Source: Lachnospiraceae bacterium | GTDB taxonomy: Bacteria > Bacillota > Clostridia > Lachnospirales > Lachnospiraceae | Assembly (NCBI GenBank): GCA_017520425.1 | Contig: JAFXFO010000040.1 | Location: 1-64,000, forward strand | DNA: 64,000 nt | Reading direction: 5' to 3' | Part shown: piece after piece, positions 1 to 64,000 of the stretch | Layout of the letters: each line of letters starts with the position of its first letter | How positions within the stretch are numbered: the stretch's first letter is position 1 | Made by a program: the position numbers and the translations under genes | Notes under the pieces: generated by a model | What the model was told of the DNA's origin: nothing | Seen by the model: only the letters and a program-made list of their open reading frames with translations | Database searches by the model: none

Positions 1-62
1 TCAGTTGGTAGAGCAAAGGACTGAAAATCCTTGTGTCGCTGGTTCGATTCCGGCTCTGGGCA
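1..62 (+). tRNA. tRNA-Phe (GAA), 5' end missing
   Basis: The window starts inside a tRNA gene. The anticodon stem-loop reads GGACTGAAAATCC, giving anticodon GAA (Phe). It is followed by a T arm GCTGG-TTCGATT-CCGGC and the 3' acceptor strand TCTGGGC with discriminator A at 62. CCA is not encoded. The 5' acceptor strand and part of the D arm lie outside the window, so the acceptor pairing cannot be checked. Confidence 0.93.
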
Positions 63-85
63 TTTTTGTTTGTTCAAATATTATC

Positions 86-112
86 AGGAAGTGCATAAGC
101 ACTTCCTTTTTT
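86..112 (+). terminator. Rho-independent terminator after tRNA-Phe
   Basis: A perfect 9-bp stem AGGAAGTGC/GCACTTCCT with an ATAA loop is followed directly by a run of T. It separates the tRNA transcript from the gene at 165. Confidence 0.85.
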
Positions 113-164
113 GATGGAAAAATGTTATTCTTGAAACACACCAAGAATTATAGGGGGGAATAAT

Positions 165-782
165 ATGATAACATGTTGTATTTGTAATAAGAAAATAGGT
201 CGAAATGATCAGCAACACATCTTTTCAAATAAGTATAGTCAGTTAGTGATATGCGCGAAATGCAACGGTGCAAAGGAGAATTTAGGAGTAAACTCAGAAG
301 GAAAAATTGAAGAAATACAACGAAGTCGCAAGTATTTCGAGGAGCTTCTTTATATAGGAATTGTGAATAAGGCGGCGAGAGAACCTCTGCAAGCTTTATT
401 GAAAGAGGCAGAAAATGCTGAAAAAGAAAGCATTCGTTATCGATATAGGAATAGAGAATTATTGGTAACAACGGGCAATTCTTTTGAGGGCTACCGAATT
501 ACGGAATATCTGGATGTATTAAGTGCAGAAGTAGTATTGAATATTGGCATGTTTAGCGAGCTTGGAGGTGAAATTTGTGATATTTCCGGAAAAGCGAACA
601 ACATTGTGGCACAAAAGTTGAGTGATGCGAAAGAAGAAGCACTGGAATTGTTGAAAAATAAAGCATCAGAAAAGTGTGCCGGAGCTTTATTAGGAGTGCA
701 ATATAGTATGTTGAATCTGGTGGAAAATATGCTGGTGATTTCTGCCACCGGAACGGCTGTGCGAATACAGAAAGAAGCGTAA
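165..782 (+). CDS. YbjQ/UPF0145-type protein with N-terminal CxxC-CxxC zinc-ribbon-like segment
   Basis: 205 residues. The N-terminus carries C4/C7 and C30/C33, spaced as in a small zinc knuckle. Residues ~55-95 are charged and helical. Residues ~99-202 match the YbjQ (DUF74) pattern, with TTGNSFEGYRITEYL near the start and ISATGTAV at the end. YbjQ domains are pentamer-forming and are called putative heavy-metal binding; the true role is unknown. The fused zinc-ribbon-like N-terminus is the seen novelty. The start follows a GGGGGG-rich ribosome binding site at ~154-160. It stands alone between a tRNA terminator and the chemotaxis receptor promoter. Confidence 0.75.
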   Translation: MITCCICNKKIGRNDQQHIFSNKYSQLVICAKCNGAKENLGVNSEGKIEEIQRSRKYFEELLYIGIVNKAAREPLQALLKEAENAEKESIRYRYRNRELLVTTGNSFEGYRITEYLDVLSAEVVLNIGMFSELGGEICDISGKANNIVAQKLSDAKEEALELLKNKASEKCAGALLGVQYSMLNLVENMLVISATGTAVRIQKEA

Positions 783-842
783 AAATAACTTGCAGATGCA
801 TGTAAATTTATTAATAACAAGTTAAATATATAAGGTGCCGAA

Positions 843-871
843 TTGACAATGGGCAGCTATTGTTGTATCAT
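843..871 (+). promoter_or_regulatory. Sigma-A-type promoter for the chemotaxis receptor
   Basis: TTGACA at 843-848 and TATCAT at 866-871 are separated by 17 bp, about 40 bp upstream of the receptor start codon at 910. A second AT-rich -10-like stretch follows immediately. Confidence 0.6.
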
Positions 872-909
872 AATTGTATAGACAAATTAGTGTTTGATGG
901 AGGTATTAT

Positions 910-2598
910 ATGAAAAATACCAAGAATATGCAAGTAAATGACAAACTAAAAAGAAGTTTTATATTGGTGGTATCTATTGCAAATATTGCCGCTATTTTAG
1001 CTGCCGGATTGATGTTAATCATTGATGCCAGATACAGTAAAGCTTTGGAGTTAAATGGTTTTATTCAGGGAGATTTGGGTGAATATAGTGCTTATTTAAA
1101 TCGAGACGGAGCATTATCCAGAGATATCATTATGCTAACAGATGCTTCGGAATTAGCAGAGGCTCAAAAGGATTTGCAGACAACCGATGAAAAAATCAAT
1201 TATTATTTTAATGAATTTGAGCACAAATTAGAAACCGACGAGGAAAAAGCATTAACAGCACTCATCAAGGAAAAATATCCTAAATATATTGAAGAACGTG
1301 ATAAAGCCATATCAGATGGTATGAAAAATCATAATGAAGCAGCCTTGCAGCAGTTCCGTGATAATGCAATTCCGATTTTACGAGAGGTTATGGATGCGAC
1401 TGAGCAGCTGATTGCCATGAACCGTGAAATGGGTGATAAGGTTTCTGACAGATTGATTATATTTAGTATTGTGATGGTGGTTTTTGTATTTGTAGTGATT
1501 GCTATTGCTGTAATAATAGCTATGCGTCTGGCATCCGCTACTTCAAAAGAGATTAATACATCCGTTGAGAAAATTCAGAAGGCCACAAAGAAGTTGGCAA
1601 AAGGTGAACTTGACGTTCGGGTGCAAATCGAGACCGGCGATGAATTTGAGGATATGGCGAAAGATTTTAACGAGGCTGTGGACAATCTGCACTTGTATAT
1701 TGACACCATCAAATACGGCTTAACGGAAGTGGGCGCAGGTAACTTCGCAGTGAAGCCTCCCATTGAATTTGTGGGAGATTTCGTGGCATTGAAGGATGCT
1801 ATAGTACATATTACTGAGGCATTAAGCAGTACCATGCGAGAGATTAATGACGGTTCCGAACAGGTAGCATTAGGAGCAGAGCAGCTGGCAGAAAATGCAC
1901 AGATGCTGGCAGAGGGTGCTACTACACAGGCGGCGGCTATTGAAGAGTTAACCGCCACCATTGAAAATGTCACCAACCAGGCAGAATTTAGTGCAAGGCA
2001 GGCTGATGAGGCATGCAAGAGTGCCCAGAGCTTTGCAAATCTGGCAGAACAGTCCAGCCGGGAGCTGGTGCTTCTGACAGAGGCCATGATGCGCATTACA
2101 GAGACATCTAAGAAGATTGAAAATATCATTGCAGAGATTGAAGATATTGCATCACAAACCAATTTATTGTCATTAAATGCATCCATAGAGGCTGCAAGAG
2201 CAGGAGAAAGCGGACGAGGTTTTGCTGTGGTTGCAGACCAAATCGGCAAATTGGCAGCCGATAGTGCCCAGTCCGCTGTAAATACCAACACCCTTATCAA
2301 AGAATCCTTGCAGGAAATCAGTGAAGGAAATGCGATTACAGCTAATACGGTTTCTGCATTACAGGAGCTTATCGAAGGCATCCGTGCATTGGCTGAGGCG
2401 GCTCAGCAGAGCAGAGAGCTTTCTGCAGAACAGGCAGTTACCATGGAACAGGTACAGCAGGGTGTGATTCAGATAGCCGATGTAGTACAGAACAATTCCG
2501 CATCCGCAGAAGAAACATCCGCTACCAGCGAAGAGCTTTCCGCACAGTCACAGAATCTGAAGGCTATGGTAGAGCAGTTTCAGTTGTTAGAAGGATAG
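910..2598 (+). CDS. Methyl-accepting chemotaxis protein
   Basis: 562 residues in classical receptor order. TM1 lies at ~15-38, an extracellular helical ligand domain with acidic coiled helices at ~40-178, and TM2 at ~180-206. A HAMP domain follows at ~207-275, then a cytoplasmic signalling domain whose hairpin tip contains the hallmark [19 protein letters not shown] and [13 protein letters not shown]. It would signal through CheA/CheW, none of which is in this window, so it is an orphan receptor. The ligand domain resembles four-helix-bundle sensors, but the ligand cannot be read from sequence. The start has a GGAGG-like site (tggaggt) 8 bp upstream. A bidirectional terminator follows. Confidence 0.95.
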
Positions 2599-2610
2599 AA
2601 TGAAAGAAAA

Positions 2611-2650
2611 AAACCATCCACCCTAAGTTATATAGGGTTGGATGGTTTTA
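2611..2650. terminator. Bidirectional terminator between receptor and pepF
   Basis: AAACCATCCA and a CCCTA inner arm pair with TAGGG and TTGGATGGTTT, flanked by A-runs on the left and T-rich sequence on the right. It lies between convergent genes and can serve both. Confidence 0.8.
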
Positions 2651-2654
2651 TGTT

Positions 2655-4454
2655 TTACAACTCCAATTTTTCCATTTCATCCAGTATCTCGCACATCACA
2701 TCTAAGGCATCCTGAATAGGCTGAGGACTTTCCAAATTCACGCCGGCTATTTTGAGAAGCTCTATCGGTGACTTAGTACAGCCCCCGGATAAGAATTCTT
2801 TGTAGGCCTTTACGGCAGATTCCCCATTCTTTAGAATATTGCGGGCGATGGCTACGGCGCTGGCAAAACCAGTGGCATATTGATAAACATAGAAATTGTA
2901 GTAGAAATGTGGGATTCGCGCCCATTCTACGGCGATTTCCTTATCGGAAACCATATCCGGTCCGTAATATTTGCAGTTCAAATCATAATAAATTTTGCAT
3001 AAAACATCTGCGGTCAGACTTTCTCCGGCTTCTGCCAAGCGATTGGTTTCCCGCTCATATTCCGCAAACATGGTCTGGCGGTAAACAGTTCCCTTGAAGC
3101 TATCCAAATAGTGGTTTAACAGGTACGCACGCTCTTTTTTGTCGGTGGTATTTGCCAGCAGGTATTCCATTAACAAAATTTCATTACAGGTGGAGGCTAC
3201 TTCTGCTACAAAAATCTTGTATTCAGCATAGATAAAGGGCTGGGTCTTGTTGGAAAGGTATGAATGCATGGCATGACCCATTTCGTGAGCCAGAGTAAAC
3301 ATATTGTCCAAAGTATCATTGTAGTTTAATAATACAAAGGGATGGGTGTCGTAGGTATCGGATGAGTAGGCACCACTACGCTTTCCTACGTTTTCATACA
3401 CATCAATCCAACGGTTGTTAAAGCCTTCTTCAACCACTTTCACATAATCTTTACCAAGAGGGGCTAATGCCTTTAAGACTATAGCCTTTGCCTCATCGTA
3501 GGATACCTTTTTGGCAGAGTCCGGTATCATGGGAGTATATATATCATACATATGCAGTTCATCTACGCCCAATAGCTTCTTGCGCAGGGAAACATAGCGA
3601 TGCATGTTGTCCAAATTCTGATTTACGGTCTGAATCAGATTATCATAAACAGAAGGAGATACGTTATTTGCGTTCACCGCAGCTTCCAGAGTAGAGCTGT
3701 ATTTGCGCATCTTCGCACTGAAAATCTGCTTCTTCACCTGGCCGCTGTAAAGGCTTGCCAGAGTATTTTTATATTGGTCATAGGTAGCATATAACTTTTC
3801 AAAAGCCTCTTTTCTGACAGTTCTGTCAGATGATTCCTCAAGAGCAATAAAACGTCCGTGAGAGATGCGTACGGTATTGCCATTTTCGTCCAGCATTTCC
3901 GGAAAGCTTAAGTCGGAATTGGTAAAAATAGAGTAAGTTTGGGAAGGGGTACGACCCATTTCAGCGGTCATAGCCATGACCTTTTCCAATTCTGCACTCA
4001 GGCGATGAGGCTTCAGACGTTGGATTTCGTCAATTAATCCGCGATAAAGCACAAGAGCCGGTTGTTCTGCATAAAACTGTTCCAAAGCGGCACTATCCGC
4101 CTCCAAAATCTCCGGTTCAATAAAGGATAATGTGCTGCTGATATTAGAAATAATGCTATGCAGCTTCTGGTTCATACCCTGGTGTGTGGTATCCGATGTA
4201 TCCTGGTCGCTTAAGCGGCTGGCGTAGTTCATAGCCTTGTAAGCTATACGCTCTATGTCAGCATTTTGAGCCAAAGTAGTCAGGAGATTCTGGGCAGATG
4301 CACAAACGGTACCTTCCATTTTAGCCAATTCTTCTGTCATAGCCTGTATATTAGCCACATCTGACTCCCATGCGGGAATATTCGCATACATATCTGCCAG
4401 ATTCCAGGTAAATTCTTCTTTTACTTCGCTTCGTTTGGGTAATTCCTTTGCCAT
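2655..4454 (-). CDS. pepF: Oligoendopeptidase F (peptidase family M3)
   Basis: 599 residues, normal length for the family. The zinc site HEMGH is at residues 390-394 with the third ligand glutamate at ~418 (FVAEVAST). The C-terminal half has the usual HFYYNFYVYQYATGFASA helix. The enzyme is a cytoplasmic zinc metallopeptidase that trims short peptides of roughly 7-17 residues (family knowledge). The ATG start is preceded by AGGAGG at ideal spacing. A strong promoter lies just upstream, so it is probably transcribed alone. No residue anomaly was noticed. Confidence 0.95.
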   Translation of the reverse strand: MAKELPKRSEVKEEFTWNLADMYANIPAWESDVANIQAMTEELAKMEGTVCASAQNLLTTLAQNADIERIAYKAMNYASRLSDQDTSDTTHQGMNQKLHSIISNISSTLSFIEPEILEADSAALEQFYAEQPALVLYRGLIDEIQRLKPHRLSAELEKVMAMTAEMGRTPSQTYSIFTNSDLSFPEMLDENGNTVRISHGRFIALEESSDRTVRKEAFEKLYATYDQYKNTLASLYSGQVKKQIFSAKMRKYSSTLEAAVNANNVSPSVYDNLIQTVNQNLDNMHRYVSLRKKLLGVDELHMYDIYTPMIPDSAKKVSYDEAKAIVLKALAPLGKDYVKVVEEGFNNRWIDVYENVGKRSGAYSSDTYDTHPFVLLNYNDTLDNMFTLAHEMGHAMHSYLSNKTQPFIYAEYKIFVAEVASTCNEILLMEYLLANTTDKKERAYLLNHYLDSFKGTVYRQTMFAEYERETNRLAEAGESLTADVLCKIYYDLNCKYYGPDMVSDKEIAVEWARIPHFYYNFYVYQYATGFASAVAIARNILKNGESAVKAYKEFLSGGCTKSPIELLKIAGVNLESPQPIQDALDVMCEILDEMEKLEL

Positions 4455-4485
4455 ATCCGAGCCTCCTATTCGTTCATGTAAGTAC

Positions 4486-4514
4486 AGTATACTCTCTAAT
4501 CATATCACGGTCAA
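4486..4514 (-). promoter_or_regulatory. Promoter for pepF
   Basis: Read on the minus strand: TTGACC (4514-4509), 17-bp spacer, TATACT (4491-4486), 32 bp before the pepF start codon. Confidence 0.7.
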
Positions 4515-4635
4515 AAGGTATTTATGCAAAAGAGAAGGAAGAAGATAAGCTTAAGAATTTCTAAAATGTATTTGCAATAAAAAGTTCCCGTGATAACATG
4601 AAAGAGAAGGGAAAGTGTTATGGAGGGAGTATGTT

Positions 4636-6291
4636 ATGAAGAAAAGAGTATCCGTTATTCTGTTAACTTTATCTATGTTTTGTTTGGCTTCATGCGGTAT
4701 CTCAGAGGCACCAAATAATATTGTCTCTACACCGAAGCCTACGGCGACGACTCCTGCCGTAAAGGAAGAGTTTGCGACTACAGAGACCACACCGGAACCA
4801 ACACATAATCTAACGGCAGCAGAGTTGTTTGCCACTGTTCTGAGAGATGAAAAGTCCATATATTTCAGTGAGTTGGGATACAATAGGCAGACGGAGTTGC
4901 CGCCTTCCAAAACAGGCACTATCTCAGAACTTCAGTTCGGATATGAAAACCACTATAATATCGCAAATTTCGCAGTGGTAGATTTGGACGGCAATAGGAT
5001 TCCGGAAGTAATCCTGGAGGTGGAGGAATATTTTGGTTATATCATTCTGAGCTGTCAGGATGGCCGTATTACCGGGAATGGTATGTACTATCGGGGATTT
5101 TGTGACTTGAAGAAAGATGGACTTTATTTTTCCACCAGCGGAGCAGCTTATGGTCAAATTAACCGATTGTATTTCATGGGTGATACATGGGAAAGCGATG
5201 TTTTGGCAGAACATAACGATATGCAATATTTTGCTAAGGACATCATTACAGATGAGCGTGCCTGGAAAAAGGCATATGAAGAATTCGATAATAAGGAATC
5301 CGCAGAGTGGTATGCCTTTACGCCGGAAAATATTGATATTTATGTGCTGAAGAATAAGGAGCTGGCAATTAAGTATGCTGATTTGCCTAAAGAACTTAAG
5401 AATCGGCAGGAATATTTGGACTCTCTGAGTTATTTGCAGGAGCTGACTTATGATTTATATCAGAAGTCAGAAGAGGAATACAAAGAAGCTGTCAAGTCTT
5501 ATTTCGAACATTGTGAAGGAGAGATGGAGAAAATACTGTATCAGTGTATAGACAAGGAAGGTCCGGGGGCAGGGCTGGAAAAGGAACAGCAGATTTGGCA
5601 GGAGAATTTTGATAAGAGATTAAAGGAAACTTTATCCATTCATAAATGCAATAGTATAGAGGAGCTGCTGAATTCAGATTTCGGTTTTTTGTATTGGGAG
5701 TACGGTGATATGATGCTGCGACGTACCTTGCGGCTATTGGACAGGTATTATGAGTGCGGTGAGTACCGCGTGTTACCCACCAAAAATGTAGAGGAGGGTC
5801 ATACATTCCGTGAGGTGAAGGAAACCATCACAGCTAAGAATGCTACCAATCTGCGGAATATGCCCAGCCAAGGAGAGGATAGCAAGGTGATGGTCACTCT
5901 GAAAAACGGTCAGACCGCTACCCGAATCGGTATCAGTGATACGGGCTGGTCCAAGGTGGAGTATGAGGGAGTGATTTACTATGCTGTGTCAAGCTATCTG
6001 ACAACGGATTTAACAAAGCCCACACCGGAGCCAACGCCTACTCCGGAACCGGTGGATGACGGCATCAAGACAGTATTTACTCCTTGTGAGGAGATGGTAT
6101 CGCCCAAGATAGAGGTCAATTTACGGGCCCTTCCCAGTGTAACCCATCCGGATGCGGTAGTGGTGGTGAAGCTGCCTTACGGGGCAGTGGTAAAGCGTAC
6201 CGGTATTAATACGGACGTGGGCTGGTCCCGGGTAGAATATGAGGGACAAACCCTGTACTGCGTGAGCAGTTATGTATACGTGGTAGAGTAA
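4636..6291 (+). CDS. Lipoprotein with two C-terminal bacterial SH3 domains
   Basis: 551 residues from the ATG at 4636. That start is preferred over an in-frame GTG at 4615 because GGAGGG lies 8 bp upstream and a clean lipoprotein signal (MKKRVSVILL...LASC) begins there. A Thr/Pro-rich linker follows the lipidated cysteine. The ~350-residue middle part is acidic and unassigned. Two SH3b repeats lie at ~390-450 and ~480-550, each ending in the same GWS+VEYEG...YxVSSYx pattern and joined by a PTPEPTPTPEP linker. SH3b domains usually bind cell-wall peptides, so a surface-anchored wall-interacting protein is inferred. The middle domain function is unknown. Confidence 0.8.
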   Translation: MKKRVSVILLTLSMFCLASCGISEAPNNIVSTPKPTATTPAVKEEFATTETTPEPTHNLTAAELFATVLRDEKSIYFSELGYNRQTELPPSKTGTISELQFGYENHYNIANFAVVDLDGNRIPEVILEVEEYFGYIILSCQDGRITGNGMYYRGFCDLKKDGLYFSTSGAAYGQINRLYFMGDTWESDVLAEHNDMQYFAKDIITDERAWKKAYEEFDNKESAEWYAFTPENIDIYVLKNKELAIKYADLPKELKNRQEYLDSLSYLQELTYDLYQKSEEEYKEAVKSYFEHCEGEMEKILYQCIDKEGPGAGLEKEQQIWQENFDKRLKETLSIHKCNSIEELLNSDFGFLYWEYGDMMLRRTLRLLDRYYECGEYRVLPTKNVEEGHTFREVKETITAKNATNLRNMPSQGEDSKVMVTLKNGQTATRIGISDTGWSKVEYEGVIYYAVSSYLTTDLTKPTPEPTPTPEPVDDGIKTVFTPCEEMVSPKIEVNLRALPSVTHPDAVVVVKLPYGAVVKRTGINTDVGWSRVEYEGQTLYCVSSYVYVVE

Positions 6292-6306
6292 TATAGGGAA
6301 TATGGG

Positions 6307-6346
6307 ACAAGCACCATGGTGGCAAAGCTACCATGGTGCTTGTTTT
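6307..6346 (+). terminator. Hairpin terminator after SH3 lipoprotein
   Basis: A perfect 14-bp inverted repeat ACAAGCACCATGGT/ACCATGGTGCTTGT around a 9-nt loop, followed by TTTG. It starts 15 bp after the stop codon. Confidence 0.75.
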
Positions 6347-6398
6347 GTGGGAGTCGGAAGTGGAGTGGTCAGCATTTGGCTAATTTTCCATAAACAAA

Positions 6399-6427
6399 TT
6401 GAAAAAAGTAGGGTTTTAGTCTACAAT
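6399..6427 (+). promoter_or_regulatory. Promoter for HD protein
   Basis: TTGAAA (6399-6404), 17-bp spacer, TACAAT (6422-6427), 28 bp before the ATG at 6456. Confidence 0.5.
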
Positions 6428-6455
6428 AGGGATAGGCTTTACAAAGGGGTGCATT

Positions 6456-6950
6456 ATGAGGGAGAAATATGCCGTAAACAGGCAGAAAGAAAAAGAAAAA
6501 CAGCTACGAAGACAGATTCGGGAAGCAGGTGCGGATATACTGGAGTCCGTGAATTTTCAGCTTACCAGAGAGCATATCCAGCATGGCACAGTGACTGTGC
6601 ATGCCCATTGTATCAATGTGGCCAAGCATAGCCTGATGCTGGCGGACAAGCTGAAGATTCGTGTCAGACACAGGGAGTTGATTCGCGGGGCATTGCTTCA
6701 CGATTATTTTTTGTATGACTGGCATGACAAGGAGCATATCAATCCTTTCAAGCTTCACGGATTTTTTCATCCGGGACGGGCACTTAGGAATGCCACCCGG
6801 GATTTTGAACTGACAGAGCGGGAGCAGGATATTATCCGCAAACACATGTGGCCCATGACCATTGTGCCGCCCAAGTGCCGGGAGGCCTGGATCGTCACCG
6901 CTGCAGATAAATGGGTGTCCTTGCTGGAGACCCTTCGGATACACAAGTAA
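6456..6950 (+). CDS. HD-domain phosphohydrolase
   Basis: 164 residues. A basic N-terminal helix (~1-25) precedes an HD fold with HxxNVAxHS near 50-60, the metal-binding HD pair H82-D83 in LLHDYFLYDW, and H110/H118-type residues in HGFFHPGRAL and a KHMWPMTI motif. HD proteins hydrolyse phosphate esters of nucleotides or nucleotide second messengers. The substrate is not evident. The start follows a weak AAGG-type site. The downstream 220 bp hold a hairpin element, so this is probably a single-gene transcript. Confidence 0.8.
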   Translation: MREKYAVNRQKEKEKQLRRQIREAGADILESVNFQLTREHIQHGTVTVHAHCINVAKHSLMLADKLKIRVRHRELIRGALLHDYFLYDWHDKEHINPFKLHGFFHPGRALRNATRDFELTEREQDIIRKHMWPMTIVPPKCREAWIVTAADKWVSLLETLRIHK

Positions 6951-7001
6951 AGTGTGCAAATTTTTTGCCTGTCTTATAATGATAGTTTAATTGGGCACAT
7001 T

Positions 7002-7131
7002 GTAGGGTGATATATGTCCTATAAAGAACTCTTGAAAAACGTCGGCCCTTGGCGATGGTACTTTCGAGCCTAGTGCCGCTACGTTTTTCACGAAGCGAGA
7101 GCGGGTTCGTATAGGATATATATCATCCTAC
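7002..7131 (+). repeat. Long intergenic hairpin element, copy 1
   Basis: Outer arms at 7002-7023 and 7110-7131 pair over 22 bp with two G-U wobbles. Inside lies the family core: GAAAAACGT.CGGC (7034-7046) pairing with GCCGCTACGTTTTTC (7075-7089), a variable apical region (7047-7074), then ACGAAGCGAGAGCG (7090-7103). Related copies are at 11102, 37097 and 39776, and a short derivative at 32006. It fills the gap between the HD gene and the decarboxylase gene. Confidence 0.85.
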
Positions 7132-7169
7132 AAGGAGCCCTGCAATACGTATTATAAAGGAAGAAAAAA

Positions 7170-8576
7170 TTGGGAATACTACAGGACAGATTAACTGAAT
7201 ATAGTCAGAGTGATTTCTATCCTTATCATATGCCGGGCCATAAGAGGAATCCGGCAGGGACTTTGCCGGGAGAATGGACAAGCAGGGATATTACGGAGAT
7301 AGAGGGCTTTGATAATTTGCATGATGCTACAGGCATTTTACAGCAGATGCAGGAGAAAGCGGCAACAGCTTATGGTGCGGAGGAAAGCTTCTATCTGGTA
7401 AATGGCAGTACCTGTGGGATATTAAGTGCCATCAGTGCGGCGGTACCCTTTGGAGGAGAGCTGCTGATCACAAGGAACTGTCACAAATCCGTATATCATG
7501 GTGCTTATCTGCGGCATCTTAGCTTACATTATCTTTATCCGGATATGTTGGAGGAGTATGATATCTGTGAGGCAATCACTGCAAAGCAGGTAGAGGAAGC
7601 TCTGGAGGCACATCCGGGAGTGGCGGCAGTACTGATTGTTTCGCCTACTTATGAAGGCCGGATTGCGGATGTAAAAGCCATTGCAGAGGTGGTTCATAAG
7701 AAAGGATTGCCGCTGATAGTGGATGAGGCACACGGCGCACATTTGGGTTTTTCGCCGGATTTTGCACGAAATAGTGCCCGCTTGGGAGCAGATATAGTCA
7801 TTAACAGTGTGCACAAGACCTTGCCGGCCATGACTCAGACTGCTTTGCTGCATGTAAACGGCGGACTTATTGACAGACAGATTTTAAAGCGCCACTTGCG
7901 GATTTACCAGACCAGCAGCCCGTCTTATGTGCTGATGAGCAGTATCGAAGAAGCTGTGGATATGGTCGGGGAAGAAAGTGCTTTTGAAGAGTTTGTAATC
8001 CATTGGAGAGAATTACTGACAAGACTGTCAGAATTGAAAAATCTGAGGATTTTACCGAATTCTTTTGAGGAATGCAGAAAAAAGAAGCAGGATATCGGTA
8101 AATTGATTATTTCTACCAAAGAAACGGAATTGTCCGGAACGAAACTTTATGATATGCTGTTAACAGAGTATCATTTGCAACCGGAGATGGTATGTGAAAG
8201 CTATGTGCTTTGCATGTTTACCATAGGGGATACGAAAGAAGGATATGACAGGCTGGCTGAGGCTTTGCTTGACATAGACAAACAAATACAAGGGGCCACA
8301 AAGACCGGATTCGGCAAGCTACAGGTGCCGGAAACAGTCCTGCCTTTTTATGAGGCCTGGGATCGGGAGCCGGAAGAGATACCCTTGAAAGATGCAGAGG
8401 GACGCATAGCAGGAGAGTTTCTGAACCTTTATCCGCCGGGTACACCTATTTTGGTGCCGGGAGAAAGACTTACCAAGGATATTATCACCTTTTTAGAGAA
8501 GTGTTTGTCAGAGGGGCTGACAGTACAGGGGATTAGCAGAGAAGGATGTATTAAGGTATTACGGGGGAGAATGTAA
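7170..8576 (+). CDS. Orn/Lys/Arg decarboxylase family protein (PLP fold type I)
   Basis: 468 residues from a TTG start preceded by AAAGGAAG. The N-terminus has the family signature YPYHMPGHKRNP. PLP contacts are D185 and H188 in VDEAHGAH and the Schiff-base lysine K216 in NSVHKTLPA. The length is that of the short, wing-less Gram-positive enzymes such as YaaO/SpeA. It probably makes a polyamine precursor, but the amino acid specificity cannot be decided here. It heads a block equivalent to the Bacillus yaaO-to-rsmI region and overlaps the next reading frame's upstream ATG at its stop codon. Confidence 0.88.
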   Translation: MGILQDRLTEYSQSDFYPYHMPGHKRNPAGTLPGEWTSRDITEIEGFDNLHDATGILQQMQEKAATAYGAEESFYLVNGSTCGILSAISAAVPFGGELLITRNCHKSVYHGAYLRHLSLHYLYPDMLEEYDICEAITAKQVEEALEAHPGVAAVLIVSPTYEGRIADVKAIAEVVHKKGLPLIVDEAHGAHLGFSPDFARNSARLGADIVINSVHKTLPAMTQTALLHVNGGLIDRQILKRHLRIYQTSSPSYVLMSSIEEAVDMVGEESAFEEFVIHWRELLTRLSELKNLRILPNSFEECRKKKQDIGKLIISTKETELSGTKLYDMLLTEYHLQPEMVCESYVLCMFTIGDTKEGYDRLAEALLDIDKQIQGATKTGFGKLQVPETVLPFYEAWDREPEEIPLKDAEGRIAGEFLNLYPPGTPILVPGERLTKDIITFLEKCLSEGLTVQGISREGCIKVLRGRM

Positions 8577-8593
8577 TGCCAAAGGAGAGAATT

Positions 8594-10009
8594 ATGAGAA
8601 AGACGAAAATTATTTGTACTATTGGACCTTCCAGTGAAGAAGAAGAGAGATTAAAGGAACTGATGCTGGCAGGCATGAATGTGGCACGCTTCAACTTTTC
8701 TCATGGTACCCATGAAGAACAGAAGGGCAAGTATGAAAGATTTGTAAAGGTGCGCGAGGAACTTGGCTTACCCGTAGCAGCTTTGATTGATACCAAGGGA
8801 CCGGAAATCCGCCTCCACGATTTTGAAGGTGGTAAGGTGGAACTGGTGGCAGGTCAGATTTTTGTACTGACCACAGAGGAGATTATGGGTACCAGCGAAA
8901 AGGCAACCATTTCCTATAAGAATTTGAAGGATGATATTTCCGTAGGTATGTCCATTTTGATTGATGACGGTCTGATTGAAATGACCGTGGAAGAGATTAA
9001 GGGTGAGGAAATTATCTGCCATGTGGTAAATGGCGGCTTTGTATCCAACCACAAGGGCGTCAATGTACCCGGTGCGGTACTTTCCATGCCTTATATCAGT
9101 GATGTGGACAGAGCGGATATTGAGTTTGGTGCGGAACTGGGATTTGACTTTTTGGCAGCATCCTTTGCCAGAACCAAGGAAGATATTTTAGAGGTGCGTA
9201 AGATTCTGGAGGAAAAGGGAAGCTCCATGAAGATTATCGCAAAGATTGAAAACATGCAGGGTATCGAAAATGTGGAGGAAATCCTAAGCGTGGCAGACGG
9301 TATCATGGTAGCCCGTGGTGACATGGGTGTGGAAGTGCCCTTGGAAGAGGTGCCGGTGCTTCAGAAGCGCCTGATTAAGATGGCTGTGGCACAAGGTAAG
9401 CATGTTATTACAGCCACTCAGATGTTGGAGTCCATGATTAAGAACCCCAGACCTACCAGAGCAGAGGCTACCGACATTGCCAATGCGATTTATGACGGTA
9501 CTACCGCAATCATGCTTTCCGGTGAGACGGCAGCAGGTGCTTATCCTTTGGAGGCAGTACGTACCATGGCCCGCATCGCGGAAGCGGCAGAGAAGGATAT
9601 CGATTATCGCGGCAGAATGTATCGTTACGGCGTGGACAATCATACAGATACCACTACAGCTATTTCTTTTGCAACCTGTAGCATTGCCATGGACTTGAAG
9701 GCAGCAGCCATCATCACCGTTACTCTTTCCGGATTTACTGCAGAGATGGTAGCAAGATACAAGCCCGCATGCCAGATTATCGGTTGCAGTACAGAACATC
9801 CGGTGTTGCGCCAGATGAATCTTTTGTATGGCGTGAAACCTTTGGAAATCGATAAAGAATATTCTGCAGACGTGCTTTTCGTACATGCTGCGGAGGAAGC
9901 AAAGAAAGCAGGATACGTAAACAGCGGCGATATCGTGGTAATTACAGCCGGACTGCCATTAGGTGTAGCCGGAAGAACCAATATGATCAGAGTACTTGAG
10001 GTAAGATAA
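8594..10009 (+). CDS. pyk: Pyruvate kinase
   Basis: 471 residues from the ATG at 8594 (MRKTKIICTIGPSS). That start is preferred over an ATG at 8576, which overlaps the previous stop, because AAAGGAGA lies at the right distance. It carries the TKGPEIR loop, KIENMQG and MVARGDMGVEVPLEEV phosphoenolpyruvate/metal motifs, and the ATQMLESM box. It ends after the allosteric C domain, without the extra PEP-utiliser domain seen in some Firmicute enzymes. It catalyses the last ATP-forming step of glycolysis. Its place between a decarboxylase and a guanylate-kinase-like gene is not the usual Bacillus arrangement. Confidence 0.96.
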   Translation: MRKTKIICTIGPSSEEEERLKELMLAGMNVARFNFSHGTHEEQKGKYERFVKVREELGLPVAALIDTKGPEIRLHDFEGGKVELVAGQIFVLTTEEIMGTSEKATISYKNLKDDISVGMSILIDDGLIEMTVEEIKGEEIICHVVNGGFVSNHKGVNVPGAVLSMPYISDVDRADIEFGAELGFDFLAASFARTKEDILEVRKILEEKGSSMKIIAKIENMQGIENVEEILSVADGIMVARGDMGVEVPLEEVPVLQKRLIKMAVAQGKHVITATQMLESMIKNPRPTRAEATDIANAIYDGTTAIMLSGETAAGAYPLEAVRTMARIAEAAEKDIDYRGRMYRYGVDNHTDTTTAISFATCSIAMDLKAAAIITVTLSGFTAEMVARYKPACQIIGCSTEHPVLRQMNLLYGVKPLEIDKEYSADVLFVHAAEEAKKAGYVNSGDIVVITAGLPLGVAGRTNMIRVLEVR

Positions 10010-10012
10010 AGC

Positions 10013-10600
10013 ATGGGAAAAATCGTCTGCCTGATGGGCAAGAGCTCCACGGGAAAGGATACAATTTATAAAAGACTGTTGGCGAAGGAAGATTTGGGAC
10101 TGAAGCGTATTGTGCCCTACACCACCCGCCCCATGAGAGAAGGGGAACAGGAGGGGGTAGAGTACCATTTTACGGATGAGGCCGGCTTCCAAAAGCTGAA
10201 GGAAGAGGGCAAAATCATCGAGGACAGAGCCTATGACACAGTGCATGGGCTGTGGCGATATTTTACTGTGGCGGATGATGCTTTGGACCTGAGTCAGGGC
10301 AGCTATTGTATTATCGGTACCCTGGAGGCCTATGTGCAGATAAGGGAGTATTTTGGTGCGGACAAGGTGCTTCCCGTGTTGATTGAGCTGGATGACGGCG
10401 AGCGTCTGCAGCGTGCGCTGGGACGCGAAAGGAAGCAGGAGAATCCCCGTTATGAGGAGATGTGCCGAAGATTCCTGGCAGACAGTAAGGACTTCAGTCC
10501 GGAGAAGATTAAAGAAGCAGGCAATCCGCGGAGCTTTTACAACGGTTCCCTGGAGGCCTGTATTAGAAATATTGTCAGATATATTCGTGATAATGCGTAA
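10013..10600 (+). CDS. Guanylate kinase family protein
   Basis: 195 residues starting 3 bp after the pyk stop codon, so co-transcribed and probably translationally coupled. P-loop GKSSTGKD is at residues 9-16, and the GMP-binding TTRPMREGEQEGVEYHF segment at ~38-55 is well conserved. The usual gmk has GPSGxGK in the P-loop; here it is MGKSSTGKD, so it may be a paralogue of the housekeeping enzyme. In Bacillus the same position between yaaO and yaaR holds thymidylate kinase (tmk). Predicted reaction: GMP + ATP to GDP + ADP, by family. Confidence 0.82.
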   Translation: MGKIVCLMGKSSTGKDTIYKRLLAKEDLGLKRIVPYTTRPMREGEQEGVEYHFTDEAGFQKLKEEGKIIEDRAYDTVHGLWRYFTVADDALDLSQGSYCIIGTLEAYVQIREYFGADKVLPVLIELDDGERLQRALGRERKQENPRYEEMCRRFLADSKDFSPEKIKEAGNPRSFYNGSLEACIRNIVRYIRDNA

Positions 10601-10656
10601 GCATCAACTAGCCGATATAATATAGAGAAGTACTAACGGGAAGGAGGTCGTGTACC

Positions 10657-11097
10657 ATGGATTTGAAGATTAACCAAATACAGCAGTCTGCGCCCGTGGA
10701 ACACACCACTCAGGTTAGTCAGGGTGACAGTACCTTCAAATTTACACTGGTCAGCCATATCGAGGAGGCAGAGCTGCAGACCAAGCTTCAGGGTCTTATG
10801 CAGGCTATCACCGAGGAGGGAGACAAGCTGGCCAAACGTAAGGACTTGCGGGATATGAAGCATTATCGGGGACTGGTGAAGGAGTTTTTGAATGAAATCG
10901 TCAGCCGTTCCCATGAGTTTTCCAGAGAGAACTTCCTGGACAGAAGGGGCCGCCACAGGGTATATGGTATCGTCCGTCTGGTGGATGAAAATCTGGACGC
11001 TTTGGCCCAGGAATTAATGAAGGATGAAAAGGACAATCTGGCGATTCTCTCCAAGATCGGAGAAATCCGCGGGTTGTTGCTGGATATATTTACATAA
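10657..11097 (+). CDS. yaaR: YaaR family (DUF327) protein
   Basis: 146 residues, start preceded by GGAAGGAGG. The all-helical sequence with [21 protein letters not shown], the central [18 protein letters not shown] and the [22 protein letters not shown] segment matches the DUF327/YaaR family. The function is not established. Conserved neighbours (holB, ricT, rsmI) suggest a housekeeping role. The long hairpin element 2 separates it from holB. Confidence 0.88.
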
Positions 11098-11101
11098 TAA
11101 G

Positions 11102-11318
11102 AATTGGGTTGGGGATAATGTGCTTATGTACTGTTGATTGATGCACATTATGTCCTATAAGCAAGGTCTTGAAAAACGTCGGCCCTTAGTGAGGTCAAGC
11201 CGCTTGCGGCTTCGAACTTAGTGCCGTTACGTTTTTCACGAAGCGAAAGCGTCCTGCGTTAGGATATAATGTGTGGCAATCAACTTTGGGTGGAAAATCC
11301 CCCATCCCTAACCCAATT
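11102..11318 (+). repeat. Long intergenic hairpin element, copy 2 (two nested outer stems)
   Basis: The outermost arms AATTGGGTTGGGGAT (11102-11116) and ATCCCTAACCCAATT (11304-11318) pair almost perfectly. A second stem pairs 11133-11157 with 11260-11284. The family core is at 11171-11183 and 11223-11237 (GAAAAACGTCGGC with GCCGTTACGTTTTTC), with an apical AAGCCG/CGGCTT hairpin and the tail ACGAAGCGAAAGCG (11238-11251). ATAATGTGC (11115-11123) could instead pair with GCACATTAT (11143-11151), giving an alternative fold. It lies in the gap before holB and ends 22 bp before its start. Confidence 0.85.
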
Positions 11319-11340
11319 TTATCAAAACGGAGGAAAAACT

Positions 11341-12333
11341 ATGGCGGGATTTCAGGATATCATCGGGCAGGAACAGATAAAGGAGCATTTGCAAAATGCA
11401 CTGTCCACAGGCAAAATTTCACATGCGTACATAATCAATGGTGAAAAATCCTCCGGTAAGGAGTTTATTGCTAAGATTTTTGCCATGGCGCTTCAGTGTG
11501 AACGGGAAGGGGTTGAGCCCTGTAATGAGTGTCGTTCCTGCAAGCAGACCTTGTCCAAGAATCAGCCGGACATTATCTATGTGAGCCATGAAAAGCCCAA
11601 TACCATCAGCGTGGATGATATCCGTGCCCAGGTCAATAATGATGTGGCAATCAAGCCTTATAGCAGTAAGTATAAGGTGTATATCATCAATGAGGCGGAG
11701 AAGATGACGCCCCAGGCTCAGAATGCTATTTTAAAGACATTGGAGGAACCCCCGGCATATGCGGTAATTATGCTTCTGGTATCCAATATGAACAGTCTGC
11801 TGCCCACCATTTTAAGCCGTTGCGTGACTTTGAATATGAAGCCCGTAAGGGATGAGCTGGTTCGTAAATATTTGATGGAGGAGCTGCAGGTGCCGGATTA
11901 CAAGGCAAATGTGTGCGTGGGCTTTGCCAGAGGAAATGTGGGAAAAGCCAAGCTTTTAGCCTCTTCCGAGGAGTTTGAGAATATCAAGTCAGAAGCCCTT
12001 TCCCTGTTGAAATACATCAAGGAGATGGAGATACAGGAGATTGTGGCTGCCATTAAGAAAATCAATGAATACAAGCTGGAGGTTCAGGATTATTTTGACA
12101 TCATAGCCATCTGGTATCGGGATGTGCTTTTGTTTAAGGCCACCATGGATGCCAACCAGCTGATTTTCAGGGATGAGATACAGACCTTGCGTAAGATTGC
12201 AGCACGATGCAGCTACGAAGGAATCGAAAAAGTCATTCAGGCCCTTTCTACTGCAAAGAAGCGTATGGAGGCCAATGTAAACTTTGACTTGCTGATGGAG
12301 CTATTGCTTCTGGAGATTCAGGAGAATGGCTGA
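11341..12333 (+). CDS. holB: DNA polymerase III subunit delta'
   Basis: 330 residues from the ATG at 11341, which has GGAGG 6 bp upstream; an earlier in-frame start would run back into the hairpin element. Sequence signs: FQDIIGQEQIKEHLQNAL, HAYIINGEKSSGKEF (Walker-A-like), a four-cysteine zinc cluster (C-x8-CNECRSC), the VYIINEAEKMTPQAQNAILKTLEEPP box and the SRC sensor motif LPTILSRC. It is a clamp-loader subunit of the replisome. The position after yaaR is as in Bacillus. Confidence 0.95.
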   Translation: MAGFQDIIGQEQIKEHLQNALSTGKISHAYIINGEKSSGKEFIAKIFAMALQCEREGVEPCNECRSCKQTLSKNQPDIIYVSHEKPNTISVDDIRAQVNNDVAIKPYSSKYKVYIINEAEKMTPQAQNAILKTLEEPPAYAVIMLLVSNMNSLLPTILSRCVTLNMKPVRDELVRKYLMEELQVPDYKANVCVGFARGNVGKAKLLASSEEFENIKSEALSLLKYIKEMEIQEIVAAIKKINEYKLEVQDYFDIIAIWYRDVLLFKATMDANQLIFRDEIQTLRKIAARCSYEGIEKVIQALSTAKKRMEANVNFDLLMELLLLEIQENG

Positions 12334-12370
12334 TATCAGGAAAAGAATTGTTAGGAGTATTAACAGTAAT

Positions 12371-13750
12371 ATGACAGAAAAGAGAATAAACGTAAAATTA
12401 TTGTGGGCAGTGCTGTGTTTGGCACTGCTCACAGGTTGTGGAAATAAGGTGGAGGAAAATGGCCCCACCGATACCAAGGAAAGCATAGAAGCACAACCGG
12501 AAGCAATTCCGGAAGTGACTCCTGCGCCCACCGCGAAACCAAAGGAGTGGAATACACCGGAGGATTACCGCGTAGTGGACACCTATGTGGCACCGGAGGC
12601 TATTGCAGACAGTAAGTTTGATATGGAGACGGCATTGACCTGTATTCCATTGAAAGAGGCGTATGCCCCCTATTTTAAGTTCGGTTTGGCCATGTCCGGT
12701 TACAATGCCCAGACCTTTGCCATCGAAAGCCCGGAAATGAAGGAGCTGGTCAAGTATCATTGTAATACAACCACAGCAACCAACCTGATGAAGCCCCAGT
12801 ATATGCTGATGCAACAGGAGTCTCAGGAAGCGGTAAAGAACGGGTCTGAGGACCCGGTACTGGATTTTACGGTTACGGACAAGCTGTTGGCTTTTTGTCA
12901 GGAAAATGAAATCGGTGTAAGAGGTCATACCCTGGTATGGCATGCCCAGACACCGGATTGGTTTTTCAGAGAAGGTTATACGGATGACGGGGCCTATGTG
13001 GACGCAGACACCATGAAGTACAGACTGGAAAGTTATATCCGCCAGATGCTGGAGTTTTGCCAGAACAATTATCCCGGTGTGGTATATTGCTGGGATGTGG
13101 TGAATGAGTGCGTGGAGCCCATGGACGGCGAAACGGAAAGCGGTTGGAAATGCAGAACTGCCGGGAACAGCCCGGAGGGAACCAACCAGTGGTATGATAT
13201 CCTGGGTTACGAATATGTGGAGCTGGCCTTTACCTATGCCCGCAAGTATGCAGCGGAAGGTGTGGCACTGGTCTATAACGATTACAATACCTGGGACAGC
13301 AATAAGATGTTCCATGTGTATAATCTGATGAAATATTTGAAGGAAAAAGGCTTGGTAGATGCTTTGGGCATGCAGTGCAATCTGTCCGTAAATACGGATT
13401 TGTTGGATGTATACAATTCCATCGGCAAGTATGCGGAGCTGGGATTGGAGCTGCAGGTGACAGAGTTGAACATCGTGGCAGAAGATACCTCACCGGAGTC
13501 CTACGAAAAACAGGCTGCCTGCTACAAGAAATTCATGCAGTATGTCTTGTCCTACGACAAGGATAATGGCGGCAATGCAGATATCTCGGTGGTGAATATT
13601 TTCAGTCTGATGGACGGATATTTACTTTACCCCAGTGACAGTAACAACTATTGTGTGTTTGATTGCAATATTGAACCAAAGCCTAATTACTACTCCATCA
13701 TTGATGCGGTGGTGAAATCGGGCAAGAACAATCCGGAAATACTGAAGTAG
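12371..13750 (+). CDS. Endo-1,4-beta-xylanase, GH10 lipoprotein
   Basis: 459 residues from the ATG at 12371, chosen because a lipoprotein signal starts there (hydrophobic LLWAVLCLALL then lipobox LTGC); an in-frame ATG at 12326 overlapping holB would add 15 basic residues. A Pro/Thr-rich linker is followed by a GH10 barrel: VRGHTLVWHAQTP, the acid/base glutamate in WDVVNECVEP and the nucleophile in LQVTELNI. It would cut xylan backbones at the cell surface. A GH10 gene between holB and ricT breaks a conserved replication block, so it is an inserted trait. A strong terminator follows. Confidence 0.92.
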   Translation: MTEKRINVKLLWAVLCLALLTGCGNKVEENGPTDTKESIEAQPEAIPEVTPAPTAKPKEWNTPEDYRVVDTYVAPEAIADSKFDMETALTCIPLKEAYAPYFKFGLAMSGYNAQTFAIESPEMKELVKYHCNTTTATNLMKPQYMLMQQESQEAVKNGSEDPVLDFTVTDKLLAFCQENEIGVRGHTLVWHAQTPDWFFREGYTDDGAYVDADTMKYRLESYIRQMLEFCQNNYPGVVYCWDVVNECVEPMDGETESGWKCRTAGNSPEGTNQWYDILGYEYVELAFTYARKYAAEGVALVYNDYNTWDSNKMFHVYNLMKYLKEKGLVDALGMQCNLSVNTDLLDVYNSIGKYAELGLELQVTELNIVAEDTSPESYEKQAACYKKFMQYVLSYDKDNGGNADISVVNIFSLMDGYLLYPSDSNNYCVFDCNIEPKPNYYSIIDAVVKSGKNNPEILK

Positions 13751-13768
13751 TCATATTTTATCATTGCA

Positions 13769-13800
13769 GGCGGGAAGAGATTCCCGCCTATTTGCGTGTT
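13769..13800 (+). terminator. Terminator after xylanase
   Basis: GGCGGGAA-GAGA-TTCCCGCC, a perfect 8-bp GC-rich stem, followed by a T-containing tail (tatttgcgtgttt). Confidence 0.75.
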
Positions 13801-13939
13801 TAGGGATTCTTGCGAAGATTCAAAATGCACTTCAAATGTTACATTCGGCACACGGAAAGGTATTCCTTTTAGAGATGGATACGAGTAGAATATGAGTATA
13901 GGAACGGTTAGGGAATACAAAGATAAAAGGAGGAGTTAC

Positions 13940-14539
13940 ATGACTACCGGTGAAAAAATAGCTATGCTACGAAAAAAGAAGGATTTGACCCAGGAGCAGC
14001 TGGCAGAGATTTTAAAGGTCTCAAGACAGTCGGTTTCCCGCTGGGAAATGGACGTGGCATTTCCGGAGACAGAGAAGCTAATTAAGCTGGCAAAGCTTTT
14101 GGATTGCAGCATTGACTTTTTATTAAGTGAAGAGAATTTGGAGCAGGAAAAAGCGAAGAGCGAATACTCAATGAAGGAGATTTGCAGATTTATCCGGGAA
14201 TGCGGTTATTTCTTTTTGGCTACAGCCAATGATAATGAACCGCATCTGCGCCCTATGGGGATGATATATGGAGATGATGAGGCCTTGTACATAGCTACGG
14301 ATAAGCGTAAAAATGTATATCGGGAGCTTACGGGGAATCCTATGGTGGAATTGGCAAGCTACAGCCTCAGTAGTCGGAAGTGGACCAGAATCCACGGCAA
14401 AATGACCGTAGGAAGCAGCCTGCGAATCAAAGAAGAAATGTCCGAAATGTACCCCATGCTTAAGCAGGAGTATGCAGGGGAGGAGGATATGTTTTTGGTG
14501 ATATTTAGGGTAAATGTTGAGAGTGTGAATGTATATTAA
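13940..14539 (+). CDS. XRE-type regulator fused to pyridoxamine-phosphate-oxidase-like domain
   Basis: 199 residues from the ATG at 13940 (AAGGAGGAG 7 bp upstream). Residues ~1-60 are a helix-turn-helix of the XRE type (LTQEQLAEILKVSRQSVSRWE). Residues ~75-199 match the split-barrel FMN-binding fold (FLATANDNEPHLRPMGMIY, NVYRELTGNPMVEL, WTRIHGKMTV). Such fusions suggest a regulator sensing a flavin or related ligand (inference). It is followed 10 bp later by a second, stand-alone split-barrel gene, so the pair is probably one operon. Confidence 0.82.
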   Translation: MTTGEKIAMLRKKKDLTQEQLAEILKVSRQSVSRWEMDVAFPETEKLIKLAKLLDCSIDFLLSEENLEQEKAKSEYSMKEICRFIRECGYFFLATANDNEPHLRPMGMIYGDDEALYIATDKRKNVYRELTGNPMVELASYSLSSRKWTRIHGKMTVGSSLRIKEEMSEMYPMLKQEYAGEEDMFLVIFRVNVESVNVY

Positions 14540-14549
14540 GGAGGTTACC

Positions 14550-14978
14550 ATGGAAAAGTTGACAGAAGTGACGGCGAAGATTATGGCAGAGCGTTTTGGT
14601 AAGGATAATGTGATTGCCCTGGCTACAGTAGGGGAAGGGGATCCTTATGTAAGATATGTGAACGCCTATTATGAGGAGGGTGCATTCTATATCATTACTT
14701 ATGGATTATCCAATAAGATGCGCCAGATAGAGAGGCACGAGTCAGTATCTATAGCCGGAGAATGGTTTACCGCCAAGGGGAAAGGTGTGAACATGGGGTA
14801 TTTCGGTAAGCCGGAGAATGTCCAAATGGCTAAAAAACTTCGCGAAGTTTTTGCAGAATGGATTGATAACGGACACAATAATTTTGCGGATGAGAATACC
14901 GTTATTTTAAAGATTGAACTGATAGAGGGAATACTGTTTTCACAGGGGAGACGGTATCACATTGATTTTGTGGGATAG
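14550..14978 (+). CDS. Pyridoxamine 5'-phosphate oxidase family protein
   Basis: 142 residues from the ATG at 14550 with AAGGAGG upstream. A small split-barrel with VIALATVGEGDPYVRYVNAYY, YIITYGLSNKMRQIE and SVSIAGEWFTAKGKG matches general-stress/FMN-binding members of the family rather than true PdxH. The substrate is unknown. It sits between the regulator-fusion gene and a flavin reductase, giving three consecutive flavin-fold genes. Confidence 0.78.
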   Translation: MEKLTEVTAKIMAERFGKDNVIALATVGEGDPYVRYVNAYYEEGAFYIITYGLSNKMRQIERHESVSIAGEWFTAKGKGVNMGYFGKPENVQMAKKLREVFAEWIDNGHNNFADENTVILKIELIEGILFSQGRRYHIDFVG

Positions 14979-14992
14979 GGAGGTATAAGCAT

Positions 14993-15577
14993 ATGAAAAG
15001 AAAATCTATCGGATGCAGCCATGAAATGCCTGTGCAGCCTGCTTTCATAGTAGGTACTTATAATGAGGATGGGACACCGAATTTTGCACCCATTACCTGG
15101 GTCAGCATGACCTGTGAAAAGGATGAAGATTACCTGATTGTTATCAGCATGTGGGGAACTAAGATGACAAAACAGAACACCCTGCGCAATCGTAAGTTAA
15201 GCATCAATATGGTAAGCAAGGATATGCTTGAATTGATGGATTATTTTGGACAGACATCCGGCGCACAAGGTATGAAAAAGGACTTATCTTATACGTATTC
15301 GCAAGGGGAATGTGTAGAAGCACCTATATTGGATATGAGTCCCTGGGTATGTGAATGTGAGGTACAAAGCATCGTGAATACCGGAGAATCGGATACGTTT
15401 TATTGTCGTGTAAAAAATGTACAGATAGATGAAAGGGTAGAAACAAGCGGCTGGGGAATCGATTTGACTTTGTTGAATCCCGTTATTTATTCCGGTAGTT
15501 ATCATTCAATTGGACAGTATTTAGGTGAGATAGGGGATTTTTATATCAAGGAACAGAATGAATCGTCGTGCCAATAA
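14993..15577 (+). CDS. Flavin reductase family protein
   Basis: 194 residues. The N-terminal part has PAFIVGTYNEDGTPNFAPITWVSMTC and the GTKMTKQNTLRNRKLSINMVS segment typical of the flavin reductase/FMN-binding split barrel. The end of the barrel carries an NPVIYSGSYHSIGQYLG pattern close to that of NAD(P)H:FMN reductases. It probably reduces or binds FMN. The 14-bp gap to the upstream gene and AGGGAGG site indicate an operon with the two split-barrel genes before it. Confidence 0.82.
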   Translation: MKRKSIGCSHEMPVQPAFIVGTYNEDGTPNFAPITWVSMTCEKDEDYLIVISMWGTKMTKQNTLRNRKLSINMVSKDMLELMDYFGQTSGAQGMKKDLSYTYSQGECVEAPILDMSPWVCECEVQSIVNTGESDTFYCRVKNVQIDERVETSGWGIDLTLLNPVIYSGSYHSIGQYLGEIGDFYIKEQNESSCQ

Positions 15578-15584
15578 CTCCCCC

Positions 15585-15613
15585 TTTTCATAATCCCAAA
15601 TCTATGGTATACT
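15585..15613 (+). promoter_or_regulatory. Possible promoter for ricT
   Basis: TTTTCA (15585-15590), 17-bp spacer, TATACT (15608-15613), 44 bp before ricT. The -35 box is weak; the -10 box is good. Confidence 0.4.
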
Positions 15614-15657
15614 ACAAAAGTCGTTAGAAATTTTGTGGTAATAGATTGGAGAAGTAA

Positions 15658-16569
15658 ATGATTAAAGTAGTTGGAGTACGTTTTCGTACAGCAGGAAAAA
15701 TATATTTTTTTGATCCCGTGAAGTTTGAAATCAAAAGAGGGGATCATGTGATTGTAGAGACTGCCCGCGGTATTGAGTTTGGTACGGCAGTGAGTGATGT
15801 AAAAGAGGTAGAGGATGATAAGGTGATACAGCCTTTGAAGCCGGTACTTCGTATTGCAAATCAGAGGGATGTGGAGCAGGAAGCAGCTAATAAGCTGAAG
15901 GAAAAGGATGCTTACAAAGTGTGCCTGGAGAAGATTCAGAAGCACGGACTGGAGATGAAGCTGATTGATGCAGAGTATACCTTTGACAACAATAAGGTGC
16001 TGTTTTACTTTACAGCGGATGGTCGTATTGACTTCCGTGAGCTGGTAAAGGATCTGGCAGCCGTATTTAAGACCCGTATTGAGCTTCGCCAGATTGGTGT
16101 CCGTGACGAGACCAAGATTGTGGGCGGTATCGGTATTTGCGGCAGACCCCTTTGCTGCCATACCCACCTGTCTGACTTTATACCGGTATCCATCAAGATG
16201 GCGAAGGAACAGAATCTGTCCCTGAATCCTACCAAGATTTCCGGTGTGTGCGGCAGGCTGATGTGCTGTCTGAAGCATGAGGAGGAGACCTATGAGGAGC
16301 TGAACCGTAAGCTGCCGAATATCGGAGATTACGTGACCACGGATGATGGTTTAAAGGGCGAGGTGCAGAGTGTGAATGTACTGCGTCAGCTGGTGAAGGT
16401 GGTAGTGGATGTAAATGATGAAAAGGAAATCCGCGAGTACGAAGCCAGCAAATTACGCTTTAAGAAGCGTCATGGTAAAAAGGAAAAAATGGAGCTTTCC
16501 AAGGAAGAAATGCGTGAATTGGAGCGCTTAGAAAAACAGGAAGGAAAATCAAAACTCGATGACAATTAA
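15658..16569 (+). CDS. ricT: PSP1-domain regulatory iron-sulfur protein RicT (YaaT)
   Basis: 303 residues. It opens with VVGVRFRTAGKIYFFDP and has the cysteine motifs ICGRPLCC and VCGRLMCC that bind the Fe-S cluster of the Ric (Y-) complex. In Bacillus the complex of RicA, RicF and RicT promotes RNase Y cleavage of polycistronic mRNAs and affects sporulation phosphorelay. The lysine-rich C-terminal tail (~275-303) overlaps the next gene by 11 bp. Position after holB and before the methyltransferase matches Bacillus once the four inserted genes are ignored. Confidence 0.93.
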   Translation: MIKVVGVRFRTAGKIYFFDPVKFEIKRGDHVIVETARGIEFGTAVSDVKEVEDDKVIQPLKPVLRIANQRDVEQEAANKLKEKDAYKVCLEKIQKHGLEMKLIDAEYTFDNNKVLFYFTADGRIDFRELVKDLAAVFKTRIELRQIGVRDETKIVGGIGICGRPLCCHTHLSDFIPVSIKMAKEQNLSLNPTKISGVCGRLMCCLKHEEETYEELNRKLPNIGDYVTTDDGLKGEVQSVNVLRQLVKVVVDVNDEKEIREYEASKLRFKKRHGKKEKMELSKEEMRELERLEKQEGKSKLDDN

Positions 16570-17296
16570 TCTGAAGGACAAGGAACGTTTGGATGAATTG
16601 CAGCGAAATGGGTATCAGATTATTCAGAATCCTGAAAAGTTTTGTTTCGGCATGGATGCAGTGCTGTTGTCCGGATTTGCCAAGGCAAAGAAGGGCGATG
16701 TGGTTTTGGACATGGGCACGGGGACCGGTATCATACCGATTCTCATGGAGGCTAAAACCGAGGCCGCACATCTGACCGGCCTGGAAATCCAGGAGGAAAG
16801 TGCGGATATGGCAAGGCGTAGCGTGGCGCTGAACGGACTTTCTGAAAAAATTGATATTGTAACAGGCGATATTAAGGAAGCAGACAGGATATTTAAGTCT
16901 GCTTCTTTTGATATCATCACCTGCAATCCACCCTATATGATCGGTCAGCACGGGCTGACCAACCCGGATGCTCCCAAGGCTATCGCCCGCCATGAGGTAC
17001 TTTGTACCCTGGAGGATGTAATATCCCAAGCGGCCAAGCTACTGAAACCCGGGGGACATTTTTTCATGGTGCACAGACCGTTTCGTCTGGCAGAAATCAT
17101 GACCACTTTGGTGCAATATAAACTGGAGCCTAAGAGGATGCAGCTGGTGTACCCTTATGTGGACAAGGAACCCAATATGGTGCTTATCGAAGCCACCCGT
17201 GGAGGCAAGAGCCGCATGACCGTGGAGAAGCCCTTGATTGTCTATAAGGAACCGGGGGTATATATGCCGGAGATTTATGATATTTATGGGTACTAG
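16559..17296 (+). CDS. tRNA1(Val) adenine-N6 methyltransferase family protein (YabB/TrmN6-like)
   Basis: 245 residues, starting inside the last codons of ricT (11-bp overlap), which implies translational coupling. A class I SAM fold with VLDMGTGTGIIPILM (motif I), LTGLEIQEESADMA and the catalytic NPPY in ITCNPPYMIG marks it as an adenine-N6 methyltransferase. In enteric bacteria TrmN6 methylates A37 of tRNA1(Val); the target here is inferred from family only. Confidence 0.88.
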   Translation: MTINLKDKERLDELQRNGYQIIQNPEKFCFGMDAVLLSGFAKAKKGDVVLDMGTGTGIIPILMEAKTEAAHLTGLEIQEESADMARRSVALNGLSEKIDIVTGDIKEADRIFKSASFDIITCNPPYMIGQHGLTNPDAPKAIARHEVLCTLEDVISQAAKLLKPGGHFFMVHRPFRLAEIMTTLVQYKLEPKRMQLVYPYVDKEPNMVLIEATRGGKSRMTVEKPLIVYKEPGVYMPEIYDIYGY

Positions 17297-17338
17297 AGGA
17301 ATTATTCTGAATAATTTCTGGAAATTAGAAAAAAACCC

Positions 17339-17369
17339 TTGACTGTAAACCTTGTTTATACCTTACAGT
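17339..17369 (+). promoter_or_regulatory. MerR-type promoter with dyad operator
   Basis: TTGACT (17339-17344) and TACAGT (17364-17369) are spaced by 19 bp, the long spacing typical of MerR-controlled promoters. A perfect 7-bp dyad ACTGTAA (17342-17348) / TTACAGT (17363-17369) fills the spacer. This fits autoregulation by the MerR protein encoded 35 bp downstream. Confidence 0.65.
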
Positions 17370-17403
17370 ATGCTCAAAATCATGAATACAGGAGGAACTT
17401 GTT

Positions 17404-18168
17404 ATGACAATTAAAGAGGTTGAGCAGTATTTAGAAGTGCCCAGAGCTACCGTACGCTTTTACGAAAAGGAAGGACTGATTCGTCCCGAGAGAGGTGGCA
17501 ACGGTTACAGAGACTATAGTGAAGAAGATGTGGAAAAGCTTCGCAAGATAATCATCTTTCGTAAGCTGGGTATGTCGCTACCGGATATCGAGGATGTGCT
17601 GGACGGTGCCAAGCCTTTGTCCCAGGCAGTAGAAGAGAATATAGTGAATCTGGAGAAGCAGATTGAGGAATTGAAGGGCGCCCTTTTCGTCTGCCATAAG
17701 CTGCAGGAAGAAAAAGAGGAAATGGAAACCTTCGAAGTAGAAAAGTACTGGAATGTGATTGCGGAAGAGGAAAAGAAGGGCAATCGATTCCTGGATATTG
17801 CCAAGGATATGGTGCGTTTCGAGAAGACGGTTTTTCTGGAGCACTTTGACATAGCGGATTCGGAGGGGAATTTGGCAGTCAGTGTACCTATGGCGATTTT
17901 GGCAATGTTGGGAATGGCTTTGAGTTGCGGATTGGTTTTCTGTATATTTAAGGGTTGGAGTAGGGAGTCTTTAATAGAAGGCATCAGAATGATGATAACG
18001 TTGTTGGTAGTAGAGATGGTTGTGTCTATACCCATTTTCTTTATGAGTAGGAAGAATCCTGAAGTGTTGAAAAAGAAGAATCGTGATGCAATTCGACTTA
18101 AGATATGTCTGGGAATCATTGTTGTTTGTATTTTATTAATGGTGATATCTAAAATATTTGGCTTGTAA
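17404..18168 (+). CDS. MerR-family regulator with C-terminal membrane segments
   Basis: 254 residues. A winged HTH at ~1-70 (TIKEVEQYLEVPRATVRFYEKEGLI, then YRDYSEEDVEKLRKI) is followed by a dimerisation coiled coil to ~115. Three hydrophobic segments then lie near 162-182, 197-217 and 230-252. The C-terminus therefore anchors it in the membrane and may sense a membrane-linked signal. Its own promoter has a MerR-like dyad. GGAGG lies 8 bp before the ATG. Only rsmI and a membrane protein follow on the strand, so its wider target is unclear. Confidence 0.85.
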   Translation: MTIKEVEQYLEVPRATVRFYEKEGLIRPERGGNGYRDYSEEDVEKLRKIIIFRKLGMSLPDIEDVLDGAKPLSQAVEENIVNLEKQIEELKGALFVCHKLQEEKEEMETFEVEKYWNVIAEEEKKGNRFLDIAKDMVRFEKTVFLEHFDIADSEGNLAVSVPMAILAMLGMALSCGLVFCIFKGWSRESLIEGIRMMITLLVVEMVVSIPIFFMSRKNPEVLKKKNRDAIRLKICLGIIVVCILLMVISKIFGL

Positions 18169-18184
18169 CTAGAAAGGAACTCTT

Positions 18185-19027
18185 ATGGCAGGAAAATTGT
18201 ATTTGTGTGCCACCCCCATCGGAAATCTGGGGGATATGACACCGAGAGTGGTAGAAACCCTGAATATGGTGGATGTGATTGCGGCGGAGGATACCCGAAA
18301 CAGTATCAAGCTGCTGAATCACTTTGATATACATACGCCCATGACCAGTTATCATGAGTACAATAAGGTGGAAAAGGCCTACCAGCTCATCGGACAGATG
18401 CAGAATGGACAGAATATCGCCTTGATTACGGATGCAGGCACACCTGCCATTTCAGATCCGGGAGAGGTACTGGTGAAAATGTGCCATGAGCAGGGCATTA
18501 CCGTGACTTCCTTACCCGGTCCTGCGGCTTGTATTACGGCACTGACCTTGTCCGGGTTAAGTACCAGACGGTTTTGCTTCGAGGGCTTTTTACCGGCGGA
18601 GAAAAAGGAAAAGGCAGCCGTCTTAAAGGAGCTGCAGAATGAGAGTCGTACCATGATTTTGTATGAGGCACCCCATCATCTGGTGCGTACCTTGGAGGAG
18701 CTTTATGAAGCTCTAGGGGAGAGAAAGATTACCCTTTGCAGGGAGCTGACCAAGAAATTTGAGACCATCTTCCCCACCACCTTGGCGCAGGCACTGGAAT
18801 ACTACAAGACAGAAGAACCCCGCGGAGAATATGTGCTGGTGCTGGAGGGCAAAAGCTTGGAAGAAAAGCGTCAGGAGGAGATTTCTTCCTGGGAGAATAT
18901 GAGTATCGAGGAGCATATGGCTTACTATGAAAACCAGGGCATGGACGAAAAGTCAGCCATGAAGCAGGTGGCTAAGGACAGAGGCGTAGGAAAGAGAGAG
19001 ATTTATCAGTATTTGCATGTGGACTAA
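18185..19027 (+). CDS. rsmI: 16S rRNA (cytidine-1402-2'-O)-methyltransferase
   Basis: 280 residues. It starts LYLCATPIGNLGDMTPR and carries AEDTRNSIKLLNHF, the SAM-pocket ALITDAGTPAISDPG and the SLPGPAACITALTLSG motif. The C-terminal HTH-like extension (KSAMKQVAKDRGVGKREIYQYLH) is typical. RsmI methylates the ribose of C1402 in the ribosomal decoding centre. It closes the yaaO-to-rsmI block. The start is 16 bp after the MerR gene with GAAAGGA upstream. Confidence 0.95.
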   Translation: MAGKLYLCATPIGNLGDMTPRVVETLNMVDVIAAEDTRNSIKLLNHFDIHTPMTSYHEYNKVEKAYQLIGQMQNGQNIALITDAGTPAISDPGEVLVKMCHEQGITVTSLPGPAACITALTLSGLSTRRFCFEGFLPAEKKEKAAVLKELQNESRTMILYEAPHHLVRTLEELYEALGERKITLCRELTKKFETIFPTTLAQALEYYKTEEPRGEYVLVLEGKSLEEKRQEEISSWENMSIEEHMAYYENQGMDEKSAMKQVAKDRGVGKREIYQYLHVD

Positions 19028-19039
19028 GAGGGTGAGAAG

Positions 19040-20143
19040 ATGATTGGTGCATTGCTAGTTTTCTTTATAGCAATCTGGATTTTGACCGGTGATATCCGTT
19101 TCAAAAATAAGAAAGCGCGATTGAAAGAAGACGCTCAAGCAGGAGCCGTAACATTGATTAAGTATGATGGTTGGTCAGTGAAATTGATTGGAATACTGAC
19201 AATTGTGTCGGTATTGGCGTTTGTGGTATCTTTTGTTTTGGCGGAATACATAGTGCCCGAAGCGGGCGTATTTACGTTTGCATTTGGATGTTTGACAGTA
19301 ATCTTTTTAGCTTATTGGTTGGCTGGCAGATGCTATTTGAAGCGGTTAGTGAAATATGGTTATGAGATTCCCCGGCGTAGTCGAGATCATGGGTATATAT
19401 TGGAAAAAGTACCCCGTAAAGAAATTGTTTCTAAGAAGCCGCCATATAATCGAAGGAGTAAGATCTTTGCCATAATGAATTTATGCATATGGCTTGTTAT
19501 GTTGATATGGAATATCCGCTATGGCTACAACTGGAAGTTTATGGGGCTGGATATGGTAGGATTTCTGTCAGTGCTTGATTTATATTGGCTGTTTCGGGCC
19601 AATCGTTTTCGCAAGCAGATGAGTACTGAAAAATATAAAGAGGATGTGGAAACCGATCCGAACCGAAAAGACAGAATCAGTTTTGAAAGGGCAATTTTTG
19701 AAGTATTGTTCATGTTATTGATTACTTGGGCAATAAAGCAGAGTGTCGCAAATTATACGGAGTATTTGTATCGTTCCCAAGTAGATGCCAATCGTACCCT
19801 AATGTGGCAAGTACAGGGTAGTTTAACCCGGGAATATGAAGAGTTGAGCTTGCAAGAAGAGGGCATGAAAGATTGGGAAAGCAGCCGACAACAGCTTTTG
19901 GAAGGTGTGGATATTACGGATTGGGGAGTACCTCAGGACCCTTATCAAGAAGCTGTGGCAGGAGCTTTGGGTATTTCGGATTTTGCGGAGCTGAAGGATG
20001 ATTTCCGTGCAGTCAAAGGTGATGCGGTGTTACACGCCCGGGTGAAGGATGGGGTGCTGAGTTTAAGCCTGCCGAATATGTATATAAAGGATGCGGCCCC
20101 TATTGTTATAGAATCAGAGATACTGTTGTCAGAGAAGGAATAA
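19040..20143 (+). CDS. Membrane protein of unknown function
   Basis: 367 residues. One hydrophobic segment is at 1-17, two more lie at ~50-72 and ~78-96, and another pair at ~137-154 and ~165-183, with a further one at ~223-240. The C-terminal ~125 residues are acidic and probably soluble. The N-terminal part resembles small DUF3784-like membrane proteins, but this is a weak resemblance. It follows rsmI by 12 bp with GAGGGTGAG upstream, so it may be co-transcribed. No function is proposed. Confidence 0.7.
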   Translation: MIGALLVFFIAIWILTGDIRFKNKKARLKEDAQAGAVTLIKYDGWSVKLIGILTIVSVLAFVVSFVLAEYIVPEAGVFTFAFGCLTVIFLAYWLAGRCYLKRLVKYGYEIPRRSRDHGYILEKVPRKEIVSKKPPYNRRSKIFAIMNLCIWLVMLIWNIRYGYNWKFMGLDMVGFLSVLDLYWLFRANRFRKQMSTEKYKEDVETDPNRKDRISFERAIFEVLFMLLITWAIKQSVANYTEYLYRSQVDANRTLMWQVQGSLTREYEELSLQEEGMKDWESSRQQLLEGVDITDWGVPQDPYQEAVAGALGISDFAELKDDFRAVKGDAVLHARVKDGVLSLSLPNMYIKDAAPIVIESEILLSEKE

Positions 20144-20188
20144 TGGTAGTTTTGGAGGGAAATGCGGAGAGTTTGACGGGAGAAGGAT

Positions 20189-20983
20189 ATGACAAATATA
20201 ACATTACCTAAGAAGATAGAAGAACTCATATCAGACAAGCCGTACACCTTGTCCGATATCGGTATGTCCGGCAGTCAGGTGCTGATGTTTGAGGACATGG
20301 TGTTAAAAATCGAAAAGCGTTCCGATTATGTGGAAAAGCAGGTCAGAATCATGAAGTGGCTGGAGGAGAAACTTCCGGCCCCCAAGGTTCTGGCCTTTGA
20401 AATAATGGAGGAAAAAAGTTTTTTGCTTATGTCCAGAGTCTATGGTGATATGGCTTGTTCGGAGTATTATCTGGAGCATCCCAAGGTGCTTTTGAAAGCT
20501 CTGGCAGAGGCTTTGAAAATGATGTGGGCGCTGGATATCGCGGACTGCCCGAATTTGCGGGATTTAGATACAGAGCTTGCGGAAGGGAAATATCGGGTAG
20601 AGAATGGTTTAGTGGATGTGGAGGATGCAGAACCAACTACCTTTGGTGAGGGCGGCTTTGAGAGCCCGGCTCATTTGCTTCAGTGGCTGGAGGAGAACCG
20701 ACCGGAGCAGGAGCCTGTCTTTTCCCATGGAGACTTCTGTCTGCCGAATGTGCTGCTGGTGGATGGTGAAGTGAGCGGTTTTATTGATTTAGGCGATGCC
20801 GGAGTAGGGGATAAATGGAGAGATATTGCTCTTTGCTACCGTAGTTTAAAGCACAATTTTGATGGTACCTTCGGTGGGAAGGTGTATGAGGATTTCAATC
20901 CGGATATGCTTTTTGAAGCGTTGGGAATCGAGCCGGATTGGGAGAAGTTGAATTATTATATTTTGCTGGATGAGTTGTTTTAG
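20189..20983 (+). CDS. Aminoglycoside 3'-phosphotransferase family protein (APH(3')-like)
   Basis: 264 residues, typical length. Seen: the ATP-binding SGSQVLMFEDMVLKIEK strand, the catalytic HGDFCLPN motif, and DLGDAGVGDKWRDIALC, all in the positions of APH(3') enzymes (HGDxxxxN and the metal-binding DxG). It could phosphorylate an aminoglycoside or a small metabolite; resistance is not shown by sequence alone. It opens a run of small accessory genes that all point the same way with 5-45 bp gaps. Confidence 0.85.
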   Translation: MTNITLPKKIEELISDKPYTLSDIGMSGSQVLMFEDMVLKIEKRSDYVEKQVRIMKWLEEKLPAPKVLAFEIMEEKSFLLMSRVYGDMACSEYYLEHPKVLLKALAEALKMMWALDIADCPNLRDLDTELAEGKYRVENGLVDVEDAEPTTFGEGGFESPAHLLQWLEENRPEQEPVFSHGDFCLPNVLLVDGEVSGFIDLGDAGVGDKWRDIALCYRSLKHNFDGTFGGKVYEDFNPDMLFEALGIEPDWEKLNYYILLDELF

Positions 20984-20995
20984 GGGAGTGAAAGT

Positions 20996-21874
20996 GTGAA
21001 AAACAGTTTAAATCTGGATAAAAGGTGTCTGGAGGTGGCCAGAAAGCAGTTTTGCCTGGATATAGGACTTCCTTGGGAAGAGTATGAAAAGAATAGAGAA
21101 AAGAGTGTGCTGATTCAGAAGGCTGTGTATGCACCGGGAACCATGGATATGGCAGGCGAGGGCGCAAGAAATTATGCGGAGCGAAATTCCTTCTTTCGGG
21201 CAATTATCTGTCTGGGACAGCTGTTTATCTGCTGTGACGAGAGGATTTATGACTGGGTAGTGGAGCAGTATGGCGATTGCAAGCCGGAGTGGTTTTGTAA
21301 CTACAGGAGATTGCGGAAGCTGGATGAGAAGCTGAGAGAATATGGTCATGAGATTTATGATACTCATATTTACTTTTTGCCGGAGGCAGGTAGTGAGTCT
21401 GAGACGGCTCATGATATAACCAAACTTACTTGGTACAGCCGAGAGGAAATCCTGCGATTTAAGAATAGTAACCGATTTAGCCAAGCCATGACCTTTTGGG
21501 AGGGCCAGCCGGATATGCTGGCGGTGGCGGCAATGAGGGATGATTGGCAGGCGGCTTCAATAAGCAATCCCAACCAAGAGTCGGTTGATGAAAGAACAGG
21601 CAAGGACTTTGACCAAAGTCATATGTGCGCTATGGCGGGTGCCAGCCGGGATGGAGAATATCTGTGGCAAATCGGTATCAATGTGGACAAGGACTTGTCA
21701 GGACAGGGATTGGGCCATAGATTAGTCAGAGCATTGAAGGAAGAGATATTACGCAGAGGGAAGGTGCCCTTTTACGGTACCAGTGAGTCCCACACCTTAT
21801 CCCAGACGGTGGGATTGAAGGCAGGATTCGCACCGGCCTGGACGGAGGTTTACGTAAGGGAGATACCGAAGTAG
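20996..21874 (+). CDS. GNAT family acetyltransferase
   Basis: 292 residues from a GTG start (GGGGAG 9 bp upstream). The C-terminal ~130 residues hold the GNAT core: QIGINVDKDLSGQGLGHRLVRALKEEI matches the acetyl-CoA-binding motif A, followed by the beta-bulge and GLKAGFAPAWTEVYV. The N-terminal ~150 residues contain several cysteines and Trp residues and are not recognised. Substrate unknown. Confidence 0.78.
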   Translation: MKNSLNLDKRCLEVARKQFCLDIGLPWEEYEKNREKSVLIQKAVYAPGTMDMAGEGARNYAERNSFFRAIICLGQLFICCDERIYDWVVEQYGDCKPEWFCNYRRLRKLDEKLREYGHEIYDTHIYFLPEAGSESETAHDITKLTWYSREEILRFKNSNRFSQAMTFWEGQPDMLAVAAMRDDWQAASISNPNQESVDERTGKDFDQSHMCAMAGASRDGEYLWQIGINVDKDLSGQGLGHRLVRALKEEILRRGKVPFYGTSESHTLSQTVGLKAGFAPAWTEVYVREIPK

Positions 21875-21885
21875 GAGGTGGTCTA

Positions 21886-22428
21886 ATGTATCGATGCAGA
21901 CTAACTTATGATGAGTGGAAGTGTATGCTTTCTAAAAAACGAATAGGTAAAAGATTTGAGGCGAAGGAGTTTACAGGATATTTAGGTTTGCTGGAGATTG
22001 GGGAAGTCTCGGAACCACAGGTCTGGAGATATCGGGAACAGCTCCTGACAGTATGTGACAAGCATTATCGCTGGCTTACCATATTGCCCCGGGAGGATTT
22101 CTACTGTATCACCGTCATGATGAATGAAAAGGAGCAGATACAGGTCTGCTATATTGATATGTTTGAAACTCAGGGCTATGATGAAGACGGCGTCCCCTGG
22201 ATTAACGATTTGTACCTTGACTTAGTGGTATATCTGGATGGAGTAGTAGTGGAAGACGACCGTGATGAGTTGGAGGCGGCTTTGGCAGAAGGAAAAATCT
22301 CCGACGAACAATATACCTTAGCGGTGAATACCTGTGAGAAGCTGAAAGAGGGACTGCTTAAGGATAAGGATGAATTTCAGGCATATATAAGAAGGATGTT
22401 TGAGCTTTTTAAGGGAGAGGCGATATAG
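21886..22428 (+). CDS. DUF402 domain protein
   Basis: 180 residues. The C-terminal half has the DUF402 pattern: VCYIDMFETQ, DLYLDLVVYLDG, DRDELEAALAEGKISDEQYTLAV. The Trp in RWLTILPRE is also typical. Family members include nucleoside-phosphate phosphatases, but this protein's substrate is not known. It overlaps nothing and abuts the HD gene with no gap. Confidence 0.75.
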   Translation: MYRCRLTYDEWKCMLSKKRIGKRFEAKEFTGYLGLLEIGEVSEPQVWRYREQLLTVCDKHYRWLTILPREDFYCITVMMNEKEQIQVCYIDMFETQGYDEDGVPWINDLYLDLVVYLDGVVVEDDRDELEAALAEGKISDEQYTLAVNTCEKLKEGLLKDKDEFQAYIRRMFELFKGEAI

Positions 22429-22905
22429 ATGAACAGAATAGAAACAGTACGGCAGCAGGTGGATGAAATATTACTTAGCATGCCCGATGCAGAGGAGCGC
22501 AGATGCGGTTATGTACATTTGTATGGGGTGGCGCAAGCCTGTGCCCTGCTTGCGAAGAAGCGTGGAGAAAATGCAGAGCTGGCGGTAATTGCCGGGATGC
22601 TGCATGATATTTATTCTTATGCCAAAATGGATTCCACGGATCATGCCCACAAAGGGGCTGTCATGGCAAGGGAAATATTAGAGAGCCTTAAGATATTTTC
22701 GGAAGAAGAGATGGAGACTGTCTGCACAGCCATATATCGGCACAGTGATAAAGCGGTCACACAGAATGCATTGGACGAGATATTAAAGGATGCTGATGTG
22801 TTACAGCATATTTGGTATAATCCCCTGTTTGCGGTGAAGCAAGCCGAGCAGGAGAGATATGAGAAGTTGATGGCAGAACTGGGAATTGAAAAGGACGGAT
22901 TCTGA
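22429..22905 (+). CDS. HD-domain hydrolase
   Basis: 158 residues starting immediately after the DUF402 stop codon. Histidine H26 (YVHLYGVAQ), the HD pair in GMLHDIYSY, H69 in STDHAHKGA, and the aspartate in EILKDADVLQH form the metal-binding set of an HD phosphohydrolase. Adjacent DUF402 and HD genes suggest a joint nucleotide-phosphate chemistry, which is inference. Confidence 0.82.
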   Translation: MNRIETVRQQVDEILLSMPDAEERRCGYVHLYGVAQACALLAKKRGENAELAVIAGMLHDIYSYAKMDSTDHAHKGAVMAREILESLKIFSEEEMETVCTAIYRHSDKAVTQNALDEILKDADVLQHIWYNPLFAVKQAEQERYEKLMAELGIEKDGF

Positions 22906-22926
22906 CGAAGGGAAGAAGGTAACAGC

Positions 22927-23472
22927 ATGACCGCTTATGAGTTAATTAAGTATCAGATGACCAAAGAAGAAATGCAGGTTTGGGAGGATTTGGTGGAGGA
23001 AATCCTACAAAGATGTGAGAAGGTGGACCTGATGGCAGTATACAATACTAACATCGAGGACCGCTTGCGCGGTAAAGAGCCTTGGGGGCCCATTCTGGGC
23101 TATTCCAAAAGAGACGGTTATTATGAGGTGGAAGAAGGCGACAAGGGTTCCATGCATATTCTTATGCGAACGAAATCTAAAGAGGAGGCCATGAGAGCTA
23201 TTTTGTCGGGCATGGCCCATGACTTCAGCTACCGTTATGTGGCGGATAATAGGAACGAGATTAATCATATCAAAAAGAAGGAATGGGACTACGATACGGA
23301 ATATGACTATCGGAAGTATTGGTTTGAGTTGGCCCTTTATTTTTGCGAAATCGTGATGGAACAGGCGGATTTTGAGGCGGAAGTAAGGGACTATGAAAAG
23401 TCTTTGAATCATCACCACAATCCGGACCTTTGGAGGTATGATGTGGAGAAGAAGGAGTTTGTGTTAAGGTAG
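22927..23472 (+). CDS. Hypothetical protein
   Basis: 181 residues, acidic and Tyr/Trp-rich, no signal or membrane segment. It contains SKEEAMRAILSGMAHDFSYRYVADNR and a Trp-Glu-Tyr-rich C-terminal half. The layout (helix, a strand pair, then a conserved His/Tyr/Arg segment) recalls small immunity-type proteins such as Imm63, but I cannot confirm that. AGGAAGAAGGT precedes the ATG. It sits between the HD and P-loop kinase genes. Confidence 0.55.
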   Translation: MTAYELIKYQMTKEEMQVWEDLVEEILQRCEKVDLMAVYNTNIEDRLRGKEPWGPILGYSKRDGYYEVEEGDKGSMHILMRTKSKEEAMRAILSGMAHDFSYRYVADNRNEINHIKKKEWDYDTEYDYRKYWFELALYFCEIVMEQADFEAEVRDYEKSLNHHHNPDLWRYDVEKKEFVLR

Positions 23473-23489
23473 TATAGGAGGAGAAGATT

Positions 23490-23981
23490 ATGTCAAAAGT
23501 CATTGCAATATGCGGCAAAATATGCTGCGGTAAAAGCTATTATGCAGCGAAGCTTAAGGAAAAAGAAAACGCTGTTATCCTGTCCTGTGATGAGCTGACC
23601 ATGGATTTGTTTGACAATGATTTGGGTGAGAAGCATGATGAAATGGCCTTGCGTATTTGGGCTTATTTTAAGAAAAAGTCCGTGGAGTTGGTGAAGGCCG
23701 GTTGCACAGTGATTTTAGACTGGGGCTTTTGGAGCCGGGAGAATCGAGAGAGCTTGAAAGAGTTTTATAGGACGCAGGGAATCCTTTGTGAGTGGCATTA
23801 TATAGATGTAGCAGAGGAGACCTGGAAACGAAACATTGAAGAGCGAAACCATAGAGTTTTGAATGGCCAAGGTGGTTCGGATTATTATTTGGATGAAGGC
23901 TTAATGGAGAAACTGAATTCCTTATGGGAGGAGCCTGGCCAAGAGGAAATAGATGTGTGGTACCGATTGGTGAGGGAGTAG
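23490..23981 (+). CDS. P-loop kinase (AAA_33 / zeta-toxin-like fold)
   Basis: 163 residues. Walker A is CGKICCGKSYY at ~8-18, a Walker-B-like acid in AVILSCDELTMDLF, and an arginine-rich lid near RENRESLKEFYR and RNIEERNHR. This arrangement fits small-molecule kinases related to gluconate kinase, chloramphenicol phosphotransferase and zeta toxin. There is no adjacent antidote gene, so a toxin role is unlikely. GGAGGAG precedes the start. Confidence 0.78.
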   Translation: MSKVIAICGKICCGKSYYAAKLKEKENAVILSCDELTMDLFDNDLGEKHDEMALRIWAYFKKKSVELVKAGCTVILDWGFWSRENRESLKEFYRTQGILCEWHYIDVAEETWKRNIEERNHRVLNGQGGSDYYLDEGLMEKLNSLWEEPGQEEIDVWYRLVRE

Positions 23982-23987
23982 GAAAGC

Positions 23988-24695
23988 GTGGACGAAAGAT
24001 TAAAACGAATTAGAGAAAGTGAAAGAAAATCACATATTGAAATATATACTGACGAGAAGCTGTACGCCACCGATAGCTGGCTCAAAAAGCCCATAAAAAC
24101 GGTACGTGATATTATCCCCCTATTTGAGGACTATAGGTCGCTGCGGGTACTGGATTTGGGCTCCGGCGTGGGACGAAACAGCATATATGTGGCGGAGTGC
24201 TTTGGAGATAGAGACTGCAGGGTGGACTGTGTGGATTTGCTGGAGATTGCCATCCAAAAGCTTCTTGAGAATGCCAAGGAGCATAATGTGGAGGCAAGTA
24301 TCATGGGGATTCAGCAATCTATAGAAGAATATACTATTGGAGCTGATTATTACGATTTTATTATGGCTATTTCGGCCTTAGAGCATATCGATACAGAAGA
24401 GTCCTTTCGAAAGAAGCTTCTGGAAATCCGGAACGGACTGAGGGAAAAGGGTGTGGTCTGCCTGGTGGTCAACTCAGAAGTGAGGGAGAAGAATGCAGAT
24501 ACGGGGGAAGTAGTGGACGCTCAGTTTGAAGTGAATCTTCCTACTGCGAAGATGCAGGAATATTTGAAAGAAGTATTTAAGGGGTGGGATGTCCTCAAGA
24601 CTGCCATGAGTGCCCAAGAATATGATATCCCAAGAGAGGGATTTGTGAGCCGATTGAGTACCAATGTGGTTACTTTTGTGGCAAGGAAGGAATAA
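23988..24695 (+). CDS. Class I SAM-dependent methyltransferase
   Basis: 235 residues from a GTG start 6 bp after the kinase stop. Motif I LRVLDLGSGVGRNSIYVAE and the acidic VDCVDLLEIA are clear, followed by FIMAISALEHIDTEE (post-motif II). Its N-terminal helix resembles tellurite-resistance TehB-like enzymes, but there is no direct evidence for that substrate. Confidence 0.85.
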   Translation: MDERLKRIRESERKSHIEIYTDEKLYATDSWLKKPIKTVRDIIPLFEDYRSLRVLDLGSGVGRNSIYVAECFGDRDCRVDCVDLLEIAIQKLLENAKEHNVEASIMGIQQSIEEYTIGADYYDFIMAISALEHIDTEESFRKKLLEIRNGLREKGVVCLVVNSEVREKNADTGEVVDAQFEVNLPTAKMQEYLKEVFKGWDVLKTAMSAQEYDIPREGFVSRLSTNVVTFVARKE

Positions 24696-24709
24696 AGGAG
24701 GAAATGAGT

Positions 24710-25072
24710 ATGTATTTATCGGAATATTGCGATGTGAAATATGAAGAAACCTATAATGTGGTATTTGTGAAGTGGAAAAAGTTTTGCTGCAAGGAGGATT
24801 ACAGAAAGCCGCTGGAGTATGCGCTGGAAATCATTGAAAAGTATAAGTGCGATTATGTGGCGGATACCAGGGATGGTTTTGAAAATATAGAAGAGGATAC
24901 GAAGTGGGTGGCAGATTACTTCATGCCCAAGGCTGTGGAGAAGGGCTGCAGATGTATCTATTTTATTATCGACGAAGACAATTCCTTAAAGGAAGAGCTG
25001 GAAGGTCAGGCCCAGGATTCCGCGGATTTGATAGCGTTTAAATATATTTATGGTTTGGAAGAGTTAGGATGA
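24710..25072 (+). CDS. Small protein of STAS-like length, unknown function
   Basis: 120 residues from the ATG at 24710, which has AAGGAGG at 8 bp; an ATG at 24704 is too close to that site. The order strand-helix-strand (NVVFVKWKKF, KPLEYALEIIEKYKCDYVADTRD, then CRCIYFIIDEDNSL) resembles SpoIIAA/STAS-like proteins with a conserved aspartate. No partner kinase is present. The call is by shape only. Confidence 0.5.
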   Translation: MYLSEYCDVKYEETYNVVFVKWKKFCCKEDYRKPLEYALEIIEKYKCDYVADTRDGFENIEEDTKWVADYFMPKAVEKGCRCIYFIIDEDNSLKEELEGQAQDSADLIAFKYIYGLEELG

Positions 25073-25115
25073 AAAGAAGAATATGAAGCGGTGGTAAGGC
25101 CGAAGGAGGAGAAAA

Positions 25116-25661
25116 GTGGACATAATAACATTAATAGAACCTACAGAAGTCTACGCTGAAGACATCTGGGCTTTTCGGCAGGAAGTGTTGGAACGGGATG
25201 CGGAGAATGAGGACCAGTTTGCAGGTTGTCTTTCCTTGGATACCTGTGCTTCGGCTAAGGAATGGATTGAGATTTGCAGGCTAAGAAAAAGCGTAGAAAC
25301 CTGTCAGCAGACAGGGACGGAAGTGCCATCCCATATGTTTCTGGCATTGCGGCAGCTGGATAATAAAATAGTAGGGATTATCGACCTGCGCCATCATATT
25401 AATCATCCCATCTTAGGGACCTGGGGTGGACATTGTGGCTATACGGTGCGACCCTCTGAACGGGGAAAGGGCTATGCGAAGGAAATGCTACGTCTGAATC
25501 TGCAAAAGGCAAAAGAGCTGGGGATAACCCGTTTCCTGATTACCTGCAATGTGGATAACACAGCCAGTGAAAAAACCATCTTGGCAAATGGCGGAATTTT
25601 TGAGAAAATAATTGATGTGGACGGAAGTCAGATGAAACGTTATTGGATAGAGAGTATGTAA
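25116..25661 (+). CDS. GNAT family acetyltransferase
   Basis: 181 residues from a GTG start with AAGGAGG 6 bp upstream. The acetyl-CoA-binding motif is in YTVRPSERGKGYAKEMLRLNLQKA, with VDNTASEKTILANGGIFEK after it, as in RimI-type acetyltransferases. The N-terminal half carries the cysteines C38, C48 and C62 region. Substrate unknown. Confidence 0.85.
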   Translation: MDIITLIEPTEVYAEDIWAFRQEVLERDAENEDQFAGCLSLDTCASAKEWIEICRLRKSVETCQQTGTEVPSHMFLALRQLDNKIVGIIDLRHHINHPILGTWGGHCGYTVRPSERGKGYAKEMLRLNLQKAKELGITRFLITCNVDNTASEKTILANGGIFEKIIDVDGSQMKRYWIESM

Positions 25662-25676
25662 ACCTAGGAGGACATT

Positions 25677-25856
25677 ATGGCAGCTACAAGTTGTGATTCC
25701 TGTGCGAATTATGTGTATGATGAAGATTATGATTGTTATTGTTGTATGGTAAATCTGGACGAGGACGAAATGTATCGTTTCCTTTCAGGCAGCCAGTGGG
25801 AATGTCCCTATTACAGTGCGGACGATGAGTATGCAGTAGTACGGCATCAGATGTAA
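25677..25856 (+). CDS. DUF6472 family cysteine-rich mini-protein
   Basis: 59 residues with AGGAGG 6 bp before the ATG. It starts MAATSCDSCANYVYDED and has cysteines at 6, 9, 20, 22, 23 and 43, then a conserved acidic LDEDEMYRFL segment and a CPYY motif. Small proteins of this make-up are widespread in Lachnospiraceae as DUF6472; a zinc-binding fold is plausible. Function unknown. Its stop codon overlaps the base of a long hairpin. Confidence 0.8.
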   Translation: MAATSCDSCANYVYDEDYDCYCCMVNLDEDEMYRFLSGSQWECPYYSADDEYAVVRHQM

Positions 25857-25971
25857 GGCGCGCAAGCAAAAGAAAGCGCCTGCGAAGCAGGCATTTTCTT
25901 TTTGCGGCACCTTAACGACAAAATCGTAAGTGCGTAGCACGTCGGGCACGAAGTGACCGGATTTTGGAGTT
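25855..25971 (+). repeat. Two adjacent long hairpins downstream of DUF6472 gene
   Basis: Hairpin one (25855-25913) pairs AAGGCGCGCAA.. with TTGCGGCACCTT and AAAAGAAA with TTTTCTTTT, with a CCTGC-GAA-GCAGG apex. Hairpin two (25914-25971) pairs AAC-ACAAAATC with GATTTTG-GTT and has a GTGC-GTA-GCAC apex and a GGGCACGAAGTGACC arm. They follow each other without a gap. The second lacks a T-run, so termination is handled by the next hairpin (26007). Confidence 0.6.
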
Positions 25972-26006
25972 AATAAAGTAGCATCAATACATAAACTTTA
26001 TGAATC

Positions 26007-26035
26007 AGGACAGACTATTCATAGTCTGTCCTTTT
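26007..26035 (+). terminator. Terminator before lrgA-like gene
   Basis: AGGACAGACTAT-TC-ATAGTCTGTCCT followed by TTTT. Twelve-bp stem with a two-base loop. Confidence 0.8.
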
Positions 26036-26080
26036 ACATTACAGACATTTCAATGAAACCCAGACCCCGGAGTACATTAC

Positions 26081-26440
26081 ATGAAATACATCAAACAAAT
26101 TAGTATCATTCTATCCATATGCCTAATTGCAGAGCTGATGGAATACTATATACCCCTCCCTGTGGCAGCCAGTATTTATGGGCTGGTACTGATGCTTCTG
26201 GCACTGACTACGAAGCTACTACCTTTGGAGGAGGTACAGGATACGGCGGATTTTTTGTTAAATCATATTGCCCTGCTGTTTATCCCGCCCACTGTGGGCA
26301 TGATGGACGGAGTGGAAATCATGAAGCAGATGGCGGTGCCTCTTTTGGTGATTTGTATGGTTACTACATTGCTGATTATGGGAGCCACCGGGCTGGTTAG
26401 CCAGGCTATCTTAAGAAAAGGAAAGAAGGAAGAGGCATGA
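26081..26440 (+). CDS. lrgA: CidA/LrgA-type holin-like membrane protein
   Basis: 119 residues with four hydrophobic segments: IILSICLIAELMEYYIPLPVA, AASIYGLVLMLLALTT, LNHIALLFIPPTVGMMDG and a C-terminal VPLLVICMVTTLLIMGATGLV. The PPTVGMM box is diagnostic. In Staphylococcus LrgA/CidA are holin-like partners of LrgB/CidB acting on murein hydrolase export and cell lysis. The 4-bp overlap (ATGA) with the next gene shows an lrgAB-type operon. No AGGAGG site is seen; TATA/GGAG-rich sequence is weak. Confidence 0.88.
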   Translation: MKYIKQISIILSICLIAELMEYYIPLPVAASIYGLVLMLLALTTKLLPLEEVQDTADFLLNHIALLFIPPTVGMMDGVEIMKQMAVPLLVICMVTTLLIMGATGLVSQAILRKGKKEEA

Positions 26441-27129
26441 AGGAGCTACTGACGGAATCTGTATATTTTGGTATGGTGCTGACTCTTGTGTGCTACGAAA
26501 TAGGTCTGTCAGTGAAGCGGAAAGTCAAATTCCCCTTGGCTAATCCGTTGCTGGTAGGTGCAGTCCTTATCATTTTGGTATTGTTAGCACTGGACATAGA
26601 ATACGAGACCTATCAGGCAAGCGTACGTCCTATAAGTTTTTTGTTGACTCCTGCTACAGTGTGCCTGGCCATCCCCCTATATCGGCAGCTGAGGCTTCTC
26701 AAAAAATATCCTTTAGCCATTATCGGCGGAGTCCTATCCGGTGTGCTGACCGCCATGGTAAGTATTTATCTTTTAAGTTTGGCCTTTGGCCTGACTCATG
26801 AAGAGTATGTGTCCATCCTACCCAAATCCATTACTACTGCAATCGGTATGGGTGTTTCACAGAAAATGGGAGGTGTGGTGGCGCTGACGGTCATATCTAT
26901 TAGTATCAGCGGAATCTCCGGAACCATACTGGCAGATATTTGGTTGAAGCTACTTAGGATTCGCGAACCCATTGCCAAGGGACTGGCGCTGGGGACGGCC
27001 GCCCATGCCTTGGGAACCGCCAAAGCCATGGAACTGGGAGAAATCGAAGGCGCCATGAGCAGCCTGTCCATCGTAGTCACGGGAATCCTTTCGGTGATAG
27101 CAATCTCTTTTTTTGCACCCCTGATTTAG
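26437..27129 (+). CDS. lrgB: LrgB/CidB-type membrane protein
   Basis: 230 residues, about eight hydrophobic segments. Conserved LrgB parts: ANPLLVGAVLII, LTPATVCLAIPLYRQ, LPKSITTAIGMGVSQKMGG and the glycine-rich KGLALGTAAHALGTAKAMELG near the end. It starts inside the lrgA stop codon. The stop codon is followed directly by a 31-bp palindrome. Confidence 0.93.
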   Translation: MKELLTESVYFGMVLTLVCYEIGLSVKRKVKFPLANPLLVGAVLIILVLLALDIEYETYQASVRPISFLLTPATVCLAIPLYRQLRLLKKYPLAIIGGVLSGVLTAMVSIYLLSLAFGLTHEEYVSILPKSITTAIGMGVSQKMGGVVALTVISISISGISGTILADIWLKLLRIREPIAKGLALGTAAHALGTAKAMELGEIEGAMSSLSIVVTGILSVIAISFFAPLI

Positions 27130-27190
27130 GGAGATGAGTCCAGTGGGAGTGAGACCCGGCCGGGTCTCACTCCCACTGGACTCATTTCCC
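27129..27190. repeat. Loop-less 31-bp palindrome
   Basis: Arms 27129-27159 and 27160-27190 are perfect complements apart from one G-T (27133/27186). The centre is ACCCGG|CCGGGT, so no loop is left for a DNA or RNA hairpin. No T-run follows. It begins at the last base of lrgB and ends ~80 bp before the next gene. Confidence 0.9.
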
Positions 27191-27269
27191 AAGTATGAAT
27201 CGCCCACTCTCCACACATACTAAGCAGGGTGAGGGATTCCCCACTACAATCGGAAACGGAGGTATGGTT

Positions 27270-27455
27270 ATGAGCAATATTTCAGAATTGGAATTACAGA
27301 ATTTACGTCACTTAATCGGTGGATTTGAGACCACTCATTGTAAGCTGCAGCAGTATGCAACAGAGGCACAGGACCCTCAGATTAAGCAGTTTTTTGATAA
27401 GGGTGCCAAGTCTGCTATGGAAAACAAGCAGCAGCTGATGAAGTTTTTAGGTTAA
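27270..27455 (+). CDS. Small CotF-like spore coat family protein
   Basis: 61 residues from the ATG at 27270 (ACGGAGG 7 bp upstream; an ATG at 27264 is too near). All-helical: SELELQNLRHLIGGFETTH then LQQYATEAQDPQIKQFFDKGAKSA, the ferritin-like helix pair found in small CotF-type coat proteins. Function in this organism is unproven. It is 13 bp ahead of a second CotF-like gene, so they form one operon. Confidence 0.65.
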   Translation: MSNISELELQNLRHLIGGFETTHCKLQQYATEAQDPQIKQFFDKGAKSAMENKQQLMKFLG

Positions 27456-27468
27456 GGAGGTAGAGAGT

Positions 27469-27729
27469 ATGCAGATGCAGGAAAAAACAATGGTAGCAGA
27501 TACCTTGGCAGGTATCAATGGTGAGTTGAGTCGTTACGGTGCCATCATTGCACAGACCGAAAATAAGGAGTTGAAGCAGACTCTGAAGCAGTTTCGTGCT
27601 GCCTGTGAGCAGAGTCAGGAGGAGCTGTACCAAATCGCGCGTGAGAAGTCTTATTACGTGCCTGCTGCAAAGGCCAGTGAGGACGCAGTGGCCCATGTAA
27701 AGAGCCTGTTTAGTACTTCTTCTTTGTAA
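27469..27729 (+). CDS. CotF-type spore coat protein
   Basis: 86 residues. The helical arrangement EKTMVADTLAGINGELSRYG, ENKELKQTLKQFRAACEQSQ, and the closing YQIAREKSYYVPAAKA matches the CotF coat-protein family (helical, ferritin-like). GGAGG lies 7 bp before the ATG. Coat proteins are expressed in the mother cell; the promoter could not be classified. A strong terminator follows. Confidence 0.75.
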   Translation: MQMQEKTMVADTLAGINGELSRYGAIIAQTENKELKQTLKQFRAACEQSQEELYQIAREKSYYVPAAKASEDAVAHVKSLFSTSSL

Positions 27730-27742
27730 AGAGGCCATAGAA

Positions 27743-27785
27743 TATCCGGGAACTGTCCAATAAAGGATAGTTCTCGGATTTTTTT
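27743..27785 (+). terminator. Terminator after CotF-like gene
   Basis: ATCCGGGAACTGTCC and GGATAGTTCTCGGAT form a long stem with an AATAAA loop, then seven T. Next to it (27790-27845) is a second weak stem CCGCT/AGCGG of unknown meaning. Confidence 0.85.
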
Positions 27786-27895
27786 CGTGAGGGTTATTCA
27801 CGCTCCGCTAACAAGGCGTTTAAGCGGGAATATTCACTGGAAGCGTTGCATAAATCAATAGTAAGAGATGCATTTACAAAAATAAGTGGGGGTCT

Positions 27896-28552
27896 ATGTT
27901 AAATTATCTTTGGGCGGGCATGATTTTGCTGGGGATTGTATATGCCATATTAACAGGTAATGTGGCAAGCCTTACCGATGCGGCCATGGACAGTGCAGGA
28001 GAGGCTATATCCCTATGTATCACTATGGCGGGGGTGATGGCCCTTTGGATGGGGCTTATGAAAATTGCTGAGGAGTCCGGCATGGTACAGAAAATGACAA
28101 AGGGGATTATGCCTTTTTTAAGGTGCCTTTTCCCGAGGATACCGAAAGGGCATAAATCCTTGGAATACATCGCCACCAATATGGTGACCAATATACTGGG
28201 GCTGGGCTGGGCTTGTATGCCGGCCGGGTTAAAGGCCATGGAGGAGCTGGCCAATCTGGAACGGGAGCGGGGGAATCCGGAGTACTGCGACGGAGAGCAT
28301 GAGATGTCTGAGGGAAAAAGCACGGAACTTCGGAGTCCACGTTCTGCCAGTGATGAGATGTGTATCTTCCTGATAGTGAATATTTCCTCCCTGCAGCTGT
28401 TACCCATCAATATCATAGCCTACCGAAGTCAGTATGGTAGTGTGAATCCCATAGCTATCGTGGGGCCGGCTATTTTAGCCACTGTTGCAAGTGCTCTGGT
28501 GGGTATTGTATTTTGTCTGGTAAAAAATGCAACTGCCCGCAGAAACAGTTGA
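27896..28552 (+). CDS. spmA: Spore maturation protein A
   Basis: 218 residues from the ATG at 27896. A nucleoside-recognition (Gate) fold: GIVYAILTGNVASLTDAAMDSAGEAISLCI, MALWMGLMKIAEESGM, the LEYIATNMVTNILGLGWACMPAGLKAMEEL block, and FLIVNISSLQLLPINIIAYRSQYGS. SpmA with SpmB is needed for spore core dehydration in Bacillus. The usual partner spmB is not next to it but at 36559, 8 kb away. GTGGGGG precedes the start. Confidence 0.93.
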   Translation: MLNYLWAGMILLGIVYAILTGNVASLTDAAMDSAGEAISLCITMAGVMALWMGLMKIAEESGMVQKMTKGIMPFLRCLFPRIPKGHKSLEYIATNMVTNILGLGWACMPAGLKAMEELANLERERGNPEYCDGEHEMSEGKSTELRSPRSASDEMCIFLIVNISSLQLLPINIIAYRSQYGSVNPIAIVGPAILATVASALVGIVFCLVKNATARRNS

Positions 28553-28640
28553 CGGATGTGGGGGATTTCAGTAAAATGAATATGGTTACGGATGGTTGCA
28601 TAAGCATCTGTCACGAAATTAATGAATTTGGAGAACATAT

Positions 28641-30011
28641 ATGAAAAGAGAAAGCTTGGGAAGCCGTTTGGGCTTTATCCTTTTAAGTGCAGGCTGTGCC
28701 ATCGGTATCGGTAATGTGTGGAAATTCCCTTATATGGCAGGTCAGTATGGTGGCGGTGCTTTTGTACTGGTTTATTTATTCTTTTTGGCAATTATGGGTA
28801 TTCCTGTTATGACCATGGAATTTGCTATGGGTCGCGCCAGCCGTAAGAGTCCTGTTTGTATGTATCAGGAGCTGGAGAAGAAGGGACAGAAGTGGCATAT
28901 TCACGGTTATGCAGCCATGATCGGTAATTATTTGCTCATGATGTTTTATACCAGTGTAACCGCTTGGATGCTGCAGTATTTTGTGAAGATGGTTACCGGC
29001 TCTTTTGCGGGCAAAGATTCCGCAGGTGTAGAAGCGGTGTTTAATAGCATGATGGGCGATGCAAAAACCATGATTTTATATATGGGGATTGTAGTAGTCA
29101 TCGGTTTCGGTGTCTGTGCCATTGGTTTGCAAAAGGGTCTGGAAAGAGTAACCAAGTATATGATGTTAGCACTTTTAGGCCTGATGATAGTTTTGGCTAT
29201 AAACAGTATGTTTATGGAAGGCGGCTCAGAAGGTTTGAAATTCTATTTGCTGCCTGATTTCGGCCGAATGGCAGATATCGGTGTGGGAGAGGTAATCGTA
29301 GGTGCTATGAACCAGGCCTTCTTTACATTGAGTCTGGGTATCGGTTCCATGGCTATTTTCGGAAGCTATATTAACAAGGATCGCAGCCTTTTGGGTGAAG
29401 CAGTGAATGTAGGTATTTTAGATACTTGTGTAGCATTTTGTTCCGGATTGATTATTTTCCCGGCATGCTTTGCATTTGATGTGGAAGTAAGCAGCGGCCC
29501 CCCCTTGATTTTTATTACCTTGCCCAACATATTTAATGATTTTGCTGATGCAAAAGCAGGCATCTTCTGGGGCAGTATGTTCTTCCTGTTTATGTCCTTT
29601 GCGGCAATGTCCACTATTTTTGCGGTGTTTGAGAATATTCTTTCCTGTACCATGGACTTGACCGGTTGGAGCAGAAAGAAGGCTTGCCTTGTCAACGGTA
29701 TTGCTATGTTTATACTGTCCATTCCCTGTATTCTGGGATTCAGCGTATGGAAGGATGTTCAGATTGCAGGCAAGGGTATCATGGATATGGAGGACTTCGT
29801 GGTTAGTAATCTGTTACTGCCCATCGGTTCTTTGTTGTTTGTACTTTTCTGTACCACCCGTTATGGATGGGGCTGGGAGAAATTCCTGGCAGAAGCCAAT
29901 GAAGGTAAGGGTCTGAAGGTGGCAAAGTGGATGCGTCCTTACATGACTTTCGTACTTCCGGTTATAATATTAGTGTTATTAATTGTGGGACTTATTCCCA
30001 GCAAAGGTTAA
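28641..30011 (+). CDS. Sodium-dependent transporter, neurotransmitter:sodium symporter family
   Basis: 456 residues with about eleven hydrophobic segments, the LeuT-like fold. The unwound TM1 motif GSRLGFILLSAGCAIGIGNVWKFPY and the following QYGGGAFVLVYLFFL are hallmarks, and the TM8-like FMSFAAMSTIFAVFENI region is present. It imports an amino acid or related solute with sodium. The substrate cannot be named. GGAG lies 7 bp before the ATG. The hairpin at 30030 follows. Confidence 0.95.
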   Translation: MKRESLGSRLGFILLSAGCAIGIGNVWKFPYMAGQYGGGAFVLVYLFFLAIMGIPVMTMEFAMGRASRKSPVCMYQELEKKGQKWHIHGYAAMIGNYLLMMFYTSVTAWMLQYFVKMVTGSFAGKDSAGVEAVFNSMMGDAKTMILYMGIVVVIGFGVCAIGLQKGLERVTKYMMLALLGLMIVLAINSMFMEGGSEGLKFYLLPDFGRMADIGVGEVIVGAMNQAFFTLSLGIGSMAIFGSYINKDRSLLGEAVNVGILDTCVAFCSGLIIFPACFAFDVEVSSGPPLIFITLPNIFNDFADAKAGIFWGSMFFLFMSFAAMSTIFAVFENILSCTMDLTGWSRKKACLVNGIAMFILSIPCILGFSVWKDVQIAGKGIMDMEDFVVSNLLLPIGSLLFVLFCTTRYGWGWEKFLAEANEGKGLKVAKWMRPYMTFVLPVIILVLLIVGLIPSKG

Positions 30012-30029
30012 TTTATGGTTGAAGAATTG

Positions 30030-30057
30030 CAAGAGGGTGCTGATTGGCATCCTCTTG
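30030..30057 (+). terminator. Hairpin after the sodium symporter (weak terminator)
   Basis: CAAGAGGGTGC-TGATTG-GCATCCTCTTG forms an 11-bp stem with one G-T pair. Only two T follow, so termination is uncertain. Confidence 0.5.
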
Positions 30058-30084
30058 TTGAACTATAGGAGTTGTGCGACATTT

Positions 30085-31269
30085 ATGAAAAGAATCATCT
30101 ATTTAGACAATGCAGCCACCACCAAAATCCATCCGCAGGTGCTGGAGGAAATGATGCCCTATTTGCAGGAAAGCTACGGCAATCCGGCGGCTATTTATTC
30201 TCTGGCAGGGCAGTCTGCCAAGGGTGTAGCAAAAGCAAGGGATCAGGTGGCCAAACTGATCAATGCCCGCAGGGAGGATATTTATTTTACCGGCGGAGGA
30301 AGTGAATCCGACAACTGGGCCATCAAGGCGGTTGCAGAAAGCTTTGCCCATAAGGGAAAGCATATTATCACCACCAAAATTGAACATCATGCAGTGCTTC
30401 ACAGCTGCGAATATCTGGAGAAAAGAGGGTATCAGGTGACCTATGTGGATGTGGATTCGGAAGGTTTTGTGAGTCCGGAAAGCATCCGGGCGGCCATCCG
30501 CCCGGATACCACATTAATCTCCGTTATGGCTGCCAACAATGAAATAGGCACCATACAGCCAATCGCAGAAATCAGCAAGGTAGCCCATGAAAAGGGTATT
30601 CTTTTCCACGTGGACGGTGTACAGGCAGTTGGTCATATTCCCATGGATGTGGAGGAAATGGAGATTGATTTACTTAGTATCAGCGGCCATAAGCTTCATG
30701 GGCCAAAGGGCATCGGCGCCCTTTATATCCGTAAGAATGTAAAGCTCTCCTCCTTCCTGCACGGAGGTGCCCAGGAGCGCCACCGTCGGGCCGGAACCCA
30801 TAATGTGCCTGCTATCGTAGGCTTTGGAAAGGCGGAGGAGATGGCGGGAGAGAATATGTCGGAAAAAATGGACAAGGTAGCGCAGCTAAGAGATTATTTG
30901 ATTGACCGTGTAATGAAAGAGATTCCTTATGTACGACTGAATGGTAGTAGGGAGAGTCGTCTGCCGGGGAATGCCAGCTTCTGCTTCTCCTTTATCGAAG
31001 GAGAAAGCCTGCTGATTCTTTTGGACCAGAAGGGAATCTGTGGGTCCGGCGGCTCTGCCTGTACCACAGGTGCAGTGGACCCTTCCCATGTGCTGATGGC
31101 TATCGGAGTGCCGCCTGAAGTGGCCAAGGGCGTGGTGCGTTTAACCCTTTCTGAGTATACCACCAAGGAAGAAATCGACCTGGCGGTGGATGCACTGAAG
31201 GAGAATCTGGAGAGACTGCGTAGCATGTCCGTGGAGTACGAGCAGTATTTGAAGCGGATGAAAAAGTAA
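30085..31269 (+). CDS. Cysteine desulfurase (NifS/IscS-type)
   Basis: 394 residues from the ATG at 30085 (AGGAG upstream). Starts IIYLDNAATTKIHPQVLEEM. The PLP site is the HGPKG-containing LLSISGHKLHGPKGIGALYI, with VDGVQAVGHIPMD before it. The catalytic-cysteine loop is ICGSGGSACTTGAVDPSHVL, a short NifS-type loop. It mobilises sulfur from cysteine for Fe-S or thiol metabolism. No iscU/scaffold gene is adjacent; the next gene is a regulator of different strand behaviour. Confidence 0.94.
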   Translation: MKRIIYLDNAATTKIHPQVLEEMMPYLQESYGNPAAIYSLAGQSAKGVAKARDQVAKLINARREDIYFTGGGSESDNWAIKAVAESFAHKGKHIITTKIEHHAVLHSCEYLEKRGYQVTYVDVDSEGFVSPESIRAAIRPDTTLISVMAANNEIGTIQPIAEISKVAHEKGILFHVDGVQAVGHIPMDVEEMEIDLLSISGHKLHGPKGIGALYIRKNVKLSSFLHGGAQERHRRAGTHNVPAIVGFGKAEEMAGENMSEKMDKVAQLRDYLIDRVMKEIPYVRLNGSRESRLPGNASFCFSFIEGESLLILLDQKGICGSGGSACTTGAVDPSHVLMAIGVPPEVAKGVVRLTLSEYTTKEEIDLAVDALKENLERLRSMSVEYEQYLKRMKK

Positions 31270-31354
31270 AAAGATGGAGAAGATGGGACTATTAGTAAGT
31301 CCCGGAAATGGTTAACGGGTAATATAGAAATTTTTAAGATAAAACCGGACAAGA

Positions 31355-31421
31355 CATAATTGTCTGGTGGAAAATACGTCATTTCTCACTTTATGACGTG
31401 GTTTTCTGATGTCATAATTGT
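31355..31421 (+). promoter_or_regulatory. Putative operator region of the XRE gene
   Basis: A perfect dyad TTATGAC (31391-31397) / GTCATAA (31411-31417) lies 34 bp before the XRE start. The word CATAATTGT occurs twice, at 31355 and 31413. An overlapping 10-box-like TAATAATAA follows. Autoregulation by the downstream XRE protein is inferred. Confidence 0.4.
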
Positions 31422-31450
31422 AATAATAAACAACGAAAGGAGAAAACAAA

Positions 31451-31948
31451 ATGATAGACCAGATAAAAATAGGTGCTTTTCTAAGAGAATTACGTAAAGA
31501 AAAGGAACTAACACAAGAACAATTAGCAGAGAAATTTGGTGTATCTTCCCGAAGTGTGTCTCGTTGGGAAAATGGTAATACTATGCCGGAATTAGGAATT
31601 TTGGTCGAATTGGCAGATTACTATGAAGTTGACATTAAAGAAATAATTGAAGGTGAAAGGAAAAGTGAGATTATGGAAAAAAAAGAAAAGGATACTTTAC
31701 GAAAGGTTGCGGATTATGCAGAAGCTGAAAAGAAATTAGTAGTGAAACGTAGATGCATAGTTACATTTGTAGGTACATTCATGTTTATGTTGAGTATTAT
31801 GATTGGATACATCGTATTCCCTGGATTGTCGGAAGAAAGTTTTTTGAGAAGTGATGGTTTATGGTTAGGCATAGGAGTTATAGGACTGGTTCTTTTGTGG
31901 GGAATAGTAATTCGTGAAAATCGTAAAAATTCTAATCAAAACATGTAA
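31451..31948 (+). CDS. XRE-family regulator with two membrane segments
   Basis: 165 residues. HTH at ~8-60 (LRKEKELTQEQLAEKFGVSSRSVSRWENG). A lysine-rich linker leads to two hydrophobic segments at ~98-118 and ~128-150. Regulators of this build are membrane-tethered. GAAAGGAG sits 7 bp before the ATG. A dyad operator lies just upstream, and the gene faces the long hairpin element 5. Confidence 0.88.
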   Translation: MIDQIKIGAFLRELRKEKELTQEQLAEKFGVSSRSVSRWENGNTMPELGILVELADYYEVDIKEIIEGERKSEIMEKKEKDTLRKVADYAEAEKKLVVKRRCIVTFVGTFMFMLSIMIGYIVFPGLSEESFLRSDGLWLGIGVIGLVLLWGIVIRENRKNSNQNM

Positions 31949-32005
31949 TTAGGATTCCTTTTAATAGGATTATGATTTTCCCTATAGACCGTCAAAATCA
32001 GACAA

Positions 32006-32102
32006 AAAATAGGCAATTAGGAACATAATTTCCGCCAAGCAAGGCTCTATCAAATGAGCGAGAGTGCCCTGCGGCAGGATGTTATGCTTCTAATTGCCTT
32101 TT
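32006..32102 (+). repeat. Long intergenic hairpin element, copy 5 (shortened)
   Basis: Outer arms AGGCAATTA (32011-32019) and TAATTGCCT (32091-32099) pair perfectly, and the stem continues inward with mismatches through CCGCC/GGCAG. The inner part keeps AAGCAAGGCTCT and the tail motif GAGCGAGAG (32056-32064) of the family but lacks the ACGTCGG...CGCTACG hairpin. It lies between convergent genes with A/T runs on both sides. Confidence 0.6.
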
Positions 32103-32143
32103 GAGTATCCAATCAATCCAAATAAGGAAATTCTGACTGCCCA

Positions 32144-33250
32144 TTATTTAAACGACGTACTGCTGTTCAGCACCAGCGTGCTATACAGGAACAGTACATC
32201 CTGGTCCTTGAATTTGATAAAGCCGCCCAACATTCCGGAATTGATATAGCGGATATCTACCAGGGTTACCTTGCTGTAGCCGGTGGCAAGAAGGGGCACC
32301 ATGGAGCTGCCGAAGGAGTCTCGGAATACAATAAGCTCCTTGGAGGTCAGGGCGTTTGGATTCTCGATGGTCACCAAGGCACTGTTACCGCAGAGGAACA
32401 ATTCGTAAGGATCCTTGGAGGTGGCCTTGGACAAATCATACATAGGGGTCACCACCGGCATACCGGTGTCATAATTGGTCACCACACAGCTTTCCAAAAT
32501 ACTGTTAGTCAGATACTTGATTTTATCCGGCTTTAGGGGTAGGGCCAGCTGTCCGTAATATACACCGTAGAAATCTTCCGTCACTTCCTTGGTCTCGTAC
32601 TCTGTGGAAATGGGCACACCCATGCCACTGGCCAGGATCCCAGCAGCAGACAGGAGATTTTCCTGCTTCCAGTGGGTATCCGTGTAGTAATAATCCTCCA
32701 ACTTCAGGCTGTCAAACAAATCCAGATATTGGAACTGAGGAAGCTGTTCCGTCAGGGAGGAAGCCAGCTTAGAGTAGTCCATGGACAATCTGCCGCTATT
32801 CGTTCCTGCAAAGTAGTTTTTATCCGGTACGATGGACAGGAAAATGTTCGTGTCCGTACCCTGTAGATACTTTTCATAAATACTTGTGAATTTTTTTGCT
32901 GCATTATCAATCATGGGCTGGGACAAGGGGTATTCCGCCTTTATCACATAGCCGTCTTTTATAAACAAATCATTGATTTCCTTCTCCCGAAACAGATACA
33001 GGGTAGAGAAGCTTTTGACCCCTCGGAAGGTATCCCTCATAGGGAATTGGTCCAGGGTGTAGGTTTCAAAATCCTTCATGAATCGTCCGGACAAAATCGT
33101 TTCTTTGCTTAGTTCCGGAAACTTGGCCAATGCACGTCTTTCGCTGTCAGAATACTCCTTGGCAGGCTTAAACCAGCAGACCAAAGAGAGAATCAGAAGT
33201 ATCCCGCCCATCAGGAAGACAATGATTTTGTTTTTCGCATTTTCTTTCAT
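32144..33250 (-). CDS. DHHW family protein (AlgX/AlgJ-like)
   Basis: 368 residues. One N-terminal membrane segment (VFLMGGILLILSLVCW) and then a SGNH-like fold. The signature DTHWKQENLLSAAG is present with LDLFDSLKLEDYYYTDTHW before it and a conserved VFRDSFGSSMVPLLATGYSK near the end. Such proteins act outside the membrane next to MBOAT acyltransferases, which supply acetyl or other acyl groups for exopolysaccharide. The upstream partner on the same strand is exactly that (33263-34669). The ATG is in the middle of the gap and the pair is in one operon. Confidence 0.88.
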   Translation of the reverse strand: MKENAKNKIIVFLMGGILLILSLVCWFKPAKEYSDSERRALAKFPELSKETILSGRFMKDFETYTLDQFPMRDTFRGVKSFSTLYLFREKEINDLFIKDGYVIKAEYPLSQPMIDNAAKKFTSIYEKYLQGTDTNIFLSIVPDKNYFAGTNSGRLSMDYSKLASSLTEQLPQFQYLDLFDSLKLEDYYYTDTHWKQENLLSAAGILASGMGVPISTEYETKEVTEDFYGVYYGQLALPLKPDKIKYLTNSILESCVVTNYDTGMPVVTPMYDLSKATSKDPYELFLCGNSALVTIENPNALTSKELIVFRDSFGSSMVPLLATGYSKVTLVDIRYINSGMLGGFIKFKDQDVLFLYSTLVLNSSTSFK

Positions 33251-33262
33251 CTGTCTGCCCTC

Positions 33263-34669
33263 CTAGAATCTGAAATATAAGAATGGATTGAAGGAACCAT
33301 CCACCAAATAAGAGGTTACCAGCAACAAAAGTACCAAAGGGAATAACAGCTCAGCCACACTCATGATACCGGAAACAACAGGCTTTTCGGAGGCATGAAG
33401 TTTGGTAACAACCATTTTGGGCAACGGAGTGCTGCCAATAACGGACAGTAGCAAAATAAATCCGAAGCTGCGTAAATAGTACACAAATTCCCCGGAAATA
33501 AGAGGGTAACTACCTGCGCCAAACATGGCACCCAGGTAAGTGACTGCTTCCTTCACATCCGTAGCATTAAACAATACGAAGCCAAACATGACAATCAACA
33601 TTACATAAATATGTCGCAAGAAGGAAGCTTTGTCCAGGTATTTGCCAAGGAACAGCTTTTCTATCACCAGGAATGCTGCATACAAAAGTCCCCAGAGGAT
33701 AAAGTTCCAAGAGGCACCATGCCAGAAGCCGGTGAGCATCCATACCACCAGAATATTAAAGAACCAGCGGGGCTTGGATACCCGGTTGCCGCCTAAAGGA
33801 ATATATACATAGTCCCTGAACCAGGAACCTAAGGACATATGCCAGCGACGCCAAAATTCCGTGATGCTCTTGGAAATATAGGGGTAGTTGAAGTTTTCGA
33901 TAAAGTCAAAGCCGAAGATTTTACCCAGACCGATAGCCATGTCACTATAGCCTGAGAAGTCAAAGTATATATGCAAAGTAAAGCTGATGGCATAGAGCCA
34001 GAAGAACAAAACGGACTTGTCCGGAGAGGCTCTGAAAATATCGCAAAGCTCGCCTAAGAGATTGGCCAGCAATATTTTCTTGGAAAGACCAATCATAAAA
34101 CGATTGATGCCATAAGCACATTTTTCAAAGGAATGGGTACGTTGCTCCAACTGAGCGGCGATATCGCTGTAACGTACAATGGGGCCTGCAATCAGCTGGG
34201 GGAACATAGCAATGTAGGCACCGAAGTTAATAATGTTTTTCTGAGCCGGTACAGTGCCGCGATACACATCCACCAGGTAGCTGAGCAGCTGGAAGGTATA
34301 GAAGCTGATACCGATGGGAAGGGCAATTTTCAGCAGGGGAATGGACAGTCCGGTCACTGCATTCAAATTGGTGATAAAAAAGTCCACATACTTAAAATAG
34401 CCCAGCATAGCCACACTACTGAGTAAGGACAGAATAAAAAACACCTTAGAAAGGCCTTTCCCGCGAAAGGCCTCTATAAGGCGTCCAAATACGTATCCTG
34501 CCACGATGGCAATGCCCATAATAATAACATACCTTGGCTCTCCCCAGCCGTAGAAGAACAGGCTGGAAAGAAGCAATACTAAGTTTTTCAGTTTAGAGGG
34601 TACCGCAAAGTAAAGAATCAGTACCACAGGCAAAAAATAGTATAAAAAGGGGATACTGGAAAATAACAT
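33263..34669 (-). CDS. MBOAT family membrane O-acyltransferase (AlgI-like)
   Basis: 468 residues, ten or more hydrophobic segments. The start LFSSIPFLYYFLPVVLILYF, the central TEFWRRWHMSLGSWFRDYVYIPLGGNR and the catalytic-histidine segment GFWHGASWNFILWGL are all in place. It probably transfers acyl groups across the membrane onto an extracellular polymer, with the DHHW protein at 32144 as the extracytoplasmic partner. It is 12 bp upstream of that gene on the same strand. Confidence 0.93.
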   Translation of the reverse strand: MLFSSIPFLYYFLPVVLILYFAVPSKLKNLVLLLSSLFFYGWGEPRYVIIMGIAIVAGYVFGRLIEAFRGKGLSKVFFILSLLSSVAMLGYFKYVDFFITNLNAVTGLSIPLLKIALPIGISFYTFQLLSYLVDVYRGTVPAQKNIINFGAYIAMFPQLIAGPIVRYSDIAAQLEQRTHSFEKCAYGINRFMIGLSKKILLANLLGELCDIFRASPDKSVLFFWLYAISFTLHIYFDFSGYSDMAIGLGKIFGFDFIENFNYPYISKSITEFWRRWHMSLGSWFRDYVYIPLGGNRVSKPRWFFNILVVWMLTGFWHGASWNFILWGLLYAAFLVIEKLFLGKYLDKASFLRHIYVMLIVMFGFVLFNATDVKEAVTYLGAMFGAGSYPLISGEFVYYLRSFGFILLLSVIGSTPLPKMVVTKLHASEKPVVSGIMSVAELLFPLVLLLLVTSYLVDGSFNPFLYFRF

Positions 34670-34707
34670 TTTAGTTACCTCGATTTGTAATTAATAGTTA
34701 TTGATAA

Positions 34708-35307
34708 TTACTGCTCCAAGGTGAGGGGGCTCATCAGGAAGAATACCTTGTCACCGCTTACTTCTACGATGGTTTCGTCTGCGGTAACACAAATCTGCCA
34801 ACCAGGATTTGCATTGTCCTTCAAACCGGTTACAAACGCGTCAACATCCGCACCTTCGGGAAGGTCGAAGATATAGCCAACGAATGCGATGGAACCCATC
34901 ATAGGACCAAACATAGCGCCCTTTTCAAAGCCGGTTACTTCATAGTTGTCAAAGCCTGATAATAAGCCGGGTTCTACTTCCATAGCACCACCCATGAACT
35001 GGATCATTTCATGTCCGATTAAGGTTTCAGCCATGGTGTAAGCATCGGTAGAAGCATCCATTGCCTTAAACTCACCAAGTAAGGTCTGACCAAGAGAGTC
35101 GCCGCTTACTGCGCCCTGGTTAGCATCCTCTTCAGGTGCTTCAGTTGCTTCGGGAGCCTCAGTTGCTTCAGGTGCATCGGTAGCTGCAGGAGCTTCGGTT
35201 GCTACAGGAGCTTCTGTAGATTCAGGGGTGGGTTCTTCCTTGCTGCCGCAAGCAGTCATGGAAAATGCTAAGGTTAATGCTAATACGGTTAATACTAATT
35301 TCTTCAT
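34708..35307 (-). CDS. Lipoprotein with Ala/Thr/Glu/Pro repeat linker (DUF4358-like)
   Basis: 199 residues. Signal and lipobox MKKLVLTVLALTLAFSMTACG, then a low-complexity stalk (~25-62) of APEATEAP-type units. The C-terminal ~130 residues hold an alpha/beta domain ending in EVSGDKVFFLMSPL, like DUF4358 lipoproteins; this similarity is only by eye. It follows the membrane anti-sigma candidate by 22 bp and precedes the MBOAT gene by 38 bp. Confidence 0.7.
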   Translation of the reverse strand: MKKLVLTVLALTLAFSMTACGSKEEPTPESTEAPVATEAPAATDAPEATEAPEATEAPEEDANQGAVSGDSLGQTLLGEFKAMDASTDAYTMAETLIGHEMIQFMGGAMEVEPGLLSGFDNYEVTGFEKGAMFGPMMGSIAFVGYIFDLPEGADVDAFVTGLKDNANPGWQICVTADETIVEVSGDKVFFLMSPLTLEQ

Positions 35308-35328
35308 AATTTTTCTCCTTAAAATCTT

Positions 35329-35859
35329 TTATTGTTTTTCGCAGCGGATAGAAAAGCTGCCATCGTTTACGAGGTACTGTAAAGAAACATCATAGGTCTC
35401 ATCTTCTGTCTGAAGGGACAATTCAAATGAGGTATCTTCATAAGGAATATTTACTGTCCACAAAAGGCTTCCGTCCTCCGTAATGATAGCCTCTCCCTGA
35501 ACGGATAGGATTTTCGCCGTCTGATTCAGAGAAAGCGTCACTGTATAGGTGGCAGGCTCCAAAGAGACGGTCCGAACCATGGGATTGGCTTGTGCCTGCT
35601 CAGTGGCAGAAAGCATCCTGTATTCGGAAGTGAGCGGCGCGTCCTGAGCTTGGATAAGAAGCGGGTCCTTACGGTTCAGGGCAAATGCACCGATTAACAA
35701 AAGCAGACAGGCTGCAATCGGAGCCAGACGCAAGGTGGCCTTTTGCCAGGAAAAGCTTGTAGCAGTTTCCTGCTTGGCGCAAGCCTCCAAAACTCTTTGC
35801 TTGAGCTCGGCAGGTGCTTTTATTTGATTGTAGCTTTGCACTTGTGCGTGCTCAAACAT
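35329..35859 (-). CDS. Membrane protein next to sigma factor, probable anti-sigma factor
   Basis: 176 residues. The cytoplasmic N-terminal ~43 residues (IKAPAELKQRVLEACAKQE) are followed by one membrane segment at ~46-62 and an extracytoplasmic beta-rich domain. This one-TM layout and the position 3 bp after the sigma factor stop codon are those of an anti-sigma factor; there is no zinc-binding HxxxCxxC motif, so it is not the ZAS type. A YtrH-like or RsgI-like relationship was not recognised. Confidence 0.6.
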   Translation of the reverse strand: MFEHAQVQSYNQIKAPAELKQRVLEACAKQETATSFSWQKATLRLAPIAACLLLLIGAFALNRKDPLLIQAQDAPLTSEYRMLSATEQAQANPMVRTVSLEPATYTVTLSLNQTAKILSVQGEAIITEDGSLLWTVNIPYEDTSFELSLQTEDETYDVSLQYLVNDGSFSIRCEKQ

Positions 35860-35862
35860 AGG

Positions 35863-36357
35863 TTACTCCTCCGTCAATTTTTCTTCCAACATCTTGCGTG
35901 CACGGGACAGGCGCATTTTCACGGCGGATTGTCCGATTCGTAAGGAACCGGCAATCTCTTCCACGGAAAAGCCTTCCAGATAATGCAGAATCACTACGAT
36001 TCGGAATTTCTCAGGTAGCAGTGCCAGTGTCTGCATCAGATGAAGGGCTTCTTCATCCTGCACATTGGTACATGCTGCCAAATCCTCGATTTCGTGAAGG
36101 GGGGTGTAGGACCGGATGTTCCTGCGCCTCAGATGGTCATGACATTGATTTACGGCTACCCGGATAAACCAGGCTTTTTCGTGAGCCTCATCCGTAAACT
36201 GGGGAGGCTTGGCAAAGTATTTGCAAAAGACCTCCTGTACCACATCCTCGGCATCCTCCCGATTCTGCATATGCGACAGCGCCAGATGGTAGAGCATGTC
36301 AGCATACTTATCATATGCAATTGTTAATAAGGTATTCCCAGAATCGATACTACTCAA
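35863..36357 (-). CDS. ECF RNA polymerase sigma factor
   Basis: 164 residues from a TTG start at 36357, which has AAAGGAAT at 4-6 bp; the reading frame also opens at an ATG at 36405 but without a ribosome site. Region 2 is LYHLALSHMQNREDAEDVVQEVFCKYF with WFIRVAVNQCHDHLRRR, and region 4 is LPEKFRIVVILHYLEGFSVEEIAGSLRIGQSAVKMRLSRAR. It probably drives its own operon of membrane protein, lipoprotein, MBOAT and DHHW genes, which would tie surface-polymer acylation to a sensed stress. Confidence 0.88.
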   Translation of the reverse strand: MSSIDSGNTLLTIAYDKYADMLYHLALSHMQNREDAEDVVQEVFCKYFAKPPQFTDEAHEKAWFIRVAVNQCHDHLRRRNIRSYTPLHEIEDLAACTNVQDEEALHLMQTLALLPEKFRIVVILHYLEGFSVEEIAGSLRIGQSAVKMRLSRARKMLEEKLTEE

Positions 36358-36558
36358 TTTGATTCCTTTCTGATAACAAAACGCATGGAAAATGCATTTG
36401 GTCACATTTTTTTGAAAAAAATTAAAAAATATTTTTGGCTATTGATAGGATACTACAAAAATCCATTATTATCAATTGTCATAGTGTGAAATATGAGTAA
36501 AGGAATATCTGCACATATTCGTACATAAAGTAATAGAAATAAATGCGGCTGGTGTTCC

Positions 36559-37089
36559 ATGGAGTGGCTGAGCGGAATTTCGAATTTGTTGATCCCCATG
36601 TTAATTTTTTATATTGTAGGATATGGCATGGTATCGGGTGTGAAATCATACGAAAGCTTTTTGAAGGGTGCCGGAGAAGGCATAAAGGTAACAGTGGAGA
36701 TGCTTCCCACGTTGATAGGACTATTGGTGGCGGTAGGAGTACTTAGAGCCTCCGGCTTTTTAGATTTTTTGGCCACTCTTTTGGGGCAGTTTATGGAGCC
36801 GTTGGGGATACCTGCGCCGGTAGTGCCGCTGATATTGTTAAAGCTGTTTTCCGGGTCTGCAGCTACGGGGCTTACCGTGGATTTGTTTCGTACCTATGGA
36901 CCGGATTCCTATATCGGTATCATGGCATCCTTACTGATGAGCTGTTCGGAGACCATCTTCTACACCATCAGTGTCTACTTCCTGGCCGCCAAGGTCACGA
37001 AAACACGTTTCACCCTACAGGGGGCATTGTTTACAGTGGCTGCGGACATCATTATGAGTATCTGGCTCACCGGAGTGATGATGGGGTAG
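36559..37089 (+). CDS. spmB: Spore maturation protein B
   Basis: 176 residues: LLIPMLIFYIVGYGMVSGVKSYESFLKGAGEG, MLPTLIGLLVAVGVLRASG, FSGSAATGLTVDLFRTYGPDSYIGIMASLLMSCSETIFYTISVYFLAAKV. This is the SpmB nucleoside-recognition (Gate) fold. In Bacillus spmA-spmB form an operon; here spmA is at 27896. The ATG has no good ribosome site; TTCC/GGTGTT is weak. Copy 3 of the hairpin element follows the stop. Confidence 0.9.
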   Translation: MEWLSGISNLLIPMLIFYIVGYGMVSGVKSYESFLKGAGEGIKVTVEMLPTLIGLLVAVGVLRASGFLDFLATLLGQFMEPLGIPAPVVPLILLKLFSGSAATGLTVDLFRTYGPDSYIGIMASLLMSCSETIFYTISVYFLAAKVTKTRFTLQGALFTVAADIIMSIWLTGVMMG

Positions 37090-37096
37090 GGGTAGA

Positions 37097-37272
37097 GGCG
37101 CTAAGGTCGTAGGGGGGGCACACTTTGTATCCTGTAACAAGGTCTTGGAAAACGTCGGCCCTTGACGAGGTAGTAAGCCGAACTTGTTCGGCACGAGTCT
37201 AGTGCCGCTACGTTTTCCACGAAGCGAGAGCGTCCTGTGAAAGGATATTAAGTGTGCCCCCTACGGCTTAGC
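37097..37272 (+). repeat. Long intergenic hairpin element, copy 3
   Basis: Outer arms 37097-37132 and 37232-37272 pair over ~30 bp (GCTAAG-CGTAGGGGG-CACACTT..ATCCT). Inside, GGAAAACGTCGGC (37147-37159) pairs with GCCGCTACGTTTTCC (37204-37218); the second base is G where copies 1 and 2 have A, with the partner changed to C. The apex CCGAA/TTCGG is unique to this copy. ACGAAGCGAGAGCG follows at 37219-37232. It sits between convergent genes. Confidence 0.85.
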
Positions 37273-37290
37273 ACCTCCCATGCAAATCTC

Positions 37291-38238
37291 CTACACAAAT
37301 CCCAGTGTTCTCAGGATAAATAATGCCGCGGTGAGTGTTACACTGCTGAAAAAGGTGGTGGCCACCACGGCACCGGAGGTAAGTACACCGTCATGGCCCA
37401 TATTGCGTGCCATGATATAGCAGCTGGGGGTGGTGGGTGCACCCAACATCACCAGCAGGGCGATTAACATTTCGTTACGGAAGCCCATCAGAATAGCTAT
37501 CGGCAAAAACAGCAGGGGCCATACTGCCAGCTTCACGAAGGTGGTAATGAGAGTGGGTTTTACCAGCTTGATGGCCTTGCGTCCTTCAAAACCGGCACCC
37601 AGACCAATCAGTGCCAATGGGGAAGCCAGTACGGCGATATTGTTAACCGACTTATCCAGGATAACAGGCAAATCCAGTCTACAGACACTGGCCAGCATAC
37701 CGACTAAAATACCCAAAATGATGGGATTGGTCAGAATTCCAAGAATGGACTTTTTCAGAGCAGTTTTGTTCAGGCTCTTGGACTCAGGGCCGGTGAAGGA
37801 TAAAGTCAGAACGGCAGCCACATTGTACAGAGGGACGGTACCGATAATCATCAAAGGTGCCATGCCGGAATTGCCGTAGATATTCTGGATGAAGGCGATG
37901 CCCAGTACGGCAGCAGAGCTACGGTAGGAAGCCTGCACAAATTCGCCCACAATCTCTCTGTTTCGCAGAAAAAGTCCGGCCAGACCCCAGACGGAAAGAA
38001 TACAAAACAAGGTCACCAGAAAGCAAAACAGTACATATTTGGTATCCCACACCTGAAGAAAGTCTGATTGGGACAAGTCCCGGAATACCAGCACAGGCAG
38101 AGTAACAGTGTAATTAAATTTATTCAAAGTCTTGATAAAGGATTCATCCACCATCTTAATCTGCTTCAGAACATATCCCAGAATCATCAGTAAAAAAATA
38201 GGAATGGTAGCATTCAAGCTAAAAATAAGTTCTTCCAT
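37291..38238 (-). CDS. AEC family (auxin efflux carrier-type) transporter
   Basis: 315 residues from the ATG at 38238, which has GGAGATTATT upstream. Eight to ten hydrophobic segments: PIFLLMILGYVLKQIKMVD, VFRDLSQSDFLQ, AVLGIAFIQNIYGNSGMAPL, LGILTNPIILGILVGMLASV and the closing LGAPTTPSCYIMARNMG. AEC permeases move organic acids or amino acids in bacteria. The substrate is unknown. The gene is convergent with spmB. Confidence 0.85.
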   Translation of the reverse strand: MEELIFSLNATIPIFLLMILGYVLKQIKMVDESFIKTLNKFNYTVTLPVLVFRDLSQSDFLQVWDTKYVLFCFLVTLFCILSVWGLAGLFLRNREIVGEFVQASYRSSAAVLGIAFIQNIYGNSGMAPLMIIGTVPLYNVAAVLTLSFTGPESKSLNKTALKKSILGILTNPIILGILVGMLASVCRLDLPVILDKSVNNIAVLASPLALIGLGAGFEGRKAIKLVKPTLITTFVKLAVWPLLFLPIAILMGFRNEMLIALLVMLGAPTTPSCYIMARNMGHDGVLTSGAVVATTFFSSVTLTAALFILRTLGFV

Positions 38239-38289
38239 AATAATCTCCATGTATACAGATGCTTTTTCTGCTTTAGTGTATCACAAGTA

Positions 38290-38319
38290 TTGAAACGGGA
38301 AAATACCCTATGCTAAAAT
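38290..38319 (+). promoter_or_regulatory. Promoter for Mrr-like nuclease gene
   Basis: TTGAAA (38290-38295), 18-bp spacer, TAAAAT (38314-38319), 35 bp before the ATG at 38355. Confidence 0.5.
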
Positions 38320-38354
38320 AGAGGGAGAAATTTAGGAAGGGATGTACGGAAAAT

Positions 38355-38804
38355 ATGGGGGATATTTACCTTATTATCATATTAGCAGGTGTTTTATTAT
38401 TGTGCATAGTTGGGATATTGGTACTGAAGTATGCCAAGAGGAAATACCCCAGTGACATAGACCTGATGGAAGGGCATGATTTTGAATATTTTTGTGCGGA
38501 TTTGCTTCGTAAGAAAGGCTTTCAGGAGGTGGAGGTAACCAAAGGAAGCGGTGACTACGGAATCGATATTCTGGCAGAAAAGGATGGCATAACCTACGGC
38601 ATCCAATGCAAATGCTATGCCACACCGGTAGGGGTAAAGGCGGTACAGGAGGCATATGCAGGAAAGGATTATTACGAACGCATGGTAGGTGTGGTGCTGA
38701 CCAATCAGTATTTTACTACTCCGGCGGTAGAGGTGGCGAAAAAACTGAAAATCATGCTTTGGGACAGGGGGTATCTGGAGAGCATGATGGAGGAAGAGGA
38801 ATAG
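38355..38804 (+). CDS. Membrane-anchored Mrr-like restriction endonuclease
   Basis: 149 residues. One membrane segment at ~5-26 (IILAGVLLLCIVGILVL) is followed by a Mrr_cat domain: FEYFCADLLRKKGFQEVEVTKGSGDYGIDILAE and GIQCKCYATPVGVKAVQEAYAG, giving the D-QxK active site. The small nuclease domain could cleave methylated or foreign DNA; tethering it to the membrane is a known variant, perhaps for incoming DNA. AGGAAGGG lies upstream of the ATG. No methylase is nearby. Confidence 0.82.
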   Translation: MGDIYLIIILAGVLLLCIVGILVLKYAKRKYPSDIDLMEGHDFEYFCADLLRKKGFQEVEVTKGSGDYGIDILAEKDGITYGIQCKCYATPVGVKAVQEAYAGKDYYERMVGVVLTNQYFTTPAVEVAKKLKIMLWDRGYLESMMEEEE

Positions 38805-38933
38805 TATCGAAGGGGTGGCCGAATAGTCAGAAAAATCAAGGAAACACCATGGTTTTTTCAATATATTTACTGGTAAAACCTTACAAAGTATGATATACTG
38901 TTATAAGAATATGGACACCAAGGAGGAACACCC

Positions 38934-39755
38934 ATGATGGATTTTAAGATTACAGAAACTTGTCCTGAGCATATTTATGAGAAGCAGGAAGGTGTGGAAT
39001 ACGGCAAGGTAGAGCTGAGAACTTATTTCTCCACTACTACCAATTCCGAAAGGAAGGTAAATGTGTTGTTGCCGGCAGGCTATGACCCTGCAGTGAAGTA
39101 CCCTGTGATTTATTTACAGCATGGTATTTTCGGAGATGAAAACGCACTACTTTATAATGAAAATGTCAATATGATAGAGTTAATCGGCAATATGATGGCA
39201 GAGGGACTGATGAAGGAAGCTGTGGTAGTATTCCCCAGCATGTATGTGACCTCTGACCCTGAGATGAAGCCGGCATTTAATCCGGAGGCAGTAAAGCCCT
39301 ATGACAATTTTATCTTTGATTTAACTGCGGATCTGATGCCTTTTATCCGTGAAAGCTACTCCGTATATGATGACAGAGACCATCAGGCTATCGGCGGTTT
39401 CTCTTTGGGCGGCAGACAGACCATGTATGTGGGCTTGTGCAGACCGGATCTGTTTAAATATGTGGGTGCCGTGGCACCGGCACCGGGTATGGTTCCCGCC
39501 AAGGATTGGGCCATGGAGCATCCCGGCCAGATGAAGGAAGAGGAAGTGACCTTCGAAGGAAAAGGCTTTGAGCCGGAGGTATTCTTGATTTGCTGCGGTA
39601 CCAAGGACGGTACGGTAGGAAAATTCCCCGAGGAGTATCACAAGCTTTATGAAAAGAACGGTGTAAAGCACATCTGGTACGAAGTACCGGAAGCAGAGCA
39701 CAATTTTGTGGCAATCAGAAGCTTCCTGTATAATTATTTGCAGATGATTTTTTAG
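38934..39755 (+). CDS. Alpha/beta-hydrolase esterase family protein (enterochelin-esterase-like)
   Basis: 273 residues with AAGGAGG 8 bp before the ATG. Core: VIYLQHGIFGDENALLYN (oxyanion loop), the nucleophile elbow AIGGFSLGGRQTMYVGL, and EAEHNFVAIRSFLYNY with the catalytic histidine. It resembles bacterial feruloyl/esterase D-type enzymes that remove ester side groups, compatible with the xylanase. Substrate not proven. Element 4 follows. Confidence 0.85.
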   Translation: MMDFKITETCPEHIYEKQEGVEYGKVELRTYFSTTTNSERKVNVLLPAGYDPAVKYPVIYLQHGIFGDENALLYNENVNMIELIGNMMAEGLMKEAVVVFPSMYVTSDPEMKPAFNPEAVKPYDNFIFDLTADLMPFIRESYSVYDDRDHQAIGGFSLGGRQTMYVGLCRPDLFKYVGAVAPAPGMVPAKDWAMEHPGQMKEEEVTFEGKGFEPEVFLICCGTKDGTVGKFPEEYHKLYEKNGVKHIWYEVPEAEHNFVAIRSFLYNYLQMIF

Positions 39756-39775
39756 GAATTGATATTTCGTGGCAT

Positions 39776-39919
39776 AAAAAAGCCGGGAACCCTATATATC
39801 CTATTCGGACGCGCTCTCGCTTAATGAAAGGCGTAGCGGTTCTAAGCTCGAAAAGACCTCGCTAAGAACCGACGTCTTTCAGCGTAACCTCATTAGGATA
39901 TATAGGGCTCCCGGCTTTT
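39776..39919 (-). repeat. Long intergenic hairpin element, copy 4 (reverse orientation)
   Basis: Outer arms 39776-39802 and 39894-39919 pair over ~26 bp, with A/T runs outside both ends. Read on the minus strand the core is CTGAAAGACGTCGG ... CCGCTACGCCTTTCA, then TTAAGCGAGAGCG. The inner pair here is CGGTTCT with AGAACCG, where copies 1-3 have CGGC with GCCG, so the pairing is kept while bases differ. It lies between convergent genes and can end both transcripts. Confidence 0.85.
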
Positions 39920-39927
39920 CTTTGCTA

Positions 39928-41772
39928 CTACCTACCATCTGATACAGGAGTGCTTTTTAGTACCTCTCCCAGAGTCCGGTAATCTGCAGGACCGTTTTGT
40001 AGGAAGAACTCATGGAAGGCGTAGTCGGTGTAGGATTCACCCCAGAGGGCTCGTGCCTCATCTTGCAAGACCAGTATTTCCAGATAACCCAGATAGTACT
40101 TCAGATAATTGGCAGGTTCCTCCACGATATACTCATAGATGGCGGCAGTGGACTGGGGCGAGGTGATGCCGAAGTCACAGAGAGTATCATGAATCTGACG
40201 GTAGGAAGCATTCTCATAATGAATCATAATATCAAGTAAAGAGTAAAGGCATAGCTGCAGACTGCGGTTATGCTTTTCTATTTGGATGTATTCCGCCTGT
40301 GAAGAATAGCCTTGTTCCTCCATCAGCTGTGAGGCGCAGTCATAGGACAGAAACTCCACATACAAAGCCCAACCCTCCAAATAGCCACCATACCAAAGAA
40401 GCTGGCGCACCAGTCCGGTATCCTGTGTGGCCAGTAGATTGTTGCTATAAACACACTGGTACATATGTCCCGGATAACCCTCATGTGCCAAGGTGGTAAA
40501 TAGCTCCAGACCCTCCGGCGAGTTCTTTTGATTGATGTAAATGACATTGTTGTCAGTATCATCCAGGGGAGGAGTCAGATAAAAAGCAGGAGCACAGTAT
40601 TCCTGTAAGCTTTCAGAAATATTTTTAATACGCACCTGAGGGGGAGTATCTGTATGCTCCGTTATGGAAGGAAACAAAGGTGCCATGGTTTCCGTAAGGG
40701 TACGCAGCATTTCCCCCGGGTCCTGACAGGGGAGACATTCCGTCAGAGTCTCCTGAACATTAGAAAGGGTGGGTTCCGTATACTGGGACAGAAGGTCTAT
40801 CAAGGTACTATATTCCAGGTCCAGCCGGGCAGTCAGCATTTCCTTAATGTCTGCAATGGAACGGTAGCTACCGGTCTCGGAAATCAGGAGATGAGTATAG
40901 TATTCCCGGCCCTGCGGTTTGGCCGCCAGTCCCTTTAAGGGGATGCTTTCGTTCTTTAAAAGAGTCAATCCATCTCCCAGTGCCTGATAAGCCGGGAGCA
41001 TTACGGTAGAAAGAAGTCGGTTATTTTGTTCTATGTAGTAGGAGACTTCTTCTTGGCTTAGGAGATTTTCCTTTTGAAGAAGCTCTAAGCGTTCCTGAAA
41101 AGTGGTCTGAAGGAAGTGTGTACCGGCCTTTAAAGCCTCTTTTATGACGATGGTGTCACATTGTTCAATGACTTTGTCTGAAGAAGCACCTGCCATAAAA
41201 AGTCCTTGGGCAGCTTTTTCCTGTTCAAAGGTCAGTAATCCGGCAAAATATTCATCGGTCTGATCCAGCAGTTTCAGATAGTCCTCCACATCCTGTTTGT
41301 CCCGAAAGGTATACTCTGCCAACAAAATGGGCAGCTGGGACTGCATACCGGAGCCGGGAGAAAGGGGTTCTGTATAGTAAGGAAATTGATTTAGGCTATG
41401 TGTGTTTTGCAGATAGGATATAAGCAAGTTTCGGGTGGCATTTTCCTCCGGGGAAAGCCGAGCCGGATTCAGCCCTTCATAGAAGGCGATTTGCTGTTCC
41501 AGAGCCTGTAAGTTTTCCGTATGGTGGGAACCATCATAACCCGGCAGACGCACCTCATAGTCCTTGAAACCGAAGTCTTTCGGATGTGCCAGAGTGTAAT
41601 GCATATTTAGGGTATTGGACAGCATTTCCTCCCGGAAAAGGCGGGAAGTAGCCTTTCGAAACTGATAAGAATCGCTTTGGGTGGAAAGATAGCCTGCGAA
41701 TAAAATAAGCAAACCGGTCAGGCACAGAAGCCCCACCAGAAGTTTTCGTTTGGAGGGAAGATTGGGTTTCAT
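39928..41772 (-). CDS. DUF885 family (M32/gluzincin-like) membrane-anchored peptidase
   Basis: 614 residues. N-terminal membrane anchor LLVGLLCLTGLLILFAG, then a mainly helical domain. The metal motif HEGYPGHMYQ (HExxxxH spacing differs from HExxH) and a preceding VIYINQKNSPEGLELFTTLA segment are the DUF885 signature. The protein is probably an extracytoplasmic metallo-hydrolase; substrate unknown. The start has CAGGAAAT 7 bp upstream. Confidence 0.85.
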   Translation of the reverse strand: MKPNLPSKRKLLVGLLCLTGLLILFAGYLSTQSDSYQFRKATSRLFREEMLSNTLNMHYTLAHPKDFGFKDYEVRLPGYDGSHHTENLQALEQQIAFYEGLNPARLSPEENATRNLLISYLQNTHSLNQFPYYTEPLSPGSGMQSQLPILLAEYTFRDKQDVEDYLKLLDQTDEYFAGLLTFEQEKAAQGLFMAGASSDKVIEQCDTIVIKEALKAGTHFLQTTFQERLELLQKENLLSQEEVSYYIEQNNRLLSTVMLPAYQALGDGLTLLKNESIPLKGLAAKPQGREYYTHLLISETGSYRSIADIKEMLTARLDLEYSTLIDLLSQYTEPTLSNVQETLTECLPCQDPGEMLRTLTETMAPLFPSITEHTDTPPQVRIKNISESLQEYCAPAFYLTPPLDDTDNNVIYINQKNSPEGLELFTTLAHEGYPGHMYQCVYSNNLLATQDTGLVRQLLWYGGYLEGWALYVEFLSYDCASQLMEEQGYSSQAEYIQIEKHNRSLQLCLYSLLDIMIHYENASYRQIHDTLCDFGITSPQSTAAIYEYIVEEPANYLKYYLGYLEILVLQDEARALWGESYTDYAFHEFFLQNGPADYRTLGEVLKSTPVSDGR

Positions 41773-41832
41773 ATATTTATTTCCTGAAAGTGGATTAGAA
41801 TAATATATGAAAAAGCCGGTGGTTTTATGATA

Positions 41833-41861
41833 TTGACAAAAGTATTTAGGGGAGATATGAT
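41833..41861 (+). promoter_or_regulatory. Promoter for the Rpn-like gene
   Basis: TTGACA (41833-41838), 17-bp spacer, TATGAT (41856-41861). An inverted repeat ATGGCGGA (41942-41949) / TCCGCCAT (41981-41988) lies in the leader between it and the ATG. Confidence 0.6.
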
Positions 41862-42006
41862 TAGCTTATCAGAGTAATCTAGAAATACGTGCATTCGGCA
41901 CATTCGCGGCAGGTCAGCCATTTTACTCAAAATAATCTTAGATGGCGGAACTGTAGCGTTTTTTGATTTCCCAATTTGGGTCCGCCATGTCAAAAGGAGG
42001 ATGAAT

Positions 42007-42939
42007 ATGGGAAGAATCAATGAATTGGTGTGTGATTGCCTGGGGCGCCCGGAGTATTACGCAGATTTTTGGAATGGGACACAGTTTCGAGGTGTTCCAA
42101 AACTGCAGAGCAAGTATCTGAAGAGATACGATTGTGAGTATCACAAAAGTCAGCATAAACCTATTTCGACAGCGGGCATTCAAAGAGATGTGTTAATGCA
42201 GTATCAGGAAACCAATGCCTTTATCTTGGGAGTAGAGGTTATGGAGAATCCGGATTACACAATGCCGGTGCGGATCATGGATTATGATGCGCAGGAATTG
42301 CAAAGACAGATTAAGGATATCCGAGCGCAACATGAGATGGCGGTGAATGAGAAGCAGGAGACTTGGAATTCCGGAGGAGAATACCTGTATGGAGTAAAAA
42401 AAGAAGATAAATTTCAACCGGTACATACGATGGCCTTGTACTGCGGAACGGAAGAATATGATGGTGCAGATAGTGTACTGGGAATGACCGGCTATGATAA
42501 ACTGGAGCCGGATTTGCAGACCTTGTTTACAGACTATCCGATAAAAGTATATCAACTGAAGGATTTACAGGAGGAAAACTATCAGACAGGTCTGCGAGAG
42601 ATTATTGCAATTTTTAAGAGAAGCAGGGATCGGGATGCCATAAAGAAATATTATTTAGAACATAAGGAGCGTTTTCAAAGGATGGATGAATTATCCATTG
42701 ATACCTTGGGAGCACTAATCGGTAAGAGCAAGTTAAAGGAGTTTAAGCAGGAAAAAGGAGGAGTGGATATGTGTAAAGCATTTGAAGATGAAAGAGAAGA
42801 AGGAAGAGAAGAAGGAAGAGAGGACACTTTACGTCAATCTATCCTTAAGTTGATGGAGAATTTAAAATTAACCTCCCGACAGGCTATGGAAGCTTTGGGG
42901 ATTCCACAGAGTGAATGGCATAAGTACGAGCAGGTATAG
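42007..42939 (+). CDS. Rpn-type PD-(D/E)XK nuclease / transposase-like protein
   Basis: 310 residues from the ATG at 42007; AAGGAGG is 6 bp upstream, while an ATG at 42001 touches that site. The nuclease core has MGRINELVCDCLGRPEYYADFWNGT, IQRDVLMQY, FILGVEVMENPDYTMPVRIMDYDAQE and a C-terminal glutamate/arginine-rich tail (EREEGREEGREDTLRQ) typical of Rpn proteins. These are called recombination-promoting nucleases or T4-transposase-related; host-encoded copies are common in Clostridia. There is no terminal repeat pair around it. Confidence 0.85.
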   Translation: MGRINELVCDCLGRPEYYADFWNGTQFRGVPKLQSKYLKRYDCEYHKSQHKPISTAGIQRDVLMQYQETNAFILGVEVMENPDYTMPVRIMDYDAQELQRQIKDIRAQHEMAVNEKQETWNSGGEYLYGVKKEDKFQPVHTMALYCGTEEYDGADSVLGMTGYDKLEPDLQTLFTDYPIKVYQLKDLQEENYQTGLREIIAIFKRSRDRDAIKKYYLEHKERFQRMDELSIDTLGALIGKSKLKEFKQEKGGVDMCKAFEDEREEGREEGREDTLRQSILKLMENLKLTSRQAMEALGIPQSEWHKYEQV

Positions 42940-42948
42940 GTAGCAGAG

Positions 42949-42980
42949 AAAAGCCGGTAGAAAAATCTATCGGCTTTTTT
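42949..42980 (+). terminator. Terminator after Rpn-like gene
   Basis: AAAGCCGGTAG and CTATCGGCTTT form an 11-bp stem with one wobble, then TTTT. Confidence 0.8.
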
Positions 42981-43047
42981 GAAAAGTACCCAATAAATCA
43001 CAGGAGTTTTGCACTTTATATATGAAAGGCCGAAAGGTGGTGAAAAG

Positions 43048-44607
43048 ATGGATAGCAGGATACTTACCAATTACATAGACAGGATTTTTCGGTTTGCACT
43101 GGGTAAGACCTTTTCGGAGGATGAAGCAGAGGAGCTAACCCAGGAGATTCTGATAAATGCCATTACTTCCATGGGAAGGCTGCGGGAGGAAGAGAAGTTT
43201 GAACCCTGGCTTTGGGCCCTGGCGGCCAATACAGCCAGAAACTTTCGAAGGGGAAAAAGCAAACAGCGCGCGATGTTTGTTTACGATGCCCCCTTGGAAC
43301 TGTGTGAGGAACCCTTTGAGGAAGATGGTGACGAGGAACTTTATGCTTTGCTTCGGGAGAAGATAGCCGGACTATCCAAAATCTATCGGGAGATTGTGAT
43401 TTTTCACTATTATGACGGACTTTCCGTGAAGGAGATTTCTGAGAAGCTGGGAGTTCCCTCGGGGACGGTGACATGGCGATTATCAGAAGCAAGAAATAAG
43501 TTGAAAAAGGAGTGTGGAACCATGTTAGAAACAGCATTGAGACCCGTTACCATGCGGATTGACATTTACGGAAGCGGTAATTATGGAAAAACCCAACCCT
43601 TTCCGGATGTATATATTAGTGATGCTTTGTCCCAGAATATTTTGTATCACTGTTATGAGAGTCCTAAGGGGATAGAGGAACTGGCCAAGCTTTGCGGCGT
43701 ACCCGCATATTATGTGGAAGAACGGATGGAGAATCTGCTGGATAAATGTGCGGTGATACAGCCGGTAAAAGGCAAATATCAGACCGATTTCATCATATGG
43801 ACGGATAAATATGGGAAGTATTGCGAAGAGAATGCCCGGAAAGCCATGATGCCCATCATGGACCGGTTGGTGGAGGCCTTGGAAAAGCTTTATGTCAGGA
43901 TGGAAGAAGTTAATATTTACAAAGCGGAGAAATCCGCAGAGGAGCTGAAGTTCCTATATGGTGTGATGGCTTTTGATTATCTGGGGGGAAAGTACAAGTG
44001 GATGGACTATCCGCGCATCCCCATGAATTATGATGGAAATTGTTGGCGTTACCTGGCAAATATGGAGAGTGGAAAGTATCATAGGACGGAAATCGGAGTC
44101 CAGTGTTGTAGTAATCACTCTGATTTAAGTGTATCCAGACCGGAGGGGGCCTGTCTGCACATAGTGTATTCCATCCGGGGCTTTGGATGGCGGATGATGA
44201 TGTATGATACTTACATCAATGCCTGCCATGATATTTTGCTGACAGGTCAGGCGAAAGAACCGGGGATTGCAGCAGAAATCATACAGGAAGGATATGTGAA
44301 GCGCAACGAGAATGGTGAGCTTAAGGTTTTAGTGCCGGTCATAACCATAGAGCAGAAAAAGCAATTTGATGCTATTGTAGAAGAACTCTTTGAACCGCTG
44401 ATGAAGGAATATGTAGCAATCGTAGAGAAATTTATAGCAGGTTATAAGAAGTTGTTTCCCAAGCATCTGGAAGAGGATGCACAGCGTATGTGCCGGGGAT
44501 TTTTTGTGGGCTTTTACGATACGGTGGCAGAGTACTGTATCGAACAGGGAAAGCTGGCCAAGCCCAGCAGCGACTGGATTTGTGATGTGTTGGTACAGTG
44601 GAGGTGA
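43048..44607 (+). CDS. ECF-type sigma factor with large C-terminal extension (paralogue A)
   Basis: 519 residues from the ATG at 43048 (AAAGGTGG upstream; an earlier TTG is in the leader). Region 2 is at ~1-75 (LTQEILINAITSM, FEPWLWALAANTARNFRR) and region 4 at ~105-160 (YREIVIFHYYDGLSVKEISEKLGVPSGTVTWRLSEARNKLK). The next ~355 residues are not part of a normal sigma factor: a segment NYGKTQPFPDVYISDALSQN, a winged-helix-like piece (IEELAKLCGVPAYYVEERMENLLDKC) and a large unclassified sensor-like domain. It faces a paralogue of the same build at 44687-46333, tail to tail. Confidence 0.8.
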   Translation: MDSRILTNYIDRIFRFALGKTFSEDEAEELTQEILINAITSMGRLREEEKFEPWLWALAANTARNFRRGKSKQRAMFVYDAPLELCEEPFEEDGDEELYALLREKIAGLSKIYREIVIFHYYDGLSVKEISEKLGVPSGTVTWRLSEARNKLKKECGTMLETALRPVTMRIDIYGSGNYGKTQPFPDVYISDALSQNILYHCYESPKGIEELAKLCGVPAYYVEERMENLLDKCAVIQPVKGKYQTDFIIWTDKYGKYCEENARKAMMPIMDRLVEALEKLYVRMEEVNIYKAEKSAEELKFLYGVMAFDYLGGKYKWMDYPRIPMNYDGNCWRYLANMESGKYHRTEIGVQCCSNHSDLSVSRPEGACLHIVYSIRGFGWRMMMYDTYINACHDILLTGQAKEPGIAAEIIQEGYVKRNENGELKVLVPVITIEQKKQFDAIVEELFEPLMKEYVAIVEKFIAGYKKLFPKHLEEDAQRMCRGFFVGFYDTVAEYCIEQGKLAKPSSDWICDVLVQWR

Positions 44608-44656
44608 TAAATTGTCGCCATTGTACTTGCACAGTTTCCCCATAATGTAAAAATTT

Positions 44657-44681
44657 ACGGGCCCCTTGCGGAGCCCGTTTG
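44657..44681. terminator. Shared terminator between the two sigma-fusion genes
   Basis: ACGGGCCCC/GGAGCCCGT with a TTGC loop, followed by TTTG on the right and preceded by A-rich sequence on the left. It lies between two convergent genes. Confidence 0.7.
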
Positions 44682-44686
44682 TTTCG

Positions 44687-46333
44687 TCATTCCGGTAATA
44701 TATCACTGAACATAAGCAGTGTTGATGTAACCTTCTCCTGTTCCGTAAGGGGGCGGAAGGTGCCGTTTTCATACAGGATATCCAGGACCATGAGAGCAAC
44801 GGTACAACCGATAAAGTCCTGCACAGTATAGTGGATAATCAAATCCTGCATCTGTGGTGGATAATGTTTGGCTTCCTGCATGGCAAACTCCAGAACCTTA
44901 TCAGCATATTGCCTTTTGAAGTTTTCCTCCGGTTCGGGAAGCTGATGGAAATAAGCATGTTGATATATTAAGGCATGCGGAGTATCATTTTTCACAATCA
45001 CAATATTCACTTTATTATCTGCGGTAAGATACCCTCGATCCCTTAAGCGTTTGAATTTTTCAGCATTAACGGTACTGGCCGTAAGACTGCCATTCATAAA
45101 TTCATAGAGATATTCATAATCCGTATATAGATTGTTCTGCCACGTGCCTTGGCGAGAGCTGTATTTACTGTCTACAGACCAGGAGTTGACATGGGGGTAT
45201 TTCGTAGAATTTCGTACCATAAAGCCACAGGACAAGTATTTGGCCGGGTCAAATCTCGGTATGTAATCAGGGTCTTCCGGTTCCTGTTCCAAATCTATGG
45301 CGGCAATAAAGCTACCACCACGACCGGTTTTGATTTCATATATGGAACGGTCTATGGGACAGGGAAGGGCACATTTTTCTGCAATGGCATAAAAAATTAC
45401 AGCCGCTTCGAAAAGTTCGCGATTTCCGCTTGGGATATAAACATCTGCCATGTTCCGGACAGCATCCCGAACCAGCGGAACATATTCTTCCACCAGCCTC
45501 TTTGCAATCTCCTGCTGGAGTTGCAGTTTGCGGTCTGACAGTTCCGGAGAATAGGTACGGGGAGAGAATTTAACATAGGTAGTAAAACGGTTTTTGTCCA
45601 CTCGCACCAAGAAGCCGTTATTTTCCAGAAAAGCTATTTTGTCTTCAATGAATACGGGTGTAATTCCCAGTTCTTCCGCTATTTCTTCCGTGTTCTTTGG
45701 AGAATGATAAACGCTGTATACAATATTTAAGCTTAGCTTATCTCCCAAATAATATTCAGTAGCCGTATCCGTACCGGGATCCGGCATACCATCATGTGCG
45801 AAATTAACTGCTTTTATGGGGTTCAGCCCCAATCTTCCTATTTTTCGTTCCATATGAAAGCCCTCCTTTATTTCATTCCTTGACTTATTTAAGTGCCACT
45901 TAACAGTGCCCTCGGGAAGGTTCAGTAGCTTGGAGATATCCTTGATGGATTTGTTCTCATAGTAGTACAGAAAGACGATTTTTCTGCGATTCTTGGACAG
46001 ATACGCGATTTCCCGACGCAGAAGGTGCAGTTCTTCTTCATCCTCCTCAAAAGGAAATTCCTGCATATAAGGAATCTCCATACCATCCAGAGAGACGCCC
46101 AGATGCTTCTTTTTATAGGCCACATACTTGGCATATACATGTTGACTGATACGCCGGATGTAGCCGTCAAGATTGTAAATCTCCGGTACCTTTAACAGAG
46201 AGCGATAAAGTTCCTGTGCGATCTCCGCACAAAGCTCCTCCGCTTCTTCTGTGGAATAGCATTTGCGCATGGCAAAGCCATGAAGTTTTGGTAAGTATTC
46301 GGTTATGATTTCATCGGCTTTTTGCTTTTCCAC
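44687..46333 (-). CDS. ECF-type sigma factor with large C-terminal extension (paralogue B)
   Basis: 548 residues from a GTG start with AGGAGG upstream. Region 2: CYSTEEAEELCAEIAQELYRSL, DGYIRRISQHVYAKYVAYKKK; region 4: SKNRRKIVFLYYYENKSIKDISKLLNLPEGTVKWHLNKSRNEIK. The extension mirrors paralogue A: LSLNIVYSVYHSPKNTEEIAEELGITPVFIEDKIAFLENNGFL equals the winged-helix piece, followed by a large domain with a TTYVKFSP strand. Such fused sigma factors are repeated in Lachnospiraceae genomes; the extension may sense a ligand. Confidence 0.8.
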   Translation of the reverse strand: MEKQKADEIITEYLPKLHGFAMRKCYSTEEAEELCAEIAQELYRSLLKVPEIYNLDGYIRRISQHVYAKYVAYKKKHLGVSLDGMEIPYMQEFPFEEDEEELHLLRREIAYLSKNRRKIVFLYYYENKSIKDISKLLNLPEGTVKWHLNKSRNEIKEGFHMERKIGRLGLNPIKAVNFAHDGMPDPGTDTATEYYLGDKLSLNIVYSVYHSPKNTEEIAEELGITPVFIEDKIAFLENNGFLVRVDKNRFTTYVKFSPRTYSPELSDRKLQLQQEIAKRLVEEYVPLVRDAVRNMADVYIPSGNRELFEAAVIFYAIAEKCALPCPIDRSIYEIKTGRGGSFIAAIDLEQEPEDPDYIPRFDPAKYLSCGFMVRNSTKYPHVNSWSVDSKYSSRQGTWQNNLYTDYEYLYEFMNGSLTASTVNAEKFKRLRDRGYLTADNKVNIVIVKNDTPHALIYQHAYFHQLPEPEENFKRQYADKVLEFAMQEAKHYPPQMQDLIIHYTVQDFIGCTVALMVLDILYENGTFRPLTEQEKVTSTLLMFSDILPE

Positions 46334-46476
46334 AGAGACCTCCTGCTGTTAAGTGACTTGTTTCTCAGTGCTGTTGAATATATAGTGAGGGAAATTATAA
46401 AAAGGTTGGCGTTTTTCAAAAATATTTTAACAAACAAAAAATGTTGTATGCAATAGGATTTTTCCGGGAGGTTGTA

Positions 46477-46506
46477 TTGACATAATACCCTAAAAAACAC
46501 TATACT
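46477..46506 (+). promoter_or_regulatory. Promoter for FGGY kinase gene
   Basis: TTGACA (46477-46482), 18-bp spacer, TATACT (46501-46506). The ~120-nt leader to the ATG has a small GGTCTG-AAGA-CAGACC hairpin and a repeated CGGTCGGGA (46573 and 46594), so it may be structured. Confidence 0.75.
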
Positions 46507-46633
46507 AAAGGGGAGTGTAACGATTTACACGGTAGGGTCTGAAGACAGACCGAAAAAGTGTTTTGAAAGTATGCGGTCGGGACGAAAAACAGCCCGGTCG
46601 GGAGAATATTTGGAAAGAAAAGGAGATGCTGGA

Positions 46634-48226
46634 ATGAACGCAAAAGAACTTATTGTAAACGGGAAAGCTGCACTTGGTATCGAGTTTGGATCTACCAGAA
46701 TCAAGGCAGTATTAATCGGAGAGAAGCACGAGACATTGGCACTGGGTACCCATGACTGGGAGAACCGTCTGGTGGATGGTATCTGGACTTATACCTTAGA
46801 AGATATTTGGGGTGGTTTGCAGGATTGTTATGCAAGCCTGGTAGCAGATGTAAAGGCAAAATATGATGCAGACATTACCAAGCTTTCTGCGATCGGTTTC
46901 TCTGCTATGATGCACGGTTATCTGGCATTTGATAAAGATGACAATTTACTGGTACCTTTTCGTACCTGGAGAAATACCATTACTGCACAGTCCAGTGCAA
47001 TCCTGACTGAGAAGCTTGGCTTCAATATTCCTCAGAGATGGAGCATTTCTCACTTGTATCAGGCAGTACTGAACAAGGAAGAGCATGTAAAGGATGTGGC
47101 ATTCTTTACCACCCTGGCAGGATATATTCATTACAAATTGACAGGCGAGAAGGTACTTGGTGTGGGCGATGCCTCCGGTATGTTCCCTATCGATGCGACT
47201 ACCTGTGACTACAATCAGAAGATGATTGCTCAGTTTGATGAATTGATGGCAAAGGAAGGCTTCGGCTGGAAGCTTAACGACATCCTTCCTAAGAGTCTGA
47301 ACGCCGGTGAGGCAGCAGGTACTTTGACAGCCGAAGGTGCAAAATTGTTAGACCTTTCCGGCAAGCTGGAAGCAGGCATTCCTCTTTGTCCTCCGGAAGG
47401 TGATGCAGGCACCGGTATGGTAGCAACCAATGCGGTGGCGGTAGGAACCGGTAATGTATCCGCAGGAACTTCCATCTTCTCTATGATTGTAACCAAGGAA
47501 GATTTGAAGGGTGTACATGAGGAAATCGATATGGTAACCACTCCCGACGGTAAGCCCGTAGCGATGGTACATTGTAACAACTGTACTTCCGACTTAAATG
47601 CATGGGTAAATCTGTTCAAGGAATTTGCAGATACCTTTGGCATGAGTGTAGATATGAACGATTTGTACGGAACCCTTTACCGTAAGGCTTTAGAGGGCGA
47701 TGCTGATTGTGGCGGACTGGTATCCTTCAACTACTTCTCAGGCGAGCCTGTAACCGGCTTTGCAGAAGGACGTCCCATGTTTGTTCGTAAGCCTGACGCA
47801 AAGTTCAGCTTGGCAAACTTTATGAGAACCCATATCCTGTCCTCTCTGGCAACCATTAAGATTGGTAACGATATCCTGATTAAGGAAGAGGGCGTAACCG
47901 TAGACTGCATCATGGGTCACGGCGGATTGTTCAAAACTCCCGTGGTTGGTCAGAAACTTTTGGCAGCAGCTTTGAACACTTCTGTAACCGTCATGGATAC
48001 CGCAAGTGAAGGTGGTCCTTGGGGTATGGCAGTACTTGCTGCGTATATGGCAAACAAGGCTGAGGGCGAATCCTTAAGTGCTTACTTAAATGACAAGGTA
48101 TTTGCAGGACAGACCGGTACTACTCTGGCTCCCGATGCAGCAGATGTAGCAGGCTTCGATGCCTTCGTAGAAAGCTACAAGGCTTGCTTTGCAGCAGAGC
48201 ACGGGGCAGTAGATGAGTGGAAATAG
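46634..48226 (+). CDS. FGGY family carbohydrate kinase
   Basis: 530 residues from the ATG at 46634 (AAAAGGAGA upstream; an earlier in-frame ATG at 46571 lies in the leader). The ASKHA fold opens with [17 protein letters not shown], has the sugar-binding [12 protein letters not shown] and [28 protein letters not shown] and the ATP-binding [15 protein letters not shown] and [15 protein letters not shown] loops. Length and pattern fit xylulokinase or L-ribulokinase-like members. The araD-type epimerase (57789) and the transketolase genes downstream suggest a pentose substrate. A strong terminator follows. Confidence 0.88.
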
Positions 48227-48247
48227 AATAAGTTTTTAGGAATAGGC

Positions 48248-48280
48248 AAAGGGCAAATCAAAAATGATTTGCCCTTTATA
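48248..48280 (+). terminator. Terminator after FGGY kinase
   Basis: AAAGGGCAAATCA and TGATTTGCCCTTT form a perfect 13-bp stem with an AAAA loop, then AT-rich sequence. Confidence 0.85.
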
Positions 48281-48344
48281 CTAACTTGATGAAGGTATAA
48301 TTCTTTTCGGGATTTTATACTTGTGGCATTCCGATTCTGTTGCG

Positions 48345-48516
48345 AGTATCTATAGGCCAAAATAGGAAGAATAGTATCCATTTTTAGTCTGAAAAAGGAT
48401 ACTAATATGATAATTATTATGAATAGATACTAAATTGGTCTAAAAGCACTCTAAAAGTAGTTGAATTTGGGTGAAAAGGGATACCAAATGAGTTAAATTT
48501 AGTCTATAGATACTTG
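48345..48516 (+). repeat. Phased GATACT/AGTATC motif region before AAC(6')-like gene
   Basis: Inverted words AGTATCTAT (48345), AGTATCCAT (48373) and direct words GGATACTAA (48397), AGATACTAA (48425), GGATACCAA (48479), AGATACTTG (48508) lie at ~27-28-bp steps, with one copy missing near 48452. Pairs 48373/48397 (8 bp) and 48345/48425 (7 bp) are nested around 48388. The region is otherwise AT-rich with no gene (48227-48573). Confidence 0.55.
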
Positions 48517-48573
48517 CGGTGTAGTAGTCCCTACAAAAGAGTGTAGACACTATAATTAAGAGGGAAGATGGTT

Positions 48574-49008
48574 ATGATTAAGCAGGCAACTAAAAAAGAG
48601 GCGATGTGTTTAGCCAAGCTGGCAATTCAGATGTGGGAAGACAATGAAATAGAGGAATTGGTCGGACATTTTGAGGGATTGGTGGCTGATGAGGAGGCGG
48701 CCTGTTTCTTGAAATACGTGGATGAAAAGGCAGTAGGCTTTGCTCAGTGTCAGCTTCGGCATGATTATGTGGAAGGGACGGAGACTTCACCAGTGGGGTA
48801 CCTGGAAGGAATCTTGGTGGAGGAAGCATATCGTCATAAAGGATATGCCAAGGAGCTTCTGCGAGCATGCGAGCAGTGGGCCAAGAGTAAGGGCTGTAGC
48901 GAGTTCGCCAGCGATTGCGAGCTGGATAATGAGGAAAGCCTGCGCTTCCATATGGCCATGCAGTTTGAGGAAGCAAATCGGGTGATTTGTTTTAAGAAGA
49001 ATATTTGA
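48574..49008 (+). CDS. AAC(6')-type aminoglycoside N-acetyltransferase-like GNAT
   Basis: 144 residues from the ATG at 48574. It shares the AAC(6') pattern throughout: FLKYVDEKAVGFAQCQLRHDYVEGTETSPVGYLEGILVEEAYRHKGYAKELL, then WAKSKGCSEFASDCELDNEESLRFH. The YVEGTETSPVGYLEGI block is especially typical. Family members acetylate the 6'-amine of aminoglycosides; whether this one gives resistance is unknown. The upstream region contains the phased GATACT motifs. Confidence 0.82.
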   Translation: MIKQATKKEAMCLAKLAIQMWEDNEIEELVGHFEGLVADEEAACFLKYVDEKAVGFAQCQLRHDYVEGTETSPVGYLEGILVEEAYRHKGYAKELLRACEQWAKSKGCSEFASDCELDNEESLRFHMAMQFEEANRVICFKKNI

Positions 49009-49042
49009 TTTAGAGGGTTGTTATAGGGGATTTTCGTGGGAT

Positions 49043-49527
49043 AACAGATATATGTGGGTAAAAGCAGGATTCTATCTGCAGTATATGGTGATGGACTTGG
49101 TGCTATGACATATATAAAGCAGGAAATAGCGAAAGCTATCTGCAACTATGGATAGGTTTTGTGGCGGTATGACAGATAGAAGTCCGGTAAATAAGAAAAC
49201 TATCTGTTAAGAAATGAACAAGAAAGAGTCATACGACGGATAGCAATGTGGAAAAAAACAAACTATCCGTTAAAGCGCAAGAAAGAGAAGATTGTTTGAC
49301 AGATATATTTGCTGAGATGTGCAAATATATCTGTAGGATATGCAAAAAAGAGATGTCTGTACGACATATAGAAGATGATTAACATGGAAATCTGTCCGTA
49401 TGAACGAGAACTGGAGAGTTGATTTGGGCGGATAGAAGGAGTAGGAATAGTTAATCTATCCGTCAGCCATGAAATAAGGAAAGTATATAGGCATATAGGA
49501 ACGTCGATATTTGTAATGCTATCTGCA
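49043..49527. repeat. Tandem array of eight hairpin units, period 63-65 bp
   Basis: Eight units, each a 9-bp arm, a 19-20-nt loop, the complementary 9-bp arm, then a 25-27-nt spacer. Left arms start at 49043, 49107, 49171, 49235, 49298, 49363, 49427 and 49490; right arms at 49072, 49136, 49200, 49263, 49327, 49392, 49456 and 49519. Examples: GACAGATAG/CTATCTGTT, GACGGATAG/CTATCCGTT, GGCGGATAG/CTATCCGTC. Arms differ between units but stay paired. Loops and spacers are dissimilar except for purine-rich AAGAAAGAG-like spacers. The 595-bp gap (49009-49603) holds no gene. Confidence 0.85.
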
Positions 49528-49603
49528 GCAAGGCCTAATGTTGGGTTTGTTGCAAGACAATCTACATAGAAACATCTATAAATTTTGGGGGATGAAATAG
49601 CAA

Positions 49604-50194
49604 ATGATGCAAACAAACAATGTAGAAACAAAAAATACTTATATTGAAACGGAGCGTTTATTTTTGCGCCACTTTCAGGAAGGGGATGCGGAGGATGTAT
49701 ATGAATATCTGGCGGAGCCGGCGGTAAATTGCTTCGCCTGCATGAAGCTGAATTCATTAGAAGATGCTAAGGCTGCAGTGAAGGAACGGGCGGAGGAGGC
49801 AGAGTACTATTTTGCCATCGTGCTGAAAGAAAGCAGCAAGGTGATAGGAGAGATTTTTGCGTATCCTGAGTTACACTCTCCGGAGGAGGAAGCAATAAGG
49901 GATACCTTCAGTCCCTGCTGGATGCTGAATAAAGAATACTACGGCAAGGGCTATGCCTACGAGGCGGCGAAGGCAGTTTTTGATTATCTGTTTCAGGAAA
50001 AAGGAGCCAGACGTATCTATGCGTATACGGAGGACTATAATGTGTCCTGTCAGGGGCTATGCGAAAAGCTGGGCATGCGTAGAGAAGGATTATTTAAGGA
50101 GTTTGTCTCTTTTGTAAATGATGAGGATGGAAAACCCATATACGAAAATACATATCAATATGCCATACTGAAAAAAGAGTGGGAGAGTAGGTAG
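49604..50194 (+). CDS. GNAT acetyltransferase, RimJ/RimL type
   Basis: 196 residues. It starts with a strand TYIETERLFLRHFQEGDAEDVYEYL, has FAIVLKESSKVIGEIFAYPEL, the acetyl-CoA-binding NKEYYGKGYAYEAAKAVFDYLF and GARRIYAYTEDYNVSCQGLCEKLGMRREG, closing with YEN-YQYAILKKEW. RimJ/RimL relatives acetylate protein N-termini or small molecules. It is the first gene after the hairpin array and leads an operon-like set with the APH gene 12 bp downstream. Confidence 0.85.
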   Translation: MMQTNNVETKNTYIETERLFLRHFQEGDAEDVYEYLAEPAVNCFACMKLNSLEDAKAAVKERAEEAEYYFAIVLKESSKVIGEIFAYPELHSPEEEAIRDTFSPCWMLNKEYYGKGYAYEAAKAVFDYLFQEKGARRIYAYTEDYNVSCQGLCEKLGMRREGLFKEFVSFVNDEDGKPIYENTYQYAILKKEWESR

Positions 50195-50206
50195 GAGGAG
50201 TATCAT

Positions 50207-51202
50207 TTGAAGAGTTTGTTAGAGCGTGCAAAGGAACTATTTGAACTGGATGGCTATGAATGCAGTCCTGTGAATGAGCATGAGGGTGGTCGTAACTCAG
50301 TTTATGTTTGTAGTATGGATGAGGAGAAGCAGTATGTGCTTCGTATTTCCGGACTGAGTGACCGGTGTGAGGAAGATTATTTGGCGGAGACAGAGTATGT
50401 GCGTTTCTTGGCAGAGAATGGAGCACCGGTGGCAGATGTGATTTCTTCTGTGCAGGGCAAATTGGTAGAGTGCGTGGAATGGGAAGGCACCATGAATTAT
50501 ATCAGTCTGTTTGCTTATGCTAAGGGTATGCTGATTTGCGACAATGGATACCGCTATCGGGAAGGTGCACCTTTGGAGGAGTATTTCTACAATACCGGAA
50601 AGGTTTTGGGCATCATTCACAGACTGTCCAAGAACTATGCCCCTATCCATAGACGCGCGGAATACTTTGACAAATACAATATGGAATATATAAACAAGTT
50701 GATTCCGGATACTTACGGAGAACTGAAGGCGGCCATTTCCAAGCGTTTGGAGGCATTCAAGGCTTTGCCGATGGATGCAGAAGCTTATGGGCTGGTACAT
50801 TTTGATTTCAGTGACGGCAACTATCATATTGATATGAGCAATGGTGATATAACAACTTTTGATTTTGATAATTGTATGAACTGTTGGTACATGTTTGATT
50901 TGGCCAATCTCTGGACCCATGGGGAAGGTTGGTTTCGATTTGAGCAGGACCCGGCAAAGCGCATGGAATACATGAAGGGGTATTTTAAGGTTATCTTGGA
51001 AGGCTACCGAAGTGAAACAGATGTGGCGGAGGAACTTTTGGAACAGTTGCCCTTGTTTATTGATATGGTGCTGATCGAAAATATTGTAGATGAGTGTGAA
51101 TGTGCCCTGCGGGAAGGAGAAGAAGTAGATTACGAGGATATCGAGGATGCGGCGGAGTGTCTCATAGAGAACATACCATACGCGGGAATTGGAGAGGAAT
51201 AA
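50207..51202 (+). CDS. Aminoglycoside/choline-phosphotransferase family protein
   Basis: 331 residues from a TTG start with AGGAGGAG upstream. It has the ATP-binding VYVCSMDEEKQYVLRISG, the catalytic GLVHFDFSDGNYHI (HxDxxxxN) and ITTFDFDNCMNCWYMFDLANL (metal DFD). Length exceeds APH(3') and fits homoserine-kinase-type or choline-type members of the superfamily. Substrate unknown. The next gene begins 2 bp after the stop codon. Confidence 0.82.
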   Translation: MKSLLERAKELFELDGYECSPVNEHEGGRNSVYVCSMDEEKQYVLRISGLSDRCEEDYLAETEYVRFLAENGAPVADVISSVQGKLVECVEWEGTMNYISLFAYAKGMLICDNGYRYREGAPLEEYFYNTGKVLGIIHRLSKNYAPIHRRAEYFDKYNMEYINKLIPDTYGELKAAISKRLEAFKALPMDAEAYGLVHFDFSDGNYHIDMSNGDITTFDFDNCMNCWYMFDLANLWTHGEGWFRFEQDPAKRMEYMKGYFKVILEGYRSETDVAEELLEQLPLFIDMVLIENIVDECECALREGEEVDYEDIEDAAECLIENIPYAGIGEE

Positions 51203-51203
51203 T

Positions 51204-51740
51204 ATGAATGTGATTGAGGCAATAAAAAACAGACACAGCTACAGAGGGAAATTTAAATCCACACCGGTACCGAGAGAGGATTTAATCACGATTATGGAAG
51301 CCGCTTTGGCGGCACCTTCCGGCTGTAATAAGCAGACCACCAGCCTGATAGCGGTGGACGATCCGGAGGTGTTGAAAAAGATTTTTGCAGTTATCGACCC
51401 GCCGGTGGGCGAGACGGCTCCTGCTATCATTTGCGTTCTGACCCGCAGAATTTGTGCTTACAGGGACAAGTGCTTTGCAGTGCAGGACTATTCAGCTGCC
51501 ATTCAAAATATGCTACTTGCCATCGTAGAACTGGGCTATCAGAGCTGCTGGTACGAGGGACATATTACAGACGAGGATAGAATCGGTTACCGGATGGCGC
51601 AGGTGCTGAATGTGCCCGATGAGTACGAGCTGGTGTGCTTCCTGCCGGTGGGCATTGCGGAAGAAGAGCCTGTAGGGCCAATGAAGCAGGCTTTTGAGGA
51701 GAGAGCTTGGTTTAATGGATTTGGGGAGAAAGAATTATGA
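51204..51740 (+). CDS. Nitroreductase family protein
   Basis: 178 residues. FMN-binding pattern at the start: IEAIKNRHSYRGKFKSTPVPREDL and AALAAPSGCNKQTTSLIAVDD, plus AVQDYSAAIQNMLLAIVELGYQSCWYEGHI. Probable oxidoreductase for flavins, nitro compounds or quinones. The stop codon overlaps the next start by ATGA. Confidence 0.9.
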   Translation: MNVIEAIKNRHSYRGKFKSTPVPREDLITIMEAALAAPSGCNKQTTSLIAVDDPEVLKKIFAVIDPPVGETAPAIICVLTRRICAYRDKCFAVQDYSAAIQNMLLAIVELGYQSCWYEGHITDEDRIGYRMAQVLNVPDEYELVCFLPVGIAEEEPVGPMKQAFEERAWFNGFGEKEL

Positions 51741-52258
51741 GACTAAGACCATACCAAAAGAAAGATTTCGAAGTAATATCCAAGTGGATAACCCAGGAGC
51801 GTGCCCATGCTTTGTGGTGTGCCAATCTGATACCCTATCCACTGGAAAAGGAAAGCTTTTATAAGCTATTGGCAGAAGCTGAGGAACGCTTCGGGGACAG
51901 TCCCTTTGTAGCCACTACCGAGGAAGGAAAAGTGGTTGGTTTCTTCTGTTTTTCGGTAAACCTAAGTACAAACGAAGGCATGTTAAAGTTTGTGGTCATT
52001 GACGCTTCTGAACGCAACAAGGGATATGGCTGTGAAATGCTTAAGCTGGCTGTAAAATATGCCTTTGAAATTGCGAAGGCGGATGCGGTGCAGCTGAATG
52101 TATTTCCGGAAAATCCGGGCGCGAAGAGGTGCTATGAAAAGGTGGGCTTTAAAGAGAGAGTACTTACCGAAGGGGCTTTTCGATATAAAGAAGAAGCTTG
52201 GGGAAGATGTAATATGGTGATTTTTAGAGAGGATATAAGAAAGATACCGTTCGGATGA
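51737..52258 (+). CDS. GNAT family acetyltransferase
   Basis: 173 residues, starting in the nitroreductase stop codon. Acetyl-CoA motif VIDASERNKGYGCEMLKLAVKYAFE and NVFPENPGAKRCYEKVGFKER match RimI-like enzymes. Substrate unknown. The gene ends inside the left arm of a terminator. Confidence 0.85.
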   Translation: MRLRPYQKKDFEVISKWITQERAHALWCANLIPYPLEKESFYKLLAEAEERFGDSPFVATTEEGKVVGFFCFSVNLSTNEGMLKFVVIDASERNKGYGCEMLKLAVKYAFEIAKADAVQLNVFPENPGAKRCYEKVGFKERVLTEGAFRYKEEAWGRCNMVIFREDIRKIPFG

Positions 52259-52275
52259 CAGGTATCTTTCTTTTT
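52238..52275 (+). terminator. Terminator overlapping the acetyltransferase stop codon
   Basis: AGAAAGATACC (52238-52248) pairs with GGTATCTTTCT (52261-52271), then TTTT. It separates the acetyltransferase operon from AbiE. Confidence 0.8.
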
Positions 52276-52292
52276 AAAATATTAATTTTTCT

Positions 52293-52349
52293 TTGACAAG
52301 CAAAACAAATAAAGTATAATAAAAGTGAAACATACAATTTCTAAATTGT
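52293..52349 (+). promoter_or_regulatory. AbiE promoter and dyad operator
   Basis: TTGACA (52293-52298) and TATAAT (52315-52320) are separated by 16 bp. A perfect dyad ACAATTT (52334-52340)-CT-AAATTGT (52343-52349) lies just downstream, 16 bp before the AbiEi ATG. AbiEi proteins repress their own promoter through such inverted repeats (known for the family). Confidence 0.65.
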
Positions 52350-52364
52350 GAGTGAGGTGCTATT

Positions 52365-52982
52365 ATGCTATACGATTACATTGTCAAAAATTTTGAAAAA
52401 GACGAACCCATTTTTTTGGTAGAACTTCCGGGAAAGTCCAGAGAGGCAGTAAGACAGGAGATGAAAAAGCTTACGGACGAGGGGAAAGTGGAAAGATTGT
52501 ACAATGGTGTTTATTATCGTTCCTATCAAACGATTTTGGGTACGAAAGGGAAAGTTTCAATGGATAAGTTTATACAGAAGAGATATCTGGAAGTAAACGG
52601 AGAAGTGACCGGATATATTACGGGATTACAACTGGCGAATATGTATGGATTTACCACACAGAACCCTTCCTGCTACGAAGTGTGTTCTAATGAAGCGTCT
52701 ACAAAACAGCGAAAACTGGATATCGACGGGAGACAGCTTATTTTGTATAAGCCCGTAGCGGATGTCTCAAGGGAAAATAAGGGAGCACTACAGTTCTTGG
52801 ATTTTATGAGTACCATTGACAAATATAGCGAGGTTGGTGGAGACGAATTTGTGTTTAAATTAAGAGCGTTTACTGATTCCATAGGCGTGGATTTCAGACA
52901 GGTAAAACGCTATATATCGTTATTCCCGGACAGAGTGTACCGCAATATTTATCAAGGAGGTTTGATGAGTGAGTTGGTATAA
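52365..52982 (+). CDS. abiEi: AbiEi-type antitoxin / repressor
   Basis: 205 residues. Winged-helix N-terminus (SREAVRQEMKKLTDEGKVERLYNGVYYRS) and a C-terminal domain with YITGLQLANMYGFTTQNPSCYEVCSNEASTKQR. This fits the type IV antitoxin AbiEi. The C-terminus overlaps AbiEii by 14 bp. The promoter carries a dyad that it probably binds. In other bacteria AbiE aborts phage infection. Confidence 0.85.
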   Translation: MLYDYIVKNFEKDEPIFLVELPGKSREAVRQEMKKLTDEGKVERLYNGVYYRSYQTILGTKGKVSMDKFIQKRYLEVNGEVTGYITGLQLANMYGFTTQNPSCYEVCSNEASTKQRKLDIDGRQLILYKPVADVSRENKGALQFLDFMSTIDKYSEVGGDEFVFKLRAFTDSIGVDFRQVKRYISLFPDRVYRNIYQGGLMSELV

Positions 52983-53877
52983 AGATCAATTTGATGAATG
53001 GAAAGAGATTATTGAGACTGTGGCAAGGGAACTGGGAAGAAGTGAACAAATGGTTGAGAAAGACACCATTCAGTCTATGTTTTTACATGAGTTGGCAAAG
53101 TCGGAACTACCATTTGTATTCAAAGGAGGGACTTCGCTTTCCAAGGTATATCATTTGATTGAGCGCTTTTCCGAGGATATAGATTTATCCATGAAGCGTA
53201 AACCTACACAATCAGAGAAAGTAAAAGCAAAGGAATTAATTATTGATATTGCTGAAGAGTTAGGATTGAAGTTGTTGAATTCGGGGGAAGTTATGTCCCG
53301 GTATGATTACAATAAATACGTGTTTAAATATAACTCTATGTTTGCTACAGTACCTTTAGAGATTATTGTGGAAACAAACTATTGTCTGGCGGCATATCCT
53401 GCAAAGGAGAAAAGCGTAGGTAGTTTTGTTGGAGATTTTTGTAAGAATCGGGGAATCACATTGCCTATCTCTTTCGACGCAGCAGAAGTGATTATGAATG
53501 TTCAAACAGCAGAGAGAACATTGATAGACAAGGTATTTGCAGTGTGTGATTATAGAATACAGAATATGTTGGACAGGGATTCCAGACATTTATACGATAT
53601 ATGTAAGTTATTAGCACAAGTGGAACTAAATGCGTACATGGATGAGTTGATTGATGCGGTTAGAGATGATAGAATGAAATCTAAGAACAATCCCTCTGCA
53701 CGGCTTCAATACAATATTCCGAAGATGTTAAAAGAAATTATTAATAGTAGATTTTATGAATCAGATTACAGAAACGTTACACAGAAATTACTTTATGAGG
53801 ATGTTTCGTATGATTATGCAGTAGAGCATGGAATTGCGATAATAGCGGAGTCAGATATATTTGAATATAAGAAATGA
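52969..53877 (+). CDS. abiEii: AbiEii-type nucleotidyltransferase toxin
   Basis: 302 residues from a GTG start inside the end of abiEi, with AAGGAGG 8 bp upstream. The DNA polymerase-beta-like nucleotidyltransferase core has FVFKGGTSLSKVYHLIERFSEDIDLSM, the GGTSLSK and DxD motifs needed for activity. It transfers nucleotides to tRNA or inhibits growth in known systems. With abiEi it makes a type IV toxin-antitoxin pair. Confidence 0.88.
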   Translation: MSWYKDQFDEWKEIIETVARELGRSEQMVEKDTIQSMFLHELAKSELPFVFKGGTSLSKVYHLIERFSEDIDLSMKRKPTQSEKVKAKELIIDIAEELGLKLLNSGEVMSRYDYNKYVFKYNSMFATVPLEIIVETNYCLAAYPAKEKSVGSFVGDFCKNRGITLPISFDAAEVIMNVQTAERTLIDKVFAVCDYRIQNMLDRDSRHLYDICKLLAQVELNAYMDELIDAVRDDRMKSKNNPSARLQYNIPKMLKEIINSRFYESDYRNVTQKLLYEDVSYDYAVEHGIAIIAESDIFEYKK

Positions 53878-53886
53878 GGAAACATA

Positions 53887-54081
53887 ATGAAAAAAGCAAT
53901 CTCTGTCCTATGGACAATTTTTATAATATGCATTATTGTTTTTATCATATCTTTCTTTGTGGTAGAAAGTACAGTGGGAATGTGGCGAGTGTTTTCCATT
54001 GTAATGCCGTTAGCCGGAATTTCCTTATGGGGGGCCATTGTTTTATGGGCATTGGATGATTGGCGTTCGAGGAAGAGGTAG
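53887..54081 (+). CDS. Small two-TM membrane protein
   Basis: 64 residues with GAGGAAAC upstream. Hydrophobic segments at ~5-27 and ~31-56 (VLWTIFIICIIVFIISFFVV, IVMPLAGISLWGAIVLWAL) and a basic C-terminus. It overlaps nothing recognised and lies 9 bp after the AbiEii stop, so it may belong to the operon. Function unknown. Confidence 0.6.
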   Translation: MKKAISVLWTIFIICIIVFIISFFVVESTVGMWRVFSIVMPLAGISLWGAIVLWALDDWRSRKR

Positions 54082-54119
54082 TTACGATAGATTATGAGAA
54101 ATGTGGAAGGAGAAGTAAG

Positions 54120-54659
54120 ATGAAAGCCTTAGTAATCAATTGTAGCCCGGTGAGAAACGGAGCAACGGCAGAAATAGTGACAGTGGTGTCGGAATGTTTA
54201 AAGGAAAAGCATGAGGTAAAAAGCATTTGCATTGATGATTATAAGTTTGGCTTCTGCGTAGGGTGCAGGACTTGTCATACAACGGCAAAATGCATTCAGC
54301 AGGATGATATAGACAAGATTATGGCAGAGTACCAGTGGGCGGATATCATTGTGTCTGTGGCACCTTCTTATTGGGCGGACGTGCCCGGGCAGTTCAAAGC
54401 TTTTATCGACCGATGTACTCCCTGGTGTAATACCCATGAGCCCCATGCTACCATAAGTGGTGGAAAGAAGGGATACGCCATAGCATTGCGTACCGGTCCC
54501 AGTATGCGGGAGTGTGAACGTATCATTGAAAGTATCGAGCATTTTTATGGGCATCTGGAGATTGAGTGTTGTGGACATCTGGGGTTATGTTCCATAGAAT
54601 TTAAGGAAGCGGTGGAAGCAAGGAAGGACGAGATTACAGAGTTTTGTGAGAGGATGTAA
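54120..54659 (+). CDS. Flavodoxin-family NAD(P)H-dependent FMN reductase
   Basis: 179 residues from the ATG at 54120 (GAAGGAGAAG upstream; an earlier ATG at 54060 is in the previous reading frame's tail). A Rossmann-like flavodoxin fold: VINCSPVRNGATAEIV (phosphate loop), CVGCRTCHTTAKCIQQDD, ADIIVSVAPSYWADVPGQFKAFIDR. Probable quinone/FMN reductase. The cysteine cluster is as in the iron-sulfur-flavoprotein/NADPH-dependent FMN reductase group. Confidence 0.85.
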   Translation: MKALVINCSPVRNGATAEIVTVVSECLKEKHEVKSICIDDYKFGFCVGCRTCHTTAKCIQQDDIDKIMAEYQWADIIVSVAPSYWADVPGQFKAFIDRCTPWCNTHEPHATISGGKKGYAIALRTGPSMRECERIIESIEHFYGHLEIECCGHLGLCSIEFKEAVEARKDEITEFCERM

Positions 54660-54697
54660 ATTCGGCGGATAAATGACCTTAGGCAAGGAGGTACCAT

Positions 54698-55012
54698 ATG
54701 GAAAAACTAAAACAATTAGCCATCGGCATGAACCATAGATTCCCGGAGGGAAATGACGCTTTTCAAATCACCACTCGTCTGCTGGAAGAATGCGGAGAAG
54801 TGGCGAAAGAAGTAAACAGACTTGAAAAAAGCGGTACCAAGGTGCTTCGGCACGGAAACGGAACCAAGGAAGATTTGGCAAGTGAAATTAAGGATGCCAT
54901 GAATGCCTTGATGCAATTGGCAATTCATTATGATGCGGTGGAACAGGTGCAGGCTTCCATTGAAAAATCCATTGAACAGCTATCACAAGAAGGACATATA
55001 GAGGGGGAGTAA
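54698..55012 (+). CDS. MazG-like nucleotide pyrophosphohydrolase
   Basis: 104 residues. EExxE-type metal motif LLEECGEVAKEVNRLEK and a second helix DLASEIKDAMNALMQLAIHY are in place. Single-domain MazG proteins hydrolyse NTPs to NMP and pyrophosphate, clearing unusual nucleotides. AAGGAGG precedes the start. The next gene begins at once. Confidence 0.88.
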   Translation: MEKLKQLAIGMNHRFPEGNDAFQITTRLLEECGEVAKEVNRLEKSGTKVLRHGNGTKEDLASEIKDAMNALMQLAIHYDAVEQVQASIEKSIEQLSQEGHIEGE

Positions 55013-55531
55013 ATGATGGGTAAAAGTATTGTGTTTTCATTTCCGGGTAAACGTGGAGAAGAGATCCCCCTTCTTTATTTTGGGGCAAAGCATTATGTGG
55101 ATAAGGGGTATGAAAAGGTTTATATCCGGCATCCGGCTTCCGGAAATGGTTTGGAAGAAGTGTATGAAAACGCAAAAGCCATATTGAGGTCTTATGATTT
55201 CAGCGAGTACGAAGAAAGTGTTTTTGTGGGAAAAAGTATGGGTACGGTTGTGGCTTGTAAGCTGAAAGCGGAACTGCAGATAGATGCCTCCTTAGTATTG
55301 TTTACACCTTTGAAGGATACATTGCCCTACATAAAATCGGATAATCGCATTGTTTTGGCGGCGGCCGGTGATAATGACCGTTTCCTGGAGTGGGAAGTTT
55401 TACGTGATCACTGCGAAAGAGAAAATGTGCCTTATTACATAGAGCCGGGTGTGGGTCACGCTATGGAAGTGAAGGATGATTTGGCAAAGAATTTGCAGGT
55501 AATCAGCAATGTGATTGGACAGTTGAAATAG
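55013..55531 (+). CDS. Small alpha/beta-hydrolase
   Basis: 172 residues. Oxyanion region SFPGKRGEEIPLLYFGAK, the nucleophile elbow VFVGKSMGTVVACKL (GKSMG), and the histidine in EPGVGHAMEVKDD. A compact hydrolase/esterase like UPF0227-type. Substrate unknown. It starts at 55013 or 55016, 0-3 bp after MazG. Confidence 0.75.
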   Translation: MMGKSIVFSFPGKRGEEIPLLYFGAKHYVDKGYEKVYIRHPASGNGLEEVYENAKAILRSYDFSEYEESVFVGKSMGTVVACKLKAELQIDASLVLFTPLKDTLPYIKSDNRIVLAAAGDNDRFLEWEVLRDHCERENVPYYIEPGVGHAMEVKDDLAKNLQVISNVIGQLK

Positions 55532-55566
55532 GCGTAAAGATTGAGCTATTAAAAGGGGAGAGAATT

Positions 55567-56106
55567 ATGGAACAGAAAATGCAAAAGAAACGTTTTGTTT
55601 TTACAGAAAGTGATATAGCAGAGGGGAAGTATGCGGCTTGGGATTTGATACAGCCCCTTTGGTATAACGTAAGCATTTATGATGGGGTGGAAGTGTACAA
55701 CAGGGACTTAGAGGCATTTACGGAAGGGCAACGTAAGCTATTGGCATTAATGTGGTATGATTCGGAGGTTTGCAATGGTGGACATGATCAGTTTTTCTTC
55801 AATTCTACAGGTATTGTCTGGAAGGATGCTATAGAGGGAATGCACATGATTGGCGCCGAGGAAATTGCTGCCAATTTCCAAAAGGCTATAGACATGTTTG
55901 GCGGAGAAGTTCCTTTTGACAGAGATGAACGTGGTGATATGTTAGATGAACTGAGCGAAAAGGAAGATTTCGATGATTTCGAGGAAATTGATAGCTTTTA
56001 TTATGAGAATGATGAGTTGAGCGCTTTGATGTATGAATATGTGAAAAGTCATCCGGCAGAGTTTGTAGTGGATGGGGAGTATGATTATTTCGAGGTGGAT
56101 ATGTAG
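55567..56106 (+). CDS. DUF4375 (DMP19-type) protein
   Basis: 179 residues, acidic. The block LALMWYDSEVCNGGHDQFFFNS and the following EIAANFQKAIDMFGG are diagnostic of the DUF4375/DMP19 family. DMP19 in Neisseria is a DNA-mimic; many relatives are of unknown function and occur beside toxin-immunity genes. GAGAG precedes the ATG. The following three genes are also orphans. Confidence 0.85.
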   Translation: MEQKMQKKRFVFTESDIAEGKYAAWDLIQPLWYNVSIYDGVEVYNRDLEAFTEGQRKLLALMWYDSEVCNGGHDQFFFNSTGIVWKDAIEGMHMIGAEEIAANFQKAIDMFGGEVPFDRDERGDMLDELSEKEDFDDFEEIDSFYYENDELSALMYEYVKSHPAEFVVDGEYDYFEVDM

Positions 56107-56135
56107 GACGGCAAGTCTTGAAAGTAGTTGGAAGA

Positions 56136-56176
56136 CTTTGGACATATACATAAAAAGAGTCTTGCTATGTCCAAAG
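56136..56176. repeat. Inverted repeat in the orphan-gene leader
   Basis: CTTTGGACATA (56136-56146) and TATGTCCAAAG (56166-56176) form an 11-bp perfect stem with a 19-nt loop, 125 bp before the start at 56302. No T-run follows. Confidence 0.7.
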
Positions 56177-56202
56177 ATGTGCCCCCCGTTTGTGAGAGGG
56201 TA

Positions 56203-56227
56203 GTATACAAGACATTGAATTTAGGAG
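56203..56227 (+). repeat. 25-bp direct repeat, copy 1 (second copy at 57212-57236)
   Basis: Both copies begin GTATACAAGACATTG and continue through TTTAGGAG without a mismatch. Copy 2 ends just before the ribosome site and start of the 57245 gene; copy 1 is 75 bp before the start at 56302. Confidence 0.9.
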
Positions 56228-56301
56228 CATTGGTATTATTTATCTGTGCCAGAGACTACTTAATAGAAAGAATAATTGATGTTTGGAGGATAAGTGAGAG
56301 A

Positions 56302-56694
56302 ATGGAAAAACAGGTTAAAAAATTAGATTCTTTTGCACCGGAAGATGGGCATATTGAAAGCGTATTGGTGGGAGTGCAGAAATTAAAAGTGTCTTTTCAA
56401 GATTGGAGGGGAAAACAATTGGTGATTCTGTTTCATGATGTGGAGGAGTTTCACGGCATGGATAGCGAATGGCAGTGTATACTTAATCAAGACATTAGCG
56501 AATTTACCACACGCGAGCTGGAAAATGATATTAATGAGTATTGTTTTGTGGGTGCATGGGATGAAAACGCGTTCCTAAAAATCAGAGGTAAATCTATGGA
56601 AATATATGAAGTTGGCGTATCTAAATCAATTGAAACAGCATTGTTTGAGGTTGGATTGGATTATATTGGAGAACAGTTGCCGGAAATGGACTAG
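56302..56694 (+). CDS. Orphan small protein, possible immunity-type
   Basis: 130 residues from the ATG at 56302 (GGAGGA at 11 bp). The frame is open upstream to 56128 across the 25-bp repeat, so a longer or truncated ancestral form is possible. Sequence: SVLVGVQKLKVSFQDWRGKQLVILFHDVEEFHGMD then acidic. No family recognised. Two more orphan genes with similar composition follow. Confidence 0.5.
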   Translation: MEKQVKKLDSFAPEDGHIESVLVGVQKLKVSFQDWRGKQLVILFHDVEEFHGMDSEWQCILNQDISEFTTRELENDINEYCFVGAWDENAFLKIRGKSMEIYEVGVSKSIETALFEVGLDYIGEQLPEMD

Positions 56695-56795
56695 TACATG
56701 CGATTAAGTTGCGTGAATGCGTTTCATGAAACTTACACAGAGATGTCCATATACAACTCCGGAAATAATAAACATATTGCAATTGGAGAAAACAA

Positions 56796-57182
56796 ATGAA
56801 ATGGTTTACTCATGTTTCTCAAAACACCGAAGAACAATTAGGTAGTGGATTCACAAAGCATGGATTTGAGAAACGCAAGGACGAAAGCAAGAAGATTTGC
56901 GTGAAAATAAAAGAGAGTACATATCAATTTGATTATGAAACAAATAAATTATATGAAATTCCAAGTGAAAATATCAAATTTGCAATATGTATTAGTGGCA
57001 GAGAATTAATCTTGTTTATTAATAAGGGCTTCATACCCGGGAATGATACAACCAGTCCGTACAGAACCTTTTATGAGGGATTAATGAAGGAACCATTCAA
57101 GCTTTGCTATCCGTTTAATGAGCAGGTGATTATTGAGGCGAAGAAAGGAAACAGATTTGTGTTTTCGATAGTGAATGCTTAG
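56796..57182 (+). CDS. Orphan small protein
   Basis: 128 residues with a weak GGAG site. Lys/Glu-rich, with FKLCYPFNEQVIIEAKKGNRFVFSIV at the end. No recognised domain, signal or membrane segment. It lies between the two genes that carry the 25-bp leader repeat but lacks the repeat itself. Confidence 0.5.
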   Translation: MKWFTHVSQNTEEQLGSGFTKHGFEKRKDESKKICVKIKESTYQFDYETNKLYEIPSENIKFAICISGRELILFINKGFIPGNDTTSPYRTFYEGLMKEPFKLCYPFNEQVIIEAKKGNRFVFSIVNA

Positions 57183-57211
57183 TACAAACTTATGGGTTGG
57201 TGATCCTGGCG

Positions 57212-57236
57212 GTATACAAGACATTGAATTTAGGAG
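57212..57236 (+). repeat. 25-bp direct repeat, copy 2
   Basis: Identical to 56203-56227. It ends in TTTAGGAG and runs straight into GAGATTTT-ATG at 57245, so it supplies part of the ribosome binding site here. Confidence 0.9.
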
Positions 57237-57244
57237 GAGATTTT

Positions 57245-57688
57245 ATGATTAACTGGTTACATGAGGAAGAAGGATATTGTGAAGGTGAGTTTAAAAGTGC
57301 TTTTTTCCGAAACGAGGGAAATAGTGAAGACTTGTTCGTATATGCTGCAAATCCTGAGTTAAGTGAAGGGGCAGGAAAGTGTGTTGATGCATTTAATCAT
57401 CTTTCCGAGATTGAAATAAGTGAAATCTGCAAGGGGATTATTTGTTATGTGAAAGAGAGTGACAGGTATGAAGGTTATGATTTGCCTGATTTAGAAAGTG
57501 AATTAGATATTTTGAATTACTGCTGGTTTTTTTCGTTGTACGTTAATATGTTGAGAGATGATGATGAGATTTCCTACTGTATTGAAGGGGAAGGAGATTG
57601 GGGCGATTTGATTGGTTTTGTCATTAGTGGTGGCAAACTGATTTATGTGGGGACGGATTATTTTGAATTTATGAAAGAAGAGGAGTAA
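57245..57688 (+). CDS. Orphan acidic protein, possible immunity-type
   Basis: 147 residues from the ATG at 57245, just after repeat copy 2. Acidic, Trp/Tyr-rich; the segment ISYCIEGEGDWGDLIGFVISGGKLIYVGTDYFEF is the likely fold core. Composition and leader repeat suggest it shares a history with the 56302 gene. No confirmed family. Confidence 0.55.
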   Translation: MINWLHEEEGYCEGEFKSAFFRNEGNSEDLFVYAANPELSEGAGKCVDAFNHLSEIEISEICKGIICYVKESDRYEGYDLPDLESELDILNYCWFFSLYVNMLRDDDEISYCIEGEGDWGDLIGFVISGGKLIYVGTDYFEFMKEEE

Positions 57689-57698
57689 CAAGAACCTT

Positions 57699-57728
57699 TT
57701 GACGACACCAATCATTATGATGTATAAT
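57699..57728 (+). promoter_or_regulatory. Promoter for the araD-type gene
   Basis: TTGACG (57699-57704), 18-bp spacer, TATAAT (57723-57728). A GGCGC-CAC-GCGCC stem lies just before the ribosome site. Confidence 0.75.
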
Positions 57729-57788
57729 AGCCATGCCGACAAAACAGTACATTATGTAAGGCGCCACGCGCCGGAAAGGAAATAGATT

Positions 57789-58487
57789 ATGCTAGAAGAA
57801 TTAAAGAAAAAAGTGTATGAAGCAAATATGGACCTGCCCAAGTATGGTCTGGTGACCTTTACCTGGGGTAATGTAAGTGCCATCGACAGAGAAAGCGGCT
57901 TGTTTGTAATTAAGCCCAGTGGCGTAGAATATGACAAGCTGACTCCCGAAGATATGGTAGTTATGGACTTGGAAGGCAATAAGGTGGAGGGTAGATACAA
58001 TCCTTCTTCTGATACCGCGACCCATTTGGAGCTGTACAAGGCATTCCCTGAAATCGGCGGTGTAGTACATACTCATTCTTCCTATGCCACCAGCTGGGCG
58101 CAGGCAGGCAGAAGCATTCCTTGCTACGGAACCACTCATGCAGATTATATCTACGGTGAGGTTCCCTGTGTAAGATGCTTAACAAAGGAAGAAATTGAAG
58201 AAGCTTATGAGACCAATACCGGTCTGTTAATCGTGGATGAATTCAAGCGTATGGACAAGGATCCTATGGCAGTGCCTGCAGTGCTCTGCAAGAACCATGG
58301 TCCTTTCGCATGGGGTAAGGATGCTCATGATGCAGTACATAACGCAGTGGTATTGGAAGAGGTGGCAAAGATGGCTTATCGAGCTGAGACCATCAATCCC
58401 CGTATCCAGCCTGCACCCCAGGAACTCCAGGATAAGCATTATTATAGAAAGCACGGTGCTAATGCTTACTACGGACAGAACGTGTAA
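57789..58487 (+). CDS. araD: L-ribulose-5-phosphate 4-epimerase family protein
   Basis: 232 residues. Zinc aldolase fold: [70 protein letters not shown] (zinc histidines) and [28 protein letters not shown]. Converts L-ribulose-5-P to D-xylulose-5-P. With the FGGY kinase 10 kb upstream and transketolase/rpe downstream it suits arabinose or related pentose use. Confidence 0.93.
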
Positions 58488-58493
58488 AAGCAT

Positions 58494-58522
58494 TTGACAT
58501 TTCCCATATAACCTACTAAAAT
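58494..58522 (+). promoter_or_regulatory. Promoter for leuS
   Basis: TTGACA (58494-58499), 17-bp spacer, TAAAAT (58517-58522), 50 bp before the ATG at 58573. The leader is too short for a T-box. Confidence 0.7.
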
Positions 58523-58572
58523 AATAATTTAGTAAATTAAAGCGTAACAATTAAACGAAAAGAGGCAAAAAA

Positions 58573-60996
58573 ATGGAACGAGTTTATAATCCCAAAGAAG
58601 TGGAACCCAAATGGCAGAAATATTGGGCAGAGAACCACACCTTCAAAACTGATGTGTGGGACTTCAGTAAGCCCAAATATTATGCACTGGATATGTTCCC
58701 TTATCCTTCCGGAGTAGGTCTTCATGCAGGCCATCCCGAAGGCTATACAGCAACCGATATTATTTCCCGTATGAAGCGTATGCAGGGCTACAATGTATTG
58801 CATCCCATGGGCTACGATTCCTTCGGTCTGCCCGCAGAGCAGTATGCGGTAAGCACCGGTAATCATCCCAACGGATTTACCCAGGACAATATTGAGACCT
58901 TCTCTAAGCAGTTAACAGAGCTGGGCTTTGACTATGACTGGGACAAGATGATTGCAACCAGTGACCCTGATTTCTATAAGTGGACCCAGTGGATTTTCAA
59001 GCAGTTATATCTGGATGGCTATGCAAAGTACATCGATATGCCTGTAAACTGGTGCGAGGAGTTGGGAACCGTTCTTTCCAATGATGAGGTTATCGATGGT
59101 AAGAGTGAACGTGGCGGCTACCCTGTAATCCGTAAGAATATGAAGCAGTGGGTTATCAATCAGCCTGCTTTTGCAGAGAAGCTGTTGGATGGCTTGGAGG
59201 AAATCGACTGGCCTGAGTCTACCAAGGATATCCAGAGACACTGGATTGGCAAGTCCGAAGGTGTGGAAGTGGATTTTGAAATCGTAGGCGGCGGTAAGTT
59301 CTCCATCTACACCACTTGTATCGAAACCATCTATGGTATCACCTTTATGGTACTGGCTCCCGACGGACAGATTGTAAAGGATTTGATGCCTCGCGTAGAA
59401 AATAAAGAAGAAGTACAGGCTTATATCGACGAGACCTTGAAGAAGAACGATATGGACCGTACCGAATTAAATAAGACCAAATCCGGTTGTCCTTTGAAGG
59501 GCTTGTATGCCATTAACCCTGTAAACGGCAAGGAAGTGCCTCTTTACATCGGTGACTTCGTATTGGCAAGCTACGGTACCGGTGCGGTTATGGCAGTACC
59601 TTCTCACGACCAGCGTGACTTTGAGTACGCTATCGCACACAACATCCCTATGATTCAGGTAATCGAAGGCAGAGATGTAAGCGAGTGTGCATTTGAAAAG
59701 GGCGATTATTTGGGCAAGGGCTGTAAGCTCATGAATTCTGAGGAGTTCACCGGCCTTACTGTAGAAGAAGCAAAAGAAGCTATCACCTGCAAGCTGGAGA
59801 AGCAGGGTGTGGCTCGTCGTACCGTAAATTATCACTTCCGTGAGTGGATTTTTGCACGTCAGCGTTACTGGGGTGAGCCTGTGCCTGTGGTACATGGCGA
59901 GGACGGACAGATTCATGTGCTTGACGATGCAGAGCTTCCTTTGATTCTGCCTGAATTGGAAGATTACAAGGGCAAAAACGGCAAGGCACCTTTGGAAAAT
60001 GCAGAAGAGTGGAAGCACTATGATGCAAATGGTATTAAGGGTCTTCGTGAGACCTCTACCATGCCCGGTAGTGCAGGCTCCAGTTGGTATTTCTTAAGAT
60101 ACATTGACCCTAAGAATGAGAACGAGTTTGCAAATCAGGAGCTTTTGAAGCACTGGATGCCCGTAGACCTTTATATCGGTGGTCCCGAGCATGCGGTAGG
60201 TCACTTGATTTACTCCAGAATCTGGAACCGTTATCTGTATGACAAGGGCTTGTCCCCTGTAAAGGAGCCTTTTAAGAAGCTGGTACACCAGGGTATGATT
60301 CTTGGTGCTAACGGTATCAAGATGGGTAAGCGTTTCCCTGAATTCGTAGTAAATCCCAGCGATGTAGTGGATGAATTCGGTGCAGATACCTTAAGACTTT
60401 ACGAGATGTTTATGGGACCTTTGGAGGTTTCTAAGCCTTGGAGCCCTCAGGGTGTAGAAGGTGCCAGAAGATTCATCAACCGTGTTTGGGCATACTTTAC
60501 CAACGAAGACAGAATCAGCGAAGACAACGACGGCACTTTGACAAAGGTATATCATCAGACCGTAAAGAAAGTAACAAGCGACTTCGAACAGCTTGGCTTT
60601 AATACTGCTATCAGCCAGATGATGATCTTTATGAACGCTGCATACAAGACCGACAAGTGTCCCAGAGAGTACGCAGAAGGTATCGTGAAGATGTTCTCCT
60701 GCATCTGCCCTCATGTAGGTGAGGAAATGTGGCAGATTCTGGGTCACGAGGATACCATTGCTTACGAGCCTTGGCCTACCTATGATGAAGAGGCTTTGAA
60801 GGAAGACAGTGTAGAAATCGGTATCCAGGTAAACGGTAAGGTAAAGGGTGTTGTTGAGGTTGGTGTAAACGAGGAAAGTGACTCTGCACTGGCTAAGGCA
60901 AAGGCAGTTCCCGCAGTTCAGGCGGCTATGGAAGGCAAGACCGTTGTAAAGGAAATTTACGTAAAGGGCAAAATCATCAATATTGTTGTAAAATAG
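58573..60996 (+). CDS. leuS: Leucine-tRNA ligase
   Basis: 807 residues. HIGH-type motif PYPSGVGLHAGHPEGYTATD, then the editing domain (KTKSGCPLKGLYAINPVNGKEVPLYIGDFVLASYGTGAVMAVPSHDQRD) and FAxQRYWGEPVPVVHGE. The KMSKS loop reads NGIKMGKRFPEFVV, i.e. KMGKR, seen in some clostridial LeuRS. It charges tRNA-Leu. The start is preceded by AGAGGCA-type weak site. Confidence 0.96.
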   Translation: MERVYNPKEVEPKWQKYWAENHTFKTDVWDFSKPKYYALDMFPYPSGVGLHAGHPEGYTATDIISRMKRMQGYNVLHPMGYDSFGLPAEQYAVSTGNHPNGFTQDNIETFSKQLTELGFDYDWDKMIATSDPDFYKWTQWIFKQLYLDGYAKYIDMPVNWCEELGTVLSNDEVIDGKSERGGYPVIRKNMKQWVINQPAFAEKLLDGLEEIDWPESTKDIQRHWIGKSEGVEVDFEIVGGGKFSIYTTCIETIYGITFMVLAPDGQIVKDLMPRVENKEEVQAYIDETLKKNDMDRTELNKTKSGCPLKGLYAINPVNGKEVPLYIGDFVLASYGTGAVMAVPSHDQRDFEYAIAHNIPMIQVIEGRDVSECAFEKGDYLGKGCKLMNSEEFTGLTVEEAKEAITCKLEKQGVARRTVNYHFREWIFARQRYWGEPVPVVHGEDGQIHVLDDAELPLILPELEDYKGKNGKAPLENAEEWKHYDANGIKGLRETSTMPGSAGSSWYFLRYIDPKNENEFANQELLKHWMPVDLYIGGPEHAVGHLIYSRIWNRYLYDKGLSPVKEPFKKLVHQGMILGANGIKMGKRFPEFVVNPSDVVDEFGADTLRLYEMFMGPLEVSKPWSPQGVEGARRFINRVWAYFTNEDRISEDNDGTLTKVYHQTVKKVTSDFEQLGFNTAISQMMIFMNAAYKTDKCPREYAEGIVKMFSCICPHVGEEMWQILGHEDTIAYEPWPTYDEEALKEDSVEIGIQVNGKVKGVVEVGVNEESDSALAKAKAVPAVQAAMEGKTVVKEIYVKGKIINIVVK

Positions 60997-61099
60997 CGTG
61001 ATTTTCCGTATAAAATGCGACTAGACTATAGGAAATTTCTATGTTAGTATTATTTAGAAAGTAGATTACAAAGCCATTAAATGGCAGAATGGAGGAACC

Positions 61100-61942
61100 A
61101 TGAACAATTTAGAACTGAAAAAACGTGCTAATGATGTTCGTAAAGGTATTGTAACAGCTGTTCACAGTGCAAAAGCAGGACATCCGGGTGGATCTTTGTC
61201 CGCAGCAGATATGTATACCTTCCTGTATTTTGAGGAAATGAACATTGATCCTGCAGACCCTAAGAAGGCAGACAGAGACCGTTTCGTATTATCAAAGGGT
61301 CATACCGCTCCGGGTCTTTACTCAACACTTGCAAATAGAGGATACTTCTCTGTGGAAGATTTGAAGACCTTAAGAAAATTAGGCTCTTATCTTCAGGGAC
61401 ACCCTTGTATGCAGCACATTCCCGGCGTAGATATGTCTTCCGGTTCTTTGGGACAGGGTATTTCTACCGCTGTTGGTATGGCACTTGGTGCAAAGCTGGA
61501 CAACAAGGATTTCCGTGTTTATACACTTTTAGGTGACGGTGAAATTCAGGAAGGTCAGGTATGGGAAGCAGCTATGTTTGCAGGCCATCGTCAGTTGGAC
61601 AACCTGGTAGTAATCGTAGATAACAACGGCTTACAGATTGACGGTGCTATCGACGAAGTTTGCTCACCTTATCCTATCGACAAGAAGTTTGAAGCATTCA
61701 ACTTCCATGTAATCAATATCGATGCTCATGATTTTGATGCAATCAGAGCAGCACTTAATGAAGCAAAAGCAACCAAGGGTATGCCTACTTGTATCGTAAT
61801 GCACAGTACCAAGGGTAAGGGCGTTTCCTTCATGGAAGGTAAGGCAGGCTGGCATGGCAAGGCTCCTAACGATGAGGAGTACGCTATTGCAATGGCAGAT
61901 CTTGCAAAGATTGATGAAGAATTAGCAAAGGAGGAAGCATAA
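61100..61942 (+). CDS. Transketolase, N-terminal (TPP-binding) subunit
   Basis: 280 residues. Contains KAGHPGGSLSAADMYTFLYF, LSKGHTAPGLYSTLANRG, the TPP motif LGDGEIQEGQVWEAAMFAGH and the closing KGKGVSFMEGKAGWHGKAPNDEEYA. This is the first half of a split transketolase, common in Clostridia and archaea. Stop overlaps almost nothing: the second subunit begins 1 bp later. A weak promoter (TAGACT, 17 bp, TAGTAT) lies at 61022-61050. Confidence 0.95.
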   Translation: MNNLELKKRANDVRKGIVTAVHSAKAGHPGGSLSAADMYTFLYFEEMNIDPADPKKADRDRFVLSKGHTAPGLYSTLANRGYFSVEDLKTLRKLGSYLQGHPCMQHIPGVDMSSGSLGQGISTAVGMALGAKLDNKDFRVYTLLGDGEIQEGQVWEAAMFAGHRQLDNLVVIVDNNGLQIDGAIDEVCSPYPIDKKFEAFNFHVINIDAHDFDAIRAALNEAKATKGMPTCIVMHSTKGKGVSFMEGKAGWHGKAPNDEEYAIAMADLAKIDEELAKEEA

Positions 61943-61943
61943 G

Positions 61944-62882
61944 ATGGCAGACGTTAAGAAGATTGCAACTCGTGAAAGCTATGGTAATGCTTTGAAAGAG
62001 CTTGGCGCTGAGTTCCCTGATTTAGTAGTATTGGATGCTGACCTTGCAGAAGCTACCAAGACCGGCGTTTTCAAGAAAGCTTTCCCTGAAAGACATATTG
62101 ATTGTGGTATTGCAGAATGTAACATGGTAGGTATTGCAGCAGGTCTTGCAACTGTTGGTAAGATTCCTTTCGTAAGTTCTTTTGCAATGTTTGCAGCAGG
62201 ACGTGCTTTTGAGCAGGTTCGTAACTCAGTGGGTTATCCTCACTTAAATGTAAAGATTGGTGCAACTCATGCAGGTATCACCGTTGGTGAAGATGGTGCC
62301 AGCCATCAGTGTAACGAAGACCTTGCTTTGATGAGAACCATTCCCGGTATGGTAGTTATGTGTCCTTCCGATGATATCGAAGCTAAGGCAGCAGTTCGTG
62401 CAGCTATCGAGCATGAAGGTCCTGTATATATCCGTTTCGGTCGTGCAGCAGTGCCTGTATTCAATGATACTCCTGATTTCAAGTTTGAAATCGGTAAGGG
62501 TAGAGTTGTTCGCGAAGGTAAGGATGTAACCATCGTAGCTACCGGTATTTGTGTAGATTCCGCCATTGGAGCAGCAGAGAAGTTAGCAGCTGACGGTATT
62601 GATGCAGAAGTAATCAACATCTGTACCATCAAGCCTTTAGACGAAGAACTTATCCTTGCAAGCGCTAAGAAGACCGGTAAGGTTGTAACCGTAGAAGAGC
62701 ATTCCGTAATCGGCGGTTTAGGTAGTGCAGTTTGTGACTGCTTAGCTGAGAAGCTTCCTACTCCTGTTAAGAAAATTGGTATGTACGACGTATTCGGTGA
62801 GTCCGGTTCCGCAGCAGCACTTGTTGAGAAGTATGGCTTAGATGCAGCAGGCGTTTACAAGTCAGTTAAGGAATGGATGTAA
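61944..62882 (+). CDS. Transketolase, C-terminal subunit
   Basis: 312 residues. Has VVLDADLAEATKTGVFKKAFPERHIDCGIAECNMVGIAAGLA (subunit interface), GITVGEDGASHQCNEDLALMRTIPGM, YIRFGRAAVPVF and the closing VTVEEHSVIGGLGSAVCD. Together with the upstream subunit it exchanges two-carbon units in the pentose phosphate pathway. A terminator follows at 62905. Confidence 0.95.
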   Translation: MADVKKIATRESYGNALKELGAEFPDLVVLDADLAEATKTGVFKKAFPERHIDCGIAECNMVGIAAGLATVGKIPFVSSFAMFAAGRAFEQVRNSVGYPHLNVKIGATHAGITVGEDGASHQCNEDLALMRTIPGMVVMCPSDDIEAKAAVRAAIEHEGPVYIRFGRAAVPVFNDTPDFKFEIGKGRVVREGKDVTIVATGICVDSAIGAAEKLAADGIDAEVINICTIKPLDEELILASAKKTGKVVTVEEHSVIGGLGSAVCDCLAEKLPTPVKKIGMYDVFGESGSAAALVEKYGLDAAGVYKSVKEWM

Positions 62883-62904
62883 TCTTTTAAATAACATAAT
62901 AATT

Positions 62905-62939
62905 AAACCGGCTACAACATTAGTTGTGGTCGGTTTTTT
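62905..62939 (+). terminator. Terminator after transketolase
   Basis: AAACCGGCTACAAC and GTTGTGGTCGGTTT form a stem with two G-U wobbles around ATTA, then TTTT. Confidence 0.85.
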
Positions 62940-63000
62940 GTGATTCTGAGCAATTTAATAAAAGACTTTACATCAAGGGTTTTTAAGTTACTATGTGAAT

Positions 63001-63198
63001 TTATTCTTTGATGACATCTAATTCTGTAAGATTTGTGCCGAAAGATGTTAAGATGACTTTTAATTCGATATATCTGATTTTCATGACTTTGTATGCTTCG
63101 GAATTCTTATCAACTAAAACCATATAGGTCTGAAGCCGGGAGAATTCCTCGATATTCTTTTGTATTAATTCCTGTGTATTAATTTCATTAACCTCCAT
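63001..63198 (-). CDS. Small helical protein inside the inverted-repeat cassette
   Basis: 65 residues from an ATG with AAAGGTGGTG upstream. It is predicted helical and amphipathic (INTQELIQKNIEEFSRLQTYMVLV, then IRYIELKVILTSFG). No known domain or Spo0E-like SQELD motif was found. The promoter and inverted repeats suggest it travels as a unit. Function unknown. Confidence 0.6.
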   Translation of the reverse strand: MEVNEINTQELIQKNIEEFSRLQTYMVLVDKNSEAYKVMKIRYIELKVILTSFGTNLTELDVIKE

Positions 63199-63228
63199 CT
63201 ATTCACCACCTTTGTATTTTATACTTTT

Positions 63229-63257
63229 ATTATAGGTGGATTTTTTGTTGATGTAAA
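63229..63257 (-). promoter_or_regulatory. Promoter of the 65-codon gene, partly within the inverted repeat
   Basis: On the minus strand, TTTACA (63257-63252), 17-bp spacer, TATAAT (63234-63229). The -35 box lies inside the right inverted repeat. The left arm carries the same TTTACA facing inward. Confidence 0.7.
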
Positions 63258-63369
63258 GTCCTTTATTAAGTTGGCAGAACATATATAACTAGGGAGTGGG
63301 TGGAATGGTAACAAAGAAACGAAATACTAAAAGATATGTTGTTTATTTTAGAATAAGCTGCTAAAAGCC

Positions 63370-63462
63370 ACTAATTTAGCACAAATGTAGCCAATGAGAC
63401 ATTTTTGACTACATAAATTAGTAAACAATCATATTGTTATTTTGTCAAGTATCTGTTATGAT
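63370..63462 (+). promoter_or_regulatory. Stem structure and promoter upstream of rpe
   Basis: An imperfect stem ACTAATTT...ATGTAG (63370-63390) pairs with CTACATAAATTAGT (63409-63422), with a 7-nt bulge. TTGTTA (63434-63439), 17-bp spacer, TATGAT (63457-63462) follow, 41 bp before rpe. The rest of 63280-63503 shows no gene. Confidence 0.45.
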
Positions 63463-63503
63463 AAATTTGTCGAAATTTAACTGACTCGGGAGAGGACTTG
63501 GAG

Positions 63504-64000
63504 ATGAACATTTTATCACCTTCCATATTGGCAGCAGATTTTTGGAAGCTGGGAGAACAGATTAAAGAGATAGAAGAAGCAGGCGCACAGTATTTGCATA
63601 TAGATGTGATGGACGGGATGTTCGTACCTTCCATATCATTCGGGATGCCGGTGATAGCATCCATTCGTAAGCAGACAGATATCTTTTTTGATGTACATAT
63701 TATGATTGAGGAGCCGGAACGCTACGCGGCAGAGTTTGTAAAGTGCGGTGCGGATATGGTGACCTTTCATATTGAAGCCACGGAAGAAGTGGACAAGACC
63801 ATACAAATCATCCGTGAAGCTGGTGCCAGGGTAGGTATCAGTATTAAGCCGAGTACTCCGGTAGAAATACTTGAGCCTTATATCGATAAGGTGGACATGG
63901 TACTGGTGATGACTGTGGAGCCCGGATTTGGCGGTCAGAAGTATATGGATATTTGTACGGAGAAGATTCGTCGTACCAGAGCCATGATAGAAGAACGTAG
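63504..64000 (+). CDS. rpe: Ribulose-phosphate 3-epimerase, C-terminus beyond window
   Basis: 165 complete codons are visible; the gene runs off the right edge. Signature parts: ILSPSILAADFWKLGEQI, LHIDVMDGMFVPSISFGMPV, FDVHIMIEEPERY, TFHIEATEE and VMTVEPGFGGQKYM. It converts D-ribulose-5-P to D-xylulose-5-P in the pentose phosphate pathway, next to the transketolase genes. The start has TTGGAG just upstream of ATG. Confidence 0.95.
   Translation, partial: MNILSPSILAADFWKLGEQIKEIEEAGAQYLHIDVMDGMFVPSISFGMPVIASIRKQTDIFFDVHIMIEEPERYAAEFVKCGADMVTFHIEATEEVDKTIQIIREAGARVGISIKPSTPVEILEPYIDKVDMVLVMTVEPGFGGQKYMDICTEKIRRTRAMIEER

What the first reader, a model, noticed from the sequence alone, without database searches (positions are those of the whole stretch)
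49043..49527. Tandem array of eight structured hairpins with a fixed 64-bp period and co-varying arms
Each unit has 9-bp arms, a 19-20-nt loop and a 25-27-nt spacer. The repeat spacing is 63-65 bp for every step. Arm bases change but pairing is kept: GACAGATAG/CTATCTGTT, GACGGATAG/CTATCCGTT, GGCGGATAG/CTATCCGTC, GACAGATAT/ATATCTGTA. Loops and most spacer bases are unrelated, so recent duplication alone does not explain it; selection on the paired arms does. Alternating inverted words every ~30 and ~34 bp would also suit a protein binding about every three helical turns. It is not a normal CRISPR, because the direct repeats are not conserved and there are no cas genes. It lies upstream of a GNAT-APH-nitroreductase-GNAT run.
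Basis: partly seen in the sequence, partly recalled or inferred. Interest (0 to 1): 0.85.

Follow-up and report, generated by a model that had tools for sequence, protein, structure and literature searches.

The report
Helically phased DNA arrays of a nuclease
The eight regularly spaced inverted words look like one of several scattered copies of DNA binding-site arrays that go with a little-known family of bacterial nuclease-like proteins, whose genes often carry such an array in front of them, with the spacing locked to whole turns of the double helix.

Summary
The array is real: eight 33-34-bp dyads at 63-65-bp steps. The claimed co-variation is not: in 55 non-redundant units of the family, word positions pair as often as when arms are shuffled between units (0.782 against 0.784). 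The same words, span and period recur at four other places of this genome and in relatives. In three genomes one array lies just 5' of a gene for a ~265-aa protein ending in a PD-(D/E)XK-like domain. Among relatives of that protein a tandem array lies upstream in 40 of 73 testable loci (downstream 3 of 79), with other words and periods, but 52 of 55 periods lie within 1.5 bp of a multiple of 10.5 bp (about a third expected), with about 20 changes of class on the protein tree. Such phasing fits double-stranded DNA, not RNA hairpins. Gene-less arrays disperse: one ~430-bp array stands at four sites of a Butyrivibrio genome. Best reading: phased binding sites of a stand-alone nuclease, spread in trans, working like REP/RAYT but with an unrelated enzyme. 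Binding, nuclease activity and purpose are inferred.

The parts
49045..49078 (.). dyad unit 1, 34 bp, words CAGATAT / CTATCTG
49109..49142 (.). dyad unit 2, 34 bp, words CATATAT / CTATCTG
49173..49206 (.). dyad unit 3, 34 bp, words CAGATAG / CTATCTG
49237..49269 (.). dyad unit 4, 33 bp, words CGGATAG / CTATCCG
49300..49333 (.). dyad unit 5, 34 bp, words CAGATAT / ATATCTG; holds a perfect 14-bp inverted repeat (49299-49312 / 49321-49334)
49365..49398 (.). dyad unit 6, 34 bp, words CATATAG / CTGTCCG, the lowest-scoring unit
49429..49462 (.). dyad unit 7, 34 bp, words CGGATAG / CTATCCG
49492..49525 (.). dyad unit 8, 34 bp, words CATATAG / CTATCTG
49007..51221 (.). segment present here and absent at the same gene order in relative G088 (L162): array, second GNAT-like gene (49604-50194) and APH-like gene (50207-51202)
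   Evidence: flanks 83-90% identical, GNAT followed within 50 bp by nitroreductase in G088; product names are readings from sequence, no family search was run on these genes

Best explanation
The array is a set of double-stranded-DNA binding sites for a stand-alone nuclease encoded elsewhere in the same genome (G000:C4:49339-50130, 264 aa). Proposed working: a nuclease dimer binds each 34-bp dyad, one monomer per ~11-bp half-site (yRRCRKATAGAW), with the catalytic domains over the A/T-rich centre; neighbouring dimers sit on the same face of the helix, which is why the period is a whole number of turns (here six). The array in front of the nuclease gene probably also controls that gene. Gene-less arrays, like the one in this window, are copied to new places in trans with the help of the nuclease and keep their words under selection, much as REP sequences relate to their RAYT. 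Shown here: recurring arrays, gene-array linkage, helical quantisation, absence of covariation, dispersal of gene-less copies. Inferred: that this protein binds the words, is an active nuclease, forms side-by-side dimers, and drives the copying.
For: Same words, 34-bp span and 64-bp period at five loci of the own genome. Over 101 genomes of the genus the two-unit pattern hits 5, the reversed control 1; four of the five (G000, G042, G073, G070) are the four genomes with the best matches to the protein among 49 of 138 with any (three of them built the profile, G070 did not). The gene adjoins one array in three genomes. Array upstream of relatives: 40 of 73 at autocorrelation >=0.5, against 3 of 79 downstream and 1 of 57 far upstream. 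Periods: 57 non-redundant arrays, R = 0.87 at 10.5 bp; 52 of 55 within 1.5 bp; 20 changes of class on the tree. A second copy in the own genome (C21) has its own array with other words, period 73. B. proteoclasticus P18 carries the word pair of its own copy in about ten array loci, mostly at 54-bp steps; four copies of one ~430-bp array at different sites are 96.6-98.4% alike with shared ends. Empty sites. E161, D192 and E207 (numbering of L059) are invariant in 67 sequences; 67 of 67 match the C-terminal part of PADLOC PDC-S68. No partner gene recurs near 80 loci beyond 9 of 80.
Against: 33 of 73 upstream regions do not reach the 0.5 threshold. In the own genome C28:27790 shows no clear array, and C28:33309 has irregular spacing with best lag 82, outside the helical classes. 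G070's array is only two dyads, 2 mismatches from the pattern, and lies away from its nuclease gene, which has no own-type array. G001 also has a weak 2-mismatch pattern hit (chain score 17.7; above 100 shuffles of that locus, which do not correct for picking the locus from a genome scan) and no match to the protein. No binding, cleavage or movement was observed. The N-terminal half matches nothing known; likeness to integrase arm-binding domains was tested and failed. No terminal repeats or target-site duplications were established for the moved copies, so nuclease-driven movement is inference; exchange between other repeats is possible. Related loci are not independent, which inflates the Rayleigh figure.
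Confidence: 0.62

Rival explanations
1. Autoregulation and sequestration: the nuclease is a host-used or defence enzyme; the arrays are operators and sinks that keep it bound and inactive, and dispersed arrays add sink capacity. Movement of arrays is incidental.
For: Array sits 5' of the gene; words stay conserved while loops drift; all 67 proteins resemble the C-terminal domain of a PADLOC candidate-defence model; no recurring partner gene.
Against: Does not by itself explain recently copied gene-less arrays; full-length relatives are rare in the virus, plasmid and phage collections searched; no neighbour family recurs beside it in more than 9 of 80 loci, though neighbours were not searched for defence families.
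Confidence: 0.2
2. Chromosome-organising sites: the protein binds phased arrays as an architectural or segregation factor, as ParR binds parC (recalled), and cleavage is secondary.
For: Helically phased tandem sites beside the gene of a presumed binding protein; several loci per genome.
Against: Invariant acidic residues of a nuclease-like motif; several diverged copies per genome with different words; patchy presence, 49 of 138 genomes in the genus.
Confidence: 0.06
3. A transcribed array of RNA hairpins or guide RNAs (CRISPR-, TIGR- or type III toxin-antitoxin-like) serving the nuclease.
For: Tandem units directly upstream of a nuclease-like gene; TIGR stem-loop arrays have palindromic units (PMC12045711, passages).
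Against: No covariation; period locked to DNA turns; no phage match to the array at E<=1e-5 and only weak ones at E<=10; no Rfam match in the array.
Confidence: 0.05
4. Ordinary decaying tandem duplication without function.
For: Some arrays are recent tandem duplications (L026:1818-2170).
Against: Words stay intact while loops carry little information, the same words recur at unlinked loci, and periods are quantised across about 20 changes.
Confidence: 0.03

Closest known systems
REP / REPIN elements with RAYT (REP-associated tyrosine transposase)
   Same: Short palindromic words, each set tied to one enzyme gene; gene-less copies scattered between genes; tandem arrays with regular spacing known (PMC3116915: abstract, section 12 and passages).
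   Different: RAYTs are Y1 (HUH) enzymes acting on single-stranded hairpins (recalled); here a PD-(D/E)XK-like protein, arms that do not co-vary, and spacing in whole helical turns. The word 'helical' does not occur in the main text of PMC3116915.
TIGR-Tas
   Same: Tandem array next to a nuclease gene, including stem-loop arrays (PMC12045711: 12 of 62 passages).
   Different: TIGR arrays go with Nop-domain proteins and mostly 9-nt spacers that serve as guides; here pairing does not co-vary, no phage match stood out, and Pfam shows no Nop domain among the 25 families listed for 67 members.
PDC-S68 / PDC-S69 / HEAT_CxxC_PDDEXK of PADLOC
   Same: C-terminal nuclease-like domain (67, 49 and 43 of 67 members).
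   Different: PDC-S68 models are 1202-1273 positions long; here a ~265-aa stand-alone protein with a different N-terminal half and an array.
parC/ParR-type centromeres and iterons (recalled)
   Same: Tandem sites beside the gene of their binding protein.
   Different: Several arrays per genome, a nuclease-like protein, and no recurring partner gene.
Type III toxin-antitoxin (ToxIN; recalled)
   Same: Tandem repeats directly upstream of a nuclease gene.
   Different: Repeats there are RNA of ~36 nt with conserved sequence (recalled); here DNA-phased dyads with unrelated interiors and gene-less copies.

Membership tests
REP/RAYT | HUH (Y1) transposase encoded near cognate repeats | tested here: not met
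   Associated protein has PD-(D/E)XK-like motifs and PADLOC PDC-S68 matches; no transposase family among the matches shown
REP/RAYT | Palindromes kept able to form hairpins in single strands | tested here: not met
   12 of 55 units pair over all 7 word positions; pairing equals shuffled
REP/RAYT | Gene-less cognate copies dispersed in the genome | tested here: met
CRISPR-Cas | Near-identical direct repeats with unique spacers | tested here: not met
   Only ~11-bp half-sites conserved; interiors of dyads unrelated
CRISPR-Cas | cas genes adjacent | not tested
   No cas family search was run on neighbouring genes; only shows that no neighbour family recurs in more than 9 of 80 nuclease loci
TIGR-Tas | Nop-domain Tas protein | tested here: not met
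   No Nop domain among the Pfam matches shown (3 proteins; 25 of 55 families listed for 67 members)
TIGR-Tas | Array transcribed and processed to 36-nt guides | not testable with these tools
   no expression data
Structured RNA | Compensatory changes in paired arms | tested here: not met
   no Rfam match in the array at gathering threshold
PD-(D/E)XK nuclease | Conserved acidic catalytic motif | tested here: met
   Invariant E161, D192, E207 in 67 sequences; motif assignment by eye and by PADLOC model names. The usual lysine of the motif is replaced by histidine (EH), so activity is not assured
PD-(D/E)XK nuclease | Fold of the superfamily | not testable with these tools
   structure prediction switched off; no PDB relative by sequence
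Type III toxin-antitoxin | RNA antitoxin repeat neutralising a ToxN-like toxin | not testable with these tools
   No ToxN family among the matches shown for P0001-P0003; neutralisation needs an experiment

The most novel reading that the evidence does not exclude
A widespread, undescribed class of two-part genetic element of gut bacteria: a PD-(D/E)XK nuclease and a cognate array of double-stranded dyads whose period evolves only in whole helical turns, spreading gene-less arrays in trans by a dsDNA mechanism distinct from HUH, DDE or recombinase-based mobility.
Probability: 0.5. Interest if true: 0.92.

Novelty: categorically new. Interest (0 to 1): 0.85.

Why it matters
If right, genomes of rumen and gut bacteria from at least three phyla (Lachnospiraceae and other Clostridia, Treponema, Fibrobacter in the record titles; phyla by recall) carry an unnamed nuclease-array system, in places in several copies per genome. 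It gives many natural word-protein pairs for learning how such a protein reads DNA, a clean case of helical phasing shaping repeat evolution, and a possible new way for small repeats to spread in bacterial genomes.

Tried and rejected
RNA hairpins / covariation: rejected. Rfam: only a tRNA at window 1-62. Guide spacers against phages: the window array with flanks gave nothing at E<=1e-5 and the array alone seven records at E 2 or worse, four of them near-copies of one 21-bp exact match in Brevibacillus phages; the array beside the nuclease gene gave 241 records at E<=10, of which 10 rows were seen, best E 0.1, nine of them one stretch at the array's edge shared by Staphylococcus phages. I read these as chance; no shuffled control was run. 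Integrase arm-domain homology of the N-terminal half: hhalign probability 0.1. PDB by sequence: nothing convincing. PHROGs: scattered weak matches, some named endonuclease or Holliday junction resolvase. Partner gene: largest neighbour cluster 9 of 80 loci. Target-site duplication at the moved copies: two of the three complete copies can be read with a 3-bp direct repeat, the third not, with boundaries chosen by eye; not claimed. Exact 7-mer dyad search found clear dyads in many systems but none in several strong arrays (e.g. L029, L034, L044, L045), so I do not claim dyads for every system; each array also allows two dyad readings, so spans are approximate. Eleven further nuclease copies (150-base window): nine reach 0.5, lags 73, 82, 54, 84 (and 94), 63, 75, 53, 52, 74; eight of nine fit the 10.5-bp classes, 82 does not. 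Rows dropped: L066 and L120 (in-frame stop) from alignments; alignment A3 holds 67 of 78 stop-free loci; the tree holds 100 of 110 loci (9 duplicates or stop-bearing, and L120). Periods 30 (L055) and 39 (L074) are probably detection artefacts and were kept in the counts; double-length lags were halved by rule. One search checked the doubtful G070 and G001 hits. Literature: seven searches of the PMC library, of which only the top rows were seen (15 of 385, 0, 4 of 4, 6 of 19, 10 of 177, 1 of 1, 0), found no description; PMC3733652 was seen in passages; subscription journals and preprints are not covered.

Full report
Observation. The window holds eight inverted word pairs at 49045-49525. Seven span 34 bp and one 33 bp; starts are 63-65 bp apart. 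Chance does not give this: a generic chain test finds 5 linked dyads, at most 2 in 2000 Markov shuffles and at most 2 in the rest of the window. The arrays of the 13 loci examined lie in intergenic gaps: no ORF above 87 aa was kept over them by a longest-first choice, though the purely mechanical list shows an antisense 164-aa frame at 49263-49757.

Not alone. A fixed-spacing search of the own genome showed the same words, span and period at C4:50182-50661, C15:29975-30391, C32:7844-8259 and C10:56582-56859. A two-unit pattern over 101 genomes of the genus hit 5: G000 (19), G042 (18), G070, G073 and G001 (1 each); the reversed control gave one hit in 101 genomes. The G070 and G001 hits both have 2 mismatches; their chain scores are 26.5 and 17.7, both above 100 shuffles of their own locus, which does not correct for picking the locus from a genome scan. 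I count G070 as probable and G001 as doubtful. G042 also holds recently duplicated units (L026:1818-2170), so arrays grow by tandem duplication and then diverge inside while the words stay.

No pairing constraint. From 65 units with a 34-bp dyad, 55 are less than 65% identical to each other. Their profile is yRRCRKATAGAW, then about 16 bp of low information with an A/T-rich centre at positions 16-19, then the near mirror image. Pairing between the two words is that of shuffled halves (0.782 against 0.784), and inner positions pair no more than shuffled. In the 32 own-genome units there is a slight excess (p 0.046), mostly position 2; in the 19 units of G042 there is a deficit (z -2.6). Independent degenerate half-sites are what a DNA-binding dimer leaves; a structured RNA should show compensatory change.

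The partner. In G000, G042 and G073 one array lies 5' of a gene for a 264-275-aa protein (the gap is 20-290 bp); the G042 and G073 proteins are 61 and 56% identical to the own one. Its C-terminal half carries RSKSE, YPDF and WEHxG motifs and matches the C-terminal end of the PADLOC models PDC-S68 (67 of 67 relatives); Pfam, NCBIfam and PDB give nothing useful. I read it as a PD-(D/E)XK nuclease domain; this rests on motif pattern and model names. Viral contigs gave 9 loci, eight of them the C-terminal domain only. Plasmids gave 9 records, C-terminal domain only, annotated where named as ATPases or helicases. Phages gave two unannotated human-faecal records, one a near full-length relative (90% covered, 34% identical, E 2e-32, on 4.2 kb), one partial.

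Arrays go with the gene. In the 80 loci, upstream 900-bp stretches reach autocorrelation 0.5 in 40 of 73 long enough to test, downstream in 3 of 79, far upstream in 1 of 57. Words differ between systems, e.g. CTGCCTA/TAGGCAG, CCGACTA/TAGTCGG, TACCTAT/ATAGGTA. A second copy in the own genome (C21) has a period-73 array with GCTTAG/CTAAGC words; C28:33309 has irregularly spaced TGCCCAA/TTGGGCA words with best lag 82; C28:27790 shows no clear array (words by eye).

Quantised period. Of 102 loci, 91 remained after collapsing near-identical upstreams; 57 of them at the 0.5 threshold peak at 53/54, 63/64, 74/75 and 84/85 bp, with almost nothing between; the best-fitting unit is 10.5 bp, R = 0.87. 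In the tree set, 52 of 55 periods fall within 1.5 bp of a multiple of 10.5 (exceptions 39, 44, 86), where 24 of 74 integers would. Periods changed class about 20 times on a tree of 100 proteins (quick tree, 41 of 97 inner branches weak), so shared descent alone does not explain it. In many systems the dyad span is about 33-39 bp whatever the period (34+30 here, 34+20 in B. proteoclasticus). This is the strongest sign that the arrays act as double-stranded DNA with neighbours on one helical face.

Dispersal. In B. proteoclasticus P18 the word pair of its own copy has 41 places with up to 2 mismatches (reversed control 4), among them about ten array loci, mostly at 54-bp steps; only C41 holds the nuclease locus L104. 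Four gene-less copies of one ~430-bp array at different sites are 96.6-98.4% identical with common ends, one of them cut short at one end. The 2-kb nuclease-array stretch of P18 is missing between the same flanks (77 and 88% identical) in a related Butyrivibrio, whose own copy lies about 1.4 kb further on beside a second repeat. At the window site, relative G088 has xylulokinase-GNAT-nitroreductase without array, second GNAT and APH; whether array and genes came or went together is open. Neighbour genes do not recur beyond 9 of 80 loci.

Working model and limits. Shown: recurring arrays, gene-array linkage, helical quantisation, lack of covariation, recent dispersal of gene-less arrays. Inferred: binding by this protein, nuclease activity, stacked dimers, autoregulation, nuclease-driven copying. 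I put about 0.85 on 'cognate double-stranded binding arrays of this protein family' and about 0.5 on nuclease-driven spread. In what it works like, REP/RAYT is nearest; in membership it is not one, since enzyme type and hairpin feature fail. Seven searches of the PMC library, top rows only, found no description; that library lacks most subscription papers and preprints.

Noticed in passing
window 52365-53877: Two adjacent ORFs (205 and 302 aa) that look, from recall, like an AbiEi/AbiEii-type toxin-antitoxin pair; not searched.
   Followed up: no
window 1-62: A tRNA cut off by the window start (Rfam RF00005).
   Followed up: no
G148:C39:8491-8835, G131:C120:34510-34899, G035:C83:2804-3133: The same C-terminal nuclease-like domain inside open frames of 1246, 1236 and 1322 aa, like the long PDC-S68 models; a possible source of the small nuclease.
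   Followed up: no
L104:3180-3290; L123:1500-1570 and 3250-3320: A second Butyrivibrio intergenic repeat (..gcgagagcagaacttccttgtgaaa..) beside the nuclease loci and the empty site; may have mediated the exchange.
   Followed up: partly
G042:C15:187139-187394 (L024) and G042:C4:9328-9584 (L026), contig coordinates: In G042 arrays often come as blocks of two dyads, with the next block 94-95 bp on, perhaps a minimal unit.
   Followed up: no
L046 and L051, about 1.05 kb downstream of the nuclease gene: A further array with a repeat like the upstream one lies downstream.
   Followed up: no
MT839528.1, 380-1084: A near full-length relative on a 4.2-kb human-faecal record labelled bacteriophage; whether it is phage DNA was not checked.
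   Followed up: no
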